From Rhodothermus profundi (GTDB taxonomy: Bacteria > Bacteroidota > Rhodothermia > Rhodothermales > Rhodothermaceae), in the NCBI RefSeq assembly GCF_900142415.1, contig NZ_FRAU01000005.1:1-37748 (forward strand): a DNA stretch of 37,748 nt, in the 5' to 3' direction. The notes beneath the pieces are model-generated. The model had not been told where the DNA came from and did not search any database. It saw only the letters and a list, made by a program, of their open reading frames with translations. Of this stretch, positions 1 through 37,748 are shown piece after piece (within the stretch, counting starts at the first letter, position 1; every line of letters starts with the position of its first letter). Made by a program: the position numbers and the translations under genes.

Positions 1-554
1 CGTCCGCTGGGCGCCATGTGCAGCTCTGCAATCCACTCGCCCAGCACCCGACCCGTCTCGTCCAGCACCGCCCGCGCCGACCAGCTCTCCCCGCGCCACT
101 CGTACAACACCACGCGCCGCCCATCCTCCGAGATCGCCAGCCACGTGCCCCAGGCCTCGTCCTCCCGAAACATCATTGGCAGCGTCTGCTCCCAGCGCAG
201 CCGGCCTTCGGGGTCGTAGTAGCGCAGCCGTCCCTGCTGCAGTCCCAGTGGTTCGAAGACCACCAGGGCGCCGCGCTGGGCGGCCATGGCCAGGCTGCTT
301 TTCTGCGTGAGGGTCAGGCCCTCGATGCGCACGGGGGTTGCCTGCACCCGGAGGCCGTCGAGCGTGCCGCGGGCCAGCACGGCCGCATTCTGCTGCAGCA
401 TCTGGGACGGTAGGGCCTGACCGACCGCCGGCGGCAGGGGGCTGCCGAGCAGCAGGCCCAGCATTGCGGCAGCGGCTACCAAGACCGGGCGATGCGTTGC
501 GCAGCGCAGACACTGCAGGCTGAAAGGGCTGCGTCTGATCATGGGCTCGGACAT
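1..554 (-). CDS. Exported protein, N-terminal part only (runs off the left edge)
   Basis: The minus strand is open from an ATG at 554 to the window edge, about 184 codons. A second in-frame ATG at 542 is equally possible. The N-terminus has Arg residues followed by a hydrophobic stretch (VLVAAAAMLGLLLG) and small residues up to VGQA, as in a Sec signal peptide. The mature part contains phrases such as RYYDPEGRLRWEQ and AISEDGRRVVLYEW, which resemble blades of a secreted beta-propeller or YD/PQQ-like repeat protein. The C-terminus is missing, so the family cannot be fixed. Overlapping plus-strand open frames look like shadows because they lack this ordered signal-peptide and repeat structure. 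No function is assigned. Confidence 0.6.
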   Translation of the reverse strand, partial: MSEPMIRRSPFSLQCLRCATHRPVLVAAAAMLGLLLGSPLPPAVGQALPSQMLQQNAAVLARGTLDGLRVQATPVRIEGLTLTQKSSLAMAAQRGALVVFEPLGLQQGRLRYYDPEGRLRWEQTLPMMFREDEAWGTWLAISEDGRRVVLYEWRGESWSARAVLDETGRVLGEWIAELHMAPSG

Positions 555-840
555 CGGCTGGCTATCTGAAACGCTCAGAGCGTGCATCCAGGCAACCTGC
601 CTCCGGAGAAGCACTGCCTCCCGCAGGCTGTCTCATTACGTACTTTTGCGTATACACAAATATCTCTGAAAAAGCAAGAGTTATCCAGTTATTTTCCGTC
701 TAGCACGTTCATTAAGCGGCAAGACCACCTCCGCCGCTCCTTTCTGCCGAAGATCCCCGGTTTACCGGCCGCGCGTTTCCCTTTCTGTCTGCAGCCCAGG
801 CGGCCTTGCGCCTCTTCTCTTCCAGGACCACTTTTTCTGA

Positions 841-876
841 CAAAAAGAAAGGGCGGCCTAAAGCCACCCTTTCTTA
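841..876 (-). terminator. Intrinsic terminator for the S9 peptidase gene
   Basis: AAGAAAGGG(C)GGC and GCC(A)CCCTTTCTT form a 12-pair stem with one mismatch around a CTAAA loop. Read on the minus strand it is followed by a T run. It lies just downstream of the stop of the S9 peptidase gene at 897. The rest of 555-840 is probably the upstream region of the left-edge gene, and I see nothing else in it. Confidence 0.75.
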
Positions 877-896
877 CGCAAGGAAGCGTCCCTTTC

Positions 897-3623
897 CTAT
901 TCCAGTTCCAACGCAATCAGGCGGGTCACGGCCGTTCCTCCGCCCATTTGCGCCGGAAGCTGCTGCTCGGTTATCACACTGTAGTGCGGCGCTTCGCGGC
1001 GCACGTACAGCGTACCACTGCCAGGACCGCCATCAAGCATTTCGATCTGCACCACGTAAACTTCAAAAGTACCGGCCGGAGTCTCCAACGTCTGCGTACC
1101 GGTTACCTGTAACTTCACCGGTCGCACTTCCTGCTGCTGCGGATCAAACACGCGCAACGTTGCCTCGAATCCTTCCCGGAGAGGCAGACCGGCCACATAC
1201 AGATCGAACGCACTGCCATCGCCTACGACCGGAGCCTCCAGCTTCTGATCAATGGCCATCGATCCCATGGGCGTCTGCAACCGACCGCTGATCCGATCGG
1301 CGGCATAGTGCAGCACCAGGGAACCCATTCCGCGTGCTACGCGACGAATGGGGTGCAGCGTGCGTCGGTCGACCCAGGTAGTATCGCTGGTTTCACCCAT
1401 GGGCATGCGCACGTGATTGACCACCATCCAGACGGCCCGTCCGTCCAGCCAGGCAGCCTGCACAGTACGTTCGGAGCTGAGCGTAAATTGCTGACCCTGC
1501 ACCTGGATGGTGGTTTCGTAGCGCATTGTAGCTGGACGGATCTGGCTACCGTCCGCTTCGGGAAGCGCCGCTCGCTGCGCCTGAGCCAGGGCAAGCGTGT
1601 CGGGAAGCGTAACCGTGGCCGGATCTACCATGAGCGAGGCCAGATGCGCCTCCAGTTCCGGACTCATCTCCTTCTGGTAGCGCCCGCCTAAATGCCGCGC
1701 CAGAAAGCGCTCGATTTCGGCGATCATGGCCAGGCGATTCATCTCGTCTCGAAAGCCATGCCCTTCATCGGGCGCGACCATGTAGGCCACCTCCACCCCG
1801 TTGTCGCGGGCTGCCACGACGATCTGATCGCTTTCGGTCTTTTTGACGCGGGGATCGTTAGCACCCTGGATGACCAGCAGCGGCGCCCGAATGCGGTCGG
1901 CATGGTAGAACGGCGACTGGGCCTTCAGCCGCTCCCGATCGGCCGGATCATCCGGATTTCCTACCCGCGTGTCAAAAATGCGACGGACAGCCGCCCAGTA
2001 AGGTGGAATGGTCTTCAGCAGCGTGAGCAGATTCGAAGGCCCGACAATCGACACACCAGCCGCGTACAGTTCAGGCGTAAAGGTCAGGCCCGCCAGCGTC
2101 GCATACCCACCATAGGACCCCCCCATGATAGCGATATAATTCGGATCGGCGATGCCCTGTTCGATCAGATAGCGCACACCGTCCGTGACGTCGTGCTGCA
2201 TCACCCCGGTTCCCCACTGCTTGTTGCCTGCATTCAGAAAAGCTTTGCCGTAGCCAGCCGACCCGCGGAAGTTGGGCTGTAGCACGGCATATCCCCGATT
2301 GGCCAGAAACTGGGCAAAAGGATCATAACCCCAGGTATCCCGTGCCCAGGGTCCGCCATGCACCAGCACCACAGCCGATAATCCCTTCGGCTCAACACCT
2401 TTGGGCAACGTCAGATAGGCCGGGATCTCCACGCCATCGCGCGCCCGGTAGCGAATGGCCTGCATGGGCGCCAGGTGTTCGCTGGGAAGCTCCGGTCGGC
2501 TCCGGTAGAGCAACTGCACCTTCCGCTGTTGCCGGTCGTAGAGATACACCGCGCCGGGATCCACATCGCGCTGCACCGTAACCAGCATCAACCGCTCATC
2601 TTCCGTAGTAGCGCCCAGGTACAGCTCACCTTCCGGTAGCCTGGTCCGGAGAAAGGCCAGGTCCTGCGCCAGCTCCTCAGTTTTCGGATAGATCCGGAGC
2701 CGGTCGCCCACGTAGTAGGTAGCCACCAGCTCTTCCGTGCGATCCGAGAACACCGCCCCGCCGAAGTCCACCTCCCCTTCGGGATCACGCTCCACGAACG
2801 TCTCCGCGCCCGTTTCCGGATCGAACAGCACCAGCTCCGTCAGATCGCGATCCCCGCGATTGGTGATCAGATAAACGCGACGACCATCTCGATGAAAGCG
2901 CAGCGGACTGCAGGCCTCTTCCACCGAGCAGGTATAGACCGGCGTCAGCGTCTCCCCATCCACGCGTAGAATCTCCGTGCTGCCGTCTTCGGTAATTCGG
3001 GTGGCCAGGCGTAGCCGGCCTTCCAGGTCGAACGTAAAGCCTGCCAGTTCCTGTTCGTTTTTGAGCACGAGCGTCCGCTCGCCGGTAGCCAGGTCAAGCC
3101 GGTACACGTCATGCCAGCGCGGATCCCGGTCATTCAGCCCTACCAGAATCTGCCCTGGTGTCGCTTCGGGTACCGCATAGATGATTGCCCGTGTGTTTTC
3201 GTAGGGCGTCAGATTGCGCGCCGGCGGCACGCCGGTCTCAGGATCCGGGGGCAGAGTCGGATCGACCGCATAAACGTGGAAGTTTTCATCGCCGCCCTTA
3301 TCCTGCACGTAGAGCACGTAGCGGCTATCTTCGCTCCAGAAATAACCTGGAACGGGCCGCTCGTCAGCCGTTAGCGGCCGGGCCGCCTCGAACGGCTCAT
3401 CAATTCCCTTGATCCAGATGTTGCGAACCCCATTGTAGGGCTTCAGGAAGGTCAGCCAGCGCCCGTCTGGTGAAAGCTGCGCGCCCGATATCTCCGGATC
3501 GCCGAAGAACAGCTCGCGGTCCAGCAGCGGGGGCAACTGATCCAGGTAGGGACGCGGGGGCACCTGCGCCTGCATGGTCGCGGTGAACCCCAGCATAGCG
3601 ACCAATAGCAACCAACGAGACAT
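897..3623 (-). CDS. Secreted S9 family prolyl oligopeptidase-type peptidase with extra C-terminal domain
   Basis: The 908-residue protein begins with a signal peptide ([16 protein letters not shown], cleavage near residue 20), so it probably acts in the periplasm or outside the cell. Residues about 40-380 are beta-propeller-like repeats ([16 protein letters not shown]). Residues 390-650 form the alpha/beta-hydrolase domain with oxyanion region HGGP (422-425), nucleophile Ser503 in GGSYGG, Asp590 in NDPRV and His622 in EGHGF. Families S9B/S9C remove short peptides, often dipeptides, from peptide N-termini. The usual enzymes end near residue 650. Here about 250 more residues follow, with beta-rich phrases such as [11 protein letters not shown] and [10 protein letters not shown], resembling the DUF3108/lipoprotein-carrier-like fold. 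The gene stands alone, divergent from nuoH. Confidence 0.9.
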
Positions 3624-3751
3624 GATGCGTTATGGGTTTTGGGTTTGCGTGAAACGGTCTGCGTTTCCTCTACGGAAACAATGGTGCCGGGTTACAGGCG
3701 TTGAATTCTCGCTCAAAACCACTCTGGATGCCGTCCGAAGTGCCCCGGCAG

Positions 3752-3784
3752 TTGCACAACTAGACTTCGGCGGTGTACTTTTTG
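3752..3784 (+). promoter_or_regulatory. Possible Bacteroidota-type promoter for nuoH
   Basis: TTGC (3752-3755) and TACTTTTTG (3776-3784) are 20 bases apart. They resemble the TTTG and TAnnTTTG elements of Bacteroidota primary-sigma promoters, with one extra T in the second box. The site is 75 bases upstream of the nuoH start. The match is imperfect and no start-site data exist. Confidence 0.3.
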
Positions 3785-3858
3785 ACGTTACGGGTTGCGC
3801 CGCACGAAAGCAAGCGATTGGTTGCTCTAACGTTCCGAAATTAACCTGCCGCCATACA

Positions 3859-4884
3859 ATGGATCTGCCGCTGTACTGGACTGCCCTGATTGCTTTCCTG
3901 ATCATCAACGCCATGCTGCTGACCGCCTCGGTGTTGGTCTACGCCGAGCGTAAGATTTCCGGCTTTATTCAACAGCGTCCGGGTCCTAATCGGGTAGGGC
4001 CTGCCGGTTTCCTGCAGCCTTTTGCCGATGTGCTCAAGTTGCTGTTCAAGGAAGATATCATTCCCGCGCAGGCCAACCGGTTTATCCATGCGCTGGCACC
4101 GATGATTATGGTAACGATTGCGATGACGGTGCCGGCGCTCATTCCTTTTGCCCGGGGCGTGGTGATTGCCGACATCGACGTAGGCGTGCTGGCCATTCTG
4201 GCCCTCACCTCCATCAGCGTGTACGGAATCACGCTGGCTGGCTGGAGCTCAAACAGCAAGTATTCGTTGCTGGGCGGGCTACGCTCTTCGGCCCAGATGA
4301 TCTCGTATGAACTGGCCATGGGCACGGCCGTGCTGTCGGTTATCCTGCAGGCCGGTTCGCTCAACGTGAGCGCGATCGTCGAAAGCCAGCGCGATGGATG
4401 GGCGATTCTGGGCTGGCATGTGTTCACCAATCCGATCGGTGCGCTGATTTTTATTGTCACTGCTTTTGCGGAGACCAACCGGTTACCGTTCGACCTGCCC
4501 GAAGCCGAGCAGGAGCTCGTTGGTGGCTATCACACAGAGTACAGCGGCATGAAGTTTGGCATGTTCTTCCTGGCCGAGTACGTAAACCTGTTCGTGGCCT
4601 CGTTCGTGATTGCCACGCTCTTCTTTGGCGGCTACCTGATTCCGTTCGAGCCCCTGCTCCTGAAAGCTTTCCCTGCGCTGGAAGGTAGCGTCCTGCTGGG
4701 ACTGTTGCAGTTCCTGTCGCTGCTGGCCAAAACCTGCTTTTTCGCCTTCCTGTATATCTGGGTGCGCTGGACTTTCCCGCGCTTTAAGTACAATCAGCTT
4801 ATGACGCTGGGCTGGAAGTACCTCCTGCCTATTGGACTGGCGAACGTCATTCTCATCGCACTGGGCGTGGCTCTGTTTGCATAA
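3859..4884 (+). CDS. nuoH: NADH-quinone oxidoreductase subunit H (complex I)
   Basis: NuoH (Nqo8/ND1) is the membrane subunit of complex I at the junction with the peripheral arm, and it helps form the quinone chamber. The 341-residue protein is almost wholly hydrophobic, with about eight membrane spans. It shows the family signatures ERKISGFIQQRPGPNRVGP near the N-terminus, AETNRLPFDLPEAEQELV in the acidic quinone-site loop, and RWTFPRFKYNQLM near the C-terminus. ATG 3859 gives the normal family start MDLPLYW; the frame stays open upstream but the added residues are not NuoH-like. No other complex I gene is in the window, so nuoH is separated from a nuo operon here. rpe begins three bases after its stop and is probably co-transcribed. 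Confidence 0.96.
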   Translation: MDLPLYWTALIAFLIINAMLLTASVLVYAERKISGFIQQRPGPNRVGPAGFLQPFADVLKLLFKEDIIPAQANRFIHALAPMIMVTIAMTVPALIPFARGVVIADIDVGVLAILALTSISVYGITLAGWSSNSKYSLLGGLRSSAQMISYELAMGTAVLSVILQAGSLNVSAIVESQRDGWAILGWHVFTNPIGALIFIVTAFAETNRLPFDLPEAEQELVGGYHTEYSGMKFGMFFLAEYVNLFVASFVIATLFFGGYLIPFEPLLLKAFPALEGSVLLGLLQFLSLLAKTCFFAFLYIWVRWTFPRFKYNQLMTLGWKYLLPIGLANVILIALGVALFA

Positions 4885-4887
4885 TCC

Positions 4888-5562
4888 ATGATTCTGCTGG
4901 CGCCATCTATTCTGTCGGCCGACTTTGCGCGGCTGGGAGCTCAGTGCCGGGAAGCCCTGGAGGCCGGCGCCGACTGGATCCACATCGACGTAATGGATGG
5001 CCACTTCGTGCCCAACATTACGATGGGGCCCCTGGTGGTCGAGGCGCTTCGCCCACTGGCAGATGAGCTGGGTGCCCTGCTCGATGTGCACCTGATGGTC
5101 GAACAGCCGGAACGGTTTCTGCGCGACTTCGCCCAGGCCGGCGCCGACGTGCTGACTGTACATGTGGAAGCTACCCCCCACCTGCATCGGGCCCTGGACG
5201 AAATCCGGAAGCTGGACAAGAAAGCAGGCGTAGCGCTTAACCCGGCCACGCCCCTTTCGGCACTGGAAGAGGTGTTGCCGCTGGCAGATCTGATCCTAGT
5301 GATGACCGTCGATCCCGGCTTCGGGGGCCAGACCTTCATTCCGGCCAGCACGCAAAAGGTGCAGCGGCTGCGTCGATTGTTGAACGCCATTGGATCGCAC
5401 GCGTACATCGAAGTAGATGGGGGGATCTATCCCCACAACGTAGCCGAAGTGGTGCGGGCCGGCGCCACGGTAATTGTAGCCGGAAGTGCGATCTTTAACC
5501 GCCACGCGTCTGTCGCCCAGAACGTGGCGGCTTTTCGCCAGGCGCTGCTGCTGGAGGCCTGA
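4888..5562 (+). CDS. rpe: Ribulose-phosphate 3-epimerase
   Basis: Rpe interconverts D-ribulose 5-phosphate and D-xylulose 5-phosphate in the pentose phosphate pathway of the cytoplasm. The 224-residue TIM barrel has the usual length. It carries the expected motifs in order: SILSADFARLG, HIDVMDGHFVPNITMGP (metal-ligand His and Asp, catalytic Asp), HLMVEQPERF, VMTVDPGFGGQTFI with the catalytic Asp, and EVDGGI near the phosphate site. The gene starts just after nuoH, and priA follows within about a dozen bases, so the three form a compact plus-strand transcription unit. Confidence 0.96.
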   Translation: MILLAPSILSADFARLGAQCREALEAGADWIHIDVMDGHFVPNITMGPLVVEALRPLADELGALLDVHLMVEQPERFLRDFAQAGADVLTVHVEATPHLHRALDEIRKLDKKAGVALNPATPLSALEEVLPLADLILVMTVDPGFGGQTFIPASTQKVQRLRRLLNAIGSHAYIEVDGGIYPHNVAEVVRAGATVIVAGSAIFNRHASVAQNVAAFRQALLLEA

Positions 5563-5573
5563 GGCCCGTGCCG

Positions 5574-8066
5574 ATGGCCATGACGATGTCGCCCGACATG
5601 GTCCAGGTCGCCCTGCCTCTGCCCCTGATGCAGTGCTTCACGTACCGGGTGCCTCCGGCGTGGCAAGACGCGGTGCAGCCCGGCTGTCGGGTCCTGGTAC
5701 CGTTCGGGCGCCGTCATCTGACCGGGGTGGTTGTGCCGGAAGCGCCTCCTGCCTCGCTTCCTGACTCGCTTAAGCCCATCCTGGACGTGCTGGACGACGA
5801 GCCGGCCCTGACCGAGGAGCTGCTCCAACTGACGCGCTGGATGGCCGACTATTACGTGTGCAGTTGGGGCGAGGTCATTCGCGCGGCCCTGCCACCCGGC
5901 CTTGAAATTGAAAGCCGACGTCGCCTGTATCCTGGCCAGCCGCCTGCCGAACCCCTGAGCGAACGCGCAGCGGCCGTGCTTCGGCTGGTAGCCGCCCATC
6001 CCGGCATTACCATTCGGCGGCTGCGTCAGGAGCTGGGTAGTACTCCCTACGGCCTGCTGCACCGACTGGTCCGGGCCGGTCTGCTTCGGCTGGAGGAGGC
6101 TCTTGAGGCACCCCGCGTCCAGATCAAAAAGGAACGCCACGTGCGCTTTGCCCCGGCCTACCGGACACCTGCCGCCCAGGAGCAGTTACTTCATCGCCTG
6201 CGCGGTGCCCGGCAACGCGCCCTCGTAGCCGCGCTCCAGGCTCTGCAACTGGAAGGGGTGACGGAGCCTCCCCGGGCCACATTGCTTGCTCGAGCCGGCG
6301 CCCCCCCGGCCACGCTGCGCCGACTGGTCGAGCAGGGTATTCTGGAGCTGGTAGACAAAGAGGTGATCCGCTCTCCGCTGGAAGCCGAGCCGCCTCCTGC
6401 GCCTTCCCCGATCACATTCCATCCCGAGCAGCAGGCCGCGCTGGACCGCATTGCTGAAGCGATCGATGCCCGACGCTTCGAGACTTTCCTGCTCCACGGC
6501 GTTACCGGCAGCGGCAAAACCGAAGTCTACATTGCGGCCCTGAAACGCGTGCGCCGCCAGGGCCGCACCGGCATCATTCTGGTGCCTGAAATTGCGCTGA
6601 CGCCCCAGACCGTGCAGCGCTTCCGGGCTCACTTTGGGGATGAGGTGGCTGTGCTGCATTCACGCATGAGCGAAGGCGAACGCTACGACACCTGGCGTCA
6701 GCTTCGCACCGGTCGCTATCCCATTGTGATCGGTCCCCGCTCTGCCGTGCTCGCGCCGCTGGAAAATCTGGGGCTGATCGTGGTCGATGAAGAGCATGAG
6801 CGTTCCTACAAGCAGTTCGATCCGGCTCCTCGTTACCATGCGCGCGACGTGGCCGTCTACCGGGCTTACCTGAACAACGCCGTGTGCGTGCTCGGCTCGG
6901 CGACGCCCAGCCTGGAAAGCTATCTGAACGCCCGACGGGGTAAATACACCCTGCTTGAGATGCAACGCCGGGCACCGACCGTAGGGCGAACGCCGGCCCG
7001 CCTGCCTCAGGTTCGCCTCATCGATCTACGACACACCCGTCTGGCCAACGGTAATCCGCTGGCCCCTCCATTGGTCCGGGCGATCGCCCATCGCCTGGAG
7101 CGCGGGGAGCAGGTTATTCTGCTGCAAAACCGTCGGGGCTTTGCGCCGGTGCTGGAGTGCACGGCCTGCGGCTGGTCGCCCCATTGCCCGCATTGCTCGG
7201 TCACGCTCACCTACCATAAGGTGCCGCATCAGCTGCGCTGTCACTATTGCGGCTACGCCACCCGGCATCCGAACACGTGCCCCCAGTGCAGCGCAGCAAC
7301 GCTCGAACCGCTGGGCACAGGCACCCAGCGCGTTGAAGAAGCCCTGCAAACGCTGTTTCCGGAAGCACGCGTGCTGCGCATGGATCTCGACACCACACGC
7401 GGCCGCCGGGCTCATCACCACCTGCTGAGCCGTTTTGCTCGGGGCGAGGCTGACATTCTGCTGGGCACCCAGATGGTTGCCAAAGGGCTCGACTTTCCCC
7501 GGGTAACCCTCGTGGGTGTAGTCAATGCCGATACCGGCTTGCTGCTGCCGGACTTTCGCGCCGACGAACATACGTTTCAGCTTTTGATGCAGGTAGCCGG
7601 ACGCGCCGGACGCGCCGATCGCCCGGGGGAAGTGCTGCTTCAGACGCGCAACCCTGACCACCGCGTCTTTCGCTACCTGCTCCGCCACGACTACGTCGCG
7701 CTGGCGCTGGAGCTATTGGCCGAACGCCAGCAACTGGGCTATCCCCCCTACACCCGCCTGGCCGTGGTTGAATGCAGCGGTCCCGAAGAAACGCGCGTGC
7801 AGGAACTGGCCCGGAGCTGGGCCGAACGCTTCCACCATCTGCAACAGCAAACTCCCGGCGGCCATCTGATTGAAGTGCTCGGTCCCACGCCGGCATTGCA
7901 CGAACGTCTCAAAGGACGTTATCGGTATCACGTGCTGCTCAAAGCGCCACGCCGCTCCGATGCGCCGGCGCTACAACCCCTGCTACGCCGCACCCTTGAA
8001 TCCTTCCCTTCCCTGCCTCGCTCCTACCGCCTGACGCTCGACATCGACCCGGCCGGACTGAGCTGA
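5574..8066 (+). CDS. priA: Primosomal protein N' (replication restart helicase PriA)
   Basis: PriA recognises stalled replication forks and reloads the replisome; it is a 3'-5' superfamily 2 helicase. The roughly 830-residue protein has the N-terminal fork-binding region (VQVALPLPLMQCFTYRVP), a winged-helix segment, Walker A GVTGSGKTEVY near residue 308, and the DEEH box in VVDEEHERSYKQ. It also has the paired zinc-binding cysteine clusters (CTACGW, CPHC, CHYCG, CPQC) inserted in the second helicase lobe, and motif VI in QVAGRAGRADRPGEV. The start is uncertain among GTG 5568, ATG 5574, ATG 5580, ATG 5586 and ATG 5598; the PriA core begins soon after the last. It lies in the nuoH-rpe-priA run. 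Confidence 0.95.
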   Translation: MAMTMSPDMVQVALPLPLMQCFTYRVPPAWQDAVQPGCRVLVPFGRRHLTGVVVPEAPPASLPDSLKPILDVLDDEPALTEELLQLTRWMADYYVCSWGEVIRAALPPGLEIESRRRLYPGQPPAEPLSERAAAVLRLVAAHPGITIRRLRQELGSTPYGLLHRLVRAGLLRLEEALEAPRVQIKKERHVRFAPAYRTPAAQEQLLHRLRGARQRALVAALQALQLEGVTEPPRATLLARAGAPPATLRRLVEQGILELVDKEVIRSPLEAEPPPAPSPITFHPEQQAALDRIAEAIDARRFETFLLHGVTGSGKTEVYIAALKRVRRQGRTGIILVPEIALTPQTVQRFRAHFGDEVAVLHSRMSEGERYDTWRQLRTGRYPIVIGPRSAVLAPLENLGLIVVDEEHERSYKQFDPAPRYHARDVAVYRAYLNNAVCVLGSATPSLESYLNARRGKYTLLEMQRRAPTVGRTPARLPQVRLIDLRHTRLANGNPLAPPLVRAIAHRLERGEQVILLQNRRGFAPVLECTACGWSPHCPHCSVTLTYHKVPHQLRCHYCGYATRHPNTCPQCSAATLEPLGTGTQRVEEALQTLFPEARVLRMDLDTTRGRRAHHHLLSRFARGEADILLGTQMVAKGLDFPRVTLVGVVNADTGLLLPDFRADEHTFQLLMQVAGRAGRADRPGEVLLQTRNPDHRVFRYLLRHDYVALALELLAERQQLGYPPYTRLAVVECSGPEETRVQELARSWAERFHHLQQQTPGGHLIEVLGPTPALHERLKGRYRYHVLLKAPRRSDAPALQPLLRRTLESFPSLPRSYRLTLDIDPAGLS

Positions 8067-8238
8067 GCTCCCGACAATAGATACGCCTCAGCACACGTAT
8101 TTTGGTCGCCTTGAAGCAGCGGCAGGCAAATTCTGTCTGTTAGTTACGCCTCCGGAGTCGCCATCTGCTATCACGCGCTGGCCGTTTCGCAGCACGAGCC
8201 CGGAACCTGCATTGCCCTCGTTTCGTTGAGAAGCGCCC

Positions 8239-8344
8239 GGAAGGGTAAGTCCCGTACGGCCAGCTCCCTCTGAACCCCGCCAGGGCCGGAAGGCAGCAAC
8301 GGTAGGAGGTTGTAGCGGCGCGATACGGGGTGCTTGCCCTTCCT
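8239..8344 (+). ncRNA. ffs: Signal recognition particle RNA, small bacterial type (4.5S)
   Basis: The apical domain signature CAGGGCCGGAAGGCAGCA (8281-8298) contains the GGAA tetraloop stem and the Ffh-binding internal loop. The flanks pair as expected for a long hairpin: GGAAGGGTAAG and CCCGTA on the left pair with TACGGGG and CTTGCCCTTCC on the right, leaving about 106 bases. A T run begins at 8345, so the closing stem doubles as the terminator. With Ffh this RNA targets nascent membrane proteins to FtsY and SecYEG. It lies upstream of yajC, a Sec accessory gene. The ends are approximate. I saw no convincing promoter in 8067-8238. Confidence 0.9.
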
Positions 8345-8423
8345 TTTTTACTACGCACTTCAATAATGCCTGTTGTATTTTACCCCCGGTTGCTTTCCAC
8401 CCACCAAGCGATCTCAGACCTCT

Positions 8424-8732
8424 ATGTGGTACAACATCCTACTGGCCGGCCAACCTGCTGAAGGAGCTCCTAACCCGCTGGTCACCTTCCTCCCGCTGAT
8501 TCTCATTTTTGTCGTGTTTTATTTCTTCCTGATTCGTCCCCAGAAGAAAAAGGAAGAGCAGCGCCAGAAGATGATTGCGGCGCTCAAAAAAGGAGACAAG
8601 GTGGTGACCATCGGGGGGATTCACGGGACCGTCACCCAAGTGGACGATACCAGCATTTTGCTGCAGGTTGATAGCAACACGAAGCTGCGTGTGGAAAAGT
8701 CGGCCGTAGCCTCCGTACTCTCCAAAGACTAA
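8424..8732 (+). CDS. yajC: Preprotein translocase accessory subunit YajC
   Basis: YajC is a small single-span membrane protein that associates with SecDF and the SecYEG translocon. The 102-residue protein has a short N-terminus (MWYNILLAG), one membrane helix ([19 protein letters not shown]) and the invariant [13 protein letters not shown] boundary. It continues into a small cytoplasmic domain with [20 protein letters not shown] 8424 is chosen because the upstream in-frame residues (YFTPGCFPPTKRSQ) are unlike the family. It follows the SRP RNA and precedes ribBA by 67 bases. Confidence 0.95.
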
Positions 8733-8799
8733 GGCGAGAACCCGAGGCACTTCGGCCGGTTCAAACCGCACCTGCCGACCAATTTTCGGGCATTTTGCT

Positions 8800-10140
8800 A
8801 TGGCCGACAAGCCAATGAATCCGCATCCTCAATCGGCCCCGGCCTGCCCCTGCTGCAATGGATCGGAGCCGGAACGCTCGGCGCCATCCGAAGGGTTTCG
8901 TTTCGACACGATAGAGGATGCCATTGCTGATATTCGGGCGGGTAAACTGGTCATTGTCGTAGATGACGAAGACCGGGAAAACGAAGGAGATCTTATCGGC
9001 GCGGCCGAAAAAATCACCCCCGAACTGGTCAACTTCATGACCAAGTACGGGCGTGGGCTTATCTGCGTGGCCCTTACGCCTGAACGGACGGTCGAGCTGG
9101 ACCTCGACCTGATGACGCCCATCAACACGGCCCTCCACGAAACGGCTTTCACCGTGTCGGTTGACTACCGGCACGGGACCACCACCGGTATTTCGGCCGC
9201 GGATCGGGCCGCCACGATTCGGGCGCTGGCCAACCCGTCGGTTCGCCCCGAGGATTTTGCGCGCCCGGGACACGTCTTTCCGCTGCGGGCACGCCCGGGA
9301 GGGGTGCTGCGCCGGGCCGGCCATACGGAAGCGGCCGTTGACCTGGCACGACTGGCTGGCCTGTACCCGGCGGGGGTGCTTGTCGAAATTCTCAACGACG
9401 ATGGCACCATGGCCCGTGTGCCAGAGCTCATGCAGATGGCCCGGCGCTTTGGGTTGCGCATCATCACGATCAAGGATCTGATCGCCTATCGGATGCGCAC
9501 CGAGCGGCTGATCAACCGGCTGGTCGAAGTCGATCTGCCTACTAAGTACGGTCACTTCCGCCTGATCGCCTACGAGGAACGCTACACAGGCGATGTGCAC
9601 CTGGCGCTGGTCAAGGGTTCCTGGTCGGAGGATGAGCCAGTACTCGTGCGCGTTCACTCCCAGTGCGTTACCGGGGACATTTTCGGTTCGCTGCGTTGCG
9701 ACTGCGGCGAGCAACTGGCGGCTGCCATGCGGCGGGTCGAGGAAGAAGGTCGGGGCGTCGTGCTCTACATGAAGCAGGAAGGACGAGGCATCGGTCTGAT
9801 CAATAAGCTACGGGCCTATAAACTCCAGGACGAACAGGGGCTTGACACGGTTGAGGCCAATCTTGCCCTGGGCTTCCAGATGGACCATCGCGATTATGGC
9901 ATTGGTTGCCAGATCCTGCGTGATCTGGGCATTCGCAAGCTGCGCCTGATGACGAATAATCCGCGCAAGCGCGTCGGGCTGGCCGGCTACGGTCTGGAGA
10001 TTGTCGAGCGGGTACCGATTGAAATCCCTCCCAACGAGGTCAACCGTCGCTACCTGCTGACCAAGCGAGACCGCATGGGCCACCTCATTTTGAATCATCT
10101 GGACGAGCACGATCAAGAGGCGTTTCGTAAGCTTCTTTAG
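8800..10140 (+). CDS. ribBA: Bifunctional 3,4-dihydroxy-2-butanone-4-phosphate synthase / GTP cyclohydrolase II
   Basis: This protein supplies both precursors of riboflavin. RibB converts ribulose 5-phosphate to dihydroxybutanone phosphate, and RibA opens GTP. Of 446 residues, about 35-235 form RibB, with the acidic metal loop [11 protein letters not shown] (55-65), [12 protein letters not shown], and PGHVFPLRA with [14 protein letters not shown]. The RibA part has [18 protein letters not shown] with the zinc cysteines, the catalytic stretch [17 protein letters not shown], and LMTNNPRKR. Both active sites look intact. A roughly 30-residue N-terminal extension containing CPCC is not part of either family core. 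No FMN riboswitch signature is visible upstream. The gene converges on thiL with an 11-base gap. Confidence 0.95.
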
Positions 10141-10151
10141 GGATCCTCCTT

Positions 10152-11225
10152 TCAGGTGCTCGGCGGTTCGTTTTCGGTGCCGTTGTCCGCGCGAAAGTGC
10201 TGGTAGCCGGCGGGCTCCAGGGGAATGATCGCGCCTTCGGGGGTTTGCACCTGCACGCCCTGGTCGGCTGGCAGAAACTCCCCGATGACGCTGAACGAGG
10301 TCGGATCCAGCAGCTCAAGCTGCTCCGGCGGTAGCGCAAAAAGGAGCTCATAATCTTCACCGCCAAAGAGCGCATAGGTATCCACATCTTCAGCAAAGCG
10401 ATCGGCTACCTCACGCGTTTCAAGCGCCACAGGAATAGTGGAAGCATACACAATGGCTCCACAATCACTGTGGCGGCAGAGGTGGTGCACTTCAGAGGCC
10501 AGTCCGTCGGACACGTCGATCAGTGCGCGGGGTCGAACGCCTCGCGCGCGCCAGTCCCGGATCACGTCGAGCCGCGCCTCAGGCAGCAGTTGCCGCTGAA
10601 TGACGTAGCGAAACGGTTCCAGATCGGGTTGGTAGTCCGGTCCTTTTTCTTTGAGGGCCTGTCGCTGTTCCAGCAAGATTTTCAAGCCAGCGTAGGCGCC
10701 GCCCAGATCGCCCGACACGCACAACAGATCGCCAGGCCGGGCCCCTCGTCGAAAGAGGACTTCGTCCATGCGGGCTTCGCCCACAACCGTCACCGAGATG
10801 CACAGCATATGCGCAGCCGTCGTGTCGCCGCCCACCAGGACCATCCGGTATTTTTCACAGGCCCGACGGACGCCCCGGTAGAACGCTTCCATCATTTCAA
10901 CGGAAAGCCTGGCCGGAATGCCCACCGTAATTGTTGCATACCGAGGCTCGGCGTTCATGGCCACGACATCGCTTACATTGACCGCGATGGCCTTGTAGCC
11001 CAGATGCTCCATGGGCGTCATCAGCCGATCGAAGTGCACCCCTTCAATCAGCGCATCGGTTGTAATTACATGAACGGTTTCCTCATCAGGCAGACGATAG
11101 ACGGCCGCATCATCGCCTATTCCCATAATCAAATCCGGATCGGCCAGGTCGCCCACGATCGTTTGCAATCGTTCGATCAGGCCGAACTCGCCCACTTCAT
11201 GAATCGGCGTGAAGGGTTCACTCAT
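10152..11225 (-). CDS. thiL: Thiamine-monophosphate kinase
   Basis: ThiL phosphorylates thiamine phosphate to thiamine diphosphate, the active cofactor, using ATP. The 357-residue protein has the PurM/ThiL-type fold. Visible signatures are GEFGLIERL at the N-terminus, GIGDDAAV (metal and nucleotide-binding Asp pair), TTDALIEGVHF, NVSDVVAMNAEPR, VGGDTTAAH, and ALIDVSDGLASEVHHLC followed by GGEDYELLFAL. The start at 11225 is the last gene of a minus-strand run, 12 bases after anmK, and the two are probably transcribed together. It meets ribBA tail to tail with no room for a separate terminator. Confidence 0.95.
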   Translation of the reverse strand: MSEPFTPIHEVGEFGLIERLQTIVGDLADPDLIMGIGDDAAVYRLPDEETVHVITTDALIEGVHFDRLMTPMEHLGYKAIAVNVSDVVAMNAEPRYATITVGIPARLSVEMMEAFYRGVRRACEKYRMVLVGGDTTAAHMLCISVTVVGEARMDEVLFRRGARPGDLLCVSGDLGGAYAGLKILLEQRQALKEKGPDYQPDLEPFRYVIQRQLLPEARLDVIRDWRARGVRPRALIDVSDGLASEVHHLCRHSDCGAIVYASTIPVALETREVADRFAEDVDTYALFGGEDYELLFALPPEQLELLDPTSFSVIGEFLPADQGVQVQTPEGAIIPLEPAGYQHFRADNGTENEPPST

Positions 11226-11237
11226 GGTTATCTTGTT

Positions 11238-12446
11238 TCAGGCAGGAAGACACAGCTTACCCAGCAAGGTGGCTCGGCGTGCCCCGGTTACCCCGGGGAG
11301 GTTAGTAGGCACGCCATTTAGCAGCTCATGGGCCAGAACGGCAAAACAACACGCTTCCTTGGCATCGGGATCCAGGCCATAATCGGCTACAGAGCGCACT
11401 GGAATGGGAGAAAAATAGCGTTCGAGCAACGCCATTAACGTTCGGTTATGCACGCCTCCGCCCGAGACGATCAGCACGTCAAATGGATGGTGCGTTCGCA
11501 CATAGCGGGCATAAGCCTGATAAACGGAAGCAGCCGTCAGTGCCGTCAGCGTGGCCAGTTGGTCGTGCGGATCGGTCAGTCCCATGGCGTTCGCTTTTTC
11601 TAAAAATGCGGTTAGAAATGCGGCGCCAAAGTATTCACGTCCTGTGGATTTCGGAGGAGGTTTGAGGAAGTAAGGGTCATAAAGCAGTTCAGCGAGCAGA
11701 TTTTCATCGATACGTCCCCGGGCGGCGTAGCGGCCATCTGGATCGTACGGTCGTCCGAAATGCTGTTGAGCCAGGGCATCGATGAGCATGTTTCCTGGTC
11801 CCGTATCGAAGGCATAAACTTGTTCAGGAGCGGCGTTGGCAGGCAGGATGGTCAGATTAGCGATACCGCCAATGTTGAGCAGCCCGCGCGTTTCCGTTGG
11901 ATGCGTAAAGTATACATAGTCGAAGTACGGCACCAGCGGAGCACCCTGGCCCCCCAGTGCCATGTCAGCCTGTCGGAAGTCGCCGACCACAGGCACCCCC
12001 AGCAAATTGGCCAGCACGGAAGGGTCTCCGATCTGCAGGGTAGCCGTCACGGAGGTACCGGCGCACGGTGCTGCTTCCGGAATGTGGTACACGGTCTGTC
12101 CGTGCATTCCCACCAGATCCAGCGTGTCTCGGGCGCGTCCGGCTCGGGCCAGCACCGCTTCAACGGCCTCCGCGTAGAGCTGGGCCAGCCGGACGTTGAG
12201 CAGGGCCAGTTCGCGTACGGAGGAGGTTTCAGGAGCACTGTTGCGTAGCAGGAGCGCGCGCAGCGCATCCGAAAATGGATGGTGGACGAATGCCTTCAGC
12301 GAAAGCTGGAGTTCGCGTCCGCTTCCTTCAAGATAAACCAGCGCGGCGTCGACACCGTCGAGCGACGTGCCGCTCATTAATCCCACCACCCAACGCCCGG
12401 AACCGCGCCAGAGTCGCTGCCAGCAAACCGGAAGAGCAAGCGCCAT
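11238..12446 (-). CDS. anmK: Anhydro-N-acetylmuramic acid kinase
   Basis: AnmK hydrolyses and phosphorylates 1,6-anhydro-N-acetylmuramic acid to MurNAc-6-phosphate during recycling of cell-wall fragments. The 402-residue protein belongs to the ASKHA kinase fold. It shows GLMSGTSLDGVDAAL (phosphate-1 loop, 22-36), GMHGQTVYH, LQIGDPSVLANLLGVPVVGDFRQADMA, NIGGIANLTIL, FDTGPGNMLIDAL and VSGGGVHNRTLM. About 15 residues precede the conserved start region, so the true start could be a little downstream of 12446. It lies 11 bases after the TPR gene and 12 bases before thiL, in one minus-strand operon. Confidence 0.93.
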   Translation of the reverse strand: MALALPVCWQRLWRGSGRWVVGLMSGTSLDGVDAALVYLEGSGRELQLSLKAFVHHPFSDALRALLLRNSAPETSSVRELALLNVRLAQLYAEAVEAVLARAGRARDTLDLVGMHGQTVYHIPEAAPCAGTSVTATLQIGDPSVLANLLGVPVVGDFRQADMALGGQGAPLVPYFDYVYFTHPTETRGLLNIGGIANLTILPANAAPEQVYAFDTGPGNMLIDALAQQHFGRPYDPDGRYAARGRIDENLLAELLYDPYFLKPPPKSTGREYFGAAFLTAFLEKANAMGLTDPHDQLATLTALTAASVYQAYARYVRTHHPFDVLIVSGGGVHNRTLMALLERYFSPIPVRSVADYGLDPDAKEACCFAVLAHELLNGVPTNLPGVTGARRATLLGKLCLPA

Positions 12447-12457
12447 AGAAGAGCAAC

Positions 12458-13132
12458 TTATGAACTGGTTTGGCCGGCTGCTTTTTCACGCATTTTCGCC
12501 GCCTGTTCGCGATAGTGCGCGGCCTTCTCCGGGTGTTGCAGGGCCAGTTTTTCATAGACACGGGCCGCCTCCTCGTACTGCTGCTGCGCCGCATAAATAA
12601 GGGCCAGCGTCTCTGAGACTAGGTCGTCCACATCGTCTTCCAGATCGGGCGGTGGAATATCGTCCAGATCAGGACGCGGCTCAATGCGAGCCGATTCCAG
12701 CTCAGCGATCAGCCGATCTAGATCCAGATCTTCCGAAACGGCATGCGTGGTTTCGAGGGCTGCAACAGTAGAGGGGCCATTATCAGATTGCGCTGTGCGG
12801 CCGGCTGCTCTGGCCAGTTCCTGAAGGGGATCCGGTAGCGTAGCCGACGGCTCAGGCGCCTCGCCGGTTTCCACAGGTTGCATTACGTGCCGGAGGGCCG
12901 TCTGGATACCTCGTTGCACCACGGGACTGTCGGGCAGCCAGAAGGCAGCGCGTTGCCACACCGTCAACGCTTCATCCCAGCGGGCCACGGCTTGCAGCGC
13001 GCGCGCCAGCAACACTTGCACTGCCCCCCACGCCGGAAACTGTTCCGCAAACTGGTAAAGCGTGGGAAGCACCTCACGGGCCTCTCCTTCTTCAATCCGT
13101 CGGGCAATGTCCCGCAGCTCAGGAAGCGGCAT
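12458..13132 (-). CDS. TPR-containing protein of unknown role
   Basis: This 224-residue protein has no signal peptide or membrane span. Residues 1-80 form helical pairs typical of tetratricopeptide repeats (LPTLYQFAEQFPAWGAVQVLLARAL, WDEALTVWQRAAFWLPDSP). An acidic low-complexity linker follows (SEDLDLDRLIAELESARIE, DIPPPDLEDDVDDLV). The C-terminus carries one further TPR-like motif (LIYAAQQQYEEAARVYEKLALQHPEKAAHYREQAAK). Such proteins are protein-interaction scaffolds, and the partner is unknown. It is the first gene behind the promoter at 13171-13201 and heads the run with anmK and thiL. Confidence 0.8.
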   Translation of the reverse strand: MPLPELRDIARRIEEGEAREVLPTLYQFAEQFPAWGAVQVLLARALQAVARWDEALTVWQRAAFWLPDSPVVQRGIQTALRHVMQPVETGEAPEPSATLPDPLQELARAAGRTAQSDNGPSTVAALETTHAVSEDLDLDRLIAELESARIEPRPDLDDIPPPDLEDDVDDLVSETLALIYAAQQQYEEAARVYEKLALQHPEKAAHYREQAAKMREKAAGQTSS

Positions 13133-13170
13133 CGTTACCGTTTTCGGGATAGCGAACGCAATCTCCTCTC

Positions 13171-13201
13171 CAAAGATACAACAACTTTAACATACAACAA
13201 C
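13171..13201 (-). promoter_or_regulatory. Bacteroidota-type promoter for the TPR-anmK-thiL run
   Basis: On the minus strand, GTTG and a perfect TATCTTTG (TAnnTTTG consensus) are separated by 19 bases, about 40 bases upstream of the TPR start at 13132. A second, weaker TATCTTTC lies about 34 bases further upstream. This is the clearest promoter I can read in the window. Confidence 0.6.
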
Positions 13202-13229
13202 GCTGAAAGATACAACGATTTTTCACGGG

Positions 13230-13745
13230 TTACCAGTTGGAGGTAGCGGCGGTGAAGATGTCGTCTGCCAGATTGCGAAGCACCAGGCGGGCGGCTTCTT
13301 CTTCGCCAGCCAGTCCCTGCGCTACAGGATCGTATTCTTCGAAAGCGGAAAAACTTCGTTGGAGCAGCACCTGATCGTTTACCTGATCGACGTAGCGCAC
13401 CGAGACGGTGATGGTTACCCGGTTACGCTCCGCCCGTTCGGCTCCTCCAATAGCTGTAGGTTCATTCGTGTATCGTTCGATGCGCACGGCCAGCAGCGCA
13501 TCGGCCGCTTCCAGATCCGGTTCGAGCGTCAGCCGCGTCTGATTTACAAAGCGTTCGATAAGCAGGTCGGTAAGCTGCTGGTCCAGGTTCGTAAACGGAC
13601 TGGTGCTTCGGTCTTCCACAAGAGGAATTGCAATTGTCTGCAGGTGAGACGGGATAGACGCGCCGGTGAAGCTATAGTAGGCGCATCCGCCAAGCGCCAG
13701 GCAGCCGATCCACCAGCTCCAGAGCCACCGTTTACAGCGCCTCAT
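13230..13745 (-). CDS. lptE: LPS assembly lipoprotein LptE-like
   Basis: LptE is the outer-membrane lipoprotein that plugs LptD, the lipopolysaccharide translocon. The 171-residue protein has a lipoprotein signal ending in the lipobox LALGGC, so Cys21 would be lipidated. After it come the family-like phrases YYSFTGASIPSHLQTIAIPLVEDRS, DLLIERFVNQTRLTLEPDLEAADALLAVRIERY and TVSVRYVDQVNDQVLLQRSFSAFEEYD. This matches the LptE/LptB-associated DUF4136-like fold common in Bacteroidota, Chlorobi and relatives. Its start overlaps the end of the sigma-54 activator gene by 14 bases, which implies translational coupling. Assignment to LptE rests on fold-type phrases and context rather than strict motifs. 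Confidence 0.78.
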   Translation of the reverse strand: MRRCKRWLWSWWIGCLALGGCAYYSFTGASIPSHLQTIAIPLVEDRSTSPFTNLDQQLTDLLIERFVNQTRLTLEPDLEAADALLAVRIERYTNEPTAIGGAERAERNRVTITVSVRYVDQVNDQVLLQRSFSAFEEYDPVAQGLAGEEEAARLVLRNLADDIFTAATSNW

Positions 13746-15060
13746 CGATCTCCTTCAGCTTGCGATAGAGCGTACGCTCGCTGATGCCCAGGGCCCGGGC
13801 AGCCTGCCGCCGATTGCCACCGTAGCGCTTGAGCGCTTCCACAATCAGCATTCGCTCAGCCTCAGCCAATGTCGGCAGCCGCTCGCCGTTCAGTAATCCA
13901 GAAGCTGGAGACTGCTCGACATTTTCCATTTTGCTCTTTTCTGAAGCCGTGTCGGGGAGGCGGCCAGCTTCGGGCTCCCAGGAGGAGGCTGTGTCTACCG
14001 ACTCATAGTCGAGTTCCTCTTCGAAAGGCACTTCTTCGACAAAATCCACATCCTCTGCCTCTGTCCAGGAGGAGGGCGACCGGAAGGCGGGCTCTTCGGA
14101 AGGTGCTGGAAGTTGCTCGGGGCGCCGCATCTGGCCAGCAACCAGCCGATGCAGCAACGCCTTGACTTCGTGCATGTCGAACCGGAGTTCCAGCAGCAGG
14201 CGGTAAATCAGTTCCCGCTCGCGAGGATCGCCCGATTGCTCTGACGGACGGCTGACCGGCATCAGGCTACGTCCGGCGCTCACGCCACGCAGCAGAGGTC
14301 GCAGGTCTTCGGCCGTGATGGTTGTTTTGGGCAGCAGTACGGCCACCTGTTCGGCCACGTTGCGCAGCTCACGCACATTCCCCGGCCAGTGATAGCGCAG
14401 CAGCAACTGGCGGGCGCCCTCATCCAGCCGGCGTAGCGGGGTGCTATAGCGCTGCGCGGCGCGATGCAGGAAATATTCAAACAGGGGAATGATGTCCTCG
14501 CGCCGTTCCCGGAGGGGCGGAATTTCAATAATAACCGTGCTGATTCGGTAGTACAGATCTTCCCGAAAGTGGCCGGTGCGGACAGCCCGGGCTAGATCTT
14601 TGTTTGTGGCCGCAATGATCCGCACGTCGGTTTTGATAGGACGGCTGGAGCCTACGCGCGTAAACTCGCCGGTTTCCAGCACGCGCAGCAGCCGGACCTG
14701 GGCGGCCAGCGGCATTTCTCCAATTTCGTCCAAGAAAATAGTGCCGCCGTCTGCTTCTTCGAAGTATCCCTTGCGGCGCTCGACCGCTCCCGTGTAGGCG
14801 CCTTTTTCCGCTCCAAACAGCTCTGATTCGATTAATCCTTCTGGGATGGCTCCGCAGTTAACAATCACGAAAGGCCCATGGCGACGCGGGCTCATCCCAT
14901 GGATGGCATGCGCAATCAGTTCTTTCCCTACCCCACTTTCGCCCTGCAACAGGACCGTAATGTCCGTGCGGGCTACCATGCGAGCCCGGTCAATCACATG
15001 CCGGATGGCCGCCGATTGCCCGATGATGCCAAAGCGCTGTTGAATCGCCTCTCGATCCAT
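13732..15060 (-). CDS. Sigma-54-dependent transcriptional activator without a receiver domain
   Basis: This AAA+ enhancer-binding protein of 442 residues activates promoters read by RNA polymerase with sigma-54. The ATPase starts almost at the N-terminus: Walker A GESGVGKE (40-47), the sigma-54 contact loop as GAYTGA (87-92, a conservative change from GAFTGA), Walker B GGTIFLDE (105-112), and arginine-finger region TNKDLARAVRTGHFREDLYYR. An acidic linker of about 80 residues precedes a Fis-type HTH at the C-terminus (EALKRYGGNRRQAARALGISERTLYRKLKEI). Lacking an N-terminal sensory domain, it resembles PspF and may be controlled by a partner protein. The target regulon is unknown. It overlaps lptE and follows miaB after a 170-base gap. 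Confidence 0.92.
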   Translation of the reverse strand: MDREAIQQRFGIIGQSAAIRHVIDRARMVARTDITVLLQGESGVGKELIAHAIHGMSPRRHGPFVIVNCGAIPEGLIESELFGAEKGAYTGAVERRKGYFEEADGGTIFLDEIGEMPLAAQVRLLRVLETGEFTRVGSSRPIKTDVRIIAATNKDLARAVRTGHFREDLYYRISTVIIEIPPLRERREDIIPLFEYFLHRAAQRYSTPLRRLDEGARQLLLRYHWPGNVRELRNVAEQVAVLLPKTTITAEDLRPLLRGVSAGRSLMPVSRPSEQSGDPRERELIYRLLLELRFDMHEVKALLHRLVAGQMRRPEQLPAPSEEPAFRSPSSWTEAEDVDFVEEVPFEEELDYESVDTASSWEPEAGRLPDTASEKSKMENVEQSPASGLLNGERLPTLAEAERMLIVEALKRYGGNRRQAARALGISERTLYRKLKEIDEAL

Positions 15061-15230
15061 GGTCTACAACGAAACCGCACCGGTCAGTTTGTTTTGGACT
15101 TCGACAGGAAACGCTGTCTTCTGGCTCCAGACCAGAAATCCAGACAAACCGTTCCCATACGTTTGAGATAATACAAAACCGTGTCGATGGGAATAGTTAC
15201 AGGCCCGTAAAAGGCGGACAGCGCTCACCT

Positions 15231-16679
15231 TTATACCAGGGTTGGTGCTGCCTGCGCCGACTCGCTCAACGTGGTGCGGCCCAGCGGCTCACCCAGCAGC
15301 GTAGCCGATGTGCAGTCGGTAATGCGCACGCGCACGTACTCGCCCGGGCGGAAATCCTGGCGGTCAAAGACCACCATTTTGTTGGTGTCGGTGCGTCCGC
15401 AGAGTTGCTCCGGACTCCGCTTGCTGGGGCCCTCTACCAGTACGGTATGCACGCGACCGATTTCTTTCTGATTGTTTTCCAGCGAAATGCGCGTCTGCAG
15501 CGCGATAATCTCCTGAAGGCGCCGTTTTTTCACTGCCAGCGGGACATCGTCCTTGTACTTACGCGCTGCATAGGTGCCCGGTCGCTCCGAGTAGAGAAAC
15601 ATATAGGCATGATCGAATCGCACCTCTTCCAGCAACGAGAGCGTGTCCTGATGCTCTGCTTCGGTCTCGCCGCAGAAGCCCGCAATAATGTCGGTCGAGA
15701 GCGAAATGCCGGGTACGATGCGGCGCGCTCGCGCTACCAGTGCCAGGTATTGCTCGCGCGTATAGGTGCGGCGCATGCGCCGGAGCACGTTGGTGTTTCC
15801 GTGCTGCACAGGCAGGTGGATATAGTTGCACACGTTGTGCCGTTCGCGGTGCACATGCAATAGTTCATCGGAGCAATCCTTGGGATGACTGGTCGAATAG
15901 CGCACGCGCAGCTCCGGCGAGATGAGACTGATGCGATAGAGCAGCTCCGGGAAGGTAATGACCGTACCGTTTTCGGTGTAGCGGTATGAGTTTACGTTTT
16001 GCCCCAGTACCGTTACTTCCCGGTAGCCTTCCTCTACCAGGCGGGCACATTCGTCCAGGATGCTCTGCACCGGCCGGCTGCGCTCGCGCCCGCGTGTAAA
16101 GGGCACCACGCAGAAGGCGCACATGTTGTCGCAGCCGCGCATGATCGACACGTAGGCGGTTACCCCGTTGGAATCGTAGCGTACCGGGGCGATGTCAGCG
16201 TAGGTTTCCTCGCGGGAGAGCTGGACGTTTACAGCGGCCTGCCCGGTTGTCTCAGCCTCTTCCAGCAGGCGCGGCAGGTCGCGGTACGCATCAGGGCCCA
16301 CGACCAGGTCTACAAGCTGCTCTTCTTCGAGCAGCTTGTGCCGCAGCCGCTCAGCCATGCAGCCCAGCACCCCAATGCGCAGGCCAGGCCGCCGCTTTCG
16401 CTTGTGCGCCCGAAAAACGTCGAGCCGATGCCGCACCTTCTGTTCGGCATGCTCCCGAATGGCGCACGTGTTGAGCAGCACCACATCGGCCTGCTCCGGA
16501 TCGCGCGTCAGCCCATAGCCATGCGCCCGCAGGATGGCTGCCACAATCTCTGAGTCGGAGACGTTCATCTGGCAGCCATAGGTCTCGATGTACACCTTCC
16601 GCGCTCCCTCCGTCTCTTCAGCCGTCAGCTTGGGCGCGTCCAGGTCATCCAGAATTTCCAGATCCTGAATCAGGTCCAT
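15231..16679 (-). CDS. miaB: tRNA-2-methylthio-N6-dimethylallyladenosine synthase MiaB
   Basis: MiaB is a radical SAM methylthiotransferase that adds the methylthio group to isopentenyl-adenosine at tRNA position 37. The 482-residue protein has the N-terminal UPF0004 domain with cluster cysteines Cys36 ([11 protein letters not shown]), Cys72 ([12 protein letters not shown]) and Cys107 (GCMAER). The radical SAM CxxxCxxC follows at 183-190 (CDNMCAFC, then [12 protein letters not shown]), and a C-terminal TRAM RNA-binding domain ends with the [15 protein letters not shown] stretch. A roughly 25-residue acidic N-terminal extension precedes the family core. It sits 12 bases after ribE and is probably co-transcribed with it. 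Confidence 0.95.
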
Positions 16680-16691
16680 AACCCACGCGTC

Positions 16692-17330
16692 TTAAGCGCT
16701 TTCCAGCGGAGAAGATGAACGCAGGCCAACCGCTTTCGGGTCCCGGCCATGCGTTAGCCAGCCAATCACATACTTGCCAATCATATCGAATTCGAGATTG
16801 ACCGGGGTGCCCGGCTGCCAGGTAGACACATTGGTTTTCTGAAACGTATGCGGAATAATGGCAACGGTAAGCGTTTCTTCCGCAAGCCGAGCAACCGTGA
16901 GGCTAATGCCGTCAATGGCAATGGATCCGGTGGGAATCAGGTAAGGCCGAAATGAACGAGGAAAGCGGATATGGTAGAGTCGGCCCGTAGCCTCTGCTTC
17001 CACCCCGATGATTTCTCCGGTTGTATCGACGTGTCCCTGCACCAAATGGCCATCAAGCCGCCCATTGGCCAGCAGGGCTCGTTCTAGATTGACCGGCTGG
17101 CCTTCGGTTAAGTGCCCTAGCGTTGTTTTACGCAGCGTCTCTTCTACTACTTCCACCGTAAACGTCTGCGCATCGGCTGCCACTACCGTCAGACAGACCC
17201 CATTGACTGCTACGCTCTGGTCAGGACGTAACGCCCGGGCAAATTTTGCCCGAACGATCAAACGCCGCCCCCCCTTCAGGGGCTCTATCCGAGCGATATG
17301 CCCGACTTCTTCGATGATTCCGGTAAACAC
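16692..17330 (-). CDS. ribE: Riboflavin synthase, alpha subunit
   Basis: This enzyme dismutates two molecules of 6,7-dimethyl-8-ribityllumazine to riboflavin. The protein of about 212 residues shows two tandem lumazine-binding barrels: FTGIIEEVGHIARIEP with SVAVNGVCLTV in the first, and GHVDTTGEI with GSIAIDGISLTV and TFQKTNVSTWQPGTPVNLEFD in the second. A GTG at 17330 falls exactly where the family's invariant MFTGI start belongs, so I chose it. The frame is also open to 17423 with ATGs at 17423, 17414 and 17357, which would add up to 31 non-conserved residues. It is divergent from the HDOD gene and upstream of miaB. Confidence 0.92.
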   Translation of the reverse strand: MFTGIIEEVGHIARIEPLKGGRRLIVRAKFARALRPDQSVAVNGVCLTVVAADAQTFTVEVVEETLRKTTLGHLTEGQPVNLERALLANGRLDGHLVQGHVDTTGEIIGVEAEATGRLYHIRFPRSFRPYLIPTGSIAIDGISLTVARLAEETLTVAIIPHTFQKTNVSTWQPGTPVNLEFDMIGKYVIGWLTHGRDPKAVGLRSSSPLESA

Positions 17331-17447
17331 GGAGCAGGCATGTTTATTGTTAGCCATTTTCGCCAGTAGCGGAAGGGGTACCGCACGCCGCGGGGGAAGT
17401 TTCGCGTTGTGCATACCTGCCATGTAGTTTAGTCAGTTGTGTTTGCC

Positions 17448-18671
17448 ATGTCGGCTTCAATCCCGGAATACATCTACGAAAGCGTTCGTTCGCTTCCGCC
17501 CCTGCCCGCCGCGGTGGAACGTCTGCTGGCCATGTCCCGCGAACCGGAGGTGGATTTCCGGAAGGTTTCGCAAGTTATCGAATCCGATCCGGCCCTGACT
17601 GCCCGCATCCTGCGGGCTGCCAACTCAGCGTTTTATGGGGTCTCGCGGCGCGTTCAGACGGTGCGGCAGGCTATCGTACTGCTGGGACATGAGGTGATTA
17701 TTAACCTGGCGCTGGGCGTTTCGGTGCTGAATCTCAAACGCAATCTGCTGAAACAGTGGCCCGGCGATCCGGCAGCCTTCTGGCGGCACAGTCTGAGTGT
17801 AGCCCTGCTGGCGCGTGAGCTTGCGCGCCAGCTCAAGCTGGCCGATAGCGAAGGCGCCTTTGTAGCCGGTCTGCTGCACGACATTGGTAAGCTGGTGTTG
17901 CTCTCCCATCACGGGGTCGTCTATGCCCAGGCGTTGCTGGCTGCTCGCCAGAGTCCGGATCCGCTTTTTCTGTTAGAACGCGAACTATTTGACGTTGACC
18001 ATGCCGCAGCCGGCTATGCGCTGTGCCAGCACTGGAATCTGCCCGAAGCCCTGGCGCAGGCTGTCGCCGAACATCACGCAGAAGAACCCCCAGCCAGCGG
18101 CACCATTGCCGAACTGGTCTATGATGCGAATGAGCTAATTAAACGGTTGGGATTGGGCGACAGTGGCAACGCGTTCACCACGCTTCAAACTGGTCCGCTG
18201 CCTCCCCACCGTCGGCTTACGTTTGATCGGCTGCGTGAGCTGATTAAACAGCTTGTTAAAGAGCTAGAGCATACGGAAGCCATCCTGGAGGGCCCTTCAC
18301 ATCGTGAAGCATTGCCCACGCTTCCCAGCCGTTCACGCGGACTGGTCCACCTGCACCTGCGAGATCCTCAGCTTGTCGATTTGCTGCGCATTGTGCTCTG
18401 GGCCATGGGCTATGACGCCCTCGTGGTGGGCGATACCGAATCGGTGTCTGTTTCGGCCCCTCGCCTGTTAGGGCTGATTGCCGATGAATCCGTCCCGGCA
18501 ACCCGACGCTTTGCCTATGAACAGCGGGGCATTCCGGTCATAACCGATCTTATCCCGCCTCACACGGTCCACGTCGATCTTTCAGCCCTGCGGCGGCGGC
18601 TGATCCAGGCGCTTAACCATCCGGCTGCGGTCGACGCTTCACAGAGTCCAGTTATAGCCCATAAACAATAA
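17448..18671 (+). CDS. HDOD domain protein with a degenerate receiver-like C-terminus
   Basis: HDOD proteins are HD-related signalling scaffolds, often linked to cyclic-di-GMP control, chemotaxis or stress. Residues 1-270 of 407 form the HDOD domain (SLPPLPAAVERLLAMS, VIESDPALTARILRAANSAFYGVSRRVQTVRQAIVLLG). This copy keeps HDIGK near residue 143, so a residual metal site is possible. Residues about 290-390 (GLVHLHLRDPQLVDLLRIVLWAMGYDALVV, LLGLIADESVPATRRFAYEQRGIPVITDL) look like a CheY-type fold in which the phosphorylatable Asp is not obvious. ATG 17448 is preferred over GTG 17439. Its 3' end overlaps the convergent ribD by 33 bases. Confidence 0.87.
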   Translation: MSASIPEYIYESVRSLPPLPAAVERLLAMSREPEVDFRKVSQVIESDPALTARILRAANSAFYGVSRRVQTVRQAIVLLGHEVIINLALGVSVLNLKRNLLKQWPGDPAAFWRHSLSVALLARELARQLKLADSEGAFVAGLLHDIGKLVLLSHHGVVYAQALLAARQSPDPLFLLERELFDVDHAAAGYALCQHWNLPEALAQAVAEHHAEEPPASGTIAELVYDANELIKRLGLGDSGNAFTTLQTGPLPPHRRLTFDRLRELIKQLVKELEHTEAILEGPSHREALPTLPSRSRGLVHLHLRDPQLVDLLRIVLWAMGYDALVVGDTESVSVSAPRLLGLIADESVPATRRFAYEQRGIPVITDLIPPHTVHVDLSALRRRLIQALNHPAAVDASQSPVIAHKQ

Positions 18672-19820
18672 GTCGGGGCCGACTGCTGTCCAGCGATATG
18701 TGTCAAAGCGCCGCCCTTCAGGCACGGCGCGCACGTTCAGATCGCACAGCACGGGCACGCCAGATCCAAAGAGCCGGGGACTTATAAACACAAAGAACCG
18801 ATCCACCAGATGCTGCTGCAGCAGCGCCGTTGCCAGCCGCGGGCCCGCTTCTACCAGCAGCGACTGCAACGGACGTCCCTCCCGTCCTCCCTCACGCCCC
18901 AACCGCTCGAGCAGTGCCTGCAGGTCCAGGTGGCCCTGGTGCAGGGGTACTTCCCAGAGTCGTCCGCCAGCTTGCTCCAGCGAGGCCGCGTAGGGCGGTC
19001 GCACGCCAGGGCCTACCACAGCAATTGTACTGGCTGCATAGGCATCGGTAAACAGACGGAGGGTGGGAGCAAGGGTTCCGGTCCGGTCCAGCACAATTCG
19101 GATCGGCTGGCGCCCTTCGACATGCCGCACGGTCAGCGCCGGATCGTCGGCAGCCGCCGTGCCGCTTCCGACCAGCACCCCATCCAGCACAGCCCGCCAT
19201 TGATGCACCAGGCGCCGCGCTGCCTCTCCTGAAATCCAGCGCGAATGTCCGGTCCGGGTGGCCACAAACCCATCCAGCGTCTGAGCTATTTTGAGCGTAA
19301 CAAGCGGGCGTCCGGTCTGCACGTGGTGCACGAATGCTTCGTTGAACCGACGGCAGGCAGCCTCCAGCACTCCTACTTCTACCTGCACCCCATGCGCGCG
19401 CAGCCGGGCAATGCCCTGTCCGGCTACTTTGGGAAAAGGATCGACCATGCCCACTACGACCCGCGGAATTCGGTGTGCCAGGATAAAATCGGCGCAGGGC
19501 GGCGTCTTGCCATAGTGGGCGCATGGTTCCAGATTGACGTAGAGCGTTGCCTGACGGAGCGCCTCAGGACCATGCTGATGCAGAGCGGTCTCAATGGCCA
19601 CTCGCTCGGCATGAGGCCCGCCGTACTGGTCGTGCCACCCCTCTGCCAGCACCCTTCCGTCGGCCCCTACCAGCACGGCCCCTACCATGGGATTCGGACT
19701 GACGCGACCGGCCCCGCGAAACGCCAGGGCCAGGCAGCGCACCATGAAGCGTTCTGCTTCGGTGCGAGCCGTCAGATCTCCTGGATGTAGTCCGGCCGCG
19801 AGGGCCCATCCAGCATCCAT
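18639..19820 (-). CDS. ribD: Bifunctional riboflavin biosynthesis deaminase/reductase RibD
   Basis: RibD deaminates the GTP cyclohydrolase II product and then reduces its ribosyl side chain. The 393-residue protein has an N-terminal cytidine-deaminase-like domain: SPNPMVGAVLV, zinc ligand and catalytic Glu in HAE (70-72), and Cys100 and Cys109 in EPCAHYGKTPPCAD. The C-terminal reductase domain includes VTLKIAQTLDG, SRWISG, GVLVGSGTAAADDPALTVR, and LVEAGPRLATALL. About 24 residues precede the conserved core, and the start at 19820 puts 49 bases inside the upstream gene; a shorter start at GTG or ATG near codon 26 cannot be excluded. Its stop overlaps the HDOD 3' end. Confidence 0.93.
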   Translation of the reverse strand: MDAGWALAAGLHPGDLTARTEAERFMVRCLALAFRGAGRVSPNPMVGAVLVGADGRVLAEGWHDQYGGPHAERVAIETALHQHGPEALRQATLYVNLEPCAHYGKTPPCADFILAHRIPRVVVGMVDPFPKVAGQGIARLRAHGVQVEVGVLEAACRRFNEAFVHHVQTGRPLVTLKIAQTLDGFVATRTGHSRWISGEAARRLVHQWRAVLDGVLVGSGTAAADDPALTVRHVEGRQPIRIVLDRTGTLAPTLRLFTDAYAASTIAVVGPGVRPPYAASLEQAGGRLWEVPLHQGHLDLQALLERLGREGGREGRPLQSLLVEAGPRLATALLQQHLVDRFFVFISPRLFGSGVPVLCDLNVRAVPEGRRFDTYRWTAVGPDLLFMGYNWTL

Positions 19821-20398
19821 TGCTCAAAGTAAAACCGTTCTTCCGTACGGGCCTTCTGGTAAGGCACCAGAAAACGCCGGACCCCTGCCCCAGGATGCAT
19901 CTGCAAAGCAGCAGTCAGCCGTTCCCGAAGCGGTTCGGCAGCGAACAGGTGCCAGTCGCAGCCGTGGTGCGCTGGCTCTCGAAACGCGACCAGAGCTCCG
20001 CTATCCAGCAATCGACGCAGCAATGGAAGACGTGCCTGGGGATCCAGAGTGGCCAGCGGAGCTGGATCTACCGGAAGAGCGGCCGCGCGTCGTCCTACCA
20101 GCACAACCGTCTGGTCTGGATCCGCAAGCACGGCAGCCAGGGCGTCGGGCTGCAGCCGATACACTGTTCCTGTTTCCTCGACGCGCCACCAGTGTGACCA
20201 GTCACGCAGCACCTGATGCAACGGCGGAACAAAAGCGTCAGAGCGCAGGGCCGTCAGACCGATACGCGGGCCGTCCAGATCCGTCCCGGCCAGGTAGAGG
20301 CGAAAGTAGCGTGGCGTTTCGGGTCCTGCTGGCCAGACAAAGGTCTCCGGCTCCAGCGCTGCCGGCTCTTCATAGAAAACTTTGAGAATCTGACGCAC
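19772..20398 (-). CDS. Protein of unknown function upstream of ribD
   Basis: The frame of 208 residues opens with GTG at 20398; no ATG is available near the start. There is no signal peptide or membrane helix. The sequence is rich in Leu, Pro and Arg and has a compact alpha/beta look (YFRLYLAGTDLDGPRIGLTAL, QTVVLVGRRAAALPVD, YQKARTEERFYFEQWMLDGPSRPDYIQEI). I do not recognise a family. The last 49 bases overlap the start of ribD in another frame, and the sequence CAGGAG near its end could serve ribD translation, so the two genes are likely coupled. Codon use matches the neighbouring core genes, which supports it being real. Confidence 0.65.
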   Translation of the reverse strand: MRQILKVFYEEPAALEPETFVWPAGPETPRYFRLYLAGTDLDGPRIGLTALRSDAFVPPLHQVLRDWSHWWRVEETGTVYRLQPDALAAVLADPDQTVVLVGRRAAALPVDPAPLATLDPQARLPLLRRLLDSGALVAFREPAHHGCDWHLFAAEPLRERLTAALQMHPGAGVRRFLVPYQKARTEERFYFEQWMLDGPSRPDYIQEI

Positions 20399-20751
20399 GA
20401 TTCATGCAAGAAGATATCCGCTAGCGCTCTGGGCCATTGGCACACGAACAACCGCAGCGCGACCGCCTTGTCTGCGCTGCATACTTCGGTTCCTGCAGTC
20501 CGTTTCAGCGACGCGGATGGTCCATAGCGGCCGGCGCGTTGTTCCCGGGGCCTGCTCACGGGCACCGCGGGTAGGAGGTTCCTTGCCTCACAGCCCGGTC
20601 AGGCAGAGCTGAGACGCCTGAGCCTGCTCGCTATCCCGCAGAACAGCCAGCTTTACTTTGGCGGCATTCGATCGATCAAAAGCATGTGAACGCGTTTGTT
20701 TTTCGGGGAACTCCTGCAGGGTTCAGGGCATTTTATGGCACGCTTTCTCAC
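20399..20751 (+). other. Intergenic region upstream of tRNA-Gln, no gene seen
   Basis: No open frame here has coding character. It must hold the upstream regions of the GTG-started gene (minus) and of tRNA-Gln (plus). I found no promoter with a convincing TAnnTTTG box. Confidence 0.5.
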
Positions 20752-20824
20752 TGCCCGGTAGCTTAACTGGCAGAGCACCTGACTCTGGATCAGGGGGTTG
20801 GAGGTTCGAGTCCTCCCCGGGCAG
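20752..20824 (+). tRNA. tRNA-Gln, anticodon CTG
   Basis: A 73-base cloverleaf. The acceptor TGCCCGG pairs with CCGGGCA, leaving discriminator G73, and the U1-A72 pair with G73 is typical of tRNA-Gln. The anticodon stem CCTGA/TCAGG holds loop CTCTGGA with anticodon CTG for codon CAG. The T arm is GGAGG TTCGAGT CCTCC. The genome continues CACCA, so the CCA tail is not encoded directly. Confidence 0.95.
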
Positions 20825-20825
20825 C

Positions 20826-20865
20826 ACCAAAAACCCGCTCAAGCCGGCTTGAGCGGGTTTTTTTG
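20826..20865 (+). terminator. Bidirectional intrinsic terminator after tRNA-Gln
   Basis: A perfect 12-pair stem (AACCCGCTCAAG, loop CCGG, CTTGAGCGGGTT) is flanked by an A tract on the left and a T tract on the right. It can end tRNA-Gln transcription on the plus strand and the FAD-linked oxidase transcript on the minus strand. Confidence 0.9.
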
Positions 20866-20957
20866 TGTCCATCTATTGCTCCGGATACGGCCCGACAAGA
20901 GCCCTCCTGGTAGCGTGCTGGTCCACGCACCACCCGATTTTATTTCAGGGAATGACT

Positions 20958-22349
20958 TCAGGCGGAAGCCGGGTGGATATTCTGGTTCACCCGGAAGAGG
21001 TTGTGCGGGTCGTACTGGCGTTTTATCTGCGCCAGACGGGCATAGTTGTCCCCGTAGGCCCGTTGCAGGGCATCGGACTCGTCCGCCGGAATAAAATTGA
21101 CATAAGCCCCTCCGCTGGCAAAAGGTGCCGTTCGGTGAAAAACCCGACGGGCCCACCGAATGCACCGGGCATCATCAGCAGCTTCCCGCCAGCGACTGTG
21201 GACATTCATCACGAAGCGGGCTTTCCGGTGGGGATAGGCCGTGGCTGCCGGATCGGGCCGACCGGTTGCGCCCCCGAGCGCGCCAACAAATAGCTCACAC
21301 TCTGCAGAAGGAAGCTGCGCCAGCGCGTCCACCAGCTCCTCGAAGAACGAATCCTCCAGTACCTCAAGATTGTGCGATTTCCAGTAGTTGCGCGCGCCTG
21401 GCGTCAACAGTGGATCGAAGGCCTGTTGCCAGTTGACATAGGGCTGTACTCCGACATGCTCTCCCAGCAACGTGCCAAAAGCACGCAGCGGCTCGATCAG
21501 CCGTTCTCCTTCGTCCGGATTGCCCGCATAACAGAGGGCCAGAACGATCACCGGTCGGCCATGCACCGACTCCGGAAGAAATGGCAACGGGGGCGCCTGT
21601 CGCATCACGATCCAGACGGCCAGTTCCTCTGGAGCCCGGGCTGCAAACGCCCGGTAACGCTGCAGTACAGACAGTGCCTCCTCGCCGGGAAATACCATCA
21701 GTCCACATAACACCTCGGGCCCTAGCGGATAGAGCCGAAACGTGAAATGAGTCACCACCCCGAAGTTACCTCCACCCCCACGCAGCGCCCAGAACAGATC
21801 AGGATGATGGTTGGCATCGACCTGAAGAACTTCACCGGAAGCCGTCACCACTTCAGCCGCCTCCAGGCTGTCCACCGTCATACCATACTTGCGACTGAGC
21901 CATCCAAAGCCGCCCCCCAGCGTGAGTCCGGCCACGCCCGTGGTCGAGTTAATGCCGACCGGCACGGCCAGTCCGTAGGTCTGCGTGGCCGCATCCAGAT
22001 CGCCCAGCGTAGCTCCTCCCGCCACGGTAGCCCGTCGTTGTTGTGGATCGACCTGCACCGTACGCATGCGGGAAAGATCAATCACAATCCCACCCTCGCA
22101 CAGCGCATTGCCAGCAATGTTATGGCCGCCTCCTCGAATAGCCAACAACTGGTCGTGCTCGCGGGCAAAACGCACACACTGCACCACATCCTCGGTCGTC
22201 TGGCAACGCACGATAAGCGCTGGATGCCGATCGATCATCGCGTTCCAGATAGCACGTGCTGCCTCATACGAAGACGTGCCCGGTCGGCACACCTCTCCCG
22301 TTACCCGGAGTTGCCTCAGTCCCTGTCCTACCTCCTGTTCTTCGTTCAT
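20958..22349 (-). CDS. FAD-linked oxidase, berberine-bridge-enzyme-like (VAO family)
   Basis: The 463-residue flavoprotein has an N-terminal PCMH-type FAD domain: RCQTTEDVVQCVRFAREH, LAIRGGGHNIAGNA with the His that usually bonds FAD, TVAGGATLGDLD, and GVAGLTLGGGFGWLSRKYGM. It ends with a BBE motif (NYARLAQIKRQYDPHNLFRVNQNI). Relatives oxidise alcohols, sugars or secondary-metabolite intermediates with molecular oxygen. Bicovalent members carry a Cys before the GVAG segment; here that position reads INSTT, so only the His link is expected. No signal peptide is seen. It points away from the asparagine-synthetase-like operon, so any shared pathway is speculative. The substrate is unknown. Confidence 0.88.
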   Translation of the reverse strand: MNEEQEVGQGLRQLRVTGEVCRPGTSSYEAARAIWNAMIDRHPALIVRCQTTEDVVQCVRFAREHDQLLAIRGGGHNIAGNALCEGGIVIDLSRMRTVQVDPQQRRATVAGGATLGDLDAATQTYGLAVPVGINSTTGVAGLTLGGGFGWLSRKYGMTVDSLEAAEVVTASGEVLQVDANHHPDLFWALRGGGGNFGVVTHFTFRLYPLGPEVLCGLMVFPGEEALSVLQRYRAFAARAPEELAVWIVMRQAPPLPFLPESVHGRPVIVLALCYAGNPDEGERLIEPLRAFGTLLGEHVGVQPYVNWQQAFDPLLTPGARNYWKSHNLEVLEDSFFEELVDALAQLPSAECELFVGALGGATGRPDPAATAYPHRKARFVMNVHSRWREAADDARCIRWARRVFHRTAPFASGGAYVNFIPADESDALQRAYGDNYARLAQIKRQYDPHNLFRVNQNIHPASA

Positions 22350-22725
22350 AATCCCTCCATCCGTTTGGTTAGTCTATCTCCACGCCTGCGTGCCTGCGCT
22401 ACCGTACCCCAGACCGGTGTTTGCGGTCAGATCGACAACAGCCCGAATCCGTGACATGCCAGCCAACTGCGCGATCGGAAAACGCCGGACAACAGTACCC
22501 GGGAACGCCCGTAACGACCAGCCTCAGCCCGATGCATTGGAGCATGCGACCACCACGACCTCCGGCCCATCCTTATCCATGGTACTTCGATCGCGATGCC
22601 AGCCCCGCATACTTCAGCGCAGAGAAGATACGTCTTTAGGTAGCAATTACCGGAAATATGTGTAAGGAATGGCCTATATCCCACCGAAATGATCCGTTAA
22701 CCGTTCCCATGCAGTCCGGTCATGG
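22350..22725 (+). other. Intergenic region left of the duplicated segment
   Basis: No convincing gene is present on either strand. It contains the upstream region of the FAD-linked oxidase on the minus strand and ends exactly where the duplicated leader begins. Confidence 0.45.
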
Positions 22726-23034
22726 CTTGCGTTTTGGGAGGAGAGGTTGTACCATTTCGGCGACCTCCCTCCGCTTTCCACCGCCAACCACCCTGCCTGA
22801 CCATGATGCGTCCCCAGTACCTTGAAGAAGTGCGTGCGCTCAGGCAATCCAGTCGCTGTGCGAGCCATCGAGGGATCGTTTGCACTGGTAGCGCGCGACG
22901 GCAAGACGGTGCGCCTGGCCCGCTCCATGGACCGACCCATGCGCTATTTCCTGGCCAAACGCGATGACGGACCCGCGTTGGTCATGGCCCACCGCATCGA
23001 AGAAATCCACCGCTGGTTGCAGGCAACCGGCCTG
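22726..23034 (+). repeat. Direct repeat, left copy: leader and 5' end of the asparagine-synthetase-like gene
   Basis: This 309-base stretch is nearly identical to 23617-23990. The left copy lacks 65 bases after CCTTGAAG (22827), apparently lost between the similar stretches CTTGAAG and CTCGAAGAAG. Similarity starts at CTTGCGTTTTGGG and ends at GCAACCGGCCTG. Confidence 0.92.
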
Positions 23035-23076
23035 ACCACCATGTTGGCAGGAGCTCTGGTGTGCAGTATGGTTTAA
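22803..23076 (+). pseudogene. Truncated, frameshifted copy of the asparagine-synthetase-like gene
   Basis: ATGATG at 22803 begins the same MMRPQYLE start as the intact gene at 23694. The 65-base internal deletion shifts the frame. The old frame then resumes as SGNPVAVRAIEGSFALVARDGKTV and stays recognisable to ATGL near 23034, after which unrelated sequence leads to a stop at 23076. The whole synthetase domain is missing, so the product cannot be an enzyme. The few substitutions relative to the intact copy point to a recent duplication. Confidence 0.88.
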
Positions 23077-23095
23077 CCAGCAGGCTCATAGAGAA

Positions 23096-23530
23096 ATGAA
23101 TGAAAAAACATTCTTTATAGCTGCTGCAATAGGTATGATAGCAGCATATGCCCTGCTTCAACTCACTCTAATTGTTGCTGATAAAATCAGCCTGACTCTT
23201 GGCATTATCCAACTTTTTATTGGATCACTTACGTGGAGTCTAACGTTTTTTTTAGCTTATTATTTTCGCCAAAAATTAGGATTAAAGGGCAAAAATTTAT
23301 TAACAAAATCTATCGCGGCAAATTTGATTATCTTGATTATCTCATTAACGCTTATTCTCGGAGCATTTATCATTTATATTTTTTGGATATCTTCTCTGAA
23401 TAAATGGAATTTACCATTAACTATTTCTGCATTTGTAATTTTTATCTATCTATGCTTTCTCATAATCCTTTCCTTTTATATAAGCCTAAAAGAGTTAAGA
23501 CATAAATACCTCAAAAATCATAATCAATAA
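23096..23530 (+). CDS. AT-rich four-span membrane protein of unknown function
   Basis: The 144-residue protein has four hydrophobic helices, roughly residues 5-30, 38-58, 70-97 and 104-130, and ends with a basic tail (LKELRHKYLKNHNQ). It has no conserved charged motif that I recognise. Base composition is strongly AT-rich and codon use favours A/T third positions, unlike the GC-rich genes on both sides, so it was probably acquired. It lies precisely between the two direct copies of the synthetase 5' end, which suggests that it arrived with, or is held by, that duplication. A role such as immunity, transport support or anti-phage function cannot be told from sequence. Confidence 0.75.
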   Translation: MNEKTFFIAAAIGMIAAYALLQLTLIVADKISLTLGIIQLFIGSLTWSLTFFLAYYFRQKLGLKGKNLLTKSIAANLIILIISLTLILGAFIIYIFWISSLNKWNLPLTISAFVIFIYLCFLIILSFYISLKELRHKYLKNHNQ

Positions 23531-23616
23531 CTACAATCTTGGCGTCTAATATTCATTAAGATATACTCTACAAATAGCTTTCCACTTCAAATAAAAATCA
23601 CATCTTATCCTCAGCT

Positions 23617-23990
23617 CTTGCGTTTTGGGAGGAGAGGTTGTACCATTTCGGCGACCTCCCTCCGCTTTCCACCGCCAACCACCCTGCCTGACCATGATGC
23701 GCCCCCAGTACCTTGAAGACCTGATCGACCTGACCGATCCAGCCCTGAACCATATTCTGAACATGAGCCTCGAAGAAGCCCGCGCGCGCGTGCGCTCAGG
23801 CAATCCAGCCGCTGTGCGAGCCATCGAGGGATCGTTTGCACTGGTAGCGCGCGACGGCAAGACGGTGCGCCTGGCCCGCTCTATGGACCGACCCATGCGC
23901 TATTTCCTGGCCAAACGCGATGACGGACCCGCGTTGGTCGTGGCCCACCGCATCGAAGAAATCCACCGCTGGTTGCAGGCAACCGGCCTG
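23617..23990 (+). repeat. Direct repeat, right copy: leader and 5' end of the intact gene
   Basis: The partner of 22726-23034, and the parental form because it keeps the 65 bases deleted on the left and continues into the full gene. The copies are direct and flank the AT-rich gene at 23096-23530. Confidence 0.92.
23628..23663 (+). promoter_or_regulatory. Leader hairpin upstream of the asparagine-synthetase-like gene
   Basis: GGAGG-A-GAGGT (23628-23638) can pair with ACCTC-CCTCC (23654-23663), giving ten base pairs with one bulged A and a 15-base loop. It ends 30 bases before ATG 23694 and has no T run, so it is not an intrinsic terminator. The same element occurs at 22737-22772 in the left copy. 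It could occlude or present a purine-rich ribosome-binding sequence, or be a protein-binding leader. Confidence 0.5.
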
Positions 23991-25019
23991 GCCGATCAGT
24001 TCCATCCAAGCTATACACGCATGGTGCCTGCGCACTACATCGTCACACTGGAATTGATCGGCTGCCCGGATCCATCGCCGGCCTATACCCGCTTTTTTGA
24101 ACTCCCTGCAGAAACCCTGCCGCCCGATATTCCCACCATTGGTCGCTACTACATCGGGGCGCTCAAAGAAGAAATTCGGCGCTGGCTGCTGAGTATCCCT
24201 GAGAACGAGCCCATTGGCGTAACCTTTTCCGGAGGCATCGACAGCGGCTCCGTCTTCCTGGTTACCTACCACACGCTCCTGGAACTGGGCATGAATCCTG
24301 CCCGACTCAAAGCGTTTACCCTGGACCTGGGCGAAGGTCCGGATCGCAACCAGGCTTTCGCATTTCTGAAAAAGCTCGGACTGGAATTATTCTGGGAGCC
24401 GGTGGAGGCCGGGTCGGAGCTAATCGACATCCGGGAAGTGGTGCGCCTCGTCGAAGACTACAAGCCGCTCGACATCGAATCGGCCGCCATGCATTATGCG
24501 CTGGCCCGCACCCTGCGCCAGCGCTACCCGAACTGGAAGTACCTGCTTGACGGCGAAGGCGGCGACGAAAACCTGCGCGACTATCCCATTGAGCACAATC
24601 CTGAGCTGACCGTCTACAGCATCATCAACAACCCGTTGCTGTACCACGAAGGCTGGGGCGTGGACAAGTTCAAGCACTCGCTCACCTATACCGGCGGTCT
24701 CAGCCGCTCCTACACGCGCACCTTCGCCATCAACCGGCATTTCGGTTTTGAAGGTTTTAGCCCCTACACGCGCCCGAACGTGATTGAAGTGGCGGAAAAG
24801 ATTCCGTTTGCTGAGCTGACCGGCTATGACAAAGAAAAACTATACCGGCTGAAAGGCGAGGTTGTCTATCACGGAGTTAAAGCCATTACCGGCTTTGAGA
24901 TGCCTGTATATGAAAAGCGCCGGTTTCAGCATGGTGCCCTGCCCGAAGCACGGTTGCGCGCGTTGATACCACCTGAGCGCCAGCTCCGACGCATGGTCGA
25001 GGATCTGTTTGCAGCATGA
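23694..25019 (+). CDS. Asparagine-synthetase-like ATP-dependent amide-forming enzyme without glutaminase nucleophile
   Basis: The 441-residue protein has a C-terminal asparagine-synthase domain with the PP-loop SGGIDSGS (179-186), which binds ATP and adenylates a carboxylate. A second conserved stretch is LLDGEGGDENLRDYP (284-298). The N-terminal 140 residues resemble a class II glutamine amidotransferase fold (EGSFALVARDGKTVRLARSMDRPMRYFLA), but the protein begins MMRPQYLEDL and has no Cys2 nucleophile. It should therefore not release ammonia from glutamine and may join an amine, as beta-lactam synthetase and lasso-peptide cyclases do. ATG 23694 is chosen because the upstream TTG-started extension is the leader hairpin. 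Its stop overlaps the next gene by four bases. The substrate is unknown. Confidence 0.85.
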   Translation: MMRPQYLEDLIDLTDPALNHILNMSLEEARARVRSGNPAAVRAIEGSFALVARDGKTVRLARSMDRPMRYFLAKRDDGPALVVAHRIEEIHRWLQATGLADQFHPSYTRMVPAHYIVTLELIGCPDPSPAYTRFFELPAETLPPDIPTIGRYYIGALKEEIRRWLLSIPENEPIGVTFSGGIDSGSVFLVTYHTLLELGMNPARLKAFTLDLGEGPDRNQAFAFLKKLGLELFWEPVEAGSELIDIREVVRLVEDYKPLDIESAAMHYALARTLRQRYPNWKYLLDGEGGDENLRDYPIEHNPELTVYSIINNPLLYHEGWGVDKFKHSLTYTGGLSRSYTRTFAINRHFGFEGFSPYTRPNVIEVAEKIPFAELTGYDKEKLYRLKGEVVYHGVKAITGFEMPVYEKRRFQHGALPEARLRALIPPERQLRRMVEDLFAA

Positions 25020-25987
25020 TTGAGCTGACGCGCTGGGAAACGCTTACGCCGCTGGTCCGCACGCGGCTGATCCGACAGGTGCGACCGCCCCGAGCAGCGG
25101 TCGATCCAGAGCGCCCCTACGCCTTTCATCAGGAATGGGAACGGGCCCCCGACGGCCGCCTGGAGCGGGTCAACGTGGTTTTTCTTACCAATCGGGAATG
25201 CCCGTGGACGTGCACCATGTGCGACCTGTGGCGCTACACGACCAACCATCCGGTTACGCCTGACCAGATCCTGCGCCAGCTCGACCACGCCCTGGAGCGC
25301 CTGCCCAAAGCCGATGCCATTAAGCTGTATAACAGCGGCAGCTTCTTCGATCGGCTGGCTATCCCTCCAGCTGCCTACCCGGGCATTGCCGAGCGCCTGC
25401 GCGGCTACCGCCGGGTGATTGTCGAGTCGCATCCCACCCTGCTGGGTTCGCGCACGCTGTGGTTTCAGGAATTGCTCGACGGACAACTCGAGGTGGCTGT
25501 AGGGGTGGAATGCATCCACCCGGGCGTGCTCGAGGCACTCAACAAACGTCTGACGGTGGCAGCGCTGGAACAGGCTGTAACCTGGCTGCATGCCCAGAAC
25601 CTGCTCATGCGGGCGTTCATTCTGCTCAAGCCTCCGTTTCTGCCGGCCCGCGAAGCGCTTGCCTGGACGAATCGCACGGTGCAATGGGCGGCGGCGCGGG
25701 GCATACAAACCCTGGTGCTTATTCCCACCCGATCTGGTAACGGTATCATGGAGCGTCTTGAGCAGGTCGGACGGTTTGCGCCCCCAACCCCTGCCGAAAT
25801 CGAAGCGGCTGTCGCTTTTCTGTTTGCGCAACCGGCTCCCGTGCGCCTGCTGGACACCTGGGACCTCATGCGGTTTTATGCCTGCCCGGAATGCGCCCGG
25901 CTGCAGCAGGAACGGTACGTCCGCATGAATACCACGCAGATCTGGGAATCCCCTGCAGTCTGCCCTCAATGCACTCCCCATGCATGA
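25016..25987 (+). CDS. Radical SAM protein in a three-gene biosynthetic operon
   Basis: The 323-residue protein has the radical SAM cluster motif CxxxCxxC as Cys62, Cys66 and Cys69 (NRECPWTCTMCDLWRY). A TIM-barrel-like pattern with YNSGSFFD and VESHPTLLG follows, resembling the Elp3/TIGR01210-like branch. The C-terminus has two CxxC pairs (FYACPECARLQ, VCPQC) that could bind zinc or an auxiliary iron-sulfur cluster. Such enzymes cleave S-adenosylmethionine to a 5'-deoxyadenosyl radical for difficult C-H chemistry. It overlaps the upstream synthetase-like gene by four bases (ATGA) and the downstream flavoprotein by eight, so the three are translationally coupled. The reaction and substrate are not known. 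Confidence 0.85.
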   Translation: MIELTRWETLTPLVRTRLIRQVRPPRAAVDPERPYAFHQEWERAPDGRLERVNVVFLTNRECPWTCTMCDLWRYTTNHPVTPDQILRQLDHALERLPKADAIKLYNSGSFFDRLAIPPAAYPGIAERLRGYRRVIVESHPTLLGSRTLWFQELLDGQLEVAVGVECIHPGVLEALNKRLTVAALEQAVTWLHAQNLLMRAFILLKPPFLPAREALAWTNRTVQWAAARGIQTLVLIPTRSGNGIMERLEQVGRFAPPTPAEIEAAVAFLFAQPAPVRLLDTWDLMRFYACPECARLQQERYVRMNTTQIWESPAVCPQCTPHA

Positions 25988-27515
25988 CCGTTGCGACGTT
26001 ATCATCTTAGGCGCCGGATTTGGCGGCGCTCTTCTGGCCCTGATCCTGCAGCGTTGCGGCCTGACGGTCACGCTGATCGAAAAAGGCCGTCCGCGTTTTG
26101 CGATCGGCGAATCCTCAACGCCCCTGGCCAACCTGTATCTGGAGCAGATCGCCCAAAAATTCGGCCTGCCCGAACTGCTCCCGCTCACCAAGTACGGCCG
26201 CTGGAAAGCTGCGCACCCTGCACTTCCGGTGGGCAAAAAACGCGGCTTTACGTTTTTCTGGCACCAACCAGGCCGCTCCTGGTCGTCCCATCTTGACGGA
26301 CATCCGGCCTATCTGCTGGTAGCAGCCTCTCCCCACGATGGCATTGCCGACACCCACTGGTATCGGCCCGCTTTTGATACGTATCTGACCGCGCTGGCCC
26401 TCCAGGCTGGCGTTTGCTACCTGGAGCCTGCTGCTCCGGTGACAGCCGACGTCGATGCGTCTGGCGTTCAGCTTTACCTCACAACCCCTACCGGTCGGCG
26501 TTTGCTAACGGGCCGCTTTATTGTGGATGCCACCGGCCCTGCGGCGTGGCTGGCGCGGCATCTAGGCCATCGTCCAGTGCCCCATACCTATCTTCCTGAA
26601 CGCATTGCCGTGTTCGCCCACTTTCGCAACGTTGCCCGCGCCGATAGCTGGCTCACTTCCTGGCAAGCGCACTGGCCGTACCGACCTGACGACGCGGCTG
26701 TCCACCACCTGCTTGATGAAGGATGGGCCTGGATCCTGCACTTTGATCACGGCATTACCAGCGCCGGTCTTTCGCTGCATGCCTCTTGCGCACCGGCCCG
26801 TGATCCTGCCGCCTGCTGGCAGCAGGTGCTGGACCGCTATCCTTCGTTGAAAGCGCTGTTTGCTCGCGCAACCCCTCTTTATCCGCTGCGCCTGCTACGC
26901 GAAACGCCTTCGCTTTTTCGGACCCTCGCAGGCCCCGGGTGGGCCCTGCTTCCCAGTGGGGCAGGCATTCTTGATCCCCTGCTTTCTACAGGCAATCCGC
27001 TAACGCTGCTGGGCGTGTGGCGACTGGCCCGGATGCTACTCCAATACCGGGCTACCCCCCCGGCAGAAGCCCTCCAGACCTATCAACAACAGACGCTCCA
27101 CGAACTTGAGCAAACAGCCCGTCTGCTGGGTGGTCTCTGGCGCGTGCTCAACCATCCTGCTTCCTTCACCCTGCTCTCCAAGCTGTACTTCGCAGCTGCC
27201 AGCTTTCGCGAAACACGCATCCGACTCGGCCGAGAAACTGCTCCCCCGGGCTTTCTGCTCACCGACCATCCCGGCTTCACCCGAGTCCAAGACTGGCTCC
27301 TGGCGGCTGTTGCCCAAGGCTCGCTGCCCGCGCCCCACGAGGTGCATGCTGCCCTGGATCCCTTCGACGTGGCGGGCCTCTGCATGGACCGAAACGGATT
27401 CTACCCTGCTCGGGCAGAAGATGTACTGAACGCCTGCCACAAGATTCCCGCTTCGCGGGACGAAGTATGGGCAGGTCTTCAGCAGAGCGGATTTTTGATC
27501 GCAGCGCCCGCTTGA
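25980..27515 (+). CDS. FAD-dependent oxidoreductase of the tryptophan-halogenase-like group
   Basis: The 511-residue flavoprotein has a Rossmann motif GAGFGG (11-16), the ribose Glu in LIEKG, and GESSTP (43-48), which is characteristic of flavin-dependent halogenases and related hydroxylases. A later WAWIL stretch near residue 250 corresponds to the halogenase WxWxIP motif, with the Pro lost. GILDPLLSTGNPLTLLG matches the second FAD-binding motif. It could halogenate, hydroxylate or reduce a small molecule. The altered motif makes chlorination uncertain. It is the last gene of the coupled operon. About 100 C-terminal residues (FRETRIRLGRE onward) extend beyond the FAD domain. Confidence 0.82.
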   Translation: MHDRCDVIILGAGFGGALLALILQRCGLTVTLIEKGRPRFAIGESSTPLANLYLEQIAQKFGLPELLPLTKYGRWKAAHPALPVGKKRGFTFFWHQPGRSWSSHLDGHPAYLLVAASPHDGIADTHWYRPAFDTYLTALALQAGVCYLEPAAPVTADVDASGVQLYLTTPTGRRLLTGRFIVDATGPAAWLARHLGHRPVPHTYLPERIAVFAHFRNVARADSWLTSWQAHWPYRPDDAAVHHLLDEGWAWILHFDHGITSAGLSLHASCAPARDPAACWQQVLDRYPSLKALFARATPLYPLRLLRETPSLFRTLAGPGWALLPSGAGILDPLLSTGNPLTLLGVWRLARMLLQYRATPPAEALQTYQQQTLHELEQTARLLGGLWRVLNHPASFTLLSKLYFAAASFRETRIRLGRETAPPGFLLTDHPGFTRVQDWLLAAVAQGSLPAPHEVHAALDPFDVAGLCMDRNGFYPARAEDVLNACHKIPASRDEVWAGLQQSGFLIAAPA

Positions 27516-27518
27516 AAT

Positions 27519-27547
27519 CAAAAAGCGGACGTTGCCAAACGTCCGCC
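27519..27547 (-). terminator. Intrinsic terminator between convergent genes
   Basis: GCGGACGTT, loop GCCA, AACGTCCGC form a perfect nine-pair stem. The T tract is on the minus-strand side, so it ends transcription of the small gene at 27572. It may also weakly stop the operon arriving from the left. Confidence 0.8.
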
Positions 27548-27571
27548 CTTCCTGCATGAAAAGCTGGCTTT

Positions 27572-27862
27572 TCAGTTCACAAACAGCTTGGGTTGATCTT
27601 CCTCAATCACTTCCAGATCCTGAATGGCAAACCAGCCTTCATTTTCTTCGCCAGCGCTGTTTCGATAGGGAACGTTTGGATCGCCTGTGGTAATATCTAC
27701 CACATACGCCAGATCCTTTCGGATTTCGTTACCATTGGCGTCTTTCCCGACCGGTACATCGGCTGCTACGTCGGCCACGCGGCCTTCGATGCTGCCCAGC
27801 AGCCATCCTTCGCGCGTGTACAGATGAACTCGCACACGTTTGCCGATCAGATCGTAACGCAT
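27572..27862 (-). CDS. Small protein of unknown function, beta-rich
   Basis: The 96-residue protein starts at ATG 27862 (MRYDLIGKRVRVHLYTREG); the frame is open to 27889, adding nine charged residues that look non-coding. It has no signal peptide or membrane helix. The pattern of short strands and turns (GKRVRVHLYTREGWLLGSIEGRVADV, AYVVDITTGDPNVPYRN, GWFAIQDLEVIEED) suggests a small barrel of SH3 or KOW type, but no family is recognised. The acidic C-terminus ends in QPKLFVN. Codon use is normal for the window. It has its own terminator and stands alone. Confidence 0.7.
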   Translation of the reverse strand: MRYDLIGKRVRVHLYTREGWLLGSIEGRVADVAADVPVGKDANGNEIRKDLAYVVDITTGDPNVPYRNSAGEENEGWFAIQDLEVIEEDQPKLFVN

Positions 27863-28015
27863 GGCTCTCCGCTCAGCATCATTTTTCAACGCTGAAATAA
27901 CGAAACGCTTGATTTACTACGGAAGGTTCCAGACGCCACGCGCGCCTGTAGCAATCTTTAGTCATCCTTTGTAGAATTAAAGAGATTCAGGTCGAACGCA
28001 TCTGGAGGTGGCATA

Positions 28016-28846
28016 ATGGGAGTACGGATATTAGATATCGACCTGGATTTTTTTCTTAACAAAGTGCAATTCTGGCCTGGATTTGGGCGTCCTGTAGATC
28101 CTGAGCTGCGTCCGTGGTCGCCTGATGCGGTGCGGGATTTTCTGGAAACCCGTTGTGGATTGCGGCGAGACCGTCCGCTTCCGGGCCTCATTGTGGACGA
28201 GCACCACGAGATTTTTCTGGACTGGCGTCGCCGTATTCAGGAAGGGCTACTTCGCCCGCCCTTTGAAGTCGTGCACATTGATGCGCATGCAGACCTGGGG
28301 TTTGGCGATGCAAGCGTCCCTTATGTCGTGACCGAATTACTCAGCCGTTCGCCAGACGAACGCGCCTTTCCGCGCGTGGGTGGTCGCGAAGGTCTGGGCC
28401 CGGGCAATTATTTACTTTTTGCCATTGCCTGTCGATGGATTTGCCGCCTGACGTATGTCTATCATCCGGGACGCTATGCGGACCTGCCCTCCCACATTGT
28501 GCAGCTAACCACTCGCGGCGAGGGGTTCATCCAACTGCCCTTCTACGGGCCCCGTCCGCCTGAGCTGTTGCAGCACCGCTGGCCGGCAAGGCCGATAGCC
28601 TGGGAGCCGCCAGTTCCCTATCGGGAAGTACCCGGTCCTGCGTACCGGAACACGGAAGGCCCCTTCGACCTGCTCTACATTGCCCGTTCTCCCGCCTATA
28701 CGCCCGCCGAAGCTGACCGGCTGCTGGACATCTTTCGAGAGTATCTGGCCGAGCCGGCAGCCTTGCTGCAGCGGACGGACCGCCATCCCATACGGCTGCC
28801 TTTGAATGTAAAAGGCCGCCTTCCCTCACGAGAAGGCGGCCGTTAA
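28016..28846 (+). CDS. UPF0489 family protein (arginase-like fold)
   Basis: The 276-residue protein shows the family signatures: LDIDLDFFLNK near the N-terminus and VVHIDAHADLGFGD, whose Asp and His residues resemble the metal ligands of the arginase/deacetylase fold. It lacks a signal peptide. No activity is established that I can name. ATG 28016 has a good ribosome-binding sequence (GGAGGTGG, four bases upstream), unusual in this window. Its last codons form the stem that terminates the convergent aconitase gene. Composition is like the core genes. Confidence 0.85.
   Translation: MGVRILDIDLDFFLNKVQFWPGFGRPVDPELRPWSPDAVRDFLETRCGLRRDRPLPGLIVDEHHEIFLDWRRRIQEGLLRPPFEVVHIDAHADLGFGDASVPYVVTELLSRSPDERAFPRVGGREGLGPGNYLLFAIACRWICRLTYVYHPGRYADLPSHIVQLTTRGEGFIQLPFYGPRPPELLQHRWPARPIAWEPPVPYREVPGPAYRNTEGPFDLLYIARSPAYTPAEADRLLDIFREYLAEPAALLQRTDRHPIRLPLNVKGRLPSREGGR
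28810..28841 (-). terminator. Aconitase terminator embedded in the end of the UPF0489 gene
   Basis: GGCCGCCTT (28814-28822) and AAGGCGGCC (28833-28841) form a perfect nine-pair stem. On the minus strand it is followed by TTTT. It lies 28 bases past the aconitase stop and inside the last codons of the UPF0489 gene. Confidence 0.75.
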
Positions 28847-28868
28847 CGGTCCTGTTCAGGCTTCCGGC

Positions 28869-31616
28869 CTACGCCTCAACGCGTTCGGGCTGGCTGCGCA
28901 GGAAATCGCGCAGCACGTAGTGCAGGATGCCTCCGTTTCGGTAGTATTCGACTTCGACAGGGGTATCGAGCCGCACCAGCACCTCGAAGGTAACCTTTGA
29001 ACCATCCGCTCTGGTAGCCGTAACGGTCAACGTCTGCCGCGGCTTGACTTCGTTAGTTACCGGGATATCGTACACTTCCGACCCGTCCAATCCCAGCGAC
29101 TCGACGTTTTCCCCCTCTTTGAACTGGAGCGGCAGCACGCCCATGCCGATCAGATTTGAGCGGTGAATACGCTCAAAGCTTTCAGCCAGTACAGCCCGCA
29201 CACCGAGCAGAGCGGTTCCTTTAGCGGCCCAGTCGCGGCTGGAGCCCATTCCGTAATCCTTCCCGCCCAGTACGATCAGCGGGATGCCCTGCTCCTTGTA
29301 GCGCATAGCGGCCTCATAGATCGGCATGATCTCGCCGGTCGGGAAGTAGCGGGTGACGCCTCCTTCGGTACCTGGCACGAGCAGGTTCTTAAAGCGGATG
29401 TTTGCAAACGTCCCCCGCATCATCACCTCGTGGTTGCCGCGCCGCGAACCGTAGGAGTTGAAGTCGATAGGTTTGACGCCCCGTTCGATCAGGTAGCGCC
29501 CGGCGGGACTGTCCGGCGGAATAGCGCCGGCTGGCGAAATGTGGTCGGTAGTTGTCGAGTCGCCAGCCCGTACCAGTACCCGTGCTCCCTGAATGGGTTG
29601 GATTTCGGGCACTTCGGGCGTCAGATCTTCAAAGAACGGAGGCTCCTGGATGTAGGTCGAGTTGGGATCCCAGTCGTAGAGCGCGCCGCCGGAAACCTGG
29701 ATTTGATTCCACAGCTCGTTTGACGTTTCAATGCCCTCGTATTCCTTGCGGAACATTTCAGGGCGAATCGCCTCGTTGATCAGATTCAGGATCTCCTGGC
29801 TGCTGGGCCAGATATCTTTCAGGTACACGTCATTGCCTTCGGCATCTTTCCCCAGCGGCTCGTTCATTAGATCAATATTCACGGTGCCGGCTAATGCATA
29901 GGCAATGACCAGCGGAGGCGAAGCCAGGAAGTTGGCCTGCACCAGGGGATGGATGCGGCCCTCGAAGTTTCGATTGCCCGACAGCACGCCAGCAACCACC
30001 AGGTTCCCTTCCTTGATGGCGCGGGCGACCGGCTCGGGAAGTGGCCCCGAGTTACCGATGCAGGTGGTGCAGCCGTATCCTACCAGGCTAAAGCCGAGTT
30101 TTTCGAGATAGGGCATCAGCCCCGATTCAACCAGGTAGTCCGTGACCACCTTGGATCCGGGTGCCAGGCTTGTCTTCACATAGGGAGGTACCTTTAGTCC
30201 TTTTTCGACCGCTTTTTTGGCCAGCAGGCCGGCGCCCAGCATCACCGAAGGGTTGCTGGTGTTGGTGCAGCTTGTGATAGCCGCGATAACCACATCGCCG
30301 TGCCGGAGTTGCAGTGTGTTGCCCTGTTCGTCCTGGTACGTAGCCGTTTGCGTGAGTTCTTCTGGCTTCCGCCCAAACCCTTTGGGGCCGACCGGTGCGG
30401 AAAAGGCGGTTTGAAAGGCCTGCTTCAGCGCCGGCACCTCAATGCGGTCCTGGGGACGTTTGGGTCCGGCTACGCTGGGCACCACGTCGCCCAGATCCAG
30501 TTCGATAACGTCCAGAAATTCAGGATCTGGTGTTTCGTCGGTTCGGAAAAGCCCCTGTTCTTTCGTGTAGCGTTCGACCAGGTCGATTAGCTCCTGGGGG
30601 CGGCCGGTGCGCCGCAGGTAGTCGAGCGTTTCCTGGTCGACCGGGAAGAAGCCCATGGTGGCGCCATACTCGGGGGCCATGTTTGCGATCGTGGCCCGGT
30701 CGGGGACCGAGAGTTTGCTCAGGCCGGGTCCAAAGAATTCCACAAAGCGCCCTACGACCCCGTACTGTCGCAGGATCTGAGTAACGGTCAGCACCAGGTC
30801 GGTGGCGGTGGCTCCTTCGGGGAGTTCGCCGGTTAGCCGGAAGCCGATCACTTCAGGCATGAGCATGTAGATGGGCTGGCCCAGCATGACCGCTTCGGCT
30901 TCGATGCCGCCTACGCCCCAGCCCAATACGCCCAGCCCATTGATCATGGTCGTGTGGCTGTCGGTCCCGACCAGCGTATCCGGATAGGCTACGGGTACCC
31001 CTTCCTCAGAGGTCTGCGTCCAGACCACCCGGGCGATATATTCCAGGTTGACCTGGTGGCAGATACCACTGGCTGGGGGCACTACCGAAAAGTTTTCAAA
31101 GGCTTGCTGTCCCCAGCGCAGAAACTCATATCGTTCGCGGTTGCGCTTGAATTCCAGCTCGGCATTGAGCCGCAGGGCTTCGGGCGTGCCGAAATAATCA
31201 ACTTGCACCGAGTGGTCAATAATCAGGTGTACCGGCACGCGCGGATTGATTACTTCTGGATCGCCGCCCAGGCGAGCCATGGCAGACCGCATTGCTGCCA
31301 GATCCACTACGGCTGGCACGCCTGTAAAGTCCTGCAGCAGGACCCGCGCCGGCATGAAAGGAATTTCCTCAGGAGCCGGCGCCTTCGGGTTGTACCGGGC
31401 CAGCCGTTCCACATCTTCCTGCGTTACCAGATAGCCATCACAGGTGCGGAGCAGTCCTTCAAGGAGTACCTTAATCGAAAAGGGCAAGCGATCTAGCCCT
31501 GAGAAGCCCAGTTTTTCCAGCCGATCGAGTCGATAGAGATACGCTGTGCCGTGTCCGGTATTGAACGTGTCGCGCGTGCCCAGTAGATCGCGGGGTTTTT
31601 CAGAAGCCTGGCTCAT
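28869..31616 (-). CDS. acnA: Aconitate hydratase A
   Basis: Aconitase isomerises citrate to isocitrate in the citric acid cycle. The 915-residue protein has AcnA/IRP1-type architecture. Cluster-ligand motifs are [15 protein letters not shown] near residue 455 and [12 protein letters not shown] near residue 520. Substrate-site motifs include [25 protein letters not shown], and the swivelling domain 4 contains [19 protein letters not shown] and [12 protein letters not shown]. The length is right and no key residue looks missing. It is transcribed alone on the minus strand, toward the UPF0489 gene. The region 31617-31877 separates it from tRNA-Ala and must contain its promoter. Confidence 0.97.
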
Positions 31617-31877
31617 GGGACCCTCACGGATTGATCCGTTTACGTGTTATGATTGCTACCGGCCTGCACCCCATCCTTCTCCACACCGGCTTGAAAGGAG
31701 GAAAGTTTACGGTGGAGCGCGACTTTTTGTTTTCTAACCAGGGAGGGATCCGTTGTGTAAGCCCGTGAAAAACATGTAAACGTGCGAAGCCTTGCGAAAA
31801 ATTCGGCTTCTCCTGCCGTGCTCAGGAACTGTCCTGCGACCATTCTCGTTGATTGAACCGCCTTAGGCGGACAACGT

Positions 31878-31953
31878 GGGGACATAGCTCAGTTGGTAGA
31901 GCGCTGCGATCGCACCGCAGAGGTCAGGGGTTCGAATCCCCTTGTCTCCACCA
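31878..31953 (+). tRNA. tRNA-Ala, anticodon CGC
   Basis: A 76-base cloverleaf including an encoded CCA. The acceptor GGGGACA pairs with TGTCTCC and contains the G3:U70 pair that marks tRNA-Ala. The anticodon stem CTGCG/CGCAG holds loop ATCGCAC, giving anticodon CGC for codon GCG. The T arm is GGGG TTCGAAT CCCC. A palindrome CCGCCTTAGGCGG lies at 31858-31870 just upstream. Confidence 0.96.
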
Positions 31954-31957
31954 CACG

Positions 31958-32005
31958 TTAGCCGCAAGCCCTTAATTCAAAAGGCTTGCGGCTAATTTTT
32001 TTTTT
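31958..32005 (+). terminator. Intrinsic terminator after tRNA-Ala
   Basis: TTAGCCGCAAGCC and GGCTTGCGGCTAA form a perfect 13-pair stem followed by ten Ts. It is a strong terminator. Confidence 0.92.
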
Positions 32006-32020
32006 GGCACGGGTACAGGT

Positions 32021-32048
32021 TTTTCCCTGCCTGCAGCGGCAGGGAAAA
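32021..32048 (+). other. Second hairpin downstream of tRNA-Ala
   Basis: TTTTCCCTGCC, loop TGCAGC, GGCAGGGAAAA form an 11-pair stem followed by GTTTT. It is flanked by GGCAC...ACAGG and CCTGTGCC, which can extend the pairing. It may be a backup or bidirectional terminator. Confidence 0.55.
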
Positions 32049-32110
32049 GTTTTACCTGTGCCATTATGCCTGTCTGGCTCCCTTCAGTCACAGCTTATGC
32101 AGAGGGACGA

Positions 32111-32138
32111 GCACGATCCCCGCAGGTGCGAGGGCACC
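32111..32138 (-). repeat. Solitary CRISPR-repeat-like sequence
   Basis: This 28-base segment matches the repeat of the array at 36,740 at 23 of 28 positions, keeping ATCCCCGC, GGTGCG and CACC in register. Differences are at repeat positions 2, 5, 14, 21 and 24. No second copy lies 61 bases to either side. The strand given is the expected crRNA strand. Confidence 0.6.
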
Positions 32139-32294
32139 CAGTATGCACAAAAAAGCACCGTGCCCTGTTGCTCGTCGGCGAAAGCGAGAAGGGACTTTTC
32201 AAAAAGACGTTCATTTCTATGCAACAGAGGCAAAAGGGAGACATTACCTCCCTGAATCGGCGTCGAACCGGGTTGCTGATCCGGAGTCGGTAAA

Positions 32295-32321
32295 TAAAAA
32301 GCAGGATCACATAGATCCTGC
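32295..32321 (-). terminator. Minus-strand intrinsic terminator
   Basis: GCAGGATC, loop ACATA, GATCCTGC form an eight-pair stem. On the minus strand it is followed by TTTTTATTT. It could end the prophage transcript arriving from 34,550 or a small RNA from the GC-rich interval. Confidence 0.75.
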
Positions 32322-32435
32322 CCGATGTGTAAGGTCCAGTCCGCGCCGCACCGCGCTGGTCCGGCACCCGGGCTTCCGGGGTGCGGCCCTCACCCGGGAT
32401 CAGAAAATGTTACTCTGTAATAGCAATTTAGTTTT

Positions 32436-32929
32436 ATGCCAGTGCGGGTCATTGCCTGTCTGAACGACAGGGCTCTTCAGGCATTCATCCAGAAACTGCA
32501 TCGACGCGTGCACAGCCTTCATCTCCTGCTGCAGGAGATAGTCGAGCTACGAAGGAGCGGCTTCGCACGCAGCCCGATCCCCGGGGGCATGGCGACCCTT
32601 CTCTCCAGAGACGCCGCTACAAGCGCAGGAACCAGACCAAGATCCTCCTCCTCAACCTCTGGTCGTCTATCAAGTGCGTGGCAGTACGGTGCCCTGTCAC
32701 GCATGAGAGGCTATCTCTGCGTATGTGGGGACTGCTGCGCGTGTTCAAAGTGGACGAAGGAAGCGTCACGATCGGATTCAATCGGACCGACGCGGCAGAA
32801 AAAGCTTACTATCACGTCATAAGCGGAGCAGGTCGGTCGCGCACGATCCGCGACTTTCTGGGGCTGACCGATGAAGAAGTGGCGCGTGTGGCCGACGTAG
32901 TAGCCCGGGGCATTCGCCTCGAGCTTTAA
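32436..32929 (+). pseudogene. Broken phage virion-morphogenesis gene (Mu gpG-like)
   Basis: Pieces of one protein appear in order but in different frames. The first is an N-terminal helix pair (RALQAFIQKLHRRVHSLHLLLQEIVELRR) from ATG 32436. Next come AWRPFSPET and RRYKRRNQTKILLLNLWSSI. The last is SVTIGFNRTDAAEKAYYHV with IRDFLGLTDEEVARVADVV up to the stop at 32929. This order matches the Phage_tail_S/gpG family (W.PLSP.T, ILL..G.L..SI, R.FLGLS). At least two indels separate the pieces, so no full product can be made. The stop overlaps the stop of the convergent minus-strand gene. The final 83 codons remain an open frame from 32678. Confidence 0.7.
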
Positions 32930-33171
32930 GCGTACTCCTCATCCTCTTCCGGTTCGCCGATTATGGCGACGTCCAGGTCCCGCAGATAACGCTGGCGGTC
33001 GATCTCAAGCTTCTGTTCCAGCTCTTTCATCTCGCTATAGGTAAGCTTACCCATAGCGAAGGCTTCTACAATGCGTCCCCACATGATAAGCCGAGCAGCC
33101 TCTGTCAGGAGACCATTCCGTCTGGCACGGTCTATGACTTCTTCATATTCCGATTTCATCAAGGATTTCAT
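32926..33171 (-). CDS. Small protein after the MuF-toxin gene, candidate immunity protein
   Basis: ATG 33171 is preceded by AGAGG, and the gene overlaps the end of the MuF-toxin gene by 29 bases, which implies coupled translation. The 81-residue product is soluble and helical (EYEEVIDRARRNGLLTEAARLIMWGRIVEAF, YSEMKELEQKLEIDRQRYL) and ends in an acidic tail (EPEEDEEYA). A position directly after a nuclease-toxin domain, small size and acidity are typical of immunity proteins, but I recognise no immunity family. A phage structural or regulatory role is possible. The open frame extends to 33228, but the earlier start would reach further into the toxin gene. Confidence 0.6.
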   Translation of the reverse strand: MKSLMKSEYEEVIDRARRNGLLTEAARLIMWGRIVEAFAMGKLTYSEMKELEQKLEIDRQRYLRDLDVAIIGEPEEDEEYA

Positions 33172-34132
33172 GAAGCCTCTTTTCCAATATAATCTGCCTG
33201 AACAGTTCGATAATTCTTTCCTCCTCAAATATTATGTAGATCTTCCGAATTCGTTCCTTTTCATCACGCGCAACGGCTAACCTGATGCCTTTGAAAATTC
33301 TTTCTATATCATTTTTATCTACCTTTCGATCAACAAATAAAGCGACCACATGTAAATTGGTTTTTTTCTTTGCCTCTCTTAAATGCTGATAGGCGGCGTT
33401 GAACAGGTTCTTTGCCTTCGTGGTGATCGTCTTGAACTCCCAGTACTCGTCACCTACCAGCGCATCGGCAGTCCGTTCCGCACCGCTTGGCGGGATGAAA
33501 ATCACGTCCTTTCTCAGGCGCTCGGCAAGCATCCGGGCCAGTTTCAGTTCGTGCGCCAGCGGCTTGGTGGTAGGAAACACATACACGCCGGCCCCGCTTG
33601 CGCTCCGATACATCCGGCGAAGCTGCGACGGATCGATTTTATCTGCGGCAAGCGGCTCGACCACCGCGACCCAGCGATGGCGGCAGTTGTACCCGCCGCC
33701 GTAGATCCAGACCGGCAGTCCCTGGCCGTTGTCGAGCTTTTTGATCTCTTCCAGTGTGTAGATCTTGCCGTAGTGTTCCTTGCAGAACCGCCGGATGGGT
33801 GGCGGTCCCACGTAGCGGAAGCGCTGAATACCGGCCTGCTTCGCATCGGAAAAGGACTGGATGCGATCGAGGCCAGCCAGCGCCGTGTTGGCCACGGTGA
33901 ACATGTAGCGCTCCCCGCGGCGAATGATGCGCTCCAAATGGCGGCGAGCCGTGCGTTCCAGCTCCCGGCGCGGAGCATCTCGAGCGAGCAGGACCGTCAG
34001 CTCCCGCAGAAGTGCTTCCTGAATACGCGAGGCGGCCCGGGCCACGTCCGCCCCGGCCCATCGCAGAACCTCGGCAGCGGTCTGCAGGTCCTCAAGCGCA
34101 GCCAGTCGTACATGCGGAATGCTTCTTTCCAC
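33143..34132 (-). CDS. MuF-type phage head protein with C-terminal nuclease-toxin-like domain
   Basis: Residues 1-160 of 329 match phage minor head proteins of the Mu F/SPP1 gp7 family: a helical region, then CKEHYGKIYTLEEIKKL and the diagnostic GGYNCRHRW (146-154). Residues about 205-329 are different: FIPPSGAERTADALVGDEYW followed by EFK, in which Asp223, Glu232 and Lys234 fit the catalytic core of PD-(D/E)xK-type nucleases and of CdiA C-terminal tRNase domains. MuF proteins carrying swapped toxin tips are known in temperate phages. The DNA encoding the tip is visibly AT-richer than the head part, as expected for an exchanged module. The GTG start at 34132 is doubtful because the preceding frame looks like the true N-terminus. 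Confidence 0.75.
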   Translation of the reverse strand: MERSIPHVRLAALEDLQTAAEVLRWAGADVARAASRIQEALLRELTVLLARDAPRRELERTARRHLERIIRRGERYMFTVANTALAGLDRIQSFSDAKQAGIQRFRYVGPPPIRRFCKEHYGKIYTLEEIKKLDNGQGLPVWIYGGGYNCRHRWVAVVEPLAADKIDPSQLRRMYRSASGAGVYVFPTTKPLAHELKLARMLAERLRKDVIFIPPSGAERTADALVGDEYWEFKTITTKAKNLFNAAYQHLREAKKKTNLHVVALFVDRKVDKNDIERIFKGIRLAVARDEKERIRKIYIIFEEERIIELFRQIILEKRLHEILDEIGI

Positions 34133-34281
34133 AAGGCTTCTTGTAACGTGCGTTCGATGCGCTCACGCCGAAAGAACTCTGCCAGGCGGCGGTGGGCGAT
34201 TTCTGGGGGTGTTCGTTCCCTTACCAGGCTGACAACCAGCCGGCGGAGGTCGCCGGCAAGCTTTCGATATTCACGTTGCAT
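33997..34281 (-). CDS. Probable N-terminal segment of the MuF gene, out of frame
   Basis: From ATG 34281 the first 60 residues (REYRKLAGDLRRLVVSL, PPEIAHRRLAEFFRRERIERTLQEALWKEAF) read as a natural amphipathic helical domain. After about residue 60 the frame turns into Cys/Pro/Arg-rich nonsense, while the MuF frame becomes convincing over the same bases. The simplest reading is one gene, 33143-34281, with a single-base indel near 34,100. The alternatives are two overlapping genes or programmed frameshifting. It starts 11 bases after the zinc-ribbon gene. Confidence 0.5.
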   Translation of the reverse strand: MQREYRKLAGDLRRLVVSLVRERTPPEIAHRRLAEFFRRERIERTLQEALWKEAFRMYDWLRLRTCRPLPRFCDGPGRTWPGPPRVFRKHFCGS

Positions 34282-34292
34282 CGCGGCTCAGG

Positions 34293-34550
34293 TTATCTTT
34301 GCCTTTCCCCCTCAGATACTGAAAGGCGACCTCCTGCGCTATCACGTGACGTGATAATCTTCCAGCGCTCCAGATCGATCCATTTGGACCTGTAGTGCGT
34401 CGGCTGGTAGACCTCGACGCGTGCGACGCGCTCTTCCGTTTCCAGGAAGAGTCCACAGTTGTCGCAGCGGCGCCGGCGCAGGATGACGTTCTTGCCGCGA
34501 GTTGTGCGGACTACCAGGAGCCGATCGTCAGCGCAACGCGGACAGTACAT
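34293..34550 (-). CDS. Small zinc-ribbon protein of the prophage remnant
   Basis: The 85-residue product begins MYCPRC and has a second pair CDNC at residues 29-32, with a basic stretch RRRR between them. This four-cysteine zinc ribbon resembles the N-terminus of NrdR and small phage zinc-finger regulators. The remainder (EVYQPTHYRSKWIDLERWKI) is unfamiliar, and the last 15 residues may be poorly conserved. It heads the minus-strand prophage run and is divergent from the Mor-like gene. It may be a transcription regulator; that is inference. Confidence 0.6.
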   Translation of the reverse strand: MYCPRCADDRLLVVRTTRGKNVILRRRRCDNCGLFLETEERVARVEVYQPTHYRSKWIDLERWKIITSRDSAGGRLSVSEGERQR

Positions 34551-34679
34551 ACACGCTTCAGGTGTTGCATTTGTCCTGTTTGCGGAAAGGTAGTCTTAGA
34601 AGAGGCGGATGTTTTACCAGGAACTTTGTCAAGACTTGTGGCAAAAATCTTGACAAAAACCGGTAAGGAGCACGTGCAG

Positions 34680-34931
34680 TTGCCGGAGCACTGGGCGTAC
34701 GTTCAGTACGAGGACCTGAACGAAGACGGCCGCCTGGTGTGGGATGTACTGGGCAAGGAGGCGGCTTTGAAGCTGATCAGCGCCGTAGGTGGCGTGCGGC
34801 TTTACCTTCAGAACGCCTCACGGTTGGAGCGACGTGCCCGTCAGCGCATGGCACGCGAGCTGCTGGCCCGCGGCGAAGATCCGGAGAAAGTGCGGCGGAA
34901 AGTGCGCATACCACTAAGACAACTCTCCTGA
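34680..34931 (+). CDS. Mor-like transcription regulator of a Mu-type phage
   Basis: The coding stretch reads YEDLNEDGRLVWDVLGKEAALKLISAVGGVRLYLQ, like the dimerisation domain of the Mor/C family, whose signature is an IG-like turn, an AL-rich helix, and GG followed by a strand ending in Y. The C-terminal RMARELLARGEDPEKVRRKVRIPLRQL would be its HTH. Mor activates middle transcription in phage Mu. TTG 34680 is nine bases after AAGGAG (34665-34670) and is my preferred start. GTG 34674 or GTG 34638 are alternatives. The open frame continues upstream to 34395, but that part is a shadow of the zinc-ribbon gene. Product length is about 83 residues. Confidence 0.6.
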   Translation: MPEHWAYVQYEDLNEDGRLVWDVLGKEAALKLISAVGGVRLYLQNASRLERRARQRMARELLARGEDPEKVRRKVRIPLRQLS

Positions 34932-35025
34932 TAACAAATCACGAGGTTTTCACGATTTTTATTTTTTACACCTTTTAACTTTACATAGCTATACTGTCAA
35001 TTCTTATCAAGAATTAAAGCTTAAA

Positions 35026-35481
35026 ATGACTAAAAAGATATATTCCATAGGTTACGAAAAAAAGGATCTTAACGAGTTTATCAACATATTAAAAAGCAGA
35101 GACATAAATGTTTTATTAGATGTGAGAGAAATACCCTGGAGTAGAAAAAAAGGATTTAGCAAAAATCAATTAAATGAGGTACTTAAAGCACATGGAATTA
35201 CCTATATACATGCTCAATTTGCCGGTAATCCTTCATACATAAGGAAAACCGCCTCAAGCAGAAAAGAATGTTTGGATAGATACAGAGACTTTATAAAAGA
35301 TAACTATAGCATAATTTATAAACTTATTGATGAGATAACAACCATTGTTCATCAAAACAAAAATGCTATAGTATGTATAATGTGCTATGAGTCCAATCAT
35401 AAAGAATGCCACCGAGATATTTTACTATCAGAACTACTCAAAACAAAGAAAGTTGATGATCTCCAGATAATTCATCTTTAG
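35026..35481 (+). CDS. DUF488 family protein
   Basis: The 151-residue protein has the DUF488 signatures: IYSIGYEKKDLNEFINILK at the N-terminus, VLLDVREIPWSRKKGFSKNQL, IHAQFAGNPSYIRKT, and IVCIMCYESNHKECHRDIL with the conserved Cys, Glu and His-Lys-x-Cys-His residues. The biochemical role of DUF488 is unsettled, and members are often found beside mobile and defence genes. Composition is strongly AT-rich, unlike the core genome, so it was probably acquired. It converges with the next gene, and their 3' ends overlap by 44 bases. The upstream interval 34932-35025 is AT-rich and holds a possible TATACT box. Confidence 0.85.
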   Translation: MTKKIYSIGYEKKDLNEFINILKSRDINVLLDVREIPWSRKKGFSKNQLNEVLKAHGITYIHAQFAGNPSYIRKTASSRKECLDRYRDFIKDNYSIIYKLIDEITTIVHQNKNAIVCIMCYESNHKECHRDILLSELLKTKKVDDLQIIHL

Positions 35482-36253
35482 CCGATCTTCTAGGATACCA
35501 AAGACCTACTATTCCAAAATTATTAGGATGTCTTGCAAAATTACCCACAAAAAAGGCCAATTCATATTTATCAAGATTGGCAAGTTCTTCCATTTTCTGA
35601 AGTGCCTTATTATATCCCTTCCGCCGCCCCAGTTCACATAAACCCCAATCCAGAACTCCAGCCCAGTGACCACGACAATCAGGATCCAGGCACTTCCATT
35701 GTACATAAACTCGCTTCTCGATAAATTGTAAATCTTTAATATATCTATTGAATAGATCAGTTTGATTTTTTAAGGCATTATACTTTTCTTCAAATTCTCT
35801 TCTTTGCTGCTCAGGCCTGGTCCTTAACCTAATGTCCAAGATTTCACGTACAGGTATAAAACCAAGTGATTTTTTTCTTTTTTTCTGTTCTTGCTTAAGA
35901 TATCTCAAGCAATCATAATGCCATGAAGTATCACGAAAAATAATATTTTTCCTTTCCATCCAATTATTTTCTGTTGAAATTACCTCTTTACATACTAACT
36001 TGTCCCATGATACTACTTTGTAACTTTCAGGTCTCGGATCTTTATCATTTCTTTTAATATCAACTTCTATCCATTGATAGAGTCTAAATCTGCTATTATA
36101 AGGCAGATACCTATATGGAATAGGATACAGTCTTATAGGATTGCCGTTGTCAAGGCATCCTGCAGTACATACAGTTTCAACGTGCTGTTTACTCAACTCT
36201 GGATAGGTCTTCCCCCAAATTAAAATCCTCGCTCTCATAATATCCACCCACAT
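35438..36253 (-). CDS. Unknown AT-rich gene paired with DUF488
   Basis: The 271-residue protein (ATG 36253; ATG 36238, giving MRARILIWGKTYPE, is also plausible) has no signal peptide or membrane helix. Its N-terminus (ILIWGKTYPELSKQHVETVCTAGCLDNGNPIRLYPIPYRYLP) looks like a compact beta-rich domain. The middle is a basic coiled segment (RYLKQEQKKRKKS, RPEQQRREFEEKYNALKNQ). The C-terminal part has CLDPDCRGHW and CELGRRKGYNKALQKMEEL, which may bind metal or nucleic acid. I do not recognise the family. Its start overlaps the SHOCT-gene stop (TGATG). The convergent overlap with DUF488 and the shared AT-rich composition suggest that the two were acquired together. Confidence 0.75.
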   Translation of the reverse strand: MWVDIMRARILIWGKTYPELSKQHVETVCTAGCLDNGNPIRLYPIPYRYLPYNSRFRLYQWIEVDIKRNDKDPRPESYKVVSWDKLVCKEVISTENNWMERKNIIFRDTSWHYDCLRYLKQEQKKRKKSLGFIPVREILDIRLRTRPEQQRREFEEKYNALKNQTDLFNRYIKDLQFIEKRVYVQWKCLDPDCRGHWAGVLDWGLCELGRRKGYNKALQKMEELANLDKYELAFFVGNFARHPNNFGIVGLWYPRRSAKDELSGDHQLSLF

Positions 36254-36549
36254 CAACCCTCCCCCAGCAACTTCCTTTTCTGCTCCTGGAATTCTTCTTC
36301 GGTAATTACGCCCTTTTCCTTTAATTCAGCCAGTTTGGCCAGCTTGTCTACCAGGTCACTCTGGACCTCCTTGGCCGTGGGCGTCGTGGCGGTTTCCTGT
36401 TTTTCGCTCTTGGTGACGATGATGTGCGTCAAAGCCACCGGCCATATCAGTGCCCCATAGAGAAACCAAGGGAACCAGTTTTTCCCCTTACTATTGGCAA
36501 TAATGCCAACAACTGCACCCATGATGATCCAGAAAATCAGCAGCTCCAT
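36253..36549 (-). CDS. SHOCT-domain membrane protein
   Basis: The 98-residue protein has two hydrophobic helices (residues 3-20 and 27-46), then a polar linker. The C-terminal SHOCT motif reads LVDKLAKLAELKEKGVITEEEFQEQKRKLL. SHOCT is a short oligomerisation motif found at the ends of many small membrane or secreted proteins, and its role here is unknown. It is translationally coupled to the unknown gene downstream by TGATG, with a purine-rich GGGGGAGGG just before. Composition is closer to the genome average than its neighbours. The interval 36550-36686 is AT-rich and holds its promoter region and the CRISPR trailer. Confidence 0.85.
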   Translation of the reverse strand: MELLIFWIIMGAVVGIIANSKGKNWFPWFLYGALIWPVALTHIIVTKSEKQETATTPTAKEVQSDLVDKLAKLAELKEKGVITEEEFQEQKRKLLGEG

Positions 36550-36686
36550 AACGACAATAAGTAAGTTTTACATTTGTGTTTTCATCCATTTAAGACACCG
36601 AATTGCTCTGGTTGTAACAACTTTCAACACCTTTCAATACCAAAATAAGGTGCAATTAAAACGATAGACTGCTTTCTTGATCAGAT

Positions 36687-37748
36687 GGACTATCTTCACG
36701 TGTACGGGAGCTTCGTCCCTTATTTCTTCTGCCTTATTTGGACCATCCTCATGGGTATGGGGACACCATCTTCCCAGACTGCTCAAGCTCTCTTACGTAA
36801 GGACTATCCCCACGGGTGCGGGGACACCTCTCGTTGGCCTTAATGCTGGCCAGCTGCACGAGGACTATCCCCGCGGGTGCGGGGACACCCCGGGTGGCAG
36901 CAGGATTCGGATGAGCCTGTAGGGACTATCCCCGCAGGTACGGGGACACCAGATGATGCGGACGGGAGGGTGGCCCGATGATGGGACTATCCCCGCGAGT
37001 ACGGGGACACCCCGGCTGCAATACTTGTGTTGGCCAACTCCACGGGACTATCCCCGCGGGTACGGGGACACCGCGATCTCACAGATTGCCGCCCGGGCCG
37101 CATCAGGACTATCCCCGCGGGTACGGGGACACCGGACCCGATCGGTACCAGGGCTTTCCTTGCTAGGGACTATCCCCGCGGGTACGGGGACACCACTTGC
37201 TGGAGCGGGCAGGCCTGCAGGTAGGGAGGACTATCCCCGCGGGTGCGGGGACACCACCACCTGCGCCGTCCCGAAGTCATTCGTTGTGGGACTATCCCCG
37301 CGGGTACGGGGACACCATGGCTGGTCCGCTCTCGCATGAAGCGTCGCAAGGACTATCCCCGCGGGTACGGGGACACCGGCGCGTGGTAGCACTTGGCTTC
37401 GACGGGAACGGGACTATCCCCGCGGGTGCGGGGACACCGGCGCGTGGTAGCACTTGGCTTCGACGGGAACGGGACTATCCCCGCGGGTGCGGGGACACCA
37501 CCTGCGGCCGACAGCAAGCCGCAGGGGGCGGGGGACTATCCCCGCGGGTGCGGGGACACCCGCGGAGTACAGGGGTTCCTGTCAGGGCTGGGGGGACTAT
37601 CCCCGCGGGTGCGGGGACACCCTTGCGTGGTCACGAATGGCTTCCAGCACGCGGGGACTATCCCCGCGGGTGCGGGGACACCATGTCCATGAGATAGTCA
37701 GCATTCCTGATGAAGGGACTATCCCCGCGGGTGCGGGGACACCGGGCA
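36687..37748 (-). CRISPR. Type I-E-like CRISPR array, trailer end; continues past the right edge
   Basis: Seventeen repeats of 28 bases (36740-36767 to 37716-37743) repeat every 61 bases, with 33-base spacers. A very degenerate further copy lies at 36687-36714, only 53 bases from the next. The consensus begins GGACTATCCCCGCGGG and ends GGGGACACC. Its reverse complement has a CCCCGC/GCGGGG stem and aligns with the type I-E consensus, so crRNA is probably read on the minus strand. Decayed repeats at the left mark the old end, so the leader should lie to the right. Sixteen spacers are complete; a 17th begins at 37744. No cas gene is in the window. Long open frames across the array are artefacts of the 61-base period. 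Confidence 0.97.
37378..37471 (-). repeat. Duplicated spacer-repeat unit in the CRISPR array
   Basis: The 33-base spacer at 37378-37410 (starting GGCGCGTGGTAGC) is identical to that at 37439-37471. The repeat between them is intact. All other spacers differ, so this is one unit copied in place. Confidence 0.95.

Follow-up and report, generated by a model that had tools for sequence, protein, structure and literature searches.

The closest described counterparts of a CRISPR repeat standing outside its array are the CreA RNAs of CreTA, the solitary repeat units (SRUs) and RNA anti-CRISPRs (Racrs) of phages, and the degenerate repeats at the trailer ends of type I-E arrays, including arrays that are split and leaderless. 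According to passages of PMC8501985 and PMC9458426, creA repeats retain what Cas6 requires. Most prophage SRUs, as a portion of PMC10651486 describes them, resemble the repeat of the resident subtype. We describe here an orphan, degenerate type I-E repeat at positions 32111..32138 of the window, by which we mean the whole stretch of 37,748 nucleotides from Rhodothermus profundi that was analysed. It is likely that this orphan is a relic of the distal (trailer, oldest) end of the type I-E array that lies further right, stranded by inserted, partly phage-derived DNA. Such a repeat probably yields no functional RNA.

Aligned in register, the plus strand of the orphan, GCACGATCCCCGCAGGTGCGAGGGCACC, agrees with the array repeat GGACTATCCCCGCGGGTGCGGGGACACC at 23 of 28 positions, just as an earlier note on this DNA had counted, and with a congener repeat variant, GGACTATCCCCGCGGGTGCGGGGGCACC, at 24 of 28; its crRNA sense is the minus strand, where it reads GGTGCCCTCGCACCTGCGGGGATCGTGC. 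The note had also called the copy solitary and placed it between a tRNA-Ala and a prophage remnant, and both statements stand: at one array period to either side (±61, near 32050 and 32172) no position reaches 14 matches on either strand, the tRNA gene lies on one side, viral-contig homology begins at about 32735, and the end of the array is 4.5 kb off. Across 76 kb of contig, the highest score elsewhere outside the array is 19/28 against GGACTATCCCCGCGGGTGCGGGGACACC, and the runner-up under the best of the four genus repeat variants scores 20/28, at 32708. Searching the organism's own genome with the orphan's 23-base core, at no more than three mismatches, counted 16 places; the eight matches listed are the orphan and seven array copies, and the 15 array copies that fit explain the remainder. 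On the minus strand the orphan retains a 6-bp stem with one U-G pair (-11.7 kcal/mol), and for the decayed copies in the tail of the array the folding energies are just -0.2 and -6.7 kcal/mol. The 5' handle reads ATCGTGC in the orphan and ATAGTCC in the array, a difference at two of seven positions. Rfam gave no match over the orphan, whether at gathering thresholds or at relaxed ones, and a sub-threshold CRISPR-DR35 match (19.1 bits against the 35 needed) covers the tRNA terminator. The overlapping ORFs tested in this stretch contain no Pfam domain, BLAST for leader-like sequence upstream of the orphan gave no match, and 31980-32940 has no DNA relatives among phages and plasmids.

The part of the array that falls within the window occupies 36687..37743 on the minus strand, in a register of 29-nt repeat plus 32-nt spacer. 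Its trailer end is on the left, where decayed copies stand at 36687 and 36740, and its leader is on the right, outside the window. Right of the array, on one strand, proteins have Pfam matches to Cas1, a CRISPR_assoc protein (which we take to be Cas6e), Cas5, CT1975 (Cas7), Cse2 and Cas3, and the system is of type I-E; a 506-residue protein at the Cse1 position has no Pfam match in a scan that took in the six matched cas proteins and left out Cas2. The crRNA sense of the array is the minus strand, with leader and cas genes rightward on the same contig, and the orphan shares this orientation and lies past the trailer end, opposite the leader and cas side. A leader motif, TGCCATAATGGCATAGA, is common to the window's contig, the congener G004 and the first of two arrays in the congener G002. 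Two adjacent array spacers, at 37378-37470, are identical (GGCGCGTGGTAGCACTTGGCTTCGACGGGAAC), a repeat-spacer duplication.

To the left of the orphan is the gene for tRNA-Ala(CGC), at 31878..31953 on the plus strand. The DNA similarity shared with the six congeners runs as far as 31951-32001, no further than this gene and its terminator or just past them. With G004 it restarts at contig position 48484, and by this alignment the entire CRISPR-cas locus sits in DNA missing from G004 at this place; no restart was found for the other five congeners within the stretches compared. The arrays of G002 and G004 map near 0.54-0.57 Mb, whereas this tRNA is at 2.4-2.6 Mb. A duplicate of the tRNA end, sought at the right side of the island, gave just 10-14-base matches. 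A long, near-perfect hairpin at 32005..32063 (-39.8 kcal/mol, z = -7.7 for the segment 32000-32070) separates the tRNA terminator from the orphan, and own-genome searches using the DNA around it found no further copy. Beside this hairpin, TGCCATTATG at 32059-32068 is identical to a ten-base part of the leader motif (TGCCATAATGGCA on the other strand), a likeness that is probably due to chance, its position and spacing being unfit for a leader.

Between the orphan and the array, a phage remnant at 32735..34912, to which no strand is assigned, is collinear in three pieces with an IMG/VR viral contig (L120), at 69-79% DNA identity. Nearer the orphan, a remnant unit on the plus strand at 32260..32518, made up of a hairpin, a GC-rich structured stretch and a remnant gene that starts at 32436, has a homologue in G004. 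The remnant gene has neither a Pfam nor a PHROGs match; we take it to resemble the Mu gpG family and hence to be phage-like. Compared with the G004 DNA that separates the last repeat from the orphan there, 32260-32518 gives a local alignment score of 98, where the maximum of 200 shuffles is 45, and part of it is also homologous to stretches of G003 and G006 (scores 74 and 93, shuffle maxima 40), genomes with no array of this repeat type. The unit's orientation in the window is opposite to that in the congener, and its distance from the orphan is 122 bp, against about 600 bp for the viral-contig homology. When 32000-32460 was queried against 394 genomes of the phylum, matches at E <=0.05 came from 36 genomes, the organism's own included, and the non-self matches were all short, with E 0.0038 or worse; the congener copies of the unit thus lie beneath the sensitivity of that search. 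Homologues of the hairpin and GC-rich stretch at 32297-32400 are found in five of the six congeners (loci L109-L113), the carriers being G002, G004, G005 (twice), G003 and G006, with none found in G001, and 32270-32410 folds more stably than its shuffles (z = -3.3 and -3.8). Within the phage remnant, the minus-strand protein encoded at 33143-34132 matches a CdiA C-terminal domain (PF18451, E 2.9e-7) and may carry a toxin-like domain. The segment 33707-33787 of the remnant matches two I-E spacers of G004 at 22/24 and 26/29 aligned bases: immunity in the genus targets this phage family.

Orphan repeats are not confined to the window. The repeat type, searched with the 23-base core at up to three mismatches, is found in four of the seven genus genomes, the window's own included, and all three congeners with this array type have an orphan of 20-21/28 in array orientation, whose start lies 320 bp from that of the last repeat, with about 292 nt separating the two. 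These orphans belong to the second G002 array, the G004 array and the array on contig C206 of G005. Counted instead by arrays with a trailer flank (1.8-2.7 kb) at hand, three of four have an orphan: none is present within the 2.7 kb trailer flank of the first G002 array, a flank that on our reading is inserted DNA, and the locus on G005 contig C146, which ends 31 bases past its array, stands outside this count. Control DNA, 109 kb of array-free congener sequence, held nothing above 19 under the best of four variants, and that score occurred at four positions. The sequence past the congener orphan resembles that past the last repeat, and tandem duplication may have made these orphans. In this small sample their alignments give no sign of selection: G004 and G005 orphans are identical at 23/28 positions (82%), with flanks at 275/300 and 255/300 and the nearest 60 bp on each side at 51/60 and 50/60; G002 and G005 orphans also agree at 23/28, the flanks in the comparisons of G004 and G002 with G005 being 83-92% identical; and the G002-G004 pair, at 28/28 with flanks of 293/299 and 284/298, does not discriminate. 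The window's own orphan has no orthologue in the genomes examined (394 of the phylum and the six congeners). We considered ACGATCC and TGCGAGG, common to the orphans of the window and of G002 and G004, as a conserved element and rejected them, both being missing in the G005 orphan; the two unusual bases that the window's orphan has in common with G002 and G004, and not with G005, probably reflect parallel changes. An 18-fixed-base pattern drawn from the shared bases had 29 hits among genome contigs, from many phyla by title (the genus perhaps excluded), and was dismissed as background. Repeats of a similar type are also present on IMG/VR contigs: L117 carries three at 61-base spacing (25-26/28), L118 matches at 26 and L119 at 22.

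The congener arrays also offer a precedent for an array in pieces. G004 has one array of 74 repeats, and G002 has two (L078 and L079), of 38 and 30 repeats, ~16 kb apart in the same orientation, the second without the leader motif. The leader flank of the G004 array resembles that of the first G002 array, its trailer flank and 10 of its spacers resemble those of the second, and the two G002 arrays appear, from these alignments, to be halves of one split array. No spacer is common to G004 and the first G002 array, and for this reason the argument for a split rests on the flanks; one spacer-sized match between the two proved to be leader rather than spacer. From this two-piece array we infer a comparable event for the window. 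At its GGGCACC end the orphan agrees with the 29 trailer-most of the 74 G004 repeats and with the 10 G005 copies in L111, and the repeats of the window's array have a different end. In the second G002 array, GGGCACC is lacking from the six repeats nearest the trailer, and the argument from this end hangs on one base.

Other explanations have to be set against this evidence. That the resemblance arose by chance in GC-rich palindromic DNA, a prospect the earlier note had itself raised, is scarcely credible. When the local 440 bp was resampled 20,000 times with a first-order model, one copy did reach 22/28, and scores of 19 and 20 occur elsewhere (the four 19s of the control DNA and the 20 at 32708). 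But none of the resamplings gave 23, and 300 order-3 Markov copies of window positions 1-36600, amounting to ~22 million positions on both strands, never rose above 20/28, a maximum reached at 12 positions. Chance also leaves unaddressed the array orientation, the trailer side and the same-side orphans of three congeners, and the match to the array repeat is real and single. It could instead be that the orphan is a phage SRU or Racr left by the adjoining prophage, once capturing the host's Cas6e and Cas7. We regard this as decidedly unlikely, even though a phage remnant is close by, its relatives are targeted by congener I-E spacers (one of which matches L120 at 32/32, the others partially) and the orphan is similar to the resident subtype's repeat. 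Over its 28 nt the identity is 82-86%, and the BLAST alignment (91.3% over 23/28 nt, 30.2 bits, best of four variants) falls short of the SRUFinder limits, which ask for 90% identity or more across 90% or more of the repeat with a bit score of 41.1 or higher and which we applied by value to this alignment. The viral-contig homology, moreover, begins well away from the orphan, though the remnant unit is nearer, and nothing above 18/28 is present in the viral stretches L120, L121 and L122 (partial) or in loci L112 and L113 of G003 and G006. A phage SRU or Racr would be expected just downstream of a promoter; upstream of the orphan, on the minus strand of 31950-32500, a scan limited to the sigma-70-like class found no such site. 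A related proposal concerns the route by which phage DNA entered: Faure et al., whom PMC8616872 cites, put forward repeat-mediated recombination for SRUs, and phage might have entered the arrays of the genus by recombination of a phage-borne solitary repeat with array repeats. We think this very improbable. Entry of this kind, if it took place, would put repeats on both sides of phage-derived DNA in the congeners and in the window (from the array tail to 32111), and if repeat-bracketed DNA does reflect phage integration through repeats, the genus would lend itself to a test of the idea.

The first of the two readings in the earlier note was a CreA-type regulator reading leftward from the orphan. 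A minus-strand transcript would be cut by Cas6e at the orphan, and the next 32 nt (CGTCCCTCTGCATAAGC...) would guide Cascade to a promoter that they match in part, so that a toxin or some other gene is repressed. Three observations fit such a regulator: the degenerate orphan still keeps its stem, a I-E cas operon with Pfam matches for six proteins is present, and the tested ORFs overlapping the orphan have no Pfam domain. We nevertheless consider it unlikely, given what follows. For the spacer-like sequence, at the 32-nt spacer position of the array register (32078..32109, minus strand), seed scans found no convincing target. Protospacer flanks of congener spacers are AAC (32/32), AAT and GTC (26/26 aligned each), and GAT and AGT, the last two from partial matches within the window, GAT also in L120. 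We took the PAM as RAY, which fits three of these five flanks and is only roughly known, the pyrimidine in last place being constant. Scanning the 76 kb of contig with a seed of positions 1-5 and 7-11 of the spacer-like part, the nucleotides that in CreA match a PAM-flanked site ahead of creT, at 9/10 or better, gave two non-self sites, at 40330 and 21314, where chance would give 4.5. They are preceded by TGG and CAG, which do not end in a pyrimidine, and no PAM-flanked seed match of the kind that the note had suggested looking for was found on these 76 kb. Elsewhere, a genome search with the leading 14 nt, one mismatch allowed, gave three sites. The triplets before them are CGC, AGC and TAA, which all depart from RAY, although two finish in C, a pyrimidine as in the protospacer flanks of the genus; the AGC-flanked site, a 20/32 match, lies inside an 894-codon ORF. 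No second repeat was found at the expected spacing from the orphan, and the minus strand of 31950-32500 has neither a sigma-70-like promoter upstream of it (the host may use another type) nor a T-tailed terminator past the spacer-like part. The sole terminator-like site on that strand, 32323-32299, is upstream, between array and orphan, and within shuffle expectation, and the fold of the wider stretch around the orphan is unremarkable (z = -1.1 and -0.5). ORFs tested up to 1.1 kb from the orphan have no Pfam or PHROGs match, a search that tiny creT genes would escape. The departure of the 5' handle from that of the array counts against a regulator too, as does the finding that G004 and G005 orphans are no more similar than their flanks.

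We return to the reading of the orphan as a relic of the array's trailer end. The oldest end of the array would once have reached 32111, with one repeat there; mobile, partly phage-derived DNA would then have come between that repeat and the rest of the array, and the cut-off repeat would have drifted afterwards. Similarity, orientation, side, decay, a phage remnant in between, orphans in three congeners and one two-piece array are observed; for the window's own repeat, we infer the stranding by insertion and the lack of transcription or processing. The note's second suggestion, the relic of a second array, survives in its first half: orientation, trailer side and the three similar congeners point to a relic, but to one of the same array's tail rather than of a second array. 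Matches of 18/28 at 32572 and 19-20/28 at 32708 are in orientation, but they show no 61-base periodicity, and the latter runs into the beginning of the translated alignment with L120; we rejected a second decayed array and rest nothing on these two matches. Several points speak against the relic. The orphan's stem is better kept than those of copies still inside the array, tandem duplication in place of insertion could account for the congener orphans, and, owing to the inverted unit, the arrangements in the congeners and the window are similar rather than identical.

As a relic, the orphan would be a small record of the loss of an array's tail, and it carries a caution against taking every lone degenerate repeat beside phage DNA for a regulator or an RNA anti-CRISPR. 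With CreA of CreTA, as described in PMC8501985 and PMC9458426, it shares a degenerate, ectopic repeat in the neighbourhood of a type I system, with the stem kept; it differs in that no PAM-flanked seed target (on the 76 kb), second repeat, T-rich terminator or toxin was found. Like the phage SRUs and Racrs presented in PMC10651486, it is solitary, outside recognised genes, near phage DNA and of the resident subtype, but unlike them it is too diverged for the SRUFinder limits, lies outside the DNA matched by viral contigs and is missing from three related viral stretches. Its likeness to the degenerate trailer-end repeats and the split, leaderless arrays of type I-E systems extends to repeat sequence, orientation, trailer side and progressive decay. 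What sets it apart from such trailer relics is that here a single repeat stands 4.5 kb from its array, beside a tRNA gene that in G002 and G004 is far from the arrays.
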